In this document: one piece after another, positions 1 to 53,740 of the stretch | Numbering within the stretch: position 1 is the stretch's first letter | Layout: every line of letters starts with the position of its first letter | Assembly: GCA_017465565.1 (NCBI GenBank) | Contig: JAFTWA010000051.1 | Span: forward strand, 1-53,740 | Reading direction: 5' to 3' | DNA length: 53,740 nt | Source: Tyzzerella sp. | GTDB taxonomy: Bacteria; Bacillota; Clostridia; Lachnospirales; Lachnospiraceae | The notes under the pieces: model-generated | What the model saw: the letters and a program-made list of their open reading frames with translations, nothing else | What the model was told of the DNA's origin: nothing | Databases searched by the model: none | Program-made: the position numbers and the translations under genes

Positions 1-315
1 AACTTCTTGAGAATGGGACACTTTAGAGAAACTTGCAGCTGAAGGCCTAACTTCACACAACAGTAACTGTGAATTGAAAGATGAATTTCATTTTGTGATT
101 TTCCTTATGCAGAAAAACTTGTATTCCACGCTAACAATTTTGCGGATTTGTTGGAATCTAAGAATACTTTTTTGCCATAAAGAAAAATCTACTTAAAAAT
201 TATGGAAGAAGGGCTAAAAAAGACAATTTATTTTCCTTGGGAGAATCAAAATTTTGTATAAGGAAAATCCCAGGGTATTTACATGAATTTGTATGCAACA
301 CTAAATAAATCTCAC
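1..315. other. Left-edge region with no recognisable gene
   Basis: This AT-rich stretch has short open frames on the plus strand (about 20 to 50 codons, interrupted by stops near 82, 159 and 178) but none has a credible ribosome binding site, family motif or length. A weak inverted repeat lies around 51-73. It may be plain intergenic DNA or decayed coding sequence. I assign no function. Confidence 0.5.
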
Positions 316-341
316 AAAAAAACCACCACAAAAAGTGGTGG
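316..341 (-). terminator. Intrinsic terminator of the dipeptidase gene
   Basis: A 7-bp stem (CCACCAC/GTGGTGG, 323-329 and 335-341) with a 5-nt loop is followed on the minus strand by seven U residues (316-322). It lies about 65 nt after the stop codon of the dipeptidase gene. Confidence 0.9.
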
Positions 342-406
342 CTAAAACCCTTAATTATATTTTTGAATTTTTAATTTTACAACAGTCCCTTTCGTATTTT
401 GCATAT

Positions 407-1366
407 TTATAAAGATTCTTTTATAACACGAAGTGCATTCCCCGACCAAAACTTATCCATCTGCGATGCTGTGAATCCTCTTTTCTTAATCGCATCAAAG
501 ACCTCATCCATCTGCCCAATGTGTGTAATGGTCGATTCTCCGTCATCAAATCCATCAAAATCTGTACCCATGGCAACAAAATCTTCTCCGCCTTTTCTAT
601 ACATATATTCCACATGGTCTGCCAAATGTTCTGTAGTAATTTTATTACTTTCATGCACAAATAAAGGATAGAAATTTACTCCCGCAATGCCCCCATTTTC
701 TGCAAGCGCATGAATCATCTCATCCGTCAGATTTCGCGGATGATTGCAGAGCGCCCTTGCATTGGAATGAGACGCAACGACTGGCTTTTTACTGTATTTT
801 AGTACATCCCAGAAGCCACCATCTGACAGGTGCGATACGTCTACGAGCATACCCAGTTCATTCATACGCTCCACGACTTCAATCCCAAAAGGCTTTAATC
901 CCATTTGCATCGCAGCTTCTTCTCTGCTATTTGGATAACCCAGACAATTTTCCCAGTTCCAGGTAAGTGTAATCAGCCGGATTCCCTGACGATAAAGCTC
1001 CTCCAAATATGACATCTTCCCATTCAGAATACCGCCTTCTTCAATTGTTAAAATTGCAGACATCTTTCCTGCTTCTTTATTCTTTATGATTTCCTCATAA
1101 TTTCTTGCAATTGCAATCTGGTCTGCGTTATCTGAAAACTCTTTCTTTCCACGTTCTATCATTCGCAGTGCATGCTCATACCCCTGCTCCCAGATATCTT
1201 CCCCCTGGAAACGCTTCACAAAGATAAAACAGGCAAAAAACTGCGCAAGACTTCCTGCTTTTTTCATCTTTGCAAGATCTATAGAGAAATTATTTTCTCG
1301 CAAATTTGTTCCCGGCTCCCACATAAACTTCAAAAGTGTATCACAGTGTAAATCAATTAAATTCAT
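407..1366 (-). CDS. Membrane dipeptidase family (peptidase M19) protein
   Basis: A 319-residue zinc dipeptidase of the renal/microsomal dipeptidase family, which cleaves the peptide bond of dipeptides, including D-residue-containing ones in some members. Visible motifs are the N-terminal metal-binding DLHCDT, then SHLSD, SHSNAR and the C-terminal GTDFDGFD. No signal peptide is present, so it is probably cytoplasmic. I chose the ATG at 1366 because AGGGAG lies 10 nt upstream; the longer frame to 1417 adds 17 residues that do not fit the family and has no binding site. It is divergent from the next gene, with only 65 bp between the two starts. A TATAAT at 1397-1402 (minus) is a plausible -10, but the -35 is poor. 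The exact substrate is unknown. Confidence 0.9.
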   Translation of the reverse strand: MNLIDLHCDTLLKFMWEPGTNLRENNFSIDLAKMKKAGSLAQFFACFIFVKRFQGEDIWEQGYEHALRMIERGKKEFSDNADQIAIARNYEEIIKNKEAGKMSAILTIEEGGILNGKMSYLEELYRQGIRLITLTWNWENCLGYPNSREEAAMQMGLKPFGIEVVERMNELGMLVDVSHLSDGGFWDVLKYSKKPVVASHSNARALCNHPRNLTDEMIHALAENGGIAGVNFYPLFVHESNKITTEHLADHVEYMYRKGGEDFVAMGTDFDGFDDGESTITHIGQMDEVFDAIKKRGFTASQMDKFWSGNALRVIKESL

Positions 1367-1431
1367 ATTTTTCACGCTCCCTGCATAATTACTATTATTA
1401 TAGTCTATCCTATACAAAAAAGGAAGTATGT

Positions 1432-2127
1432 ATGAAACCTAAAATCGGAATCGTCGTTTGTGGAATCCACGAACAAAAACAATTTGTTACAGATGCTTAC
1501 ATTCAGGTAATAAAGCAGACAGGCGGTCTCCCTATCATTTTACCGCTTGTCAAATCAAAGACAGCTATTGCTGAATACGTTTCACTCTGTGATGGCTTCT
1601 TATTCTGTGGAGGCGGTGACATTACCCCTCTGCTTTTTGGTATGGAACCTGCATATGGACTGCGGGAAACTGATATTTCGCTCGACCTATTTCAGATACG
1701 GATGATGAAAGCTGCTATTGAAAGCAGGAAGCCAATTTTTGCTATCTGCCGCGGCATGCAAGTTTTAAACGTTGCCTGTGGCGGTACCATTTATCAGGAT
1801 TTAGAAGCTTTAGGCTCTGTGATTAACCACATGCAGACCAGCCAGCTCCGCAAAGATATCAGCCATAAAGTTCTCTTTACAGAAAAAACGAAGCTCCATC
1901 ACTATCTGGGCGACTTTGCCTACACCAACAGCTTTCACCATCAGGCAGTAGACCAGCTTGGAAAGGATTTGATTGTGTCCGGCAGGGCTGGTGATGATAT
2001 CATTGAAGCGATAGAAATGCCATCACATCCCTTTGTAATTGGGGTGCAATGGCATCCTGAATGCATGTGTAATTCCTCATCCAATATGAGGCTTCTTTTC
2101 CATGCTTTTATTCATTATACAAAATAA
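1432..2127 (+). CDS. Gamma-glutamyl-GABA hydrolase-like class I glutamine amidotransferase (peptidase C26)
   Basis: A 231-residue cytoplasmic hydrolase of the PuuD-like family, which removes gamma-glutamyl groups from amides such as gamma-glutamyl-GABA. The family pattern is clear: GGGDITPLLFG near residue 60, nucleophile Cys106 in ICRGMQVLN, and the His of the triad in GVQWHPE near the C terminus. The ATG at 1432 is preceded by AGGAAG at 5-nt spacing; the upstream in-frame extension to 1336 runs through the divergent promoter region and is not credible. It sits head-to-head with the dipeptidase gene, which hints at a shared role in small-peptide or gamma-glutamyl turnover, but that is inference. 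Its stop codon is separated by one base from the convergent ABC-F stop. Confidence 0.88.
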   Translation: MKPKIGIVVCGIHEQKQFVTDAYIQVIKQTGGLPIILPLVKSKTAIAEYVSLCDGFLFCGGGDITPLLFGMEPAYGLRETDISLDLFQIRMMKAAIESRKPIFAICRGMQVLNVACGGTIYQDLEALGSVINHMQTSQLRKDISHKVLFTEKTKLHHYLGDFAYTNSFHHQAVDQLGKDLIVSGRAGDDIIEAIEMPSHPFVIGVQWHPECMCNSSSNMRLLFHAFIHYTK

Positions 2128-2128
2128 A

Positions 2129-3685
2129 CTATATAACTTTGGTCGTCCATTTTGCGCAGTCCCAGACTTCATTTACTACATCGCGGTAGAACTCTGGCTC
2201 ATGGCAAATAATAAGTACACTGCCCTTATACGCAAGAAGCGCCCTCTTTAATTCCTCTTTGGCATCTACATCCAAGTGGTTTGTCGGTTCATCCAACAAC
2301 AGAATATTGGTTTCTTTATTAATTAACTTGCAGAGACGAACCTTTGCATGCTCACCACCACTTAGTACTCGTACCTGACTCTCGATATGCTTTGTCGTCA
2401 GACCACATTTAGCAAGTGCCGAGCGCACTTCATACTGCGTGTAAGAAGGAAACTCCTGCCAGATTTCTTCGATACAGGTTGTCCTATTATCCTGCGCTGC
2501 TTCCTGTTCAAAGTAGCCAATCTGTAGATTTTCTCCTAACTCAACCGAACCTTTCAGTGGTTCAATGAGTCCTAAAATACTTTTTAAAAGCGTTGTCTTT
2601 CCAATGCCATTTGCACCCACAAGGGCAATTTTGTTCCCTCTTTCCATAGAAAGTGTAAGTGGTTTGGAAAGCGGCTCATCGTATCCAATCACCAGATCCT
2701 TCGTCTCAAAAATATATCTTCCTGGAGTGCGTCCCACTTTAAAGTTAAACTCTGGCTTTGGCTTTTCTGCTGCAAGCTCGATTACATCCATCTTGTCTAA
2801 TTTTTTCTGGCGCGACATCGCCATATTTCTAGTGGAAACGCGGGCTTTATTTCTTGCAACGAAGTCTTTAAGCTCACTTATTTCCTGTTGTTGACGCTTG
2901 TACGCTGCTTCAAGCTGAGACTTTTTCACTGCATATACTTCCTGGAAATGATCATAATCGCCCACATAGCGGTTAAGCTCCTGATTTTCCATATGATAGA
3001 TAATATTAATTACTTCATTTAAGAATGGAATATCATGAGAAATCAATACAAATGCATTCTCATACTCGATTAAATAGCGCTTCAACCATGCAATATGTTC
3101 TTCATCCAAATAGTTGGTAGGTTCATCAAGCAGCAGAATATCTGGTTTTTCTAATAACAATTTTGCCAGAAGCACTTTCGTTCTCTGTCCACCACTGAGG
3201 TCTGTTACATCACGTTCGAGTCCAATATCCAGAAGACCTAATGCACGTGCCACTTCTTCGACTTTTGCATCAATGATATAGAAGTCATGTTGGTCCAGCA
3301 AATCCTGATAGGTTCCGGTTTCTTCCATGAGACGTTCCATCTCCTCAGGCGTTGCCTCTCCCATCTGTTCAAACATTCGATTCATTTCCGCTTCCATCTC
3401 AAAAAGATATGCAAATGCTGACTTTAATACGTCACGAATCGTCATTCCTTTTTCCAATACTGTATGTTGGTCTAAATAGCCAACACGGACGTTCTTCGCC
3501 CACTCAATTTTTCCCTCGTCTGGCTGCAGCTTACCAGTTACAATATTTAAAAACGTTGACTTTCCTTCCCCATTTGCACCTACAAGACCAATATGCTCTC
3601 CTTTCAGCAAACGGAAAGAAACATCTCCAAAAATCGCACGGTCTCCAAAACCATGTGACAAATGTTCTACATTCAAAATGCTCAT
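2129..3685 (-). CDS. ABC-F family ATPase (ribosome-associated, YkpA/YbiT type)
   Basis: A 518-residue protein with two ABC domains and no membrane segments, the hallmark of ABC-F translation factors that act at the ribosomal E site. Domain 1 has Walker A GANGEGKST (residues 36-44), signature LSGGQRTK and Walker B LLLDEPTNYLDEEH. Domain 2 has GANGIGKTT, LSGGEHAK and LLLDEPTNHLD. Between them is the charged helical linker (roughly residues 235-310) that reaches the peptidyl-transferase region in this family. The binding site GGAG precedes the ATG. It starts 18 bp after the AEC permease stop, so the two are probably cotranscribed. The sequence fits a housekeeping type better than a known antibiotic-resistance ABC-F, but resistance function cannot be judged by eye. 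Confidence 0.92.
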   Translation of the reverse strand: MSILNVEHLSHGFGDRAIFGDVSFRLLKGEHIGLVGANGEGKSTFLNIVTGKLQPDEGKIEWAKNVRVGYLDQHTVLEKGMTIRDVLKSAFAYLFEMEAEMNRMFEQMGEATPEEMERLMEETGTYQDLLDQHDFYIIDAKVEEVARALGLLDIGLERDVTDLSGGQRTKVLLAKLLLEKPDILLLDEPTNYLDEEHIAWLKRYLIEYENAFVLISHDIPFLNEVINIIYHMENQELNRYVGDYDHFQEVYAVKKSQLEAAYKRQQQEISELKDFVARNKARVSTRNMAMSRQKKLDKMDVIELAAEKPKPEFNFKVGRTPGRYIFETKDLVIGYDEPLSKPLTLSMERGNKIALVGANGIGKTTLLKSILGLIEPLKGSVELGENLQIGYFEQEAAQDNRTTCIEEIWQEFPSYTQYEVRSALAKCGLTTKHIESQVRVLSGGEHAKVRLCKLINKETNILLLDEPTNHLDVDAKEELKRALLAYKGSVLIICHEPEFYRDVVNEVWDCAKWTTKVI

Positions 3686-3703
3686 TTATAAGTTATCTCC
3701 TCT

Positions 3704-4624
3704 CTAGTAAATTGCAGTAATCAAAGGTATTGTAATCATACAAAGAATTGTCGTAAAGAATACACCTTTAGAACCAAGCTTAATATCTCCACCATATTCA
3801 ATCGCAAGCATTGTCGTATTCGTCGCAACTGGTGTCGCAGAAAGAATAATCATACATCCTGTAATAAGTTCTGACTCAACTGGTACAAGTTTCATCAAGA
3901 GTATTGCAATAATCGGAATAATCGCCAATTTAAATATTGTAAAAATGTAAATTCTCCACTCATCAAACAATTCCCTAATTGGCATATTTGCAATGGTTGA
4001 TCCCAAAATCAGCATTGCAACCGGTGTAGTCATATTCCCCATAATGTCTAAACTATCCATCACCATATCAGGAAGCTTAATATTTGTAAAGTATAATACA
4101 ATGGAAATTAGCGCTGATATAAAAGGTACATTTAGGAGCTTTTTAATTTCAAAATGAGCCTCAGACTCATTACTATTAATTAACACAATTCCCATGGAAT
4201 ATACTAAAACATTGAATACCACATTAAAAATGACCGCATAAATCATAGCTTCATCTCCTAGAATTGCCTGAATTACCGGAAATCCCATATATCCAACATT
4301 TCCAAACATCATCATGAACATGTATGTTCCTCTTTGCCTTTTCGGAACTTTTGTTAAAAACACAAAGACTGCACCTACAATCCCATAAATGGCGTATGCT
4401 GCAATTGAAATTCCAAACACCATAAGTACTACTTGATTGGATACGATTCCCTGGTTTTCTATAAAAGCTTTGATAATCTGGGCCGGCAAAGATATGTTGA
4501 GTATTAATCTTGTATATCTCACATTTGCCGCATCATCGATAATTCCTTTTTTATTCATAATGTAGCCGACTATCATAATCAAAAATAATGACATGATTTG
4601 TGCTACTGTAGCTCCAAAACTCAT
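3704..4624 (-). CDS. AEC (auxin efflux carrier) family permease
   Basis: A 306-residue integral membrane protein with about ten hydrophobic segments and the inverted-repeat layout of the AEC/BASS-like transporters. These usually move organic acids such as malate or malonate; the substrate here is unknown. A GTG at 4639 would give a longer product, but it lies inside the GGAGG binding site of the ATG at 4624 (8-nt spacing), so the ATG is the real start. A consensus promoter lies just upstream. The product ends inside a hydrophobic helix, as is normal for the family. The ABC-F gene follows in the same transcript. Confidence 0.88.
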   Translation of the reverse strand: MSFGATVAQIMSLFLIMIVGYIMNKKGIIDDAANVRYTRLILNISLPAQIIKAFIENQGIVSNQVVLMVFGISIAAYAIYGIVGAVFVFLTKVPKRQRGTYMFMMMFGNVGYMGFPVIQAILGDEAMIYAVIFNVVFNVLVYSMGIVLINSNESEAHFEIKKLLNVPFISALISIVLYFTNIKLPDMVMDSLDIMGNMTTPVAMLILGSTIANMPIRELFDEWRIYIFTIFKLAIIPIIAILLMKLVPVESELITGCMIILSATPVATNTTMLAIEYGGDIKLGSKGVFFTTILCMITIPLITAIY

Positions 4625-4660
4625 TAAGCTGTCCTCCACTTGTTTTATCCTAATATTCTA

Positions 4661-4689
4661 ATTATACTCTTTCATAACCATTCTTTCAA
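4661..4689 (-). promoter_or_regulatory. Sigma-A promoter of the AEC permease-ABC-F operon
   Basis: TTGAAA (4684-4689), a 17-nt spacer and TATAAT (4661-4666) read on the minus strand, placing the transcript start about 30 nt before the ATG at 4624. Confidence 0.85.
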
Positions 4690-4700
4690 TAAAATGAGAC

Positions 4701-4729
4701 AAAAAAGAACACCTCATGCGAGGTGCTCT
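4701..4729 (-). terminator. Intrinsic terminator of the peptide transporter operon
   Basis: On the minus strand a stem of GAGCACCTC/GAGGTGTTC (one wobble) around a 4-nt loop is followed by six U residues. It lies about 15 nt after the stop of the substrate-binding protein gene. Confidence 0.92.
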
Positions 4730-4743
4730 TTTCTTAATTAGAC

Positions 4744-6519
4744 TTATTTTTGAGCGTCTAAGTATTTTTGGAGATATTCTGCACTCTTTTCAAGGTCGAA
4801 TTTAAGTTCGTTACCTGTGTCAATTAATGTAGAGAATGAAGAATATAATTTACCTACAAGACCACTGTTGTATGTAATGTAGTCTTCTTGGTTAACAGCA
4901 TACATAACTGCTTTTCTTAAGTTAACATCAGCCATTGGTTTTCCTTCAGCCATGTTGAATTCACAGTATGTTGTAGCATGTCTTACATAGTTGAATACAT
5001 GGTATCCTTCTTTTTCAAATGTAGCAACGTCATTTGTGTTACATGAGTCCATGATGTCGATTTCACCGTTACGGAATCCTAAGCCAGCTGATGTAGAATC
5101 TTTGTAGAATTTCATACCTACATTAGCAATCTTTGGAGCATATTCTGTTCCAGCCATGTAACCTGGGTTTCTTTCGAATTTGATTTCGTAATCTGTGTAT
5201 TCAACAAGTGCATAAGGACCTGATAAGTAAAGCATGTTTTCACCAGATTTAACAGCCTGTGGGTCACCGTAGCATACGTGTGTATTTGGATCGTATTCTT
5301 CAACTGTGAATTTTGAGTTGTAAGCTTCACATTGTTCTTTGTTAACGATACCAGCTGATTGGTGAGCTAAGTAGTAAAGTACTTGTGGGAAAGCTGTTCC
5401 TGTTTCTACTTTAACAACTTGGTATGCACCTGCTGCATTGTTTACATCAGCGTCAGCAGCTACTAATGTGCTAACTGGTGTAGCAAGATCCTTAGATAAT
5501 GTTTCAAGGATTGTAGCACCTGTATCAGAATCTTTTACTGTGTTAAGTTCGTTCATATCTGTTACTACAGAGATGTTTGACATATGGTTGTGTAAGTTGT
5601 ATGTCTTGTGTGAAGCAACGCTTTTTTGGTTAGCTGCTCTTGTAAGAGAGTATACAACGTCTTCACCACCAACAAGGATGTCAGTAGCTTGTACATGTTT
5701 GTCAACAACTTTTGAGAAGAATACGTCATCACGAAGGATGAAGTAGAATGCCTGGTTACCTTCAGCGATTGCATAGTTAAGTGAAAGTGAACCATCTGAT
5801 TCGATTTGGTCATCTTCTGTCATGTTGATGATACGAATGTTAATGTTAGATGATAATTGGTTGATAGAACCATCGTTAGCTTGGATTGGGTCTAATGATG
5901 TAAGAGCCATAGTGTTGTACATCATAAGTGTTCTTGTCTCATTTTGAGATGCATCAACATATGAGTAATTTTCCCAGAATGCTGAACGAGATTGTGGGTT
6001 CTTAACTGTGTTGATATCAACAACGTCATCGTTTACTACACGGATACCTCTTGAAGCATATAATGGCAATGTGTAAGCCTTTTCTGTTACAAGATAGTTT
6101 TCAAGTTCTGTGTAAGTTGCAACGTATTGAGCTGGTGTTTCTCCAGCAGCTTTGTCGATAAGTTCATCAACTTTTTCATCGTTGATTCCACCACCGTTGT
6201 ATTCGCCGTATGAAGCGTAGATATCTCTTGTAGCGTAGTCAGGGTTACCTGTTACTGTTGTCCATCCAGACATAACGATATCCCATTCTCCTGATTCTTC
6301 TACAGTTGTCATACTAGAATAGTCTGGTTGAATGTTTGTTGTAACATCAAAACCAGCTTTTACTAATTGGTCACGTAAGATGTTAGTTGCTGCTTCTTGA
6401 GCAGAATAACTTAATAACGTGATTTTCACTTTTTCGCCTTCGTCATCTTTGCCGCCACCACAAGCAACTAAAGAGAACATCATAACGAGAGAAAGTGCTA
6501 AAGCAACTAATTTTTTCAT
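4744..6519 (-). CDS. Peptide/nickel-family ABC substrate-binding lipoprotein with circularly permuted domain order
   Basis: A 591-residue secreted lipoprotein: lysine-led signal peptide and lipobox LVAC with Cys20. ATG 6519 has GGAG 9 nt upstream; the frame to 6594 has no such site. Unlike canonical SBP_bac_5 proteins, residues 31-188 resemble the normal C-terminal part (KITLLSYSAQ near 32, DIVMSGW near 80, GNPDY near 91, LPLYASRG near 151). The normal N-terminal part begins near residue 197 (TSLDPIQANDG, then FILRDDVFF, EDVVYSL, GPYALVEY, RNPGYM, VNLRKAVMYAVN) and ends with DLEKSAEYLQKYL, the segment that usually precedes the C-terminal lobe. The junction is near nucleotide 5950. It is the last operon gene and also has its own promoter. 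Family assignment is firm; permutation is inferred from motif order; the ligand is unknown. Confidence 0.88.
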   Translation of the reverse strand: MKKLVALALSLVMMFSLVACGGGKDDEGEKVKITLLSYSAQEAATNILRDQLVKAGFDVTTNIQPDYSSMTTVEESGEWDIVMSGWTTVTGNPDYATRDIYASYGEYNGGGINDEKVDELIDKAAGETPAQYVATYTELENYLVTEKAYTLPLYASRGIRVVNDDVVDINTVKNPQSRSAFWENYSYVDASQNETRTLMMYNTMALTSLDPIQANDGSINQLSSNINIRIINMTEDDQIESDGSLSLNYAIAEGNQAFYFILRDDVFFSKVVDKHVQATDILVGGEDVVYSLTRAANQKSVASHKTYNLHNHMSNISVVTDMNELNTVKDSDTGATILETLSKDLATPVSTLVAADADVNNAAGAYQVVKVETGTAFPQVLYYLAHQSAGIVNKEQCEAYNSKFTVEEYDPNTHVCYGDPQAVKSGENMLYLSGPYALVEYTDYEIKFERNPGYMAGTEYAPKIANVGMKFYKDSTSAGLGFRNGEIDIMDSCNTNDVATFEKEGYHVFNYVRHATTYCEFNMAEGKPMADVNLRKAVMYAVNQEDYITYNSGLVGKLYSSFSTLIDTGNELKFDLEKSAEYLQKYLDAQK

Positions 6520-6593
6520 TGTTACCGTCTCCTTTTTTTGTTTTATTTTTTTATGTAAAGCCACCTTGGCTAAACATTCAATCTTATGCGTCA

Positions 6594-6622
6594 ATTTTAC
6601 TATATTACAAACACTTTGTAAA
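6594..6622 (-). promoter_or_regulatory. Promoter of the substrate-binding protein gene
   Basis: TTTACA (6617-6622), 17-nt spacer, TAAAAT (6594-6599) on the minus strand, lying in the 134-bp gap after the F ATPase gene. It would give extra binding protein over the membrane components, a common arrangement in ABC operons. Confidence 0.65.
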
Positions 6623-6630
6623 GTATTTGT
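6607..6630. promoter_or_regulatory. 24-bp dyad overlapping the -35 box, possible operator
   Basis: The sequence has the symmetric form ACAAAnnCTTTnnAAAGnnTTTGT, with every arm position matching. The -35 element of the downstream promoter lies in its centre. Such symmetry suggests a dimeric regulator, but no regulator is identified. Confidence 0.45.
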
Positions 6631-6653
6631 GAAATTTTTGTAAACGCATATTT

Positions 6654-7652
6654 CTATTGTCCTTCGTATTTCAGTGTACCATTAGCCACTTCTTCCCATC
6701 TGTGACATGCCACAAAATGATTTGGTACTGCTTCTACGAATTGTGGGTTTTCGTTCATACATTTTTCTGTAGCGAATGGACAACGTGTCGCAAAACGACA
6801 TCCCACTTTAGGGTTGATTGGTGAAGTGATTTCACCTTTCAAAATAACTTTTTTGCTCTTTTGCAATACGTTCGTTGATGGAATCGCAGACAATAAAGCA
6901 ATTGTGTATGGATGTAATGGTTTTTCAAAGATGTTCTTCTTAGGAGCTTTTTCAATCAATTGTCCCAAGTACATAACTCCGATATTTGTTGAAATATGCT
7001 TTACAACTGATAAATCATGAGAAATGAACATATATGTAAGTCCCATTTTCTTTTGAAGATCCATAAGGAGGTTCAAAATCTGTGCCTGTACAGATACGTC
7101 AAGAGCTGATACAGGTTCATCACATACGATAAATTGTGGATTAATAGAAAGTGCACGTGCAATAACGACACGCTGACGACGTCCGCCGTCGAATTCGTGT
7201 GGATATTGGTTGTAAGAACGCATTGGCAATCCTACTAAATCCATGAGTTCTTCAACTCTTGCTCTTCTCTCTTCTGCTGTCTTGTAGATTTTATGAAGCT
7301 TTAATGGTTCTTCAATAATCTGTCCGATCGTCATACGAGGGTTTAATGATGCATATGGATCCTGGAAAATAATCTGCATATTTTGACGCATGAAACGCAT
7401 TTCTTCTGCAGAAAAGTTATTAATATCCATACCATCGTAAAGCACATCACCGCTTGTTGCTTCGTGAAGACGAAGAATAACACGTCCTAATGTACTTTTA
7501 CCACATCCAGATTCACCTACGATACCTAATGTTTCACCTTTGTTGATTGTAAGGTTAACATCATCTACAGCGTGGAGAAATCCTGCTGGAACAGGGAAAT
7601 ATTTTTTAAGACGTTTGGTTTCAATTAAAACCTGGTTTTCCTTATTTTCCAT
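6654..7652 (-). CDS. Oligopeptide/dipeptide ABC transporter ATPase, F type
   Basis: A 332-residue cytoplasmic ATPase that pairs with the D subunit to drive import. Walker A is GESGCGKST near residue 48 and Walker B is [12 protein letters not shown]. The expected LSGGQ signature reads FDGGRRQRV, with Asp at the signature Ser position. The C-terminal oligo_HPY extension carries cysteines in [15 protein letters not shown] and HFVACH. Its ATG overlaps the preceding D-gene stop as TAATG, and the AAGGAGG binding site lies inside the D gene, so translation is probably coupled. The changed signature would weaken one of the two composite ATP sites if the pair follows the usual asymmetric model. Confidence 0.93.
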
Positions 7653-8629
7653 TATTTTTCCTCCTTGCTGAATAAGTCAAAGTGACACATAAATTTATGT
7701 TCGTCACCATGCTGTGATGGCTGCTGTTTCTTACAGATTTCCTGACAGTAACGGCAACGTGGGTGGAAGTAGCAACCTGTAGGCAAATCAGCCGCATTTG
7801 AGATTGCACCTTCAATCGGAATAAGTTCCGTTGCATCATCATCCAATTTTGGAATAGATTCAAACAAACCTCTTGTATAAGGATGCTTTGGATTCAAATA
7901 AACTTCTTTAACTGTACCTGATTCCACAATCTGACCAGCATACATAATTGCTACATTATCACATGTTTCTGCAACTACACCAAGGTCATGAGTAATAAGA
8001 ATCATAGCCATTTTATATTTTTCACGAAGATTATTGATAATATCAAGAACCTGCGCCTGGATTGTTACGTCAAGGGCTGTTGTAGGTTCGTCAGCAATGA
8101 GCAGTTTAGGATTACAAAGAAGACTCATTGCAATAACAACACGCTGTTTTTGCCCACCTGAGAATTGGTGTGGATAGTCATCGTAACGGTCTGCCTTAAC
8201 ACCTACGATTTCCAATAAATCAATAACACGCTTCTTTGCTTCTGCTTTTGAAACCTTTTCGTGGGTAAGCACAACTTCTGCAAGCTGCTCTCCTACTGTC
8301 ATGATAGGGTTTAACGCTGTCATTGGATCCTGGAAAATCATAGAGATACCATTACCGCGCATTGCTTCATTTTCTTTATCTGTATTATAAATTACATTTT
8401 TTCCTTCAAACTCGATTTCACCATCAACAATAATTCCAGGTGGGTCCGGAATCAATTGCATGATAGAAAGGGCTGTTGTTGTCTTACCAGCACCTGTTTC
8501 ACCAACAAGTCCGAGAGCCTTACCCTCTTGTACTTCAAAATCAATGCCATTTACAGCTTTTGCTGTCATTTCGCTTGTAACATAGTGAACATGAAGGTTT
8601 TTTACACTTAAAACTTTATTGTTTTCCAT
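7652..8629 (-). CDS. Oligopeptide/dipeptide ABC transporter ATPase, D type
   Basis: A 325-residue ATPase with Walker [10 protein letters not shown], a canonical signature FSGGQKQRV, Walker [13 protein letters not shown] and the switch histidine in LITHDLG. The oligo_HPY C-terminal segment has [15 protein letters not shown] and a final cysteine-histidine pair, as in OppD and DppD. The ATG at 8629 has AGGAGG 6 nt upstream. It lies 16 bp after the C permease stop and overlaps the F gene by one base. With the F subunit it forms the ATP-hydrolysing heterodimer on the cytoplasmic face. Confidence 0.95.
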
Positions 8630-8645
8630 TTCTTACCTCCTGTTA

Positions 8646-10187
8646 TTATTTCAATTTAGGGTCAAGTGCATCACGAAGACCATCACCGAAGAAGTTGAAT
8701 GCTAATACGATGAGGATAATAGCAAGACCCGGGAAGATTGCTATGTAAGGATTGGTTTCAAGGAATGTAGAACCAGCCTTAAGTACGTTACCCCATTCAG
8801 GAACATGTGGCTCAACACCAAGACCTAAGTAAGATAATGATGATGTTGAAAGTACGGCAGAACCGATACCCATTGTAGCCTGTACAATAACTGGAGCTAA
8901 TGAGTTCGGAATAATATGTCTGAAAATAATCGTTCCGTTCTTAGCACCACATGCTTTTGCAGCTTCAACGAATTCTTGGTTTGATACGCCGAGAACCTGT
9001 GCACGCACGATTCTCGCATATCCAGGAATACTCGAAACGGAAAGCGCTAATACCAGGTTGATTGTACTTACACCAAATGCAGCAATGATAGCAATTGCTA
9101 AAAGGATAGATGGTACAGCGTTAAATACGTCAAGTACACGCATAATACCGTTATCAATCTTACCACCAAAATATCCTGCCATCGCACCAAGAAGTCCACC
9201 TGCGATAATCGGTGCAATTGTTGAAATTAAACCGATGATAAGTGAAATACGGGCACCAAATACAAGTCTTGTAAATACACAGCGGCCATATTCGTCACAG
9301 CCAAATGGATATTTGAGGCTTGGCTCTGCAAGTCTTGCAGCAAAGTTGTTTGAAATCGCAATATCGTAATCAAATGTAAGATTTGAACCGATAGAAAGCG
9401 AAATAAAGAATACTACAAGCAGCACACCAATAACAGCTGTATAGTTTCTGAACAGACGAACAATAATATCTATCCATTCTACACTCACTTCTTCATTCTT
9501 ATTGCGGTACTTACCAATTGTAATAAGACCTAATACAAATAAGAACACATTACCTAATGCGATACCCAAAATAGAAATTACTGCAAAAGGAATAAATTTC
9601 TTATCTGGTTTTTTACCAAATGTATACTTGTTAACTGCAACCAGAATCACAAGGTTTAATAACGCATAAAGCACATAAAGGCCGATACCTAACCAGAATG
9701 TTTCTACCTGTGCTTCTTTGAAAAGATTGATGAAAGAAACAAAGATGATAAGTACAGTTACTAAGAAAGAATAAATCGTTAACTGATATTCTAAGTTCTT
9801 CTCTTTCTTAACAAGCATTGCACCTGCAATAAACATGAAAAGATTACCTGTAACAAGACAGATGATAAGAAGCACACCTAACTTTCTAGTTGCATCAGAA
9901 ATCTGTCCTTCGTTACCAGTTACTTCCTTCTCAATTTTCTTCATTACAAACATTTGTAATAAAGCTTCCACAGCAAATACTGCCGTAAGTATAATCATTA
10001 TCACAGAAGGAGCATTGCCCTGCGCTATCGGCATTACTACTTGCCATAATAATAAGAAAATTGCTAATACAGATGTAAGCTGATATGCAAATCTTGATGT
10101 TGTAAATTCAAGAGAGCCGCCTAATTTTCTGTTTTTTACTTTTTTCTGATAAAAATCGATATTTTTTTGATTTTCTACTTTAGCCAT
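8646..10187 (-). CDS. Oligopeptide/dipeptide ABC transporter permease, C type, with N-terminal membrane extension
   Basis: A 513-residue membrane protein. The last 280 residues or so are a normal OppC/DppC permease: an N-terminal helix, a GCDEYGR segment in place of the usual GTDELGR, and the EAA loop EAAKACGAKNGTIIFRHIIPN that docks to the ATPase. The first 235 residues are extra, with about six hydrophobic segments separated by charged loops such as MKKIEKEVTG and NKYTFGKKPDKK. Typical family length is near 300. The ATG at 10187 is preferred over a GTG at 10196 because GGAG and AGAGG lie at proper spacing upstream. The extension resembles no domain I recognise. Confidence 0.9.
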   Translation of the reverse strand: MAKVENQKNIDFYQKKVKNRKLGGSLEFTTSRFAYQLTSVLAIFLLLWQVVMPIAQGNAPSVIMIILTAVFAVEALLQMFVMKKIEKEVTGNEGQISDATRKLGVLLIICLVTGNLFMFIAGAMLVKKEKNLEYQLTIYSFLVTVLIIFVSFINLFKEAQVETFWLGIGLYVLYALLNLVILVAVNKYTFGKKPDKKFIPFAVISILGIALGNVFLFVLGLITIGKYRNKNEEVSVEWIDIIVRLFRNYTAVIGVLLVVFFISLSIGSNLTFDYDIAISNNFAARLAEPSLKYPFGCDEYGRCVFTRLVFGARISLIIGLISTIAPIIAGGLLGAMAGYFGGKIDNGIMRVLDVFNAVPSILLAIAIIAAFGVSTINLVLALSVSSIPGYARIVRAQVLGVSNQEFVEAAKACGAKNGTIIFRHIIPNSLAPVIVQATMGIGSAVLSTSSLSYLGLGVEPHVPEWGNVLKAGSTFLETNPYIAIFPGLAIILIVLAFNFFGDGLRDALDPKLK

Positions 10188-10206
10188 TTTAAGCACCTCT
10201 CCTTTC

Positions 10207-11619
10207 CTAATAATTCTTCATCTTAGACTTGATACGTGGGTCGATTACTGCGTACAGAATATCGATTACCAAGTTTGCAAGCGAAACTACGAATGAAAGG
10301 TAAACTACACCACCAAGAACTACTGGGATATCAGGAATAAATTGTTTATCAACAATGTAAGAACCGATACCGTTGATGTTGAATACTTTTTCTGTAACAG
10401 ATGCACCACCCAGTAATCCACCGAATGACATACCAACTGTTGTGATAATTGGAATCATCGCATTTCCTAAAATATGCTTTAAAACTACTTTATTTTCTGC
10501 CAAACCTTTTGCACGTGCTGTAAGAACATAGTCAGATGTCTTAACTTCCATCATAGAGGAACGAGTCATACGCGCAATGGAAGCGGACATACCAGTACCT
10601 ACAACGAAGGCCGGCATGATTAAGGTCATCCAGTTATTCGGGTCGAAACTCGTAGGAAGCAATCCAAGATTAATCGCAAATAACAGAATCATCATAAGCC
10701 CCAACCAGAAGTTAGGAATTGATAATCCTAATAATGCAAAGAACATCGCTATGTAGTCAAATGATGTATAAGGTTTGATTGCTGAAATGATACCAGCTGG
10801 AATTGCAATCACCAAAGCAACTACCATTGACCAGAATGTTACCTGAAGTGTGATTGGGAATCTTGAACCAATCGCTTCCATAACAGGTGCATTATCCTGA
10901 TATGCGTTCCCCAAATCAAATGTAATTAAGTTTTTAAATGTTCTAAATAATTGTACAAGGTATGGTTGGTCTAAACCATGCATGCTCTTCCATGAATCAA
11001 TCATATCCTGAGTAGCTGTTGGACCGAGGATATTTTTAGACGCATCCATAGGTGCTATGTATAAAATTGTAAATACAAGCCATACTACACCGAAAAGAAC
11101 GAAAATCATCATGAAGATACGTTCTGTTGCATATTTGGCAATTGGTCTTGTGAATAAGAACATGATGATATACATTGGTAAAGAAATTACAATTGAAATA
11201 ATTCTGAACAACATATTATCCATGAGGTCTGAATAACATGAAGCCATTGTAATTTCTTTGATATTCTGCATTTCAGCAATTTCTTTTGCCTTGTCGTGCA
11301 GAATTGTCTCAAAATTCTTATTAGCAATCGCTTTTGCTTCTTTTTCTACATCACTGTCTGATGCAGTCTTTCTGAAGTATTCATTTTTCTTCTTAACCTG
11401 AATGATAGCATCTGCTAAAAGTTTTTCTTTCAGGTTCTGCGCATCCAGCTCTTCTCTTACTTTCGTCTTCACTCCTGCGAATGCATCTTTACCTTTTCTA
11501 CACTTATAGGTAATAAATGTAATCAGCACTGTGAAGAAACCAAGTACCCAAAGCCAGATACGATACGTTGAATTGCGGTACATTCTTGTGAATGTATCTT
11601 TAAACGTTTTAATGTTCAT
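10207..11619 (-). CDS. Oligopeptide/dipeptide ABC transporter permease, B type, with N-terminal extension
   Basis: A 470-residue membrane protein. From about residue 150 it is a standard OppB/DppB permease (RPIAKYATERIFMM, then MHGLDQPYLVQ, IPNFWLGL, and the EAA-like loop TARAKGLAENKVVLKHILGNAM). The first 150 residues are not typical: one hydrophobic segment (WLWVLGFFTVLITF), a long charged helical stretch rich in Lys, Glu and Ala that could form a coiled coil, and a second hydrophobic segment. The ATG at 11619 has GGGAG at 7-nt spacing; the upstream frame to 11709 crosses the hairpin region and is unlikely. It is the first gene of the transporter operon. A clear promoter was not found in the AT-rich upstream DNA. 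Confidence 0.9.
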   Translation of the reverse strand: MNIKTFKDTFTRMYRNSTYRIWLWVLGFFTVLITFITYKCRKGKDAFAGVKTKVREELDAQNLKEKLLADAIIQVKKKNEYFRKTASDSDVEKEAKAIANKNFETILHDKAKEIAEMQNIKEITMASCYSDLMDNMLFRIISIVISLPMYIIMFLFTRPIAKYATERIFMMIFVLFGVVWLVFTILYIAPMDASKNILGPTATQDMIDSWKSMHGLDQPYLVQLFRTFKNLITFDLGNAYQDNAPVMEAIGSRFPITLQVTFWSMVVALVIAIPAGIISAIKPYTSFDYIAMFFALLGLSIPNFWLGLMMILLFAINLGLLPTSFDPNNWMTLIMPAFVVGTGMSASIARMTRSSMMEVKTSDYVLTARAKGLAENKVVLKHILGNAMIPIITTVGMSFGGLLGGASVTEKVFNINGIGSYIVDKQFIPDIPVVLGGVVYLSFVVSLANLVIDILYAVIDPRIKSKMKNY

Positions 11620-11681
11620 CGCTTCACTCCCTAATTCTTTTTTGTACAGACATACTAGCAATATTTTACAGTTCATTTTCG

Positions 11682-11723
11682 CAAAATAATAACGCTCAAA
11701 CAATTTCAAGCGTTATTATTTTG
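11682..11723 (-). terminator. Hairpin between leuS and the transporter operon, probable leuS terminator
   Basis: Two perfect 15-bp arms (11682-11696 and 11709-11723) around a 12-nt loop, with a U-rich 3-prime arm on the minus strand but no clean U run after it. It could terminate leuS transcription or act in the leader of the transporter operon. The rest of 11724-11839 is AT-rich, with a weaker 10-bp inverted repeat at 11794-11831. Confidence 0.5.
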
Positions 11724-11839
11724 TAATTTCTGTTTTTATGCACACCTTGTCTGTAATTTTATTACATTATTGTACAACAAATTACGACAATTTACAATAT
11801 TTTTATATTATCTTTACCGATAAAATATTGTTAACACTA

Positions 11840-14263
11840 TTATTTTTGTACAATATTAATAATTCTTCCAGGAACGTAGATTTCTTTTACGATTGTTCCA
11901 GTTAATTTATCTGCTACTGCCGCTTTACCCGCTGCAATTGCATCTTCCTTTGACACATCTGCCGGCACTGTAACAACAGCTCTTGTCTTACCATTGATTT
12001 GAACAGCCACTTCAATTTCATCGTCTTTCATAGCTGCTTCATCGTAGGTTGGCCATCCGGCATTGAATACGGTTCCTTCATGTCCCAATTGTTCCCAAAG
12101 CTCTTCAGCCATATGTGGAGCAAATGGGGCCAATAATACTGCAAGTGTGCTGAGGGTTTCTGCGTCAACACCGCCAGCTTTTTTTGAAATTTCAATCAAC
12201 TTGTTATTGTATTCCATGAAACCTGAAATTACAGTATTTAAACTGAAGTTCTCTAAACGAGTGGTAATATCGTATACCATCTTGTTTCGAACCTTAATCA
12301 TTTCTTTTGTAGCTTCCACGTTCTTGTCTTTGCTGTCCTGTACAAGATTCCATACACGGCTGAGGAAACGATATACGCCGTCGATACCACGGTCATCCCA
12401 TTCAGCATCTAACTCTGGTGGACCAACGAACAACTCGTACATTCTGAGCGAGTCACATCCATAATCTCTTACTAAATCATCCGGAGATACTACGTTTCCT
12501 TTTGATTTACTCATCTTGATACCGTTTTTACCAGTAATCATACCCTGGTTGAATAACTTTGTGAATGGTTCATCAAAATCAACTACTCCGATATCATATA
12601 AGAATTTTGTGTAGAAACGAGAATATAATAAGTGAAGAACAGCATGTTCTACACCACCTATATACATATCTACTGGAAGCATTTCATGTGCTTTTTCTTT
12701 TGAAACTAACGCTTCTGAATTATGGTTATCTACATAACGTAAGAAATACCATGAAGAGCCTGCCCATTGCGGCATTGTATTTGTCTCACGTTTTGCCGGC
12801 TTGCCACAAACTGGACATGTTGTATTTACCCAGCTTTCGATACCTGCAAGTGGAGATTCTCCTGTTCCTGTTGGCTCGTAAGAATCAACCTCTGGTAATG
12901 TAAGTGGAAGCTGTTCTTCCGGAACTGGTACTGCACCACATTCTGGACAATGAACAATTGGAATAGGTTCGCCCCAGTAACGTTGACGAGAGAACACCCA
13001 GTCACGTAATTTAAAGTTAACAGTTGCCTTTCCAATACCGCGCTTTTCAATGATATGCGGAGCTTCTTTCTTAAGAACTGCCGATTCCATACCATTCCAT
13101 TCGCCAGAGTTAATCATGGTTCCAGATGCTTCTGTGTAAGCTTCTGTCATGTTTTCGATTTCCATGCCATCTTTTGCGATAACCTGGATAATTGGAATAT
13201 TGAATTTTGTAGCAAATTCAAAGTCACGGTCATCATGGGCTGGCACGCACATGATTGCGCCGGTACCGTAATCTGCCAAAACATAGTCTGCTAACCAGAT
13301 TGGTGTTTTTTCCCCATTTAATGGGTTGATTGCGTAGGAACCTGTGAACACACCTGTCTTTTCTTTATCCTGCATTCTGTCTACGTTTGATTTCATAGAA
13401 GAATCATAGATGTATTGTTCTACTGCTTCTCTGGTTTCATCAGTAGCAAGGCTTGCTGCCAACGCATGCTCTGGAGCAAGTACCATGAATGTTGCACCAT
13501 ATAATGTATCTGGTCTGGTGGTGTAAACGGTGATCTTTTCGTCTCTTCCCTCTACCTGGAAATCAACCTCTGCACCGTAAGATTTGCCAATCCATTCCGA
13601 TTGCATCTTCTTAACTTTTTCCGGCCAGTCCAATTTATCAAGGTCATTCAATAAACGATCTGCATATTTTGTAATACGAAGCATCCATTGACGAAGATTT
13701 TTCTTTGTTACTTCTGTACCACAGCGTTCACATTTGCCATTTACAACTTCTTCATTTGCAAGACCTGTCTTACATGATGGACACCAGTTAATTGGGAATT
13801 CCTTTTCGTAAGCAAGTCCTTCTTTGAACATTTTCACAAAAATCCACTGTGTCCATTTGTAGAATTCTGGATCTGTTGTGTTCACTTCCATATCCCAGTC
13901 GTAAAGAGCTGCGATTTCATTGATTTGTTTTTTGATGTTTTTTACATTTTCAGCCGTAGAAATTGCCGGATGAACCCCCATCTTAATTGCATAATTTTCT
14001 GCTGGAAGCCCAAATGCATCCCATCCCATCGGATGAACAATATAATACTTTTGCAATAATTTGTAACGGCTCCATACGTCAGAGATTACATACCCTCTCC
14101 AGTGACCTACATGAAGACCATTACCTGATGGATATGGAAACATATCCAGACAATAATATTTTTGTCTTTTCCCATTCTCATCTTCTTGGACATTTACCGG
14201 ATTTGCTGCCCAGTTCTCACGCCACTTCTTTTCAATTGCCTTATGATTGTAAGGTATTGCCAT
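11840..14263 (-). CDS. leuS: Leucyl-tRNA synthetase
   Basis: An 807-residue class Ia synthetase that charges tRNA-Leu in the cytoplasm. It has the HIGH-type motif HVGH in YPSGNGLHVGHW near residue 45, the CP1 editing domain with the threonine-rich TTRPDTLYGATF segment, zinc-type cysteine pairs (CPSCKTGLANEEVVNGKC), the KMSKS motif in GIKMSKSKGN, and a C-terminal anticodon-binding and stem-contact region. Length fits the bacterial enzyme. The ATG at 14263 follows an AAGGA about 11 nt upstream; the ATG at 14275 touches that site and is unlikely. Its leader contains a terminator-like hairpin but not a T-box. Confidence 0.97.
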   Translation of the reverse strand: MAIPYNHKAIEKKWRENWAANPVNVQEDENGKRQKYYCLDMFPYPSGNGLHVGHWRGYVISDVWSRYKLLQKYYIVHPMGWDAFGLPAENYAIKMGVHPAISTAENVKNIKKQINEIAALYDWDMEVNTTDPEFYKWTQWIFVKMFKEGLAYEKEFPINWCPSCKTGLANEEVVNGKCERCGTEVTKKNLRQWMLRITKYADRLLNDLDKLDWPEKVKKMQSEWIGKSYGAEVDFQVEGRDEKITVYTTRPDTLYGATFMVLAPEHALAASLATDETREAVEQYIYDSSMKSNVDRMQDKEKTGVFTGSYAINPLNGEKTPIWLADYVLADYGTGAIMCVPAHDDRDFEFATKFNIPIIQVIAKDGMEIENMTEAYTEASGTMINSGEWNGMESAVLKKEAPHIIEKRGIGKATVNFKLRDWVFSRQRYWGEPIPIVHCPECGAVPVPEEQLPLTLPEVDSYEPTGTGESPLAGIESWVNTTCPVCGKPAKRETNTMPQWAGSSWYFLRYVDNHNSEALVSKEKAHEMLPVDMYIGGVEHAVLHLLYSRFYTKFLYDIGVVDFDEPFTKLFNQGMITGKNGIKMSKSKGNVVSPDDLVRDYGCDSLRMYELFVGPPELDAEWDDRGIDGVYRFLSRVWNLVQDSKDKNVEATKEMIKVRNKMVYDITTRLENFSLNTVISGFMEYNNKLIEISKKAGGVDAETLSTLAVLLAPFAPHMAEELWEQLGHEGTVFNAGWPTYDEAAMKDDEIEVAVQINGKTRAVVTVPADVSKEDAIAAGKAAVADKLTGTIVKEIYVPGRIINIVQK

Positions 14264-14297
14264 GATTAATATCATCCTTTCATTTAATTTATTGAAT

Positions 14298-14335
14298 AAA
14301 AAAAGCCCTTTCGTCTACTAAGCGACGAAAAGGCT
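14298..14335 (-). terminator. Terminator-like hairpin in the leuS leader, possible attenuator
   Basis: A 12-bp stem with one U-G wobble (arms 14304-14315 and 14324-14335, 8-nt loop) is followed by seven U residues at 14298-14304. It follows the carD-like gene by about 20 nt, but it also lies downstream of the only good leuS promoter, so leuS transcription must pass it. Confidence 0.85.
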
Positions 14336-14353
14336 GGCTAAACGAATCTTTTG

Positions 14354-14872
14354 TTATTGTATCACATCTTGGGAATTTGTCAATCTCGTAAATATAAAAG
14401 GCAGCAATTCGTCTCTTTGAATATTCAAAACGTATTGAAATTCGTCATAAAGAATTCTCTCTGCCTCTTTAAAGAACCGCTCGTCTGAAAGATACAAATG
14501 CTTTCCTTCTGCTTCCCTCTCCTGCTTATGAATATAGAGTGCTTTGATCATCTTAATCAGTTCCACATGGTCACCACTTGCGATAATCCTCTTATAACAT
14601 TCCTTCCTCTCGTTCTCATTCGGAATCCAATTTGCTTCTTCCCCAGGCATAGATTCGATTAATTGATGAATTTCCTCTTCTGAAAGAATTCTGCGCATCT
14701 TGCCTCCTGTTTTTGCATTATTCACTGGTGCAAATAAAGTAGCCGCCTTATCATTCATAGGCTTTAGTACATAGTATTCTTTCTTGCTTCCCATAAAATC
14801 TTTTTCCGTAATTTCGACAATCTTACAGATACCTTGTGTTCCATACATAATTGTGTCATTTACCTTAAACAT
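14354..14872 (-). CDS. CarD/CdnL-family transcription regulator
   Basis: A 172-residue protein with the N-terminal CarD_CdnL_TRCF RNA-polymerase-interacting domain (MFKVNDTIMYGTQGICKIVEI, then YYVLKPMNDKAATLFAPVNNA) and a helical C-terminal domain. Proteins of this family bind the RNA polymerase beta subunit and stabilise open promoter complexes, often at rRNA or stress promoters; the role here is inferred from the family. GGTGG lies just ahead of the ATG. It has its own promoter and stands as a single gene before leuS. Shorter regulatory paralogues exist in many clostridia, so its regulon is uncertain. Confidence 0.85.
   Translation of the reverse strand: MFKVNDTIMYGTQGICKIVEITEKDFMGSKKEYYVLKPMNDKAATLFAPVNNAKTGGKMRRILSEEEIHQLIESMPGEEANWIPNENERKECYKRIIASGDHVELIKMIKALYIHKQEREAEGKHLYLSDERFFKEAERILYDEFQYVLNIQRDELLPFIFTRLTNSQDVIQ
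14356..14383 (-). promoter_or_regulatory. Strong sigma-A promoter ahead of leuS
   Basis: TTGACA (14378-14383), 16-nt spacer, TACAAT (14356-14361) on the minus strand. The -10 abuts the stop codon of the carD-like gene. Predicted start near 14349 gives a leader of about 85 nt containing the hairpin at 14298-14335. Confidence 0.8.
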
Positions 14873-14949
14873 TTTTCCACCGTCTTTCTAAAACTACCAA
14901 CGAAACTGGACTTACGTTTTTCCCTAAAAACAACACGTTTCACACATAA

Positions 14950-14979
14950 ATTATATCACAAACCTGCTACGAAATGTAA
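14950..14979 (-). promoter_or_regulatory. Probable promoter of the carD-like gene
   Basis: TATAAT (14950-14955) with TTACAT (14974-14979) at 18-nt spacing on the minus strand, about 80 nt upstream of the ATG. Confidence 0.55.
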
Positions 14980-14991
14980 GCAGAAATTTCC

Positions 14992-15579
14992 CTATTCCGG
15001 CTTAATAAACCCTTTTTCTATATTCTCATCTATCACTTTTTTCATATATTCCCAGATTGGTTTCGATGTTTCTTCAATCTTTTCATTACGCTTATAAATC
15101 TGGGCTTTTCTCACCTCATGCTCTTTCCAGCTAATACCACCCGATGCTATATTTAGTAAAAGCGGCTGAAAATTATCCAAAAGATGTGCGAACTTCGCAT
15201 CTGCCGTTTCATATTCCTCAAATTCTTCCCACAAAGCTCTAAAATTGGCTCCCTGGTCTTCTGGAAGCATTCCAAAAATGCGCTCCGCAGCCGCCAATTC
15301 TCTTTCACGCTTCGTAGCGATTCCGTCCAAATCGTACGCATAAGTGTCTCCCGCATCAATTTCCACCAAATCGTGAATCAAAACCATAGTCATCACCTTC
15401 GCTACATCCACGGGTTCCCCGACATATTCCTGCAAAAGCACTGCCATAAGTGCAATATGCCAAGAATGTTCAGCATCATTTTCTCTCCTTTTTCCATCCG
15501 CAAGATAGCTTTGTCTGAAAACATTCTTTACTTTATCAATTTCTACAATAAAGGCAATCTGCTCTTCCAATCTTGTCAT
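14992..15579 (-). CDS. HD-domain hydrolase (YfbR-like 5-prime-nucleotidase type)
   Basis: A 195-residue HD-superfamily metal-dependent phosphohydrolase. Metal ligands are seen in RENDAEHSWHIALM and in the HD pair LIHDLVEIDAGD, with a later Asp in AHLLDNFQPLL. Close relatives hydrolyse deoxynucleoside monophosphates, but the substrate of this branch is not proven. Binding site GGAGG precedes the ATG. It lies 20 bp after the NiaR-like repressor stop, so both are probably cotranscribed. The pairing could reflect nucleotide or NAD metabolism, but this is inference. Confidence 0.85.
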   Translation of the reverse strand: MTRLEEQIAFIVEIDKVKNVFRQSYLADGKRRENDAEHSWHIALMAVLLQEYVGEPVDVAKVMTMVLIHDLVEIDAGDTYAYDLDGIATKRERELAAAERIFGMLPEDQGANFRALWEEFEEYETADAKFAHLLDNFQPLLLNIASGGISWKEHEVRKAQIYKRNEKIEETSKPIWEYMKKVIDENIEKGFIKPE

Positions 15580-15599
15580 AGGTTATTCCTCCAGATATT

Positions 15600-16106
15600 C
15601 TATTCTTTAAGTATTCCCATTTCCCCTAGTTTTTCTTCAATGAGATCCAAAATTTCTTCACTCTCCGCCTCAACGAGATGCGCATGCTCATTGGATGTAA
15701 TATTCTTTAGCGGACTTGACTTTCCGCTCCTCATATCCTCCATAAAGGTTTGTACATTTCTTCTAGAAGAAATATTAAGATCTGCTTCCATCTTCCCGTA
15801 CACTTCATGGTCAACCATAACATTCACTACTTTTCCGCCCATATCCACAATCATGCATAGCTCCGCTTCCAACTCTTCATCCGTGTGGCTCACGTAAAAC
15901 ACACGCCCTACTGCCATCGGTTCGTTCAAAATATATCCGCGGTTGGTCGATGTAATCTCATATCCGCCAGCCCGGATTAATGCGATATCCTGCACAATCA
16001 CCTGGCGGCTCACAGCATACACCTCTGCCAATTTTGTCCCCGAAACCGGTGCAGAACTTTTTCTTATATAATCGATAATCGCCTTTCTTCTTTCATTTCC
16101 ATTCAT
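15600..16106 (-). CDS. niaR: NiaR-like (3H domain) transcriptional repressor of NAD/nicotinate metabolism
   Basis: A 168-residue protein with an N-terminal helix-turn-helix (RRKAIIDYIRKSSAPVSGTKLAEVYAVSRQVIVQDIALIRAGG) and a C-terminal 3H domain. The three conserved histidine blocks are visible as VSHTDEE, VDHEVYG and NEHAHLV. In Bacillus and Thermotoga this family senses nicotinic acid with a divalent metal and represses nad and niacin transporter genes. GTG at 16136 would give a longer protein but has no binding site; ATG at 16106 follows GAGGTG at 6-nt spacing. No NAD gene is adjacent, so targets must lie elsewhere. Confidence 0.88.
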   Translation of the reverse strand: MNGNERRKAIIDYIRKSSAPVSGTKLAEVYAVSRQVIVQDIALIRAGGYEITSTNRGYILNEPMAVGRVFYVSHTDEELEAELCMIVDMGGKVVNVMVDHEVYGKMEADLNISSRRNVQTFMEDMRSGKSSPLKNITSNEHAHLVEAESEEILDLIEEKLGEMGILKE

Positions 16107-16195
16107 ACTTTTCACCTCATCTTTTACCTCTGTCACTCATTTTAACATATTTCCAGTAAAAAATCAGTTTTCTTTGAAATTTTTTTGATATTTGG

Positions 16196-16224
16196 TTGCC
16201 CTAATTCAAAATCTGATGTATAAT
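16196..16224 (+). promoter_or_regulatory. Promoter of the orphan P-loop gene
   Basis: TTGCCC (16196-16201), 17-nt spacer, TATAAT (16219-16224) on the plus strand. Confidence 0.65.
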
Positions 16225-16277
16225 GAGTCCATATAAAAAGACCGCAAGGAAAATACAGAAACAAAGGAGTGATTCCC

Positions 16278-16700
16278 ATGGTAAATTTATTAACAGGGCA
16301 AAAAGGTAGCGGCAAAACTCAACAAATGATTGAAGCTGCAAATATAAAAGCAAAGGAATGTGACGGAAACGTAGTATTCATTAAAAATAGCCACAATGAT
16401 ACATACAGTTTATCTTTCGATATCAGAGCAATTTGCATGGCTGATTATCCATCAATCCGTAACATTGACGAATATACAGGTTTCCTCTATGGTATGATTA
16501 GCGGAAATAGCGACATCCAGGTAATCTTTATTGATGGTATTTTAAAACAATCAAGTGTATCTCTTGAAAACATCCCAAGATTTGTTGATCGTCTTGACAA
16601 CATTTCAAAGAGACACAACGTGGAATTCTATGTAAGCCTCAGTGCTAGCAAAGAAGATTTGGCAGACGTTAACGCTGAAAAATGTAATTTCTTAAATTAA
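16278..16700 (+). CDS. Small P-loop protein of unknown function
   Basis: A 140-residue soluble protein that starts almost directly with a Walker A motif (GQKGSGKT, residues 7-14) and has a hydrophobic strand ending in Asp (IQVIFIDG) that fits Walker B. There is no Lys-rich or membrane segment, no helicase motif and no C-terminal domain, so it is a minimal nucleotide-binding fold. It somewhat resembles the ATPase half of thymidine kinase or ATP-binding adaptor proteins, but I do not recognise the family. ATG at 16278 is preferred over GTG 16269 because AGGAG lies 8 nt upstream. It is monocistronic, with its own promoter and terminator, and divergent from niaR. Confidence 0.75.
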   Translation: MVNLLTGQKGSGKTQQMIEAANIKAKECDGNVVFIKNSHNDTYSLSFDIRAICMADYPSIRNIDEYTGFLYGMISGNSDIQVIFIDGILKQSSVSLENIPRFVDRLDNISKRHNVEFYVSLSASKEDLADVNAEKCNFLN

Positions 16701-16710
16701 TAATCATATA

Positions 16711-16740
16711 AAAAGCTGTGGATTTTCGTCCACAGCTTTT
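16711..16740. terminator. Bidirectional terminator between the P-loop gene and glpK
   Basis: Two perfect 12-bp arms (16711-16722 and 16729-16740) around a 6-nt loop. A-rich left arm and T-rich right arm let it serve both convergent genes. Confidence 0.88.
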
Positions 16741-16750
16741 CTATTGGCAT

Positions 16751-18830
<2,080 letters not shown>

Positions 18831-18882
18831 AAATCCTCATTCCCTCATTCGTAAAATAAATATCATATTTCTTATATCATAC

Positions 18883-18917
18883 AAAAAAAACAGGCCCGCC
18901 GCAATGGCTGAGCCCGT
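18883..18917 (-). terminator. Terminator of the Na+ decarboxylase operon
   Basis: Minus-strand stem ACGGGC/GCCTGT (one G-U pair) with further inner pairing, followed by eight U residues at 18883-18890. It lies about 50 nt after the last operon gene. Confidence 0.85.
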
Positions 18918-18966
18918 TTTTTTGAGATTAATGTGTATCTAATATTAAAAAATATTAATACCAAGC

Positions 18967-20379
18967 TTATACTGGATAACTTCCGTTTTCTGTATCTGCT
19001 ACAGTCTGATCCACTCTTGTTTGCTGAGCTTCTCTGTATTTGAAGAAATCCGTTGCAACTTGTGGGAATAACGCATATGATAATACGTCTTCTTCTTGTT
19101 GTGACCACTGTGCCATTTCAGCGCGAAGTGTATCTAATTCGTCTGGAATCAAGTCAGCTGGACGGCATGTGATAACTTCTGCGTCTTCACCAAGTACTTT
19201 CTTCTTAACGTCTTCGTTAAATGGCTTAACTGTTGCACCATATTTTCCACTTAAGATATCTTTTGTTTCTTTTGTAGCCATTTTGTAACGTTCACCCATA
19301 AGCACGTTAAATACAGCCTGTGTACCAACGATTTGTGAGGAAGGTGTTACAAGTGGTGGTTCACCAAGATCTTTACGTACACGTGGTACTTCTTCTAATA
19401 CTTCATAGTATTTGTCTTCTGCACCTTGTTCTTTTAATTGTGATGTTAAGTTTGATAACATACCACCTGGAACCTGGTATAATAAAGTCTTGATGTTTAC
19501 ACCCATGTTCTTTGGATTTAATAAACCTGATTCTAAAGCTTCGTCACGGATTGGTCTGAAGTAATCAGCGATTTCAGCTAATAAGTTTTGGTCAAATCCT
19601 GTATCATATGGTGTTCCCTTAAATGTTTCAACCATAACTTCTGTTGCTGGCTGAGATGTACCCAGTGCGAATGGTGACATCGCCGTATCAATTACGTCAA
19701 CGCCTGCTTCAACAGCTTTCAGGTATGTCATTGAAGCAACACCTGATGTGTAGTGTGTGTGAAGCTGGATTGGAAGGTCTGTCGCTTCTTTCATAGCCTG
19801 AACTAATTCAGTAGCTTTGTATGGTACTAAAAGACCAGCCATATCTTTGATACAGATTGATGTAGCACCCATATCTTCGATTTTCTTGGCAATGTCCATC
19901 CAATATTCCATTGTATATGCATCACCTAATGTGTAAGAAAGAGCTACTTGAGCGTCTGCCTTTTCTGCAACAGCAGCTTTTACAGCTGTCTGCAAGTTAC
20001 GAATATCGTTTAAACAGTCGAAAATACGGATGATATCGATTCCGTTTGATACTGATTTTTTAACGAAGTATTCTACCACGTCATCAGCATATGGACGGTA
20101 TCCTAAGATGTTTTGTCCACGGAACAACATTTGTAATTTTGTGTTTTTGAATCCATCACGGAATTTACGAAGTCTTTCCCATGGATCTTCTTTTAAGAAA
20201 CGAAGTGATGCATCGAATGTAGCACCGCCCCAGCATTCTACTGAATGATATCCAACTTTATCCATTTTTTCAATAACTGGAAGCATTTGTTCTGTTGTCA
20301 TTCTTGTAGCAATGAGAGACTGATGTGCATCACGCAAAATTGTTTCAGTAATTTTAATAGGTTTTTTTGTGATTTCCAT
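18967..20379 (-). CDS. oadA: Carboxyltransferase subunit, oxaloacetate decarboxylase alpha / transcarboxylase 5S type
   Basis: A 470-residue HMGL/PYC-type carboxyltransferase that moves CO2 between biotin and a 2-oxoacid (oxaloacetate or pyruvate). Visible blocks are ETILRDAHQSLIATRM (metal Asp), ECWGGATFDASLRFL, LFRGQNILGYR, the carbamylated-lysine region ICIKDMAGLL, and LHTHYTSG with metal His residues, then a PYC_OADA domain. It ends without a biotinyl domain, so biotin is supplied by the separate carrier gene in the operon. ATG 20379 follows GGAGG at 8 nt; a TTG at 20394 lies inside that site. It is the last gene of the operon. Confidence 0.93.
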   Translation of the reverse strand: MEITKKPIKITETILRDAHQSLIATRMTTEQMLPVIEKMDKVGYHSVECWGGATFDASLRFLKEDPWERLRKFRDGFKNTKLQMLFRGQNILGYRPYADDVVEYFVKKSVSNGIDIIRIFDCLNDIRNLQTAVKAAVAEKADAQVALSYTLGDAYTMEYWMDIAKKIEDMGATSICIKDMAGLLVPYKATELVQAMKEATDLPIQLHTHYTSGVASMTYLKAVEAGVDVIDTAMSPFALGTSQPATEVMVETFKGTPYDTGFDQNLLAEIADYFRPIRDEALESGLLNPKNMGVNIKTLLYQVPGGMLSNLTSQLKEQGAEDKYYEVLEEVPRVRKDLGEPPLVTPSSQIVGTQAVFNVLMGERYKMATKETKDILSGKYGATVKPFNEDVKKKVLGEDAEVITCRPADLIPDELDTLRAEMAQWSQQEEDVLSYALFPQVATDFFKYREAQQTRVDQTVADTENGSYPV

Positions 20380-20396
20380 TATAATGTCCTCCAATT

Positions 20397-21524
20397 CTAT
20401 TTAACACCAAAGATTGCCATGAATGTTCCGGCTGCAACTGCAGTACCGATTACACCAGCAACGTTTGGCCCCATCGCATGCATAAGTAAGAAGTTTGTAG
20501 GGTCAGCTTCTGCACCAACCTTTTGTGATACACGGGCTGCCATAGGAACCGCAGAAACACCTGCCGAACCGATAAGTGGATTGATTTTTCCACCTGTCAT
20601 CTTACACATTAACTTACCGAATAATACACCGGCTGCTGTACCGAATGCGAAAGCAACAAGTCCAAGAACTACGATTTTGATGGTATCCCAGTTAAGGAAT
20701 GCTTCTGCACTTGTGGTAGCACCTACGGATGTACCGAGTAAGATAACAACGATATACATTAACGCATTAGAAGCTGTATCTGTCAACTGTCTTACTACGC
20801 CTGATTCTCTGAAAAGGTTACCAAGCATTAACATACCAACGAGTGGTGCTGTTGTAGGAAGAATTAATGATACGATAACTGTAATGATAACTGGGAACAG
20901 GATTTTTTCCAATTTTGAAACCGGTCTTAACTGTTCCATTTTAATCTTACGTTCTTCTTCTGTTGTTAACAACTTCATAATAGGTGGCTGAATAATTGGA
21001 ACCAGTGACATATAAGAATATGCCGCTACCGCGATAGGTCCCATGATAGCTGTCTGTTCCAGTTTACTTGCCAAGAAGATAGAAGTAGGACCATCAGCAC
21101 CACCAATGATTGAAATAGCTGCTGCGGCTTTGTCTGAGAATCCCATAGCCATAGCACCTAAATATGCAGCGAAAATACCAAATTGAGCAGCTGCACCTAA
21201 TAAGAAACTCTTTGGATTTGCGATAAGCGGACCAAAGTCTGTCATCGCACCAACTCCCATGAAGATTAAGGAAGGCAGGATTGCCCATTCATCTAACAAA
21301 TAGAAATAGTGAAGTAATCCACCCTCTGCCATAATGTCAGGGTAAATATTAACTAATAACATACCAAAGGCGATTGGCGTCAAAAGAAGTGGCTCAAACC
21401 CCTTTGCAATCGCTAAATATAGGAACACGCAAGCAACACCAATCATGATGAAATTGCCCCATGTCAAATTCATAAAGGCGGTCTGCTCAACGAGGTTTCC
21501 TAATGTATTTACTATATATTCCAT
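20397..21524 (-). CDS. oadB: Na+-translocating decarboxylase beta subunit
   Basis: A 375-residue polytopic membrane protein of the OadB/MmdB/GcdB family. It decarboxylates carboxybiotin and pumps Na+ across the cytoplasmic membrane. The signature loop [15 protein letters not shown], which carries the Asp used in Na+ transport, is intact, as are [14 protein letters not shown] and [18 protein letters not shown]. About nine to ten hydrophobic segments are seen. AGGAGG lies ahead of the ATG, and the gene is 35 bp from the biotin carrier and 17 bp before the alpha-type carboxyltransferase. Confidence 0.95.
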
Positions 21525-21559
21525 TTTTAACCTCCTGTGTAGTCAATTACGATGTCAGA

Positions 21560-21925
21560 TTAGTTTAATGTTGCTAAAACTGCTCCTGCTTCTACTGCAT
21601 CGCCTACTGCCACATCGATACTAGCTACTGTTCCATCTTCTGGAGCTACTACAGGGATTTCCATTTTCATAGCTTCAATAATAACGACTGCATCTCCTCT
21701 TGAAACCTTTTGTCCTACACTTGCTTCAATCTTAAATACTTTACCTGCTGCACCTGCTTCAACTTTAATTCCACCTGCTGCGCCTGCTGCCTTTGGAGCC
21801 GGAGCTGCTTTTGGAGCTACTGGAGCTGCTGCTTTTCTTGGTGCTGGAGCTGCTGCTCCGCCTACATTTTCTTCTACTGTTACATCATATACATTTCCAT
21901 TTACTGTAATTGTATAGCTTTTCAT
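21560..21925 (-). CDS. Biotin carboxyl carrier subunit (gamma/MmdC/1.3S type)
   Basis: A 121-residue biotinyl protein. It has an N-terminal beta segment (MKSYTITVNGNVYDVTVEE), a flexible Ala-Pro-Lys linker (residues 24-52) and a biotinyl/lipoyl domain with the attachment Lys87 in EAMKMEIP. It shuttles carboxyl groups between the carboxyltransferases and the membrane beta subunit. Binding site AGGAGG lies 9 nt upstream of the ATG. The Ala/Pro linker is typical of the carriers of methylmalonyl-CoA decarboxylase and transcarboxylase. Confidence 0.95.
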   Translation of the reverse strand: MKSYTITVNGNVYDVTVEENVGGAAAPAPRKAAAPVAPKAAPAPKAAGAAGGIKVEAGAAGKVFKIEASVGQKVSRGDAVVIIEAMKMEIPVVAPEDGTVASIDVAVGDAVEAGAVLATLN

Positions 21926-21950
21926 GTTTCTATTCCTCCTAAATTGATTC

Positions 21951-22715
21951 CTAATTCCAATTATTTGATGGTCTGCGTCTGATTGAACGAACTACGAATC
22001 CATCTGAACTTGTTCCTTCTGCTGCCGCAATTGCTGCTGTAATAACCGCAACTAATTCTAAATCATCTGTTTCTTCTACAACTGGAGCAGTTTCCACAAC
22101 TGCTGGTTTTACTTCTGCTGCTGGAGTATTGTTTTTCTTGCTTAATTTATCCAGGAGTACTGGAATGTACTTCATTGAACCAATAACAAATGCCAGGAAA
22201 ATTAATACTGCAAATACAGTACCCATACCTAATAATGTGTTAAGTCCAGCTTTTGTCAGAATTTCTCCCATAGAGAATTTTGCTGATACGTCCATAGACT
22301 CTAATACTTCTTTTTCATTGAAGCTAAACTGAATGGTTGCCTGTCTTTCTTCGTATTCAGCTAATGTTGAAACCATATATCCGTCACTCTTCACTTCGAT
22401 TTCATAATCACCGTGACTTACATATGCACCACACTCTTCTTCTGCTGCTACCCACGAATCCATCATTGCAATGAAATCTTCACCCTCAATTGTAAGACCA
22501 CTCTGCATAAGTGTGTAGTCCAATTGATAATCAGATAATTCTTTGAATGCATCCATATCAGCATCTTCCATTTGTGAGAAATTACTGATAATAAATTCTG
22601 CTAATGACTCCATTGTTTCTGAATCGTAAGATGCAGCATCGCTCTTATCAGAACATCCTGCTAAGCCGAGGGCCATGATAAGAACACATAGTAATAAACT
22701 AATTCTTTTCTTCAC
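21951..22715 (-). CDS. OadG-like (delta/gamma) subunit with an N-terminal lipoprotein domain
   Basis: A 254-residue protein, much longer than typical OadG/MmdD subunits (about 80 to 120). It starts at GTG 22715 with GAGG at 8 nt; the ATG-led frame to 22793 would overlap the previous gene by 65 nt. A signal peptide ends in the lipobox LAGC (Cys21). Residues 25-150 form an acidic exported domain resembling small DUF3887-like folds. Then comes a transmembrane helix (LLGMGTVFAVLIFLAFVIG), a Pro-rich linker and the OadG-like C terminus ending in VRSIRRRPSNNWN. The C-terminal part would tether the soluble carboxyltransferase to the beta subunit. The role of the exported domain is unknown. Confidence 0.85.
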   Translation of the reverse strand: MKKRISLLLCVLIMALGLAGCSDKSDAASYDSETMESLAEFIISNFSQMEDADMDAFKELSDYQLDYTLMQSGLTIEGEDFIAMMDSWVAAEEECGAYVSHGDYEIEVKSDGYMVSTLAEYEERQATIQFSFNEKEVLESMDVSAKFSMGEILTKAGLNTLLGMGTVFAVLIFLAFVIGSMKYIPVLLDKLSKKNNTPAAEVKPAVVETAPVVEETDDLELVAVITAAIAAAEGTSSDGFVVRSIRRRPSNNWN

Positions 22716-22728
22716 TTGCCTCACCTCA

Positions 22729-24168
22729 CTAAATTGTTCCGTGTTTCTTAGATGGACGTTCTTCCCTCTTTGTAAATAACATTTCAAATGCACCGATTAA
22801 GTATTTTCTTGTATCTGCTGGTGCAATGATTGTGTCAACATATCCACGTCTGGCTGCTGCCATTGGGCTTGATTGTAATTCTTTATATTCAGCTGCTTTT
22901 TCGTTGATTGTAGCTGCATCTGCGTCAGCGTACATAATCTTAGCTGCCAAGTTAGCATCCATCATACCGATTTCAGAATTTGGCCATGCGTATACCATAT
23001 CTGCACCGATTGCTTTGCTGTTCATTGTCACGTATGCACTTCCGTAAGCCTTACCGATTACCACGTTAACCTTTGGAACTGTTGCATTTGCAAATGCATA
23101 AGTAAGTTTTGCTGTCTCTCTTGCCAATGATTTTTCTGCACATTTGCATGCTTTGAAACCTGTTACATTAGTAAATGTAACTACTGGAATGCTGAATGCG
23201 TCACAGAATTCTACGAAATCAGCTGCTTTCTTAGCACCTGCTACTGAAAGTGTGCCGTCAAATTCTTCTGCCACATTTCCTTCTTCGTCATATACTTTTG
23301 AACGGTTTGCAGCTACACCTACAGTCATACCATTTAATCTGATAAAACCTGTCACCATATCTTTTGCATAATTTCTCTTTGTTTCAAAGAACATATTGTC
23401 ATCAGAAACCATAGCTGCAACGAGCGCTGTGTCATCAGCTGCATTTTCGATGCCTTCGCAAACACGATTCAAATCGTCTAAGCATTCTTCGTATGAAGCG
23501 TCATCTTCGTTGTTTGCTGGTAACATACATACGAGTGCACGGATTTCTTCGATAATGTCTTCTTCTGTTCCCACTGCGTCAACAAGACCTGACTTTTCAC
23601 TTTGGAACTGTGCGGAAGCCGTATCACATTTAGAAACTTCGTTTCCTTCAATTGCATTTGGTGAATTAACGAATAATTTACCATTCTTCCCTTCCATAAA
23701 TGTGAAATCTGTCATAGCAGATGCTACTGCAAGACCACCACCACATTTTCCAAAGATTGCTGTAATCTGTGGAATCACACCAGATGCCATTGCTTGTTTG
23801 TAGTAAACACTGCCAAATCCATTTAAAGCATCTGTAGCTTCTTGAAGTCTTAATCCTGCACAGTCAACTAAACCGATTACAGGTGCTCCCATTTTCATTG
23901 CCATATCGTAGATATTAGCAATTTTCTTAGCATGCATTTCACCGATTGCACCTTTTAATACAGTTGCATCCTGGCTATAAACGTATACTAAGTTTCCATC
24001 AATTACTCCGTAGCCAGTGATGACACCGTCTGCTGGAGTCTCTTTTTGTTGCATGTTAAAATCTGTTGTTCTCGCTGTAATAGCGCCACCAATTTCAACA
24101 AAGCTGCCTTCATCAAGTAAAGCGGCAATTCTTGTACTTGCAAGGCTCTTAGATGTTGCGTTGCTCAT
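22729..24168 (-). CDS. mmdA: Acyl-CoA carboxyltransferase, methylmalonyl-CoA decarboxylase alpha / transcarboxylase 12S type
   Basis: A 479-residue carboxyl_trans family protein with both N and C crotonase-like lobes. It exchanges a carboxyl group between biotin and an acyl-CoA such as methylmalonyl-CoA/propionyl-CoA. Recognisable parts are the oxyanion region VDCAGLRLQEA, GKCGGGLAVASAMTDF, then VTFTNVTGFKAC and GKAYGSAYVTMNSKAIGADMVYAWPNSEIGMM. It is shorter than classical MmdA (about 510), and the N-terminal lobe looks divergent. GGAGG precedes the ATG. It is the first gene of the operon, so the complex contains both an acyl-CoA and a 2-oxoacid carboxyltransferase. Confidence 0.88.
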   Translation of the reverse strand: MSNATSKSLASTRIAALLDEGSFVEIGGAITARTTDFNMQQKETPADGVITGYGVIDGNLVYVYSQDATVLKGAIGEMHAKKIANIYDMAMKMGAPVIGLVDCAGLRLQEATDALNGFGSVYYKQAMASGVIPQITAIFGKCGGGLAVASAMTDFTFMEGKNGKLFVNSPNAIEGNEVSKCDTASAQFQSEKSGLVDAVGTEEDIIEEIRALVCMLPANNEDDASYEECLDDLNRVCEGIENAADDTALVAAMVSDDNMFFETKRNYAKDMVTGFIRLNGMTVGVAANRSKVYDEEGNVAEEFDGTLSVAGAKKAADFVEFCDAFSIPVVTFTNVTGFKACKCAEKSLARETAKLTYAFANATVPKVNVVIGKAYGSAYVTMNSKAIGADMVYAWPNSEIGMMDANLAAKIMYADADAATINEKAAEYKELQSSPMAAARRGYVDTIIAPADTRKYLIGAFEMLFTKREERPSKKHGTI

Positions 24169-24223
24169 AAGTCAATCCTCCATTTATATATATTTTTATA
24201 TTCAAAAATCTCTGCCATGATAG

Positions 24224-24252
24224 ATTATAGTACAAGATTTCAAATTAAGCAA
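24224..24252 (-). promoter_or_regulatory. Promoter of the Na+ decarboxylase operon
   Basis: TTGCTT (24247-24252), 17-nt spacer, TATAAT (24224-24229) on the minus strand, 50-60 nt ahead of the first gene. Confidence 0.75.
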
Positions 24253-24302
24253 ACACTTTTAACCATTTCTGACAATTTTTTCACGTTTCTTTACCGCTTT
24301 GT

Positions 24303-24331
24303 TTTACTCTATAAAATAAATATGTTATAAT
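24303..24331 (+). promoter_or_regulatory. Promoter of the aminopeptidase P gene
   Basis: TTTACT (24303-24308), 17-nt spacer, TATAAT (24326-24331) on the plus strand. AGGAGG follows at 24341-24346. Confidence 0.65.
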
Positions 24332-24353
24332 TTTTCGAAAAGGAGGTTTTTCT

Positions 24354-26141
24354 ATGAATATAACAGAACGAATTGCAGAATTACGTCGTTTGATGTCAGA
24401 AAAAGGCATTGACGCTTATATGATTCCATCTGCTGATTTTCACCAGAGCGAATATACTGGTGCTTATTTCAAAAGCAGAGCCTTTATAACCGGCTTCACT
24501 GGTTCCGCCGGTACTGCCGTTATCACACAGGATACCGCAGGACTTTGGACCGACGGAAGATATTTTATCCAGGCGGAAAAACAGCTGGCAGGAACAGGTA
24601 TTACCCTCTATAAAATGGGAAACCCAGGCATTCCTACTTTAGAGGAATTTTTAGAATCTACACTTCCCCAGAACGGAACTCTCGGTTTTGACGGACGTGC
24701 TGTTTCGGTGCAAACTGGAAATGAACTTGCAAAACTGCTCTCTTATAAAAATATTCGAATTGAATACGCATATGACTTAGTGGATTTAATTTGGACAGAC
24801 AGACCTGCTCTTTCTGATTATCCAGTATTTTTATTAGATGAAAAATATACCGGGGAATCTACTGCATCAAAATTAGAACGTGTCAGAAAAGTGATGAAAG
24901 AATCTGGTGCCACTGCCCATATTCTCATTACATTGGACGATATTGCATGGCTGTTAAACTTCAGAGGCCGCGATGTTGCCTACACTCCTGTCGTACTCAG
25001 CTATGCTGTTGTTATGATGGACTGTGTTCATCTGTTTATGAATAAGCTGAAATTATCGGATGAAATCAAATCTGTTCTTGCAAAAGACGGTGTGATTCTC
25101 CATCCATACAATGATGTCTATGAATTTGTAAAAGGAATTGACGCATCAGAAGTTCTTTTAATTGACCCGGTAAGACTAAACTTTGCGCTGCGCAGCAACA
25201 TTCCTGCAAATGTGAAGGTGATTGAAAAACAAAATCCATGTATTCTTATGAAAGCAATGAAGAATGAAGTGGAAATTGAAAATATCAAGACAGCACACGT
25301 AAAAGATGCCGTTGCACATGCCAGATTCCTATACTGGTTAAAGAATACGATTGGCAAGGAACCGATTACAGAAATCAGTGCTTCTGACAAATTAGAGAGC
25401 TTCCGCGCTGAGCAGGAAGGCTTCTTATGGCCAAGCTTTGGGCCAATCAGTGCTTTTGGTGCACACGCAGCTATGTGTCATTATGGTGCTACTCCTGAAA
25501 CGGACTGTGAATTAGAAATGGGACAGCTTTATCTTTCGGATACAGGAGGAAATTATAACGAGGGTTCTACTGACATTACCAGGACCTATGCTCTCGGCGA
25601 AGTGAGTGATGAATTAAAACGCGATTACACACTTGTATTAAAGGGGAACCTTGCTCTTTCAAGAGCCCGCTTCTTGTACGGCTGCACCGGACAGAATCTG
25701 GATGTTCTTGCAAGACAATATCTGTGGAATGAAGACATGGATTATAATCACGGAACCGGTCATGGTGTTGGATATCTTCTCAGCATTCATGAAAACGGTG
25801 CACGCTTCAACTGGAAATATATCGAAGAATCTGCCCGTCCATTAGAAAATGGTATGGTTATTACCGATGAGCCAGGTGTTTATATTGAAAACTCTCATGG
25901 CATCCGTATCGAGAACGAACTCTTAGTCCACAAAGGCAATAAAAATGATTTCGGCCAATTCATGTATCTGGAACCAATCACTTATGTTCCTATTGACTTG
26001 GATGCAGTGGATGTGTCTCTTTTGAGAGATGATGAAAAAGCATATTTAAATGATTATCACAAGAATGTGTACGAGCTGCTATCACCATATTTGAATGATG
26101 AAGAAAAGGAATTCTTGAAACACTACACAAGAGAGATTTAA
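24354..26141 (+). CDS. Xaa-Pro aminopeptidase (M24B, three-domain type)
   Basis: A 595-residue cytoplasmic metallopeptidase that releases N-terminal residues next to proline. It has two creatinase-like N-terminal domains (IDAYMIPSADFHQSEY; TGFTGSAGTAVI; ITLDDIAWLLNFRG) and a C-terminal pita-bread catalytic domain. Metal ligands are visible in LSDTGGNYNEGSTDITRTY, GHGVGYLLSIHE, ITDEPGVYIE and IRIENELLV. The length matches the long eukaryote-like aminopeptidase P found in many Lachnospiraceae. AGGAGG lies ahead of the ATG. It is a single-gene unit with its own promoter and terminator and fits with the peptide importer as part of peptide use. Confidence 0.95.
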   Translation: MNITERIAELRRLMSEKGIDAYMIPSADFHQSEYTGAYFKSRAFITGFTGSAGTAVITQDTAGLWTDGRYFIQAEKQLAGTGITLYKMGNPGIPTLEEFLESTLPQNGTLGFDGRAVSVQTGNELAKLLSYKNIRIEYAYDLVDLIWTDRPALSDYPVFLLDEKYTGESTASKLERVRKVMKESGATAHILITLDDIAWLLNFRGRDVAYTPVVLSYAVVMMDCVHLFMNKLKLSDEIKSVLAKDGVILHPYNDVYEFVKGIDASEVLLIDPVRLNFALRSNIPANVKVIEKQNPCILMKAMKNEVEIENIKTAHVKDAVAHARFLYWLKNTIGKEPITEISASDKLESFRAEQEGFLWPSFGPISAFGAHAAMCHYGATPETDCELEMGQLYLSDTGGNYNEGSTDITRTYALGEVSDELKRDYTLVLKGNLALSRARFLYGCTGQNLDVLARQYLWNEDMDYNHGTGHGVGYLLSIHENGARFNWKYIEESARPLENGMVITDEPGVYIENSHGIRIENELLVHKGNKNDFGQFMYLEPITYVPIDLDAVDVSLLRDDEKAYLNDYHKNVYELLSPYLNDEEKEFLKHYTREI

Positions 26142-26142
26142 A

Positions 26143-26178
26143 TTGGCGCTCCGCGGTTAGGATTTTGGCGCTCCGCGG
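26143..26178. repeat. GC-rich 14-bp direct repeat pair
   Basis: TTGGCGCTCCGCGG occurs at 26143-26156 and 26165-26178, directly after the aminopeptidase stop, in otherwise AT-rich DNA. Each copy contains the palindrome CCGCGG. Function unknown; it may be a remnant of a small repeat element. Confidence 0.8.
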
Positions 26179-26204
26179 CGAAAATTCCATACAGGGAAAA
26201 ATTG

Positions 26205-26257
26205 AGTTCCCAGGCCCCGCTTCTTATCAAAAAGCGGGACTTAGGAACTTCTTTTTT
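26205..26257 (+). terminator. Intrinsic terminator of the aminopeptidase gene
   Basis: Two-part stem (AGTTCC/GGAACT and CCCGCTT/AAGCGGG) with an internal loop, followed by a T-rich tract (TTCTTTTTT). The remaining gap to 26376 is AT-rich with no gene seen. Confidence 0.88.
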
Positions 26258-26376
26258 AGCCATATGTCCAAACTTGCTTAAAAATTGCATTTTTTTGCCA
26301 TTTTGGGGGCCTACAGAATCAAAAATTTTGTATATGCCCCATCACTTCAATATATGCCCCATCTAGCCGCTTGCTT

Positions 26377-27570
26377 CTATCCACACACAAAGTATTTTTC
26401 CATGATTTTGATAAAATACCATCTTATATTTTTTTCTTGTACTTCTTCCACAGCAACCACAGGATATTCTTTTACTACTTCTCCATCCAGATAATATGTA
26501 ACACTTCCTACTGACTCGCCTTGCCCGATAGGTGCTTGCAAAGTTCCTGGCATCTGAACTTTCACCTCAACATTTTCATCTTTTCGCAAAAGCAGTTCGA
26601 GTTCTTCTTCCCCTCTCGCATCAACCTTCAAATTCACTTTCGAAATACCAAATAATTTCTGACTCCCAGGGATTCCATCCTCCACTATCACCGGAGAAAG
26701 TTCTTGTTCCTGATAGACGTCACGGTACTGGTAATTCTCCACCGCGTATTCCATCAGTTCTCTGGTGTCCGACCATTTATAGGTTTTATGATTCGGCCAG
26801 CCACACGCCAGAAGGGCCACTACAAAGGTGCGTCCATCTCGCTCTAATGCGCCCACATAGCAGTAACCTGCCTTTGCTGTATAGCCCGTTTTACCAGAAA
26901 CAGCACCATCCATCATAGTCAGAAATGCATTATGATTGTTACAGTTAAAATTCTGGCTTCGCCCCACGTCAGTAAATGAATAAGAGGTAGTCTGTGTAAT
27001 TTGAAGAAACTCCTTCGCCTTCGGCGAATCCATAATGCAATAGCTCATAATAAGAGCCAAATCAGATGCTGTTGTCACATGATTTCCACCTTCATTACTG
27101 CCATCCAGACCATTTGGTGTTACAAAGTTAGTAGCCTCACATCCCAACTCCTTTGCTTTCTGGTTCATCATGTCTGCAAACTGCTCCACAGAACCAGCGA
27201 TGTGCTCTGCAATGGCTACCGCTGAATCATTATGAGATTCCAGCATCAAGGAATATAACAAGTCCTTCAAATAAAACTGCTTTCCCGATGCCGCTCCCAG
27301 ATGCACTTTCGGCTGGGAAGCTGCATAATCTGAAAATGTCACAACATCTTCCAGATTTCCATTTTCCAAGGCTAAAATGCAAGTCATAATCTTCGTTGTA
27401 CTCGCCATCGCCTTCTGCTCATATCCATTTTTCTCAAATAAAACACGCCCACTATCTGCATCCATAAGGACTGCGGACTGGGCGTATAAATTTTCTGGTT
27501 CCTCTTCCGCATAAACTGTCATCTGGGACAGTAATATACTAATGATTAGAATCCACCACTTCACAAACAT
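26377..27570 (-). CDS. D-alanyl-D-alanine carboxypeptidase (S11, DacF-like)
   Basis: A 397-residue secreted penicillin-binding protein that trims the terminal D-Ala of peptidoglycan stem peptides. It has a signal peptide ending near YAEE (residues 20-24), the SxxK motif STTK (Ser57, Lys60), SxN as SHN and KTG as SGKTG, then a beta-rich C-terminal domain. It ends in WYFIKIMEKYFVCG, which may be a weak amphipathic membrane anchor. ATG 27570 is the best start, although its AAGG site is very close; the TTG-led frame to 27612 has none. It ends the phosphoesterase-scpA-scpB operon. Confidence 0.92.
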   Translation of the reverse strand: MFVKWWILIISILLSQMTVYAEEEPENLYAQSAVLMDADSGRVLFEKNGYEQKAMASTTKIMTCILALENGNLEDVVTFSDYAASQPKVHLGAASGKQFYLKDLLYSLMLESHNDSAVAIAEHIAGSVEQFADMMNQKAKELGCEATNFVTPNGLDGSNEGGNHVTTASDLALIMSYCIMDSPKAKEFLQITQTTSYSFTDVGRSQNFNCNNHNAFLTMMDGAVSGKTGYTAKAGYCYVGALERDGRTFVVALLACGWPNHKTYKWSDTRELMEYAVENYQYRDVYQEQELSPVIVEDGIPGSQKLFGISKVNLKVDARGEEELELLLRKDENVEVKVQMPGTLQAPIGQGESVGSVTYYLDGEVVKEYPVVAVEEVQEKNIRWYFIKIMEKYFVCG

Positions 27571-27631
27571 ATCCTTATTGTTTTTTACTATTATATGTAG
27601 TGAAGGAAACAAGTATTCTTTTCTAAGTTTA

Positions 27632-28201
27632 TTATAAATTCAATTTCAGTTGAATCTCATCTTCTGCTTCTGCTTTGAAGTCTTCCACTTTTTCTGGTGC
27701 AATTCCCGGAAGCTCATCTACAGACTGTACGCTGAATCTTCGCAGAAATTCTTCTGTCGTGCCAAATAAAATTGGTCGACCCGGCACATCCAGCCTTCCC
27801 ACTTCTTCTACCAGATTATATTCAATCAGTTTATTGACTGCATGGTCGGATTTTACACCACGGATCTTCTCAATCTCCTGTCTTGTGACCGGCTGTTTGT
27901 ATGCGATAATGGATAAGGTTTCCAGCACAACGTCTGTCAACGTATAACGTCGTGGCTGCTTTGCAATACGAATCAAATATTCGTACATCTCTTTTTTCGT
28001 GCACATCTGGAACGAATCTTCCAATTCAAGAATACAAATACCACGGTCTTCCTCTTTGTATCTATCCATCATATTGCGAATAATTTTTCGGGTCGTCTCT
28101 GTATCATGTTCAATCGCCTTTGCAATTTTACTAACTTCAACAGAATCCCCCATTGTAAATAAAATCGCCTCTATAATGCTTTCAATCTTCTTTACTTCCA
28201 T
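27632..28201 (-). CDS. scpB: Segregation and condensation protein B
   Basis: A 189-residue winged-helix kleisin-interacting subunit of the SMC-ScpAB condensin complex, which organises and separates chromosomes. Family blocks seen are IESIIEAILFTMGDSV at the N terminus, the helical LTDVVLETLSIIAYKQPVTRQEIEKIRGVKSD core and GRPILFGTTEEFLRRF near the C terminus. It follows scpA by 13 bp, the usual order in Firmicutes. Confidence 0.96.
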   Translation of the reverse strand: MEVKKIESIIEAILFTMGDSVEVSKIAKAIEHDTETTRKIIRNMMDRYKEEDRGICILELEDSFQMCTKKEMYEYLIRIAKQPRRYTLTDVVLETLSIIAYKQPVTRQEIEKIRGVKSDHAVNKLIEYNLVEEVGRLDVPGRPILFGTTEEFLRRFSVQSVDELPGIAPEKVEDFKAEAEDEIQLKLNL

Positions 28202-28214
28202 CTTTTCACCTCAA

Positions 28215-28958
28215 CTACACATTCGATGTGATGATGATATCATCAAATGTATTTTCTTGCACCACCGTAATGCTTCCCACCTTCATCATCTCAAGAATTG
28301 CCAAAAACGTTACTACAATCTGTGTCTTTGACTTTTGATTCTTCAGCAACTCCCGAAAACTAAATTTCTTATGGGATACAATGTACGTGTTTAGATACTC
28401 CAGCTTATCGTCCACCGTTACTTCTTCTTTTTCAATTTTACCAAAGGTACTGCGGACAGGGTCAATCTTGTCATTTTGCTTACGCATAACATCTTTAAAA
28501 ATAGCATTGAGTTTTCCGATAGTAATTCCATCTAAAAGGGCATCCAAATCCACTGGTTCCTGATGTTCCTTAACCTCATCCGGAATGGTCGCTTCCTTAA
28601 ACATCAAAAGTTCTCCGTCCATCTGGCGGTCCTTGAGTTCATAAGACATATATTTATACATCTTATACTGCAGCAACTGTTCTACCAATTCCGCTCTAGG
28701 ATCCTCCTCTTCGCCTTCCTCGTTCACTTCTACAGGAAGAAGCATTCGGCATTTGATGTCTAAAAGAGTAGCTGCCATCAAAAGAAACTCGCTCATGATA
28801 TTCAAATCTTTTTCCTGCATTGCACGAATATATTCCATATATTGATTTGTAATCTCAACAATTGGAATATCATAAATATCTACTTTATTTTTTTCAATCA
28901 AATGTAGCAGGAGGTCCAACGGACCTTCGAACGCTTCTAATTTTACCGGTATTCCCAT
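28215..28958 (-). CDS. scpA: Segregation and condensation protein A (kleisin)
   Basis: A 247-residue kleisin that bridges the two SMC heads. The N terminus has the diagnostic FEGPLDLLLHLIEKNKVDIYDIPI block and EFLLMAATLLDIKCRMLLP; the C terminus is a winged helix (TFLAILEMMKVGSITVVQENTFDDI). GGAGG of its binding site overlaps the last codons of the phosphoesterase gene, only 2 nt before, so translation is probably coupled. Confidence 0.96.
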   Translation of the reverse strand: MGIPVKLEAFEGPLDLLLHLIEKNKVDIYDIPIVEITNQYMEYIRAMQEKDLNIMSEFLLMAATLLDIKCRMLLPVEVNEEGEEEDPRAELVEQLLQYKMYKYMSYELKDRQMDGELLMFKEATIPDEVKEHQEPVDLDALLDGITIGKLNAIFKDVMRKQNDKIDPVRSTFGKIEKEEVTVDDKLEYLNTYIVSHKKFSFRELLKNQKSKTQIVVTFLAILEMMKVGSITVVQENTFDDIIITSNV

Positions 28959-28960
28959 TC

Positions 28961-29839
28961 TTATTCCTCCGTACCGTTTATATGCATTACGACAACCTCT
29001 GCCGGATTAAAGAGTCTTACCTTTATCGTATGGATTCCAATCCCTTTGCTTACAACAGCCGTTGCATCTTTCTCTATGTTCTTTCTCATTTCTCCCGAAT
29101 ATTTAGGAAATAATGTAAACTGCGGTGTAATCACGCCGCCAATGAAAGGAAGGCGCACAATTCCGCCATGCAAATGCCCTGACACTATCAAATCAGCTCC
29201 CCATTCAAAATAGGTTTGCATAAAGATTGGATTGTGGGCAATCAAAATCGTGTATTTTGAACTATCTGCACTTCCAATCTGCGCTGTCATGTTCTGAAGC
29301 CCATAGTGGTTTTTGCAGAATTTTTTATATTTTTCACGCGGAATTTCTAATCCATAGATTTCCACATCTATCCCATCCCAGCTGAGCGCTGTTTTTTGAT
29401 TTTCCAAAAAATGTACACCAGAGGCCGTAAGCTTCTCCTTATAACTCTGATATACATGCATCGATTCTTCTGAGCCCTCTTTCATTCGCTGTTCGTGATT
29501 TCCATTTCCGTAATATGTCTCAGAGATTTCCGGAAGTTTTGTCATAAACTCCTCTGCCACCGCCGTTGGCTCACCCTTTTTACCAACAAGCATATCTCCT
29601 GCGACCAAGATCATATCTGGTCTTTCCCCTGAAATCACACGAAGTAATTTTTCATTCTTTTCCCCATAACTGTAATTATGGAGGTCGCTTAATAACATTA
29701 CTTTCCGTTCGCGTCCCAGACCATTTAACTTCTTCGACGTAACTTTATAACGAGTCAGGCGAAAGCTGTGTATCTCCCGCATCCACTCTATCACAGCTAA
29801 AACACAAAGAACTGCAAATAATATAATCCATTTTAACAT
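28961..29839 (-). CDS. Membrane-anchored metallophosphoesterase (YkuE-like)
   Basis: A 292-residue calcineurin-type phosphoesterase with one N-terminal transmembrane helix (WIILFAVLCVLAVIEW). Metal-binding motifs are present in order: LLSDLHNYS (D-x-H), VAGDML (GD), GNGNHEQR (GNHE), IAHNP and SGHLHGG (GHxH). Relatives act on lipid or cell-wall-linked phosphate esters outside the cytoplasm or at the membrane; the substrate here is unknown. It has its own promoter and leads the scpA-scpB-carboxypeptidase block. Confidence 0.9.
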   Translation of the reverse strand: MLKWIILFAVLCVLAVIEWMREIHSFRLTRYKVTSKKLNGLGRERKVMLLSDLHNYSYGEKNEKLLRVISGERPDMILVAGDMLVGKKGEPTAVAEEFMTKLPEISETYYGNGNHEQRMKEGSEESMHVYQSYKEKLTASGVHFLENQKTALSWDGIDVEIYGLEIPREKYKKFCKNHYGLQNMTAQIGSADSSKYTILIAHNPIFMQTYFEWGADLIVSGHLHGGIVRLPFIGGVITPQFTLFPKYSGEMRKNIEKDATAVVSKGIGIHTIKVRLFNPAEVVVMHINGTEE

Positions 29840-29864
29840 ATTTTTCTCCTATTTATCCTTATGC

Positions 29865-29893
29865 ATTATATAATTTTTTGCATAATTTTACAA
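29865..29893 (-). promoter_or_regulatory. Promoter of the phosphoesterase-scpAB-carboxypeptidase operon
   Basis: TTGTAA (29888-29893), 17-nt spacer, TATAAT (29865-29870), about 26 nt upstream of the ATG on the minus strand, right after the upstream carboxypeptidase stop. Confidence 0.75.
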
Positions 29894-29899
29894 TAGGAA

Positions 29900-31057
29900 T
29901 TACAACAGAAAGCCTGCAACTATATTTTGCAATGCATATTTAAAGTTCATTTTATCCACATTCTCCTTGGCGACAACGGGGACCTCCCCAAGAAGCGTTC
30001 CATCATACAGGTATTGAACAGTTCCTACTTCATCCCCTTTTTCAATTGGTGCTCTCTGGCTTTCCGGAATCTTTAACACTCTTTCGATGCTTTTTGTATC
30101 AATTCCTTCTGTGTCCACATACCGAAAATTCTCTTCTAAACCAATCTTCACCTCTTTTTCCGTGCCACGTTCTACCGCCAGCATCTGTTCTTCCAGAGGC
30201 TTATCATCTTCATAAACACTACATTTTCCAAATCCATAGTTAAGTAGTTCGGTTGCATTCTGAAAACGGATTTTCGAATCAGGTGCCGCCAAAATGACCG
30301 CAATGAGTTCTATTCCATCTTTCTCTGCAGTTGCTGACACGCAAAATTTTGCGATTGATGTAGAACCGGTTTTCAAACCAGTAGCATACTGATATTGACG
30401 AATCAATTTATTTGTATTGGAAAGCCCAAATGTACTCGTACCTTTTCTAGTAGTATGCGTAATGTCCTCCATCCAAATGGTCACATAGTCGCGGACCTGT
30501 GGATACTTCGTAATTAGTTCTCTCGACATCTTAGCAATGTCACTTGCAGTCGTCAGATGTCCATCTTCATCTAACCCATTACAATTCATAAATGTAGTGT
30601 CAGCCATGCCAAGTCCCTGTGCTCTTTCGTTCATCTGATTCACAAACTCATCTGCCGAACCGCAGATATGCTCTGCCATGGCAACGCAGGCATCATTTGC
30701 CGATGCGACTGCAATACATTTTAGCATGGTGTCCACCGTCTGGGTTTCCCCAACCTCCAGAAACACCTGCGAACCGCCCATTGATGCTGCATATTCGGAA
30801 ACTGTCACCGTATCTTCCAACTGAATCTTCCCTTCCTCTAATGCATCAAATATGAGCAGCATGGTCATAATTTTTGTAACACTTGCAGGAGCAAGACGCT
30901 CTGTGGCATTCTTTTCGTAAATTATTTTTCCTGTAGAAGTTTCCACCAAAATTGCAGATGGGGCTTCAATTTCAATTCCAGTTTCCTCTGCGTAGACCGT
31001 ATGAACATGAAGTGTAAATAGCAATACACTAAGTAAAACAGAAATAACTTTTTTCAT
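29900..31057 (-). CDS. D-alanyl-D-alanine carboxypeptidase (S11, DacA-like)
   Basis: A 385-residue secreted low-molecular-weight penicillin-binding protein. The signal peptide ends at VYAEE (residues 21-25). SxxK is SVTK (Ser59, Lys62), SxN is SAND and KTG is GLKTGS. A beta-sandwich PBP5_C-like domain follows (residues 265-360), then a C-terminal amphipathic anchor (FKYALQNIVAGFLL) that peripherally binds the membrane, as in PBP5. It is paralogous to the carboxypeptidase at 26377-27570, with which it brackets the scp block. AAGGAA lies upstream of the ATG. Confidence 0.93.
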   Translation of the reverse strand: MKKVISVLLSVLLFTLHVHTVYAEETGIEIEAPSAILVETSTGKIIYEKNATERLAPASVTKIMTMLLIFDALEEGKIQLEDTVTVSEYAASMGGSQVFLEVGETQTVDTMLKCIAVASANDACVAMAEHICGSADEFVNQMNERAQGLGMADTTFMNCNGLDEDGHLTTASDIAKMSRELITKYPQVRDYVTIWMEDITHTTRKGTSTFGLSNTNKLIRQYQYATGLKTGSTSIAKFCVSATAEKDGIELIAVILAAPDSKIRFQNATELLNYGFGKCSVYEDDKPLEEQMLAVERGTEKEVKIGLEENFRYVDTEGIDTKSIERVLKIPESQRAPIEKGDEVGTVQYLYDGTLLGEVPVVAKENVDKMNFKYALQNIVAGFLL

Positions 31058-31119
31058 ATGATTCCTTCTTATTTCTTTTACTTATAATGTATTATTTTTC
31101 CAAATTCCCTAGTACAGAA

Positions 31120-31151
31120 AATAAAAAAGGAAGTGTTAAAAAGCACTTCCT
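31120..31151 (-). terminator. Terminator of rpsU
   Basis: Minus-strand stem AAAGGAAGTG/CACTTCCTTT around an 8-nt loop, followed by a U-rich stretch (TTTATTTT). It lies just after the rpsU stop. Confidence 0.9.
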
Positions 31152-31164
31152 TTTAATGCACATA

Positions 31165-31341
31165 TTAGTTAAATTTACGTTTTCTAGCAGCTTCTGATTT
31201 CTTTTTACGTCTTACGCTTGGTTTTTCGTAATGTTCTCTCTTACGAATTTCTTGTTGAATACCAGCTTTTGCACAGTTTCTTTTGAATCTGCGTAAAGCG
31301 CTATCTAACGTTTCGTTTTCTTTTACGATTACATTTGACAT
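31165..31341 (-). CDS. rpsU: 30S ribosomal protein S21
   Basis: A 58-residue basic protein beginning [19 protein letters not shown] and ending in a Lys/Arg-rich tail ([15 protein letters not shown]). Length and sequence are those of Firmicute S21, which sits near the anti-Shine-Dalgarno region of the 30S subunit. The upstream region has GGAGGGGAGG and AGGTG elements. It has its own strong promoter and terminator. Confidence 0.97.
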
Positions 31342-31422
31342 AGTCTCACACCTAACCTCCCCTCCAGCCCTATATTGTGCAACATATGACTGTTCGGGTA
31401 TTTTATTATTGCACTGTAAGAT

Positions 31423-31450
31423 ATTATAGCATATTTTTTGTATTCGTCAA
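31423..31450 (-). promoter_or_regulatory. Promoter of rpsU
   Basis: TTGACG (31445-31450), 16-nt spacer, TATAAT (31423-31428) on the minus strand; leader of about 75 nt. It begins just after the alaS stop codon, and no alaS terminator is seen. Confidence 0.85.
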
Positions 31451-31465
31451 CCATTAAATTTATTT

Positions 31466-34105
31466 TTATTTAATTTGTTCACTTAATACTTCTGCTGCTT
31501 TTGCGATTGCATCTGGAATACCAGCAGGGTTCTTTCCACCAGCCTGAGCCATATTTGGACGTCCACCGCCGCCACCGCCAACTAATGCCGCGATACCTTT
31601 GATGAGGTTCCCTGCGTGAGCACCTTGTTTCATTGCTCCATCCGTTGCCATAGCAATTAAGTTTACTTTATCATTTGCAGAAGATGCGATTACAACTACA
31701 CCTTCTCCTAATTTGTCTTTCAACTGGTCACCAAGGTCACGGAGTCCATTCATGTCAACGCCTTCTACAGATGTAGCGAGGAGTTTTACACCTTTTACTT
31801 CTACTACCTGGTTCATTACATCGCCAAGTGCATCTTTTGCAGCCTTGCTCTTTAATGATTCGATTTCACTTTGTAATGCTTTCATATCAGCCAACATATG
31901 TTCAATCTTTTCTACAAGGTTTGCTGGAGTAGCCTTTGCTGTTTTCGCTGCTTCAGCCAATGTTCTTTCAACATCCTTGTAATATGCAAATACAGCATCA
32001 CCTGTAAGAGCCTCGATACGACGTACGCCTGCTGCCACACCTGCTTCAGATACAAGCTTAAAGGTTGTAATATTGCCTGTATTGCTCACGTGAGTACCAC
32101 CACAAAGTTCTTTTGTGAAATCTCCCATAGTAACTACGCGAACATCTTCTGCATATTTTTCATCAAATAACGCTGTTGCGCCTGATGCTTTTGCAGCTTC
32201 AATATTCATAACCTCTGTCACTACTGGAAGGTTTTTTTGAATTTCTTCATTTACAATTGCTTCTACTTTTGCCAATTCATCTGCTGTCATCGCTGAGAAA
32301 TGCGCAAAGTCAAAACGAAGTCTATCTGGTGTTACAAGAGAACCCTTTTGTTCTACATGTGAACCGAGTACGTTTCTGAGTGCCCTGTGTAAAAGGTGCG
32401 TTGCACTGTGGTTTTTACATGTATTAACTCTGCCTTTTTCGTCCACGCTTAAAGTAACAACATCGCCTACTTTAAACATACCTTTTGTAACAGTACCAAC
32501 ATGTCCAACTTTTCCACCTAATAATTTAATCGTATCATTTACAACAAATTCAGCATCTGCTGTCTTGATGATACCCTTATCTCCTTCTTGTCCACCCATG
32601 GTAGCATAAAATGGTGTTTCATCTACAAAGATTGTAGCATTTTCGCCTTCTGTAACAGCTTCTACGATTTCTGTTTCGGTAGTAAGAACACTGATTTTTG
32701 AATCGTACACAAGATTGTCGTAACCTACAAATGTAGATGTCACAGCTGCGTCGATTTCATCATATACAGTTGCGTCTGCACCCATGTAGTTTGTAACCTT
32801 ACGTGCTGTACGCGCTTTTACTCTCTGCTCTTCCATAGCTGCCTTAAAACCAGCTTCGTCAATTGTATAGCCAGCTTCTTCTAAGATTTCTTTCGTTAAA
32901 TCTAATGGAAATCCATATGTGTCATATAATTTGAATGCGTTTTCCCCTGAAAGCATTGTCTGGCCAGCTTCCTTTAATTCCTCTTCCATAGAAGCAAGGA
33001 TACTAAGACCTTGGTCAATTGTTTTGTTAAACTTGTCTTCTTCTTGTGTTAACACTTTGAAGATAAAGTCTCTCTTTTCATCTAATTCTGGATATCCATC
33101 TTTAGAACCTTCAATCACTGTTTCACTTAATTTAGCAAGGAATTTGCCATCGATTCCAAGAAGTCTTCCATGACGTGCAGCACGTCTGATTAAACGACGA
33201 AGTACATATCCACGGCCTTCATTTGTAGGCATAATACCGTCTGAAATCATAAATGTTGCAGAGCGGATATGGTCTGTAATAAGACGGATAGAAACGTCTT
33301 TATTTTCATCAGTCTTATACACTGCACCTGCAAATTCACAAACCTTTTCGCGAAGCGCTCTGATTGTATCAACATCGAAGATAGAATCCACATCCTGCAC
33401 TACAGATGCAAGTCTTTCAAGACCCATACCTGTATCAATGTTCTTTTGCTCTAATTCTTCGTAGTTTCCATTTCCATCGTTATCAAACTGTGTAAATACG
33501 TTGTTCCACACTTCCATATAACGGTCACAGTCACAGCCTACTGTACAGTCTGGCTTGCCACAACCATATTTTTCTCCACGGTCGTAGTAGATTTCTGAAC
33601 ATGGGCCACATGGACCTGAGCCGTGTTCCCAGAAGTTATCTGCTTTACCAAATTTGAAGATTCTTTCTGGTGCGATACCCATTTCTTTATTCCAGATATC
33701 AAATGCTTCCTGGTCATCTACATATACAGAAGGATATAATCTGTCTGGATCTAGTCCTACTACTTCTGTCAAGAATTCCCAAGACCATGCAATTGCTTCT
33801 CTTTTGAAATAGTCACCAAATGAGAAGTTACCAAGCATTTCAAAGAATGTACCGTGACGAGCTGTCTTACCAACATTTTCAATATCACCTGTACGGATAC
33901 ATTTCTGGCATGTTGTCACTCTCTTTCTTGGTGGAATCTCTGCACCTGTAAAATATGGTTTTAATGGTGCCATTCCTGAATTGATTAATAATAAGCTTTT
34001 ATCGTTATGTGGAACTAACGAAAAACTTTTCATCGCAAGATGATCTTTGCTTTCAAAAAACTCTAAAAACATTTTTCGAAGTTCGTTTACTCCATATTGT
34101 TTCAT
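31466..34105 (-). CDS. alaS: Alanyl-tRNA synthetase
   Basis: An 879-residue class II synthetase that charges tRNA-Ala. Seen in order: the class II core (FSLVPHNDKSLLLINSGMAPLK; RHGTFFEMLGNFSFGDYFK), the cysteine-rich loop after EIYYDRGEKY (CGKPDCTVGCDCD), motif 3 region EGRGYVLRRLIRRAARHG, the editing domain zinc ligands in HSATHLLH and CGGTHV, and the C-terminal glycine-rich DHHA1 domain (ALVGGGGGGRPNMAQAGG). Length is standard. GGGAGG lies 6 nt before the ATG. A consensus promoter is present, but no T-box leader. Confidence 0.98.
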   Translation of the reverse strand: MKQYGVNELRKMFLEFFESKDHLAMKSFSLVPHNDKSLLLINSGMAPLKPYFTGAEIPPRKRVTTCQKCIRTGDIENVGKTARHGTFFEMLGNFSFGDYFKREAIAWSWEFLTEVVGLDPDRLYPSVYVDDQEAFDIWNKEMGIAPERIFKFGKADNFWEHGSGPCGPCSEIYYDRGEKYGCGKPDCTVGCDCDRYMEVWNNVFTQFDNDGNGNYEELEQKNIDTGMGLERLASVVQDVDSIFDVDTIRALREKVCEFAGAVYKTDENKDVSIRLITDHIRSATFMISDGIMPTNEGRGYVLRRLIRRAARHGRLLGIDGKFLAKLSETVIEGSKDGYPELDEKRDFIFKVLTQEEDKFNKTIDQGLSILASMEEELKEAGQTMLSGENAFKLYDTYGFPLDLTKEILEEAGYTIDEAGFKAAMEEQRVKARTARKVTNYMGADATVYDEIDAAVTSTFVGYDNLVYDSKISVLTTETEIVEAVTEGENATIFVDETPFYATMGGQEGDKGIIKTADAEFVVNDTIKLLGGKVGHVGTVTKGMFKVGDVVTLSVDEKGRVNTCKNHSATHLLHRALRNVLGSHVEQKGSLVTPDRLRFDFAHFSAMTADELAKVEAIVNEEIQKNLPVVTEVMNIEAAKASGATALFDEKYAEDVRVVTMGDFTKELCGGTHVSNTGNITTFKLVSEAGVAAGVRRIEALTGDAVFAYYKDVERTLAEAAKTAKATPANLVEKIEHMLADMKALQSEIESLKSKAAKDALGDVMNQVVEVKGVKLLATSVEGVDMNGLRDLGDQLKDKLGEGVVVIASSANDKVNLIAMATDGAMKQGAHAGNLIKGIAALVGGGGGGRPNMAQAGGKNPAGIPDAIAKAAEVLSEQIK

Positions 34106-34140
34106 GATTTGCCTCCCAAACTCTAATTCGCTAATAATTT

Positions 34141-34169
34141 ATTATAAATAAATTTCTAATCTTTGTCAA
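34141..34169 (-). promoter_or_regulatory. Consensus promoter of alaS
   Basis: Perfect TTGACA (34164-34169), 17-nt spacer and TATAAT (34141-34146) on the minus strand; the leader is only about 30 nt, too short for a T-box. Confidence 0.92.
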
Positions 34170-34192
34170 TTCATGTCACAATAAAGATGCAC

Positions 34193-34232
34193 GAAAAAGA
34201 GACAACTCTTTTTAAATGTAAGAGTTGTCTCT
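34193..34232 (-). terminator. Terminator of the dehydrogenase-aldolase-kinase operon
   Basis: Perfect 13-bp arms (34198-34210 and 34220-34232) around a 9-nt loop, followed by five U residues on the minus strand. Confidence 0.92.
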
Positions 34233-34245
34233 AAAAAAATTATCT

Positions 34246-35754
34246 CTATTCAGAATATAATTCGTACACTTTTTGTTCTTTCAGTGCTTTGTATAATTTT
34301 TGTTTACGCTTAATAATTGTCTTGCTCTTTTCTACATCTTCTGCATTTGGTTCAAAAATCATTGGCTTGTTATCCCCAATCATTCTCGCATATGCCTCTT
34401 CAATATCTTTGTAGATACCAAGTGTTACGTTTGCAATCATTGCCGCACCAAGTGATGATGCCTCACTGTTTTCGTAACGCGCAACGTCTTTGTTGTAAAC
34501 GTTAGATTGGATATTACAGAAAAGATCTGAACGAACCATACCACCTGCAACACTTACACATTTAATTTCACCTGTAAGCTGTTCAATTAAACTGATATTG
34601 TCATGAATCTCTACTGCAATCCCTTCCATGATAGAACGAATCATATCACCACGTTTTGTGTTTAATGACAGGTTGAAGAAAAGACCTTTTGCATATGGAT
34701 TCCAATATGGAGCAGCACTTCCTTCAAAATGAGGAATCATTACTACACCATTAGATCCTACGGTTGAGTTGGCTGCTTCTGCATTCATGCGATTATACAC
34801 GTCGTCTCCAACTAAATCATCGCAGAACTGCTCTTTGAACCAACGATATGTAGCACCTGTGTTGAAGATACCAGCTTCCATAATCCACTGTCCTGCAATT
34901 GCTGATGCCTGGCAAAGTACACGGGCACTTTCATCAAATACCGGACGGTCCAATGCTGAAATTACGAATGAACCGGTACCTGTATTAGCTTCTGCTCTTC
35001 CAGAACTTAAAACACCTAACGCAACAGCTGCATTTTGCTGGTCTCCACCTGCGATAATAACTGGAATACCTTCGTCAAGACCTGTTAATTCTGCAAATTC
35101 TGCTGTGATTGTTCCTGCAATGCTTCCTGGTGGAAGTAATTCTGGCAAACGTTCTTCTGTAATTCCTGCAATTGATAATAATTCTGGTTCCCAGCTAAAG
35201 GTTCCAATATTCATAAGCATGGTTCTGCAAGCCTGTGAATAATCTGTTTTATATTCTCCTGTCAGGCAATGTACAACATAATCCTGCACTCCAATAAATT
35301 TATCAGCCGCATTATAAATCTCCGGTTTGTTTTCTTTTAACCAAAGTATCTTTGGCAATACAAAATATGGATTGGTTCTAAGACCAGTCAAGCGGTAAAG
35401 TACATCCAATGTATACTTTTCAATCAGTGCTTCACACTGCGGAACCGTTCTCTTATCCTGCCACATAATTGCATTATGGAGCGGCTTACCATCTCTCATT
35501 GGAATCAATGATGAACGTTGTGAAGTAATTGTAATAGCCCGTGGGGACTCTCCAATATCCTTAAAACATTGCGATACATTTGACAAACAATAGATTGCCG
35601 CTTCTTTCCATGTTTCTGGATCCTGCTCTACATGTCCTGGTTGTGGATATTCTGAATGATATTCATAATATGCATTCTTCCCCTTGTGACCATTTTGTCC
35701 ATAAATCACGGCTCTCATGCCGGATGTTCCTATATCTAAAGAAATTAAACTCAT
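34246..35754 (-). CDS. FGGY-family carbohydrate kinase of unknown substrate
   Basis: A 502-residue two-lobed sugar kinase. It has the phosphate loop SLDIGTSGMRAVIY, the substrate-side loops GHVEQDPETW and AITITSQRSSL, MWQDKRT, the catalytic Asp region IIAGGDQQNAAVALG and adenosine loop ANTGTGSFV, and a C-terminal SVAGGMVRSDLFCNI block. Overall it resembles the xylulose/glycerol/AI-2 kinase branch, but it is not a clear member of a named group. It is the third gene of a unit after a hydroxyacid dehydrogenase and a class II aldolase, so it may make the phosphorylated ketose that the aldolase cleaves. A linked transporter is missing. Confidence 0.88.
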   Translation of the reverse strand: MSLISLDIGTSGMRAVIYGQNGHKGKNAYYEYHSEYPQPGHVEQDPETWKEAAIYCLSNVSQCFKDIGESPRAITITSQRSSLIPMRDGKPLHNAIMWQDKRTVPQCEALIEKYTLDVLYRLTGLRTNPYFVLPKILWLKENKPEIYNAADKFIGVQDYVVHCLTGEYKTDYSQACRTMLMNIGTFSWEPELLSIAGITEERLPELLPPGSIAGTITAEFAELTGLDEGIPVIIAGGDQQNAAVALGVLSSGRAEANTGTGSFVISALDRPVFDESARVLCQASAIAGQWIMEAGIFNTGATYRWFKEQFCDDLVGDDVYNRMNAEAANSTVGSNGVVMIPHFEGSAAPYWNPYAKGLFFNLSLNTKRGDMIRSIMEGIAVEIHDNISLIEQLTGEIKCVSVAGGMVRSDLFCNIQSNVYNKDVARYENSEASSLGAAMIANVTLGIYKDIEEAYARMIGDNKPMIFEPNAEDVEKSKTIIKRKQKLYKALKEQKVYELYSE

Positions 35755-35789
35755 CCCTCGTCTTCCTTTCTAAAACAAATCAAATTTCT

Positions 35790-36626
35790 TTATTTCCCGA
35801 AAAATGTAATATATTTTTTTACAATTTCTTTTACATATTCCTCTTGCTTAAGCGAAAGTACCGAGAAATGTGGTTGCTCATTTTGTAAATACTTTGTAGT
35901 CTCTTCTACTGCATAAGTAGCGATTTCCGTATTTACATTAATCTTAGCAATGCCATTAGCAATACAATTTAAAATATCTTCTTCTGGGATACCAGAACCA
36001 CCATGTAATACCAATGGAATACCAACCTGCTCATTAATTTCTTTCAGAATATCAATTCTGATGTTTGGTTTGCCTTTGTAAAGACCATGAACAGTTCCTA
36101 CAGAAACTGCTAATGCATCTACCTTTGTTTCTTCAACAAATTCTTTTGCCAAGGCTGGATTTGTGTACACCTCTTTATCATCAGCAGAACCTTCATGTGA
36201 TCTTTCGCCAGCTGCAATGCTGCCAAGCTCTGCTTCTACAGAAACGTTACATGCATGTGCAACTTCACAAACCATTTTTGTATTTTTTAAATTTTCTTCA
36301 TATGGAAGCATAGAACCATCATACATAACTGAACCAAATCCAGCTTTGATCGCCTGGAAAATAATGTTCATATCGCTGCAGTGATCCAGATGCAGACATA
36401 CTGGAATATCTATATCACTTGCAATGCTCTTAACGATTGCAGCCGCCGTATCTAAAGACATGTTTTTTAAGTATTTTGCGCCAAAAGCCAAAATGATTGG
36501 TGTGTTGGTTTCTTTACCTGCCTCGATAATTCCGCGGAAAGTTTCTGAATTGTAACCATTAAAAGAGCCTACTGCATATTTCTGACTATATGCTTCACTC
36601 AAAATACTTCTTAAATTTGTAAGCAT
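35790..36626 (-). CDS. Class II (zinc) ketose-bisphosphate aldolase
   Basis: A 278-residue class II aldolase of the Fba/GatY/KbaY family. It cleaves a ketose phosphate to dihydroxyacetone phosphate plus an aldehyde. Motifs: AVGSFNGYNSET at the N terminus, metal and catalytic residues in CLHLDHCSD, EAELGSIAAGE, the zinc His in VGTVHGLYKGKP, LHGGSGIPEE with another zinc His, and the phosphate-binding KINVNTEIA. Its length fits the short tagatose/fructose type. GGAGA precedes the ATG. It lies 12 bp after the dehydrogenase and 35 bp before the kinase. Main glycolytic aldolase is possible, but the neighbours favour a side pathway. Confidence 0.88.
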   Translation of the reverse strand: MLTNLRSILSEAYSQKYAVGSFNGYNSETFRGIIEAGKETNTPIILAFGAKYLKNMSLDTAAAIVKSIASDIDIPVCLHLDHCSDMNIIFQAIKAGFGSVMYDGSMLPYEENLKNTKMVCEVAHACNVSVEAELGSIAAGERSHEGSADDKEVYTNPALAKEFVEETKVDALAVSVGTVHGLYKGKPNIRIDILKEINEQVGIPLVLHGGSGIPEEDILNCIANGIAKINVNTEIATYAVEETTKYLQNEQPHFSVLSLKQEEYVKEIVKKYITFFGK

Positions 36627-36638
36627 ACGCAGTCTCCT

Positions 36639-37724
36639 TTATTTTCTAACAGATGCAAGCCAAGCTTTGAACTCTTCATTTTCAAGAACTTCTTTATTAA
36701 CGATAAAGTCTGCGGCTTCGCCATCTAAGAATTTCGCAACATCTGCCATTAATAAATATGGAGAGTTTGTTAATGCTTCTGATGTTGTTCCAGCAATATG
36801 TGTTGTTAATGTTACGTTATCGAGCTTTAAGAATGGGCTGTCTGCTTCGATTGGTTCTGTTGTGAATACATCAAGTGCAGCACCCATAATTTTTTGTTCT
36901 TCTAATGCTTTTGCAAGAGCGGCCTGATCTACTAAACCAGCACGTCCTGTATTAATGAAGTAAGCTGTTGGTTTCATCAAACCAAGTTCTTTTTCTCCGA
37001 TCATGTTCTTGTTTTGATCTGTAAGACGAGCATGGATAGAAACGAAATCACTTGTGCTCATAAGTTCATCTAATTCCACCTTCTTAGCACCAGCTGCCTC
37101 TACTACTTCGTCTGGTGTATATGGATCATATACAACAACGTTTACATCAAAACCAGAAAGCTTCTTACATACTAATTTGCCGATGTATCCAAATCCTACA
37201 AGACCGATTGTTTTGTCATGCATTTCCGGAATTGCACTGCTGTTTACAAATGTTTTTCTCCATTCACCGCATTGAATTGCATGATGTGCTTTTGCAATGT
37301 TTCTTGCTGCTGCAAGCATCATACCTACTGCAAAATCAGATACTGCATGAGCATTTCTTCCTTTAACATTAAATACGAGAATACCACGTTTTGTAGCTTC
37401 TTCAACATTTACGTTTTCAAGACCCGCGCGGGATACACCTACCAATCTAAGATTTGGCATAGCGTCCATTACTTTGCTTGATACTGGCACGAATAATCCC
37501 ATTAATGCATTTGCATCTTTACCTTCTTTTAAAATTGTTTCGTCAACTGTTTCGATTTCCGGTCCTCTCTTTTCTACTTCAAGTCTGCGGTATTGAAGCT
37601 GACCCCAATCTGTTTCCCAATCACTTACGATAACGTCATCTCCGTATTTGCTAAGATGTTTCGCCCATGCATCGCCAAAACCTTTACCTGGAATCATTGC
37701 ATCGCCTAAAAGAATTGCTTTCAT
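36639..37724 (-). CDS. D-2-hydroxyacid dehydrogenase family protein (SerA-like)
   Basis: A 361-residue NAD(P)-dependent 2-hydroxyacid dehydrogenase. The Rossmann motif is GLVGFGYIGKLVC, the substrate Arg is in VGVSRAGLENV and INTGRAGLVD, the Glu is in FTTEPIE and the catalytic His is in LTTHIAGTT. The N-terminal 60 residues are longer than in SerA and unlike it (MKAILLGDAMIPGKGFGDAW). There is no ACT domain, so it is not a serine-regulated SerA. GGAGG lies upstream of the ATG. As first gene of an operon with an aldolase and FGGY kinase it probably oxidises or reduces an intermediate of an uncharacterised sugar-acid route. Confidence 0.87.
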   Translation of the reverse strand: MKAILLGDAMIPGKGFGDAWAKHLSKYGDDVIVSDWETDWGQLQYRRLEVEKRGPEIETVDETILKEGKDANALMGLFVPVSSKVMDAMPNLRLVGVSRAGLENVNVEEATKRGILVFNVKGRNAHAVSDFAVGMMLAAARNIAKAHHAIQCGEWRKTFVNSSAIPEMHDKTIGLVGFGYIGKLVCKKLSGFDVNVVVYDPYTPDEVVEAAGAKKVELDELMSTSDFVSIHARLTDQNKNMIGEKELGLMKPTAYFINTGRAGLVDQAALAKALEEQKIMGAALDVFTTEPIEADSPFLKLDNVTLTTHIAGTTSEALTNSPYLLMADVAKFLDGEAADFIVNKEVLENEEFKAWLASVRK

Positions 37725-37751
37725 TTTTTTCGTCCTCCTTTTTCTTTGCGC

Positions 37752-37791
37752 GAAAATACTACTGTCATCCCCCGAATAACAGTAGATTTTC
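37752..37791. promoter_or_regulatory. Imperfect inverted repeat in the dehydrogenase-operon leader, possible operator
   Basis: Arms GAAAAT and CTACTGT on the left match ACAGTAG and ATTTTC on the right around a C-rich centre, with one unpaired base. It begins within about 10 nt of the predicted transcript start, a good place for a repressor or a 5-prime mRNA hairpin. Confidence 0.5.
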
Positions 37792-37805
37792 TACCATATA
37801 TATTC

Positions 37806-37834
37806 ATAATACTAAACATATTTCTCCATGTCAA
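37806..37834 (-). promoter_or_regulatory. Promoter of the dehydrogenase-aldolase-kinase operon
   Basis: TTGACA (37829-37834), 17-nt spacer, TATTAT (37806-37811) on the minus strand. Confidence 0.85.
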
Positions 37835-37864
37835 TTTTCATTCCCCTTATTAAATAAACAAAAA

Positions 37865-37912
37865 TTCAGCACTTTTTTTGTATGTTTTTCACAAACAAAA
37901 ATTCGTGCTGAA
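37865..37912 (-). terminator. Terminator of the methionine synthase-hydrogenase operon
   Basis: Stem TTCAGCAC/GTGCTGAA (37865-37872 and 37905-37912) with a 32-nt loop, followed on the minus strand by TTTTTGTTT. The long loop lowers confidence. Confidence 0.6.
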
Positions 37913-37969
37913 CCTTTTAATCGTCATTTTGCTAATTTTTTCACAATATTTTAACTTTACGATTTTTAC

Positions 37970-38095
37970 TTATTCTGCATCTTTTGCATCTTTTCTCTCA
38001 CGCAGCTTTTTACCTACTATAATGCCGCCAAATGCAACTGCTCCTACAACAATCATTTTAAATAATGTCTGGATTAATGCTCCTAAAAACGCCAT
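37970..38095 (-). CDS. 41-residue single-span membrane protein
   Basis: A short gene with a strong purine-rich site (GGGGGG, spacing 5) and start ATG 38095, only 12 bp after the hydrogenase stop. The product has a short N terminus, one hydrophobic helix (roughly residues 2-27, ALIQTLFKMIVVGAVAFGGI) and a positively charged then acidic tail (KKLRERKDAKDAE), which predicts an inner-membrane helix with the C terminus in the cytoplasm. It could anchor the hydrogenase or be an unrelated microprotein. I do not recognise the family. Confidence 0.72.
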   Translation of the reverse strand: MAFLGALIQTLFKMIVVGAVAFGGIIVGKKLRERKDAKDAE

Positions 38096-38107
38096 AATTA
38101 CCCCCCT

Positions 38108-39616
38108 TTATTTCAATTCAATTTCTTCTAATTCTTTTGATGGCAAAGGCTTCGATGAATTCTTAACAAACTCTTTCAATGCTTTTTGCGCTTTATCAAT
38201 CGGTATGTTTGTACCTGCACCCGCAACGCAGCCGCCAGGACATCCCATACCTTCAATTAAACAGCCATTTTTCTTTCCAATTTTCGCAAGTGTCAACATC
38301 TTTTTACATTCAGCAAGTCCCTCTGCATGTTCAATCTTCACTTCTACTCCTGGATAGTATTCTTTCACGCATCGTTCAATTGCATCCGCCACTCCACCGG
38401 CAACTGCATATCCACGACCTGCACCTGTTGCATTATGGAAAGATGATTCTGCCTCATACTCTGACAAATCAATATCTTTTGCATCAAACATTCCCTGAAG
38501 TTCTTCAAATGTGATAACAAAATCCACATCGCTTCGAACAGTCCGACGAGAAGCCTCCAATTTCTTTGATGCACACGGCCCAATAAATACGACCTTTGCA
38601 TCTGGATGCTCCTGCTTAATTGTTCTGGCAGTTGCCACCATAGGCGTTAATTCCTGGGACACCTGTTCAATAAGTTCTGGGAAATATTTTTTTGCAAGCA
38701 TAGACCAGGCCGGACAACATGATGTTAATAAGAATGGTAATTCGCCACTCACTACTTTGTCTACATAATGATGCGCTTCCGCAATCGCACCAATATCAGC
38801 GCCCAGTGCAACTTCATATACTTCTGAGAAACCTAATTCCTGTAATGCTGCTTTGATATTTCTTGGTGTAATGTTTGGTCCAAATTGTCCCACGAATGCT
38901 GGTGCAATTTCAGCAATGATTTTGCCGCCTTCTTTTAACGCACGACATAATTGGAAAATCTGCGATTTATCAGAAACCGCACCAAAAGGACAGCTTACCA
39001 TACACATACCACAGGAAACACATTTGTCACTATCAATGACTGCCCGCCCAAATTTGTCAGACTTGATCGCATTGACACCACAAGCCTTTGCACAAGGTCT
39101 TTCTTTTTTAGAAATCGCATCGTATGGACAAACAGATTTACATTTTCCACACTTAATACATTTTTCTTGGTCTATATACGACTTATCACCAACCATCGTA
39201 ATTGCGCCCACTGGACACACCTCACGACATGGGTGTGCGATACAGCCCTTGCACATATTGCTTACTTCGTATCCCTTTTCCTGACACGCTGCGCACGCCG
39301 ATGGAATCACCTGCATAAGAGGTGGCTCATAATATTTTTCCGAAATATTACTTTCTTCAATTCCCGCTGTCAAATGCACCATACGGTCTTCTGGACGCAA
39401 TGACATTCCCATGGCCAGTCTCACACGCTCTCTCACAATCGAACGTGAACGATACATACTTTCGCGGTAACGTTCTGATTCCTCATTTACGATATTGTAT
39501 GGTACTGATTCAATATCATCAATCAGTGTCTCCGGGGTAGATTCAAAAGCAATCTTTGCCACTTCTGCAAAAACTTTTCTTCTTGTTTTCCGAATTGGTG
39601 TTTCTAATCCTCTCAT
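38108..39616 (-). CDS. [FeFe] hydrogenase-like protein (group B-type N-terminal cluster region)
   Basis: A 502-residue iron-only hydrogenase-fold protein. An N-terminal cysteine-rich part (CAACQEKGYEVSNMCKGC, HPCREVCPVGAI) leads into 4Fe-4S ferredoxin motifs (CIKCGKCKSVCP and CVSCGMCMVSCP), then the H-cluster domain. The H-cluster cysteine motifs are TSCCPAW, GPCASKKLE and EGMGCPGGC. The second has Gly for the usual Met, and the last lacks the GGG that follows in bidirectional enzymes, so it belongs to a less-studied group. It may evolve H2 or act as a redox sensor. ATG 39616 has AGAAGG and GGGAG upstream; an ATG at 39637 overlapping the metH stop by ATGA is the alternative. Confidence 0.88.
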   Translation of the reverse strand: MRGLETPIRKTRRKVFAEVAKIAFESTPETLIDDIESVPYNIVNEESERYRESMYRSRSIVRERVRLAMGMSLRPEDRMVHLTAGIEESNISEKYYEPPLMQVIPSACAACQEKGYEVSNMCKGCIAHPCREVCPVGAITMVGDKSYIDQEKCIKCGKCKSVCPYDAISKKERPCAKACGVNAIKSDKFGRAVIDSDKCVSCGMCMVSCPFGAVSDKSQIFQLCRALKEGGKIIAEIAPAFVGQFGPNITPRNIKAALQELGFSEVYEVALGADIGAIAEAHHYVDKVVSGELPFLLTSCCPAWSMLAKKYFPELIEQVSQELTPMVATARTIKQEHPDAKVVFIGPCASKKLEASRRTVRSDVDFVITFEELQGMFDAKDIDLSEYEAESSFHNATGAGRGYAVAGGVADAIERCVKEYYPGVEVKIEHAEGLAECKKMLTLAKIGKKNGCLIEGMGCPGGCVAGAGTNIPIDKAQKALKEFVKNSSKPLPSKELEEIELK

Positions 39617-39633
39617 AGTACCTTCTCTCCCTA

Positions 39634-42012
39634 TCATTTGAATATCTTCTGAGCATAGTATACACTCTGCATCGCATCTTTTCCATAAAAATCTGCGTCA
39701 ATCATATCTGCGTATTCTTGATTTAGTACAGCTCCACCTACCATCACCTTGCATTCTGGTGCCTTTTCGCGAAGTAGCTTAATCGTTTCTTCCATACTCA
39801 CTACGGTAGTCGTCATCAATGCACTAAGACCAATCAATTTAATATCGTGCTTTAACACTGCTTCTACAATCGTCTCTGGTGGTACATCCTTTCCAAGGTC
39901 AATCACTTCAAAACTATAGTTTTCCAACAATACCTTTACAATATTCTTTCCAATATCGTGAATATCACCTTTTACGGTAGCAAGAACTATTTTATCTTTT
40001 CCCGACTGCGCCTCGGCATCATTTCCCATCTGTTCTTTTAAAACCTCAAATGCTGCCTTTGCCGCATCAGCACTCATAAGAAGCTGCGGTAAAAATACGG
40101 TTCCCTTTTCAAAGCCTTGTCCAACCTCATCAAGCGCTGGTATCAAATATTGATTGATAATGTCCAGTGGCTTTTCTATCTTTATAAGTTCACTTGTAAT
40201 ATGATGGGCCTCTTCTTTCAGCCCCTTTATAATTACTGTCTTTAAATCGAACTGATTATTTACAGAAGTGGCTGGCTTATCCGCCTGCATTTGTCCGCAC
40301 CGTTCAATATAGTTCTGGCAATTTTCATCATATCCCATAAGCGCACAGTAAGAATAATAAGCATTCATCATTGCTTCCGATGATGGATTGATAATCCCTG
40401 CTGAAAGTCCATTTTGCATTGCCATAGTATAGAAATTCGCATTAATAATGCTGCGGGTTGGAAGACCAAATGAAATATTAGATACACCAAGTACAGTCTT
40501 CACATCATAGACCTCTCTCACCAGTTTCAAGGCTTCTAATGTAGTCTTGGCACCCTGCGGTTCGGAACTAATCGTCATGGCGAGCACATCGATTACGATA
40601 TCTTTTTTATCAATCCCATACTTTTTTGCTTCTTCGATGATTTTTCCTGCAATTGCAAGACGGCCCTCTGCAGTCTCTGGAATTCCAGTTTCATCTAATG
40701 TAAGACCTACTACAACACCGCCATACTTTTTCACTAGTGGAAATACCGTGTCCATGGACTCCTGCTTTCCACTTACCGAATTCACCATTGGCTTTCCGTT
40801 ATAAATTCGCAGGGCTGCTTCCAGCGCCTTGGCATCTACCGTATCAATCTGCAGTGGCAGATTGGTAATACTCTGAAGCTCCTGTACCACTTCTTTCATC
40901 ATTGCCACTTCATCAATATCCGGAAGTCCTACGTTCACATCCAGAATATGTGCGCCGCGTTCCTCCTGCGCTACTGCTTCTTTTAAAATATAGTCCAAAT
41001 CGTGTGCCTTTAAAGCCTCTTTAAACTTCTTTTTTCCTGTAGGATTGATGCGTTCTCCAATGATGACAGGCACTTCACCTAGTTCTACCACTTTTCCGTA
41101 AGAAGAAACCATCGTGTATGGCTTATATGTTGGCTTTATAATTTCCATTCCCTTGCAGGCTTCTGCCATTGCACGAATATGTTCCGGTGTCGTTCCACAG
41201 CAGCCTCCAATTATGCAGGCTCCATTTTTTACAATTTCCTGCATTGTTTTTGCAAACTCCCCTGGCGCCACATCATAATATGTCTCGCCATCTTTCTGCT
41301 TTGGAAGGCCAGCATTCGGTTTTACGATTATTGGAAGAGATGTATATTTTGCAATTTCATTTAAAATTGGAAGCATCTGCTCTGGTCCAAGACCACAGTT
41401 AATTCCAAGGGCATCTACGCCAAGACCTTCTAATAAAGCTACAACAGACGGAACATCTCCACCTGTCAGAAGCTTTCCTTTGCTGTCGAAAACAACTGTC
41501 ACAAAAACCGGTAAGCTTGTGTTTTCTTTCGCCGCAAGTACGGCTGCCTTTACTTCATAGGCATCACTCATAGTTTCTATATGAATCAAATCTGCGCCAG
41601 CCTGCTCCCCAAGAACCATCACCTCTTTATACGCTTCATATGCATCGTCAAATGCAAGATTTCCAAGTGGTTTTAAAAGTTGTCCTGTTGGGCCTACATC
41701 AAGAGCTGCATAATATTTTTCTTTGTTTGCTTCTTGCGCTGCGCATCTGACATTTTCTAATGCTGCATTTATAATCTCTTTTAATGCATATTTCTGGTCA
41801 TGATATTTTAAAGCATTTGCACCAAATGTATTTGCAAGTACAATGTCGCTTCCAGCCTCAAAATAGCCTCTATGAATACTTCTTACAATCTCTTTTTTCT
41901 CAATGTTCCAGTTCTCCGGTGATTCTCCTGGCTGAAGTCCTTCTTTTTGAAGCAAGGAACCCATTCCTCCATCAAAAAACAACAATTCTTTTCCTAATCT
42001 CTCTAGCAACAT
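39634..42012 (-). CDS. metH: Cobalamin-dependent methionine synthase lacking the activation domain
   Basis: A 792-residue enzyme that moves methyl from methyltetrahydrofolate through cobalamin to homocysteine. The homocysteine-binding barrel has FDGGMGSLLQ and zinc cysteines in INCGLG and GGCCGTTPEH. The pterin-binding barrel starts near residue 315 (VIIGERINPTGKKKFKEAL) with LQIDTVDAKALEAAL. The cap domain and B12-binding module with DIHDIGKN (axial His) complete it. The C-terminal SAM activation domain (about 330 residues in E. coli MetH) is absent; the gene upstream supplies a related domain. ATG 42012 follows AGGAG at 8 nt, 4 bp after the activator stop. Confidence 0.95.
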   Translation of the reverse strand: MLLERLGKELLFFDGGMGSLLQKEGLQPGESPENWNIEKKEIVRSIHRGYFEAGSDIVLANTFGANALKYHDQKYALKEIINAALENVRCAAQEANKEKYYAALDVGPTGQLLKPLGNLAFDDAYEAYKEVMVLGEQAGADLIHIETMSDAYEVKAAVLAAKENTSLPVFVTVVFDSKGKLLTGGDVPSVVALLEGLGVDALGINCGLGPEQMLPILNEIAKYTSLPIIVKPNAGLPKQKDGETYYDVAPGEFAKTMQEIVKNGACIIGGCCGTTPEHIRAMAEACKGMEIIKPTYKPYTMVSSYGKVVELGEVPVIIGERINPTGKKKFKEALKAHDLDYILKEAVAQEERGAHILDVNVGLPDIDEVAMMKEVVQELQSITNLPLQIDTVDAKALEAALRIYNGKPMVNSVSGKQESMDTVFPLVKKYGGVVVGLTLDETGIPETAEGRLAIAGKIIEEAKKYGIDKKDIVIDVLAMTISSEPQGAKTTLEALKLVREVYDVKTVLGVSNISFGLPTRSIINANFYTMAMQNGLSAGIINPSSEAMMNAYYSYCALMGYDENCQNYIERCGQMQADKPATSVNNQFDLKTVIIKGLKEEAHHITSELIKIEKPLDIINQYLIPALDEVGQGFEKGTVFLPQLLMSADAAKAAFEVLKEQMGNDAEAQSGKDKIVLATVKGDIHDIGKNIVKVLLENYSFEVIDLGKDVPPETIVEAVLKHDIKLIGLSALMTTTVVSMEETIKLLREKAPECKVMVGGAVLNQEYADMIDADFYGKDAMQSVYYAQKIFK

Positions 42013-42016
42013 ATTT

Positions 42017-42661
42017 TCAGCTCCTTCTATATAAACAGTCTGTCTTGGAACAAATTTCACATCCTTTTTTATGACAATTTTCATTCGTTTTACTCACACC
42101 AATCACAGCCGTTACCGATTTCGTAGGTATCATCATAAAACTATCCGTCATCGTAAGTCCAATGCGTTTTGGTGCATCCAGCATCTCCAGAATTTCTTTC
42201 TGGTGAAGAATCGAAAAATCACCATATCCCGGACTGAAACGCGGCCGTAAATATTGTCCCAACTGATGGAATTCATTTTTCATCTTCTCTTCTATCTCAT
42301 CACAATGCTCTTCCAAAAAAGCTGCTGCCGATGCTTGAAACACGACTGCCTTAGGTATATCCGTAATTTCATATTTCCGCATTCTGCGGTCGATCTCTGC
42401 TCCCAACGTCACTCCAAATAAGATTGCCAGGTCGCAGCCTTTCAAATTCTTGCATAGACTGCTGCTTTTCACAGTCATTTTTCCTAGTTTAAGTTCGTTC
42501 GCATTTAGATGAGAAATTTCAAAAATGCGATAGATGGATTTCACATCTGCTATTTTTTCAAGTTCCTGAAATGACTCTTGTATAAGCATAAATGTGCGTT
42601 CATCTATCGCATGTCTTCCATATCCCAAATACCGAACAGCTTCTTTTGTTCGTGTATCCAT
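42017..42661 (-). CDS. Separate MetH activation-domain-like protein
   Basis: A 214-residue protein resembling the C-terminal activation (SAM-binding) domain of MetH. Family signatures are RPRFSPGYGDFSILHQKEI (the RxxPGYGD loop), IGLTMTDSFMMIPTKSVTAVIG, and a terminal cysteine cluster KKGCEICSKTDCLYR. It probably binds S-adenosylmethionine and reactivates oxidised cob(II)alamin on the partner enzyme. It lies 4 bp upstream of metH, which lacks this domain. AGGA lies 5 nt before the ATG. Split MetH systems of this kind are known in clostridia and Thermotoga. Confidence 0.9.
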   Translation of the reverse strand: MDTRTKEAVRYLGYGRHAIDERTFMLIQESFQELEKIADVKSIYRIFEISHLNANELKLGKMTVKSSSLCKNLKGCDLAILFGVTLGAEIDRRMRKYEITDIPKAVVFQASAAAFLEEHCDEIEEKMKNEFHQLGQYLRPRFSPGYGDFSILHQKEILEMLDAPKRIGLTMTDSFMMIPTKSVTAVIGVSKTNENCHKKGCEICSKTDCLYRRS

Positions 42662-42712
42662 TGTGTTCCTCTTTCTATTTTACAATTTCTGAAAGATTTG
42701 CCTCTATTATGC

Positions 42713-42738
42713 AAGCAGCCTCCTTACGGAGGCCACTT
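42713..42738 (-). terminator. Hairpin after glgA, incomplete terminator
   Basis: A strong 11-bp stem (two wobbles) with a GTAA loop starts just after the glgA stop, but no U run follows. It could allow partial readthrough into the metH activator gene, which has no obvious promoter. Confidence 0.5.
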
Positions 42739-42740
42739 TC

Positions 42741-44177
42741 TTAGATATTGTTATATAAATCTTCGTATTGTTTTGCAGAAGTCTTCCATGAGAAATCTTC
42801 ATTCATAGCTCTTTCTACGATTTTGTTCCAATCACGTTTCTTTTCGTAATATGTTGTCTCTGCATAACGAACTGTATTTAACATTTCGTGTGCATTGTAA
42901 TTTGCAAAACTGAAGCCTGTACCGGTCTTTTCATACTCATTGTATGGTTCTACAGTATCTTTTAATCCGCCTGTTTCACGCACGATTGGTAATGTTCCAT
43001 AACGCAAGCTCATAAGCTGGCTCAATCCACATGGCTCGAATAATGAAGGCATTAAGAATGCATCACATGAACCATAAATCTTATGTGACATTGCTTCCGA
43101 ATAGAAAATATTTGCAGATACTTTTTCTGGATATTTCCATGCAAAATGGCGGAACATGTTTTCATATTTTTCATCGCCTGTTCCAAGCACAACTAACTGG
43201 ATATCATCTTGACATAACTCGTCCATTACATGTGCGATCAAGTCAAAACCTTTCTGGTCAGTCAATCTTGATACGATACCAATCATCATCTTTTTAGGAT
43301 CTTTTACTAAGTTTAATTCTTCCTGTAATGCTACTTTATTCTTTACTTTTTCTTTTCTGAAATCATCTACTGAATATGTATTAGCAAGGAATTTGTCTGT
43401 TTCTGGATTGTAATCTTCATAATCGATACCATTCACAATACCAGAAAGGTCATTGCTTCTTGCATTCATTAATCCGTCTAAACGTTCCCCATAGAATGGA
43501 ACCTTGATTTCTTCTGCATATGTATTACTTACTGTTGTTACTTTATCAGCGTATACAATACCGCCTTTTAAAAGATTAGCATCATTGTATGCTTCCAGTT
43601 TATCTGATGTAAAATAATAGTCTGGAAGTCCTGTAATATTGCGAACTTCATTTGTTCCCCATACACCCTGGAATTTCAAGTTGTGAATTGTCATTACAGT
43701 CTTAATTCCTTGATAGTATTCGTTTGCAAAACGGAAATTATCAAGATATACAGGAATTAGACCTGTCTGCCAGTCATGACAGTGAATAATGTCTGGTCTA
43801 AAGTCAATTTCTGGAAGTGCACGAAGTACAGCTTTTGAGAAATATCCAAATTTTTCAATATCCCAAAGTCCTCCGTCATATGGTTTTGGACCGCTAAAAT
43901 ATTCTTCATTATCAATAAAATAGAATGTAATTCCATCTAGCTCTAACTTGAGAATACCAACATAACGTCCGCTCCAGTTATAGTCCATGTAAAACTTTGT
44001 AACAAATTCTAATTTTTCTTTCCATTCTTCTTTCATACAAGCATATTTGGGTAACATAACTCGTACGTCTATTTCTTCTTTATCAAAATTCTTTGGCAAA
44101 GACCCAACTACGTCCGCCAATCCACCTGTCTTAATAAAAGGTACTGATTCAGAAGCTGCAAATAAAATCTTTTTCAT
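42741..44177 (-). CDS. glgA: Glycogen synthase (ADP-glucose type, GT5)
   Basis: A 478-residue GT-B glycosyltransferase that extends alpha-1,4-glucan from ADP-glucose. It has the N-terminal KTGGLADVVGSLPK nucleotide-sugar loop, the HDWQTGL and TIHNLKFQG blocks, VSRLTDQKGFDLI, and the catalytic EPCGLSQLMSLRYGTLPIVRETGGLKDTV loop. Length is standard. ATG 44177 with GGAGG at 7 nt is chosen over 44195. It has its own promoter, which overlaps the end of spo0A. No other glycogen gene is adjacent. Confidence 0.97.
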   Translation of the reverse strand: MKKILFAASESVPFIKTGGLADVVGSLPKNFDKEEIDVRVMLPKYACMKEEWKEKLEFVTKFYMDYNWSGRYVGILKLELDGITFYFIDNEEYFSGPKPYDGGLWDIEKFGYFSKAVLRALPEIDFRPDIIHCHDWQTGLIPVYLDNFRFANEYYQGIKTVMTIHNLKFQGVWGTNEVRNITGLPDYYFTSDKLEAYNDANLLKGGIVYADKVTTVSNTYAEEIKVPFYGERLDGLMNARSNDLSGIVNGIDYEDYNPETDKFLANTYSVDDFRKEKVKNKVALQEELNLVKDPKKMMIGIVSRLTDQKGFDLIAHVMDELCQDDIQLVVLGTGDEKYENMFRHFAWKYPEKVSANIFYSEAMSHKIYGSCDAFLMPSLFEPCGLSQLMSLRYGTLPIVRETGGLKDTVEPYNEYEKTGTGFSFANYNAHEMLNTVRYAETTYYEKKRDWNKIVERAMNEDFSWKTSAKQYEDLYNNI

Positions 44178-44215
44178 ATGTTTTCCTCCACTCATACATA
44201 TAACAATCTGTCTAT

Positions 44216-44244
44216 ATTATACTAATTCGGAAACTAATGGTCAA
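44216..44244 (-). promoter_or_regulatory. Promoter of glgA
   Basis: TTGACC (44239-44244), 17-nt spacer, TATAAT (44216-44221) on the minus strand. It lies immediately after the spo0A stop. Confidence 0.88.
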
Positions 44245-44247
44245 GTT

Positions 44248-45036
44248 TTATCTGCGTTTCTGCTCTAAACGTATTGTGTCTGCAACCAATGCAATAAATT
44301 CAGAATTGGTTGGCTTTCCTTTCCCATTGCTGACTGTATAGCCAAATAAGTTGTCCAATATGTCAAGCTTTCCTCTGCTCCATGCAACTTCAATTGCATG
44401 CCTTATCGCTCTTTCTACTCTGCTGGAAGTCGTTTGATGTTTCTTTGCAACTGTCGGATACAAGATTTTTGTAATCGCATTTAATACATCCATGTCTTCT
44501 ACCGCCATCATGATAGCATCTCGGAGATAATGATAACCCTTTATATGAGCTGGTATTCCAATTTCGTGAATCATGTTTGTCACTTGGTTTTCCAGATTGT
44601 TTTCTGCAGTATCTTTCAAATTTATAACCGTGCTTCCTATTTTATTATCACTTTGTACTTCATTTTTGATAAATTTGATTCGATTTAGAACCGTGTCATT
44701 GTGAAACGGTTTCATAATATAGTAGCTTGCTCCTTTACGAAAGGCATCTTCTGTAATTTGTTCTTGTCCGACTGCTGTAACGATGATGAAACTTGGATAT
44801 TTTTTGAGATTTTTGTTTTTTCGGACTTCTTCCATAACACTTAATCCGTCCATTTTTGGCATAATTAGATCTAATAAAACAACATCTGGTTCCTTATTCT
44901 TGATAATTTTATACATCTCCTCACCATTATTCGCTTTTCCGACAAGTGTGAGATCCTTGTCACTTTTTACAATTTCGCCCAGAATCTCCAAAATACGTTC
45001 GTTATCGTCTCCAATTGCAACGCTCAAACGTGCCAT
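44248..45036 (-). CDS. spo0A: Sporulation master regulator Spo0A
   Basis: A 262-residue response regulator. The receiver domain has the acidic pair (DDN, residues 10-12), the phosphoacceptor Asp56 in [11 protein letters not shown], and TAVGQ and KPF loops. The Spo0A_C DNA-binding domain has [16 protein letters not shown], the [16 protein letters not shown] recognition helix region, and [21 protein letters not shown] 45036 has GGGAGG at 6 nt; ATG 45042 abuts that site. Unlike in Bacillus, no spoIVB is seen next to it in this window; upstream is a repeat array and a two-component kinase. Confidence 0.97.
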
Positions 45037-45081
45037 CTGCATCCTCCCAACAACGTCCTTACATTGAAGCCCTTATTCATT

Positions 45082-45110
45082 ATTATATATTTGTCATTTT
45101 AGGGGAGCAA
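45082..45110 (-). promoter_or_regulatory. Promoter of spo0A
   Basis: TTGCTC (45105-45110), 17-nt spacer, TATAAT (45082-45087) on the minus strand, about 45 nt upstream of the ATG. Confidence 0.7.
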
Positions 45111-45129
45111 GAAAATACATCCCCGAAAT

Positions 45130-45138
45130 TTCGACAAA
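45130..45138 (-). promoter_or_regulatory. 0A box upstream of the spo0A promoter
   Basis: TTTGTCGAA on the minus strand matches the Spo0A-binding consensus. It lies 20 nt upstream of the -35 box, consistent with autoregulation by Spo0A phosphate. One 9-mer match in AT-rich DNA could be chance. Confidence 0.6.
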
Positions 45139-45146
45139 TTTCTTGC

Positions 45147-45212
45147 AATTGGGGACACCACTAAGTCGAATTGGGGACACCACTAAGTCGAATTGGGGAC
45201 ACCACTAAGTCG
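45147..45212. repeat. Three tandem 22-bp repeats
   Basis: Three identical copies of a 22-bp unit at 45147-45168, 45169-45190 and 45191-45212, each beginning AATTGGGGACACC and ending AAGTCG. A fourth partial start (AATTGGGGAC) opens the adjacent palindrome. No spacers are present. Confidence 0.95.
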
Positions 45213-45255
45213 AATTGGGGACGTAGTCAAATTGAATTTGACTACGTCCCCAATT
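45213..45255. repeat. 43-bp near-perfect palindrome next to the repeats
   Basis: Two perfect 21-bp arms (45213-45233 and 45235-45255) with one base between. Ends read AATTGGGG and CCCCAATT. It lies 6 nt from the histidine kinase stop. No U run follows on either strand, so it is not a typical terminator; GGGGAC ends recall REP-type elements mobilised by Y1 transposases. Confidence 0.92.
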
Positions 45256-45261
45256 TGTAAT

Positions 45262-47394
45262 TTATTTATTCCAAGTAAGCTTCACTTTAAACAAATCGCC
45301 ATCCACTTCAATTTTAAATTCGCCTCTCTGTAATTCGACAAAACTTTTCGCAATCGCAAGGCCAAGTCCGCTTCCTTCTGAATTACGTGAAGCATCACCT
45401 CTTACGAAACGTTCTGCGAGATGCTCTGCCTCAAAATCCAATTCCTGGGCTGACATGTTGCGGAACACTACATGAACTTTCGATTCTGTCTGAAAAATAT
45501 CCACATAAACCCTGGAATATGGCATTGCATATTTCAGTGCGTTATTCAGCAGATTTTCAAACACGCGGTATGTCCGCTGTCCATCTAATGGAACAACAAT
45601 TTTCTCATCTGGCAGATTCCATCGGAATGTCAGATTACTTGCATCTATCTGGTCTGACATCTCAAGCCGTACCTGCTTCATCAGACTTACAATATCTACG
45701 TCCATAAAATTCATTTTCACATTTCCAGAGTGAGCCTTGCTCACTTCAAATAAATCTTCAATTAAGATTTTCAATCGATGTGATTTTTGTTCCAATGTAC
45801 GGATATAAGAGTTTCGTTCTTCCTCTGTGATTCCTTCTTGTTTCAGCAAATCGACATAAGTGATAATCGCAGTGAGCGGCGTCTTTAAATCATGAGACAC
45901 ATTTGTAATCAGCTCTGTCTTCATGTTCTGGCTCTTCGCTTCCTCCACGACTGCCTTTTCAAAACCCTGCTGTACTTTTTCTAAAGAATCACCGATTGTC
46001 TGGAAAATTCCCAAATCCTCTTCAAGTTTGATTTTCAAATCGCCTTCTGCCATCTGCTTTGTTGCATTAAGAATACTGTTGTACTGTGCTTGCACCTTTT
46101 TTCCATATTTACGAAGAACAATATAAAGCGCAATGGAATAAACTAAAAGTCCGGCAATTCCAAAGAACCACATAACGCATAACAGTGCCAGAATCCCAAA
46201 ATTTACGGCTACAATTTTCAAAATACTGCTATTTAGTTCTTCTGAGATGTCAATATCTGTCACATACTTATACAGTTTTACACATTGCTTTTTTATCCAT
46301 CTAAAGAAAATTACAATTAATAAGCGGTTTTTCAAATAATACACTGGTCCGCATAAAAACTGACGGAAGGATGCAATGACTACGTATTCCACTAAGAAAC
46401 AGGCTGCCCATCCAAGGAAATTCATTGCAAGAAGAAATCCGTACTGCACATTGTCTACAATTGGTACGCCAACAACCTCCAGTGGCGGATACCAGTCGAT
46501 GAGACAGGTTTCTCCCATGGCATAGAACATACCGACGAATCCAGCCACCACACCACTTGCACAAATTACAACCATTTCAAATGGAATACAAAACAGTTTT
46601 TCCCAGCCCGTATGGAGTCCCTTCACAAATGGAAGAAGAAGGGCAAATAAAGCAACCAATATGATTGCTGCAATAATAATCCATATTGCACCAATCTCAA
46701 ACATAATGGTTTCTGCACTAATGTATAAATGTCCAGAATCATAATAAAGGAATCCGCAATACTCATTGATTGCAAATGTTATTGTGAAATTCTTCGGCTG
46801 CATCTGCTGAGGATCAATTTCCGGTCCAAACTCAGCTTCATAAATAGCTATATTTTGGACATATTGTTCTATAGACTTTCTAGCTTGTTCGGCAACAGAA
46901 TTTGCATCATATAATTCCACGTTCAGCATTGGGTCTACATATACTTCTGAAAGATACCCATGCGAGTCAAAAGCCAATCGGACTGTTCCTATGGTTTCTG
47001 CATCTTCCAGCTGGTCTGTATTTTTTTTCTCTATCGTTTTTTCACCATACTGATATACAGATTGATATTTCGTCGTTTCACTCAATCGCCAAAAATCGTT
47101 TATCCAGCCATATTGCTCTAATACGCGAAAATCGACAGTTTCACCATGTGCCTCCTGCAGAGACAAACCATAAAGATAATAGCTTGTTTCCATGGCATAA
47201 TTAATGAAGATTTCTTCAAGCCACCACGAAAACTCGTCATCGCTATTATACATGTCTTCGTATTCTTTTTTAGTTTTCTGTGCCTCTACTCCAATTCTTG
47301 GATAAAGTGCAGTCAGCAAAAATGCAGGCACTAAGATGCACAATATAATAATAATTGTCGTTAGTTTATGAGATTTTTTCAATTTTGTATCCAA
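45262..47394 (-). CDS. Membrane sensor histidine kinase
   Basis: A 710-residue kinase that phosphorylates the adjacent regulator. The N-terminal helix (TTIIIILCILVPAFLLTAL) and a helix near residue 235 flank an exported sensor of about 190 residues. Several more helices follow (to about residue 430), an unusual multi-span middle region. The HisKA motif NVSHDLKTPLTAI has phospho-His501; HATPase motifs are RVFENLLNNALKYA (N box) and GSGLGLAIAKS (G box). Start is TTG 47394, inside the regulator gene by 29 nt; the next Met would delete the first helix. The sensed signal is unknown. Confidence 0.9.
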   Translation of the reverse strand: MDTKLKKSHKLTTIIIILCILVPAFLLTALYPRIGVEAQKTKKEYEDMYNSDDEFSWWLEEIFINYAMETSYYLYGLSLQEAHGETVDFRVLEQYGWINDFWRLSETTKYQSVYQYGEKTIEKKNTDQLEDAETIGTVRLAFDSHGYLSEVYVDPMLNVELYDANSVAEQARKSIEQYVQNIAIYEAEFGPEIDPQQMQPKNFTITFAINEYCGFLYYDSGHLYISAETIMFEIGAIWIIIAAIILVALFALLLPFVKGLHTGWEKLFCIPFEMVVICASGVVAGFVGMFYAMGETCLIDWYPPLEVVGVPIVDNVQYGFLLAMNFLGWAACFLVEYVVIASFRQFLCGPVYYLKNRLLIVIFFRWIKKQCVKLYKYVTDIDISEELNSSILKIVAVNFGILALLCVMWFFGIAGLLVYSIALYIVLRKYGKKVQAQYNSILNATKQMAEGDLKIKLEEDLGIFQTIGDSLEKVQQGFEKAVVEEAKSQNMKTELITNVSHDLKTPLTAIITYVDLLKQEGITEEERNSYIRTLEQKSHRLKILIEDLFEVSKAHSGNVKMNFMDVDIVSLMKQVRLEMSDQIDASNLTFRWNLPDEKIVVPLDGQRTYRVFENLLNNALKYAMPYSRVYVDIFQTESKVHVVFRNMSAQELDFEAEHLAERFVRGDASRNSEGSGLGLAIAKSFVELQRGEFKIEVDGDLFKVKLTWNK

Positions 47395-48079
47395 CGCCCC
47401 ACACCACCTTTAAGTATTTTGGTTCCTTCGGGTTATATTCTATTTTCTCCCGAATATGTCTTACATGAACCATTACTGTATCCGTGTTGATTGCACGTTC
47501 TTCCCAGACTCTCTCATAAATCTCTTCTGCGGAAAATACTCTGCCTGGAGATTTCATAAGGAGCTGCAGAATTTTAAATTCCATTGGCGTCAGCTTCACA
47601 AGTTCGCCATCCACCCGTACTTCCACAGTGTCTTCATTTAATTCCAAGCCGCCAATTGTGTAAATATTTCCTTTCGGTGCAGCAGTCTCACCTGCCATTT
47701 CCATAAATCTTGCGTATCTGCGGAGATGTGAATTTACTCTCGCCAAAAGTTCCAGTGGCTGGAATGGCTTTGTGACATAATCATCTGCTCCCATGTTAAG
47801 TCCCATGATTTTATCTACCTCTTCGGATTTTGCCGAAAGCATAATAACTGGAAAATCATGAGTCTTACGCATCTCCATCACCATGCGGATTCCATCCATA
47901 CGCGGCATCATGACGTCAACGATAGCCAGATGAATTTCTTCCTTTCTGATGACTTCAAGCCCTTCGATTCCATCTCCAGCCTTAAATACCTCGTATCCCT
48001 GGCTTTTTAGATAGATTTCGATTCCGTCCCGAATCTGCATATCATCCTCTACGATTAATACGTGATAGTTTTCCTTCAT
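47366..48079 (-). CDS. OmpR/PhoB-family response regulator
   Basis: A 237-residue regulator with a receiver domain (acidic pair in VEDDMQ, phospho-Asp55 in VDVMMPRMDG, switch Ser in MLSAKSEE, KPF) and a winged-helix Trans_reg_C domain (LTPMEFKILQLLMKSPGRVFSAEEIYERVW, VHVRHIREKIE, GVGYKIE). AGGA lies before the ATG. The 29-nt overlap with the kinase gene shows coupled expression. Targets are unknown; the MATE gene upstream is on the same strand but is separated by a terminator. Confidence 0.95.
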   Translation of the reverse strand: MKENYHVLIVEDDMQIRDGIEIYLKSQGYEVFKAGDGIEGLEVIRKEEIHLAIVDVMMPRMDGIRMVMEMRKTHDFPVIMLSAKSEEVDKIMGLNMGADDYVTKPFQPLELLARVNSHLRRYARFMEMAGETAAPKGNIYTIGGLELNEDTVEVRVDGELVKLTPMEFKILQLLMKSPGRVFSAEEIYERVWEERAINTDTVMVHVRHIREKIEYNPKEPKYLKVVWGVGYKIEKIS

Positions 48080-48137
48080 GTCAATTTCCTTTCTGATACA
48101 GTCCTTTCATGTATGACTATATCATAGCTTTTGATTC

Positions 48138-48181
48138 TAAAAAGAATCTCTAGAAAAAACGAAAGATTTTCTAAAGATTCT
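48138..48181 (-). terminator. Terminator of the AraC-MATE unit
   Basis: A 15-bp stem with one U-G pair (arms 48143-48157 and 48167-48181) and a short loop, followed on the minus strand by TTTTT. It lies directly after the MATE gene stop. Confidence 0.85.
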
Positions 48182-48187
48182 TATTCT

Positions 48188-49552
48188 TTACTTCTTAATC
48201 ACCCTGCGGTGAACAATTATGTAAGTTGTCATATGCGCCAAAATCGTAATTACCCAGCTAATCGGATAAATCACATACAGCATATGGGTGGTATGGAATT
48301 GTTCCATTTGGAAAATCGTTGCAATCCAGAGAAGTCGAATTCCACATACGCCAAGTGATGAGACAATCATCGGCTGCATCACATACCCCATACCGCGGAG
48401 AGAACCGACAAAAGCTTCCATAATTCCGCAGAGGGCATATGGCAGAGCCAAATATCCAAATCGTATCATCCCTGCTTCAATTACCGCCTTGCTTTCGGTA
48501 TAAATTCCAAGCAAGGTTGGTCCAATTAGGTAAACTCCTCCACCTGTAATAGCGCCTACTACAGTTACACATACTAACGATGTAATCAATATGCGGTTGA
48601 TGCGCTCATATTTTCCCGCACCGAAATTCTGGCTGGTAAAAGATATATTCGCCTGATAAAATGCATTCATTGCCATATAAACGAAGCCTTCAATGTTAGC
48701 CGCAGCCGCATTTCCTGCCACCACTATTTCTCCAAATGAGTTGATAGAAGATTGAATCATAACATTGGAAATCGAAAAAAGCGTACTTTGAAGTCCCGCC
48801 GGAATTCCAATCTGCAAAATGCGATACAGTTTATTCTTATTCACCCGCAGCTTCTGCAAATCCAATTTCACCGTGCCCTCCCCTTTGACAAGACACCTGA
48901 TAACTAATAACGCTGAAATTGTCTGTGAAATTGTTGTTGCAAGTCCAACTCCAAAAACACCCCATTTTAACACAATCACAAAGAAAAGATTGCAGGTCAC
49001 ATTGATAACACCTGCTACAATCAAATAGTAAAGCGGTCTCTGGGTATCCCCGACAGCACGTAAAATCGCTGCGCCATAATTGTAAATGAGCATTGGAATC
49101 ATTCCCACAAAATAAACTCTCAGATAAATTGCCGCTAATTCCGCTATCTCACCCGGTGTCTTCATCCATGCCAAAAAGGTTGGTGCAAATATCATACCAA
49201 TAATTGTCAAAACAAAACCGCCGACAATACTAATTGTAATTGCTGTATGTACCGTCTCATCTAATTCATTTTTCTGCTTTGAGCCATAATATCTTGCCAC
49301 TAATACATTAGCACCGATGGAAATCCCCATAAAAAAGTTGACAAGCAGATTGATGAGCGACGTAGTGGCTCCTACTGCCGCCAGAGAATTATCCCCCGCA
49401 AATCGGCCTACCACAATGATATCCGCCGCATTAAATAATAATTGCAAAACTCCAGAACAAACCAATGGAATTGCAAATAGCAGCATTTTTTTCAGGATAG
49501 GACCGTTACACATATCAATTTCATATTTTTTCTTACTTTTCACTTGAAACAT
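48188..49552 (-). CDS. MATE-family multidrug/Na+ antiporter
   Basis: A 454-residue protein with 12 hydrophobic segments in the duplicated six-helix MATE layout (PLVCSGVLQLLFNAADIIVVGRFAG and its second-half echo IGIPAGLQSTLFSISNVMIQSSINSFG). It uses Na+ or H+ gradients to expel cationic compounds or metabolites. The substrate is unknown. It starts 33 bp after the AraC-like gene with no terminator between, so the regulator and exporter are probably one unit. The binding site is weak (AGAG). Confidence 0.93.
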   Translation of the reverse strand: MFQVKSKKKYEIDMCNGPILKKMLLFAIPLVCSGVLQLLFNAADIIVVGRFAGDNSLAAVGATTSLINLLVNFFMGISIGANVLVARYYGSKQKNELDETVHTAITISIVGGFVLTIIGMIFAPTFLAWMKTPGEIAELAAIYLRVYFVGMIPMLIYNYGAAILRAVGDTQRPLYYLIVAGVINVTCNLFFVIVLKWGVFGVGLATTISQTISALLVIRCLVKGEGTVKLDLQKLRVNKNKLYRILQIGIPAGLQSTLFSISNVMIQSSINSFGEIVVAGNAAAANIEGFVYMAMNAFYQANISFTSQNFGAGKYERINRILITSLVCVTVVGAITGGGVYLIGPTLLGIYTESKAVIEAGMIRFGYLALPYALCGIMEAFVGSLRGMGYVMQPMIVSSLGVCGIRLLWIATIFQMEQFHTTHMLYVIYPISWVITILAHMTTYIIVHRRVIKK

Positions 49553-49585
49553 TTAAAACATCTCTTTTCTTTTGCGTAGTACAAT

Positions 49586-50410
49586 TTAGTCCTTGTATAG
49601 TATAGCACTTTCATACAAAAAATAAATATGTTTTTTTATCTTCTTATAATCTGTAGGACTCATATTCATATAATGTGAAAATATCCTGTTAAATGTTCGA
49701 ACCGATGAAAATCCCACTGCATATGCCGTCTCCGTAACACTTGCGTCCTTTTTCAGTAAATCGCAGGCCGCTTCTACACGCAGTTGATTGACGAATTCCT
49801 TACAATTCACATTTAACCTTTCCCGGAACATATGACATATATAGTATTTACTTAGATACAATTCCTTTGCCATCTCATCCAACGTGAAAGGCTCTGCAAA
49901 ACGCTCCATACAATAATTCAAAATACGCTTCATAGCCTCCGTCTCACCTGGCTTATCTATGAAATTCATGCACAGAAACATTTCTCCAAGAAGTGCAAGA
50001 AGCTGCCCTTTTGCAACTACTTCTCCGAAAGCCATATCCATTTTCAATTTGTCTTTCATATTGTTCAGACACTGCCCCACATTCATAGTAAAACGATGTT
50101 CCTGTAAGATTGGATTCTCAAGTCTTTTGCTTTGAAAAATTTCTCGAAACTCCTGAAAAATTTCAGGGGCAAACATAACAACATATCCTCTCACGGGTGT
50201 CTTTTCATAATAAGCATGTATTTGATTCGGAAACGCAAGGAGGATATCCCCTGCCTCTATTGCATACCGCTGATTGTCAAGCAACACCTCACAGCTCCCC
50301 TCTTCTAAGTAAATCATCTCCAAATGTGTATGCAGATGAGGCTGAGACCATAACTCTTCTACATGCAGTACCCTTATCGCAACTTTGTGCATTTGTATGA
50401 AATATGACAC
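49586..50410 (-). CDS. AraC-family regulator with cupin sensor domain
   Basis: A 274-residue regulator: an N-terminal cupin that may bind a sugar (HLHTHLEMIYLEEGSCEV, FPNQIHAYYE) and a C-terminal pair of helix-turn-helix motifs (LDEMAKELYLSKYYICHMFRERL; VTETAYAVGFSSVRTFNRIFSHYMNMSPTDYKK). GTG 50410 is preferred since GGGAGG lies 8 nt upstream; the ATG at 50455 has no binding site. It is divergent from the beta-glucosidase gene, which it likely controls, and cotranscribed with the MATE gene. Confidence 0.9.
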   Translation of the reverse strand: MSYFIQMHKVAIRVLHVEELWSQPHLHTHLEMIYLEEGSCEVLLDNQRYAIEAGDILLAFPNQIHAYYEKTPVRGYVVMFAPEIFQEFREIFQSKRLENPILQEHRFTMNVGQCLNNMKDKLKMDMAFGEVVAKGQLLALLGEMFLCMNFIDKPGETEAMKRILNYCMERFAEPFTLDEMAKELYLSKYYICHMFRERLNVNCKEFVNQLRVEAACDLLKKDASVTETAYAVGFSSVRTFNRIFSHYMNMSPTDYKKIKKHIYFLYESAILYKD

Positions 50411-50469
50411 ACTTTTTTCCTCCCATAAACCGCAATTTTTGACCGATATACCCATTTATTATGACTTGT

Positions 50470-50498
50470 ATTATAATTTGCTTTCTTTAAAATGTAAA
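50470..50498 (-). promoter_or_regulatory. Promoter of the AraC-MATE unit
   Basis: TTTACA (50493-50498), 17-nt spacer, TATAAT (50470-50475) on the minus strand, in the intergenic space shared with the divergent glucosidase gene. Confidence 0.7.
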
Positions 50499-50532
50499 GT
50501 AAATATATAACAAACGAGTAGGAGGTTTCACT

Positions 50533-52824
50533 ATGATCAAATGGACAAGACCAAATTATATGCCTTGTGATCCACTGGGCGACAATCATTCCAGAATCAC
50601 AGCCTGCGATAGACACATTCAGCTTTCCCGCAAGGCTGCTTCTGAGGGTGCTGTGTTACTGAAAAACAATAACGGACTGCTTCCTTTTGCAAACGGAACG
50701 AAAATTGCTGTATTCGGAAAGGGTCAGATTGACTATGTCAAAGGCGGCGGAGGTTCCGGCGATGTAAATGTCTCTTATGTGCGCAACATCTATCAGGGAC
50801 TAAAACTCAAAAAAGAACAAGTGGAAGTCTTTGACCCGCTTTCTCTCTACTATCAAGACTATGTAGAAGAACAATATAAAAACGGAGCGGAACTGGGAAA
50901 ATTTGATGAAACGACCATTCCTGAAGATTTACTTGCCCGGGCAAAAGATTTTACAGACACTGCTGTCATCATTATAAACCGCTATTCTGCTGAAGCCTTT
51001 GACAGAAAAAGCGATGGCACTGACGCCTACTTTAACCTAAGTAAGACAGAGAAAGTGATGGTGGATACTGTAACCGCAAACTTTGCAAACGTGGTAGTTC
51101 TGTTAAACGTTGGTGCTATGATAGACACATCATGGTTCGCTTATAACGATGCTATTTCTTCCGCAGTCATGCTATGGCAAGGCGGTATGGAAGGCGGACT
51201 TGCAGCAGCGGATATCCTGACTGGTGATGCTAACCCTTATGGAAGACTGGTGGATACCTGTGCCAAATCTTTTGATGATTATCCATCATCGGAGGGCTTC
51301 CATGAATCAGAAGATTATGTAAAATACACAGAAGATATCTTTGTAGGATACCGTTATTTTGAAACCATTCCAGGCAAGAGAGACTGTGTTGTTTATCCAT
51401 TCGGCTACGGTCTTTCCTACACAACCTTTGCATTATCAGACATCACCGCCTACTGCACGGGCAAAAATATTACGATTTCAGTGACTGTTACAAACACAGG
51501 AAATGCTGTCGGAAAGGAAGTTGTGCAGGTTTACTACGGTGCTCCGAATGGCAAACTGGATAAGCCGGCAAAAGAACTCTGTGGCTTTGCGAAAACAAGA
51601 GAACTAGAGCCTTCTGATAGTCAACTCATTCAAATTACGTTTGCAGTGAATGATATGGCATCCTTTGATGATACCGGCGTCGTTGCAAAATCATGCAATG
51701 TGTTAGAAAAAGGCTCTTATAAAATCTACATTGGTACGAATGTAAGAAATGCCAAGGAACTTGACTATACATATGATTTGGAAGAAACTATCATTACAGA
51801 GCAGCTCCATTCCTATGGTGCTCCTGAGAGATTAGACAAGCGTATGAAAGCGGACGGTACTTACGAAATGATAGCATGTAAGCCTGTGGAAAGAGCCACC
51901 TTCCCTTGCACTTACAAATGTGCCGAGAAGCCAGAAGAAACTTATATGCTCCTCGATGTTGCAGAAGGTAAAATTGATTTAGATACATTTATCGCCCAGA
52001 TAACAGATGATGAGTTAATCGAGCTTGTGCATGGTCAGCCAAACCGTGGTGTTGCAAGTACCAACGGAATGGGAAATCTGGCACGCCTCGGAATTCCAAA
52101 TGTGATGACTACAGATGGTCCTGCCGGCGTGCGGCCTACAAGAAAATCTCTTGTAAAAACAACTGCTTTCCCTGTTGCAACCTGCCTCGCTGCTTCTTGG
52201 AACTTAGACCTGATAGAAGAAATTGCCCGCGTAGGAGCCTTAGAAGTGAAGGAAAATAACATGAGCATTTTCCTGACACCGGCGCTGAATATCCACAGAA
52301 GTCCACTATGTGGAAGAAACTTCGAATATTATTCAGAAGACCCATTTATTTCCGGCAAAATGGCTGCTGCTACCGTAAGAGGAATTCAGTCCCAAAACAT
52401 CGTTGCAACGCCAAAACATTTTGCCTGCAACAACAAGGAAACCAATCGTAAAAATTCAGATTCCATTGTATCAGAACGTGCTATGAGAGAAATCTATCTC
52501 AAAGGCTTTGAAATCTGTGTCAAAGAATCAAAGCCTCGCATGATCATGACAGCCTATAATATTGTCAATGGTGTACGTGCATCTGAAAACATTGAATTGG
52601 TCGAAGGAATCCTAAGAGGTGAATGGGGATATGACGGCATGGTAACAACTGACTGGCAGACCCTCGGTGACCCCGTAAAAGAATTACTTGCATACAACGA
52701 TATTAAGATGCCTTACAGCTATCCGGAGCAGGTGAAAGAAGCCTTAGAAAATGGTACTTTAACCCGTGAAGTCCTATGCGTCTGCGTAAAACATATCTTA
52801 GAAATGATTTTGTGGTTGGAATAA
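50533..52824 (+). CDS. GH3 beta-glucosidase with inverted (circularly permuted) domain order
   Basis: A 763-residue cytoplasmic glycoside hydrolase (no signal peptide) that releases glucose from beta-glucosides. Domains run opposite to classical GH3: first the alpha/beta sandwich (ASEGAVLLKNNNGLLPF, GGGGSGDVN, WQGGMEGGLAAADIL, VYPFGYGLSYTTF), then a fibronectin III-like domain (residues 310-400), then the TIM barrel (TTDGPAGVRP, GRNFEYYSEDPF, PKHFACNNKETNR) with nucleophile Asp707 in VTTDW. This order is known for ruminal Ruminococcus and Butyrivibrio enzymes. AGGAGG lies 7 nt before the ATG. Specificity (cellodextrin or plant glucoside) is unknown. Confidence 0.94.
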   Translation: MIKWTRPNYMPCDPLGDNHSRITACDRHIQLSRKAASEGAVLLKNNNGLLPFANGTKIAVFGKGQIDYVKGGGGSGDVNVSYVRNIYQGLKLKKEQVEVFDPLSLYYQDYVEEQYKNGAELGKFDETTIPEDLLARAKDFTDTAVIIINRYSAEAFDRKSDGTDAYFNLSKTEKVMVDTVTANFANVVVLLNVGAMIDTSWFAYNDAISSAVMLWQGGMEGGLAAADILTGDANPYGRLVDTCAKSFDDYPSSEGFHESEDYVKYTEDIFVGYRYFETIPGKRDCVVYPFGYGLSYTTFALSDITAYCTGKNITISVTVTNTGNAVGKEVVQVYYGAPNGKLDKPAKELCGFAKTRELEPSDSQLIQITFAVNDMASFDDTGVVAKSCNVLEKGSYKIYIGTNVRNAKELDYTYDLEETIITEQLHSYGAPERLDKRMKADGTYEMIACKPVERATFPCTYKCAEKPEETYMLLDVAEGKIDLDTFIAQITDDELIELVHGQPNRGVASTNGMGNLARLGIPNVMTTDGPAGVRPTRKSLVKTTAFPVATCLAASWNLDLIEEIARVGALEVKENNMSIFLTPALNIHRSPLCGRNFEYYSEDPFISGKMAAATVRGIQSQNIVATPKHFACNNKETNRKNSDSIVSERAMREIYLKGFEICVKESKPRMIMTAYNIVNGVRASENIELVEGILRGEWGYDGMVTTDWQTLGDPVKELLAYNDIKMPYSYPEQVKEALENGTLTREVLCVCVKHILEMILWLE

Positions 52825-52856
52825 AAGAATGGGGCGGAATTCCGCCCCAGTTCTTT
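52824..52856. terminator. Bidirectional terminator between the glucosidase and the transposase-like gene
   Basis: A perfect 18-bp palindrome (GGGGCGGAATTCCGCCCC, 52831-52848) extended by AAAGAA and TTCTTT flanks (52824-52829 and 52851-52856). Confidence 0.85.
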
Positions 52857-53740
52857 ACTCCTTTTCTGTTTGATTTGCCCTAGCCTTCCAGTACGCCAAT
52901 TCTGCCTCTGCTTTATCCGCCCGCCTTTTTTCGTCATCCGCACGTTTCTTTTCGTCTTCCGCACGTTGACGTTCTTTTTCAGTATTTGCTCTCTCCGCTT
53001 CTCTGCCTTCTTCAAAAGCGTCCTCCCGTACCATTCTTATATGCGCTTCCTGGTCATATTCATATATACTCATAGCCTTCGCCTCCGCCCGATTCTTCTC
53101 CAGAAAATCCTTCAGAATTCCTTCCCGAATACACTCCTCAATTGCTCTATCCACCGCACCTTCAATTGGAATTTCTTCCGCATATCTCCTTACTCTGGAA
53201 ACATACTCCGAATAATCCCCAAGTGTCTTGCACGCCTTTAACAATTCCTCATTATGTCCTACATTGATATTGAGTACATCCACTATAAGTTCCAGCGACA
53301 CCGCTTCATCCTGCGTCATGTAAGCATCCGATAGTTTCAATACTTCACGCTCTGGACGTTCTTCCTTGCCATTATAAAATACTATAAACTTCGGTGCCGG
53401 TATTTTAATCAGCTTTGAACCATAAATATTCTTACCCCGAATCATGTCTTCATACATATCTGAAAGATACATCAGAAAACGTAACGGCATGTTTGGATTG
53501 TAGGTAGACTGCTGCTCCCATAGGGACAGTCTTAATTCAATAATGAATGACAAATCATTCTGCATGGACATATAGATGGCATTCTCAAGTGTTGTGATAG
53601 TCAGAAGTTCTGGATCATCATAATTTCTCTGTGCCACCGCATTATAAAGCTGCAATAGCTCCTTCTTGTCCCTAAAAATCATGGTAAACATTCTGGACTT
53701 ATAGTCCCTTTTGACAAGCTTCTTGTCTTTGTGTGTTGTC
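52855..53740 (-). CDS. Rpn/PD-(D/E)XK nuclease-family transposase-like protein (partial)
   Basis: The frame stays open to the right edge, so the start lies outside the window. At least 294 residues are visible. Typical Rpn/PDDEXK_2 sequence is seen: YKSRMFTMIFRDKKELLQLYNAV, then TLENAIYMSMQNDLSFII and LSLWEQQSTYNPNMPLRFLMYLSDMYE, which holds nuclease-fold acidic and polar residues. The C terminus is a long highly charged coiled coil with repeating AED/ADDEK(K/R)RAD units. These proteins are common multicopy genes in Lachnospiraceae and promote recombination in some cases. The nuclease Asp is outside or not identified. Confidence 0.85.
   Translation of the reverse strand, partial: TTHKDKKLVKRDYKSRMFTMIFRDKKELLQLYNAVAQRNYDDPELLTITTLENAIYMSMQNDLSFIIELRLSLWEQQSTYNPNMPLRFLMYLSDMYEDMIRGKNIYGSKLIKIPAPKFIVFYNGKEERPEREVLKLSDAYMTQDEAVSLELIVDVLNINVGHNEELLKACKTLGDYSEYVSRVRRYAEEIPIEGAVDRAIEECIREGILKDFLEKNRAEAKAMSIYEYDQEAHIRMVREDAFEEGREAERANTEKERQRAEDEKKRADDEKRRADKAEAELAYWKARANQTEKE

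Follow-up and report, generated by a model that had tools for sequence, protein, structure and literature searches.

A probable natural circular permutant of a cluster C solute-binding protein in a family of Gis-type importers from Gram-positive bacteria

The window, by which we mean the whole stretch of 53,740 nt analysed here (from the gut bacterium Tyzzerella sp., assembly GCA_017465565.1, contig JAFTWA010000051.1, positions 1 to 53,740, forward strand), carries an operon in which two ATPases and two permeases, all of peptide/nickel importer type according to Pfam and NCBIfam, lie upstream of a receptor gene on the same strand (Table 1). The receptor is encoded on the minus strand by a single uninterrupted frame of 591 codons, which runs from an ATG at 6519 to a stop at 4744 and is immediately preceded on its 5' side by a ribosome-binding-like AAAGGAG. 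A first-pass annotation of this DNA had described one continuous reading frame with a signal peptide, and this description was borne out by the open frame, with one lipoprotein signal at its front; the family-5 motifs that it had listed are also all present in the 591-aa protein, in the order given there. The lipobox cysteine C20 is unchanged in all 16 aligned family members, the linker between the lipid anchor and block 1 differs in length among relatives, and block 2 terminates in a helix-like segment that in canonical proteins comes before block 1.

Table 1. Features of the receptor gene, its operon and the neighbouring peptidase genes in the window
Feature	Coordinates	Strand	Basis
Predicted permuted solute-binding lipoprotein, 591 aa (Gis-type GisD homologue)	4744..6519	-	frame, motifs, Pfam, canonical profile
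Signal peptide to lipobox Cys, residues 1-20, LVAC	6460..6519	-	canonical profile 1-34
Linker from lipid anchor to block 1, residues 21-31	6427..6459	-	sequence
Block 1, residues 32-193, C-lobe second half plus canonical C-terminal tail	5941..6426	-	profile 368-517; DppA 373-535
Fusion point of old C-terminus and old N-terminus, residues 189-195, DASQNET	5935..5955	-	DppA map, rotation scan
Block 2, residues 194-591, N-lobe plus first part of C-lobe	4747..5940	-	profile 41-362; DppA ~27-372
ATPase subunit, F type, ABC_tran + oligo_HPY	6654..7652	-	Pfam
ATPase subunit, D type, ABC_tran + oligo_HPY	7652..8629	-	Pfam
Permease C, 516 aa, N-terminal extension of ~240 aa	8646..10196	-	BPD_transp_1 at 333-516; Opp1C model from 249
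Permease B, 470 aa, N-terminal extension of ~160 aa	10207..11619	-	Pfam, NCBIfam, relatives' lengths
M19 dipeptidase	407..1354	-	
C26 peptidase	1432..2127	+	

The window protein scored 119.9 bits against PF00496 (SBP_bac_5), for which the family cut-off is 32.4 bits, as expected of a cluster C (family 5) sequence, while the canonical order of elements, from N-lobe to C-lobe, was found neither in this protein nor in any of the 40 relatives read. In the Pfam alignment, residues 252-584 correspond to profile positions 13-274 (whole-protein E 1.8e-34), and a six-frame SBP_bac_5 search placed profile positions 13-275 on one half with 95.3 bits and positions 290-366 near the protein start with 29.2 bits, a score under the family cut-off (E 8.3e-7). 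The matches to solved chains split likewise, with residues 413-564 corresponding to 156-307 of the 5ISU chain and residues 29-165 to 382-523 of the 6NPO chain. On a canonical profile built from 24 proteins out of 28 loci in related genomes (L001 and L005-L031, leaving out L012, L017, L019 and L022), the window protein reads 1-34, which is the signal peptide, then 368-517 and then 41-362, for a total of 183.8 bits split into 14.9, 69.6 and 108.5 bits. When the protein was put in canonical order in silico, a single colinear match to profile positions 46-517 was obtained with 179.7 bits, indicating that its two pieces are complementary. When the mature protein was rotated in steps of 5 residues, its best single match climbed from 108.5 bits to 184.4, with the best start at residue 186, and a second scan, from residue 32 in steps of 4, raised it from 108.4 to 181.0 bits. 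Complementary pieces that become one colinear match after rotation are the sequence signature of a circular permutant, and their presence here supports the earlier proposal of a circularly permuted cluster C binding protein.

The same reading was obtained from the relatives. Swapped order on the canonical profile appeared in all 16 proteins of the window type, and rotation led to a single match in 15 of them, the remaining one (L048) staying in two pieces, with a best rotated match that spans only profile positions 195-510. Across 26 members, the best start of the rotation scan fell no more than 25 residues from the predicted junction in 25 and 29 residues from it in L055. As for the controls, normal order was read in all 24 canonical proteins, which are the same proteins that trained the profile, and also, outside the training set, in DppA, GsiB, L012 and L019. 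Two candidates for family membership, L022 from the window's own genome and L017, were rejected. Their matches spanned the signal peptide and a portion of block 1; on the canonical profile little beyond the signal peptide aligned, and by eye both resemble binding proteins of other types. The sole other SBP_bac_5 match in the window's genome at E 0.001 (L001, G000:C22:67541-68593) is in canonical order.

Once rotated, the window protein extends over Escherichia coli DppA from about residue 27 to the last residue, 535; chain 1DPP has 507 residues, which would make mature DppA 29-535, and the mature domain is therefore covered end to end. The new termini map to DppA residues 372 and 373, and the old C- and N-termini are joined by about seven residues. 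By the domain limits of DppA, the 372|373 cut would lie within the C-lobe, and in that case both lobe-lobe connections should remain and only the position of the termini moves. Compared with TpMglB-2, a permuted binding protein of another cluster discussed below, this cluster C protein, cut in its C-lobe, seems to need no added lobe crossing, if the same limits hold. From these correspondences we infer a rearrangement that left the signal peptide and lipid anchor at the front of the protein. It opened the mature domain within the C-lobe, directly ahead of the segment after the KSAEYL-type helix, and linked the former C-terminus to the former N-terminus through the short fusion point. The resulting protein is expected to adopt the usual two-lobed trap fold and would pass its ligand to the BCDF permease encoded in its own operon, hanging from the membrane by the C-lobe, to which the lipid anchor would now be attached, in place of the N-lobe.

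The genome that the window comes from is assembled in 62 contigs and is 88.64% complete, and a contig rearranged inside the gene by assembly or binning, with a true gene of canonical order, was one of the conditions under which the first-pass annotation would have withdrawn its proposal. Two further Lachnospiraceae loci, found in a scan of genome contigs, are however full length and show the same order within the same five-gene operon (best segment 63% identical), and the order is also found in single-contig genomes such as G446, G1052 and G1093 and on a complete plasmid of Metabacillus dongyingensis, the only one of 72,556 records in the plasmid collection that holds most of the permuted gene. 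Because these independent genomes show the same order, an assembly artefact is excluded for practical purposes. Whole-genome searches, with the window's own genome among those counted, returned long matches in swapped order in 4 of the 397 genomes searched within the family, in 7 of 392 genomes of the order, in 4 of 398 genomes of the phylum and in 28 of 348 genomes in the class of G1052, a class other than the window's; three of these 28 had already been found in the phylum search, and the 25 new loci (24 plus L073) are all swapped on the canonical profile. Nine other genomes of the same genus were searched and gave no long swapped-order match. In total, the swapped order was read in 41 of 41 family members, window included, and the 26 rotated rows placed in a tree form one clade, so that the search for orthologues proposed with the original observation came out in its favour. 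A degenerate, non-functional rearranged pseudogene has a vanishingly small probability as well, since the frame is open, the distribution is wide and old, and both blocks are under purifying selection. In the codon comparison between the window gene and L032/L033, pN was 0.22 and pS 0.79-0.81, a saturated value, and between L032 and L033 dN was 0.091 and dS 1.74, with a similar pattern in block 1 and block 2. As judged from these comparisons, the permuted gene is under purifying selection and encodes a maintained protein, selection that leaves the nature of its function unspecified. Conservation and operon context, together with the published mutants of a staphylococcal member by analogy, thus lend support to the view that the permutant is functional.

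That staphylococcal member is GisD. In the Staphylococcus aureus record NZ_CP077929.1, the gene for a divergent fused ATPase is followed by those for permease B and permease C and then by the beginning of a permuted binding-protein gene, matching the gisABCD-ggt arrangement reported in S. aureus (PMC10355420). The record folds back within its last gene and only ~222 residues can be read, which reach from the signal through block 1 and the fusion point into the first part of block 2 and fall on canonical profile positions 3-43 and then 386-508. Three genomes of 2.5-2.6 Mb contain full staphylococcal-type versions of 592-593 aa, permuted throughout and 75-81% identical to the readable S. aureus part, at loci that present a divergent fused ATPase, permeases B and C, the permuted receptor and a ggt-like gene; at L093, the one of the three tested, the gene after the receptor matches G_glu_transpept with 526.8 bits. 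Since the readable S. aureus part and its full-length near relatives are permuted, GisD is by its sequence a permutant, in S. aureus by the first part and in near relatives in full. The string 'permut' is absent from the main text of both Gis papers (PMC10355420, PMC12510641). Growth on GSSG and on GSH is impaired by an insertion in any of the five gis-ggt genes, and cells without the locus hold less GSSG after exposure (PMC10355420); when GSH is low, Gis alone sustains growth, as tested with gisD mutants (PMC12510641). GisD is the predicted receptor of GisABCD, the binding of ligand by GisD itself being termed predicted, and the sequences of GisD and GsiB point to different recognition (PMC10355420). 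As a minor observation, the S. aureus record (10180-30537, L060) is a 30.5-kb linear 'plasmid' record that looks like a misassembled chromosomal fragment, in which a gisA-gisB-gisC-gisD stretch is repeated in inverted orientation with the fold-back inside gisD, and gisD is unannotated.

The window operon shares with Gis the swapped order of the receptor, including the fusion point seen in the readable start of GisD (~222 aa), as well as a homologous and lengthened permease B (470 aa). It differs in its separate D and F ATPases, whereas Gis has a divergent fused ATPase and an adjacent ggt; no Ggt gene adjoins the window operon, and no match to PF01019 was found in the window's genome, 88.64% complete. 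The window protein is 34% identical to the readable part of S. aureus GisD over 226 aligned positions, and its ligand may therefore be a different one. While the complete GisABCD-Ggt has been reported only in relatives of S. aureus (PMC10355420), the permuted receptor and its permeases are far more widespread, mostly without ggt seen alongside. Gis-like loci with a divergent fused ATPase were common in the second class (L056-L059, L096-L104), so that the transporter extends beyond the distribution that PMC10355420 gives; by eye, no frame resembling ggt was recognised beside these loci. Overall, we assign a probability of about 0.88 to the reading in which natural circular permutation of a cluster C (family 5) solute-binding protein gave rise to the window protein, which would belong to an old family of Gis-type importers with a staphylococcal member that takes up glutathione.

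In a tree of 26 rotated permuted rows and 26 canonical rows (the 24 proteins of the profile plus DppA and GsiB), all 26 permuted rows fell on one side of a branch with support 100/100, recovered in 100% of 200 bootstrap trees. The branch leading to them is long (1.78), as are those of several canonical rows. These sequence data are consistent with a single origin of an old family, and since all the permuted rows came from similarity searches with the window protein, independent permutations might exist elsewhere. The long branch would also suit another history, in which two pieces from different binding proteins were joined by fission and fusion or by domain shuffling, instead of one ancestor being permuted, and when each block was given a tree of its own, built with 14 of the 26 permuted rows, the N-block indeed fell near GsiB-like proteins (SH-aLRT 92) and the C-block took no resolved position. 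We regard such a fusion as improbable, given that the permuted rows stay together in either block tree (SH-aLRT 100 and 96) and that the two pieces are complementary, covering DppA ~27-372 and 373-535; the order of the chain is identical whichever route made it. As for tandem duplication and loss, the route that the first-pass annotation held to be probable and that may have been taken, no duplicated intermediate was seen among the loci read, and since the signal peptide stayed in front, plain duplication followed by truncation needs an extra step.

The cargo of the window receptor is a separate question. The earlier assignment to a peptide ABC transporter stands as far as the peptide-type (cluster C) receptor is concerned, with the difference that its cargo may be glutathione-like rather than ordinary peptides. 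By analogy with the staphylococcal system, glutathione or another gamma-glutamyl or cysteine peptide seems the likeliest cargo, a proposal to which we would give about even odds. The sole member known to us with published genetics serves glutathione, a C26 peptidase gene lies ~2.6 kb from the window receptor and an M19 dipeptidase gene ~3.4 kb from it, and both products could act on an imported gamma-glutamyl peptide; at L047, the gene directly after the receptor is an SDH_alpha gene, which we take to be of the cysteine-desulfidase type. Slightly against the odds, and still to be taken seriously, the permuted receptor might instead bind ordinary di- or oligopeptides, nickel or another metal chelate. 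The best match to a named family is of the nickel type, far under its cut-off (53.7 of 600 bits), the BCDF operon resembles those of Dpp and Opp, and peptidases of the M19, M20 and M24 types occur near several operons, with M20 peptidases adjoining those of L049, L050 and L055. In DppA, R383 and D436 hold the ends of the dipeptide (PMC12136057). At the first of these positions, where the alignment is gappy, all 26 permuted proteins show a gap, and at the second V occurs in 24, P in one and T in one, so that the DppA-type pair is missing from every one of them, which argues against ordinary dipeptides. Most canonical proteins lack it too, however: among the 24, only one has R at 383 and five have D at 436, and GsiB is without both. 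The missing residues are hence weak evidence as to the ligand.

Permutation in solute-binding proteins is already known from cluster B, where TpMglB-2 (Tp0684) has been described as a 'Type Ic / Cluster Bc' circularly permuted glucose-binding lipoprotein, with relatives that include Gram-positive gut bacteria (PMC4990184). This protein is likewise tethered to the membrane and circularly permuted by nature, but it has a cluster B sugar fold, a permuted N-lobe and a fourth hinge crossing (PMC4990184). The first-pass annotation had named no earlier description for the peptide-binding family, and for cluster C no report of natural permutation appeared among the matches listed, subscription journals and supplements lying outside the search; likewise, no permutant of this kind was mentioned in a 2025 preprint on finding permutants or in a 2012 overview, both searched by binding-protein terms. 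Among the chains listed as matches (60 and 9), no solved chain matched the permuted family at full length. With the canonical proteins DppA and GsiB, compared directly, and OppA and NikA, compared through profile and PDB matches, the family shares all mature-domain elements and Pfam SBP_bac_5, differing from them in the order of the blocks and in the position of the termini, hence of the anchor. Few solute-binding proteins have been studied as well as the cluster C receptors, and here a whole clade has its halves swapped. The swap runs through an old Gram-positive family to which the glutathione importer of staphylococci also belongs. To family annotation these proteins look like two odd fragments, tools that require colinearity underestimate the clade, and docking models of receptor and permease must allow for an anchor on the C-lobe.

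The permuted receptor is linked to lengthened permeases. Permease B was read at 27 permuted-receptor loci, window included, and measures 446-517 aa in 26 of them, the copy at L051 running off its contig; by gene length, DppB has 339 aa and OppB 306 aa, and S. aureus GisB is also long, with 492 aa from its listed start. A profile of the permease B extension matched 7 of 392 genomes of the order, the same seven that have a permuted receptor, although in G441 only model positions 136-187 were matched, at a contig end; no lengthened permease B without a permuted receptor was found in these 392 genomes. In the 72,556 plasmid records the extension gave one match, inside the Metabacillus operon. Permease C has 496-516 aa at most loci and 390-403 aa at the staphylococcal-type ones. 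It is conceivable, although rather unlikely, that the permutation is adaptive: termini in the C-lobe would flip the side of the tether, a change fixed jointly with the membrane segments added to permeases B and C, and Gis-type importers would then represent a separate ABC importer architecture with its own receptor-permease geometry. The permuted clade also offers a test, set up by nature, of how far a two-lobed trap depends on chain order and on the position of its tether. At the window (8646-11619) and at L032-L033, L047-L059 and L093-L104, permeases B and C were noted to carry extra N-terminal membrane segments, with a charged stretch between the segments in B.
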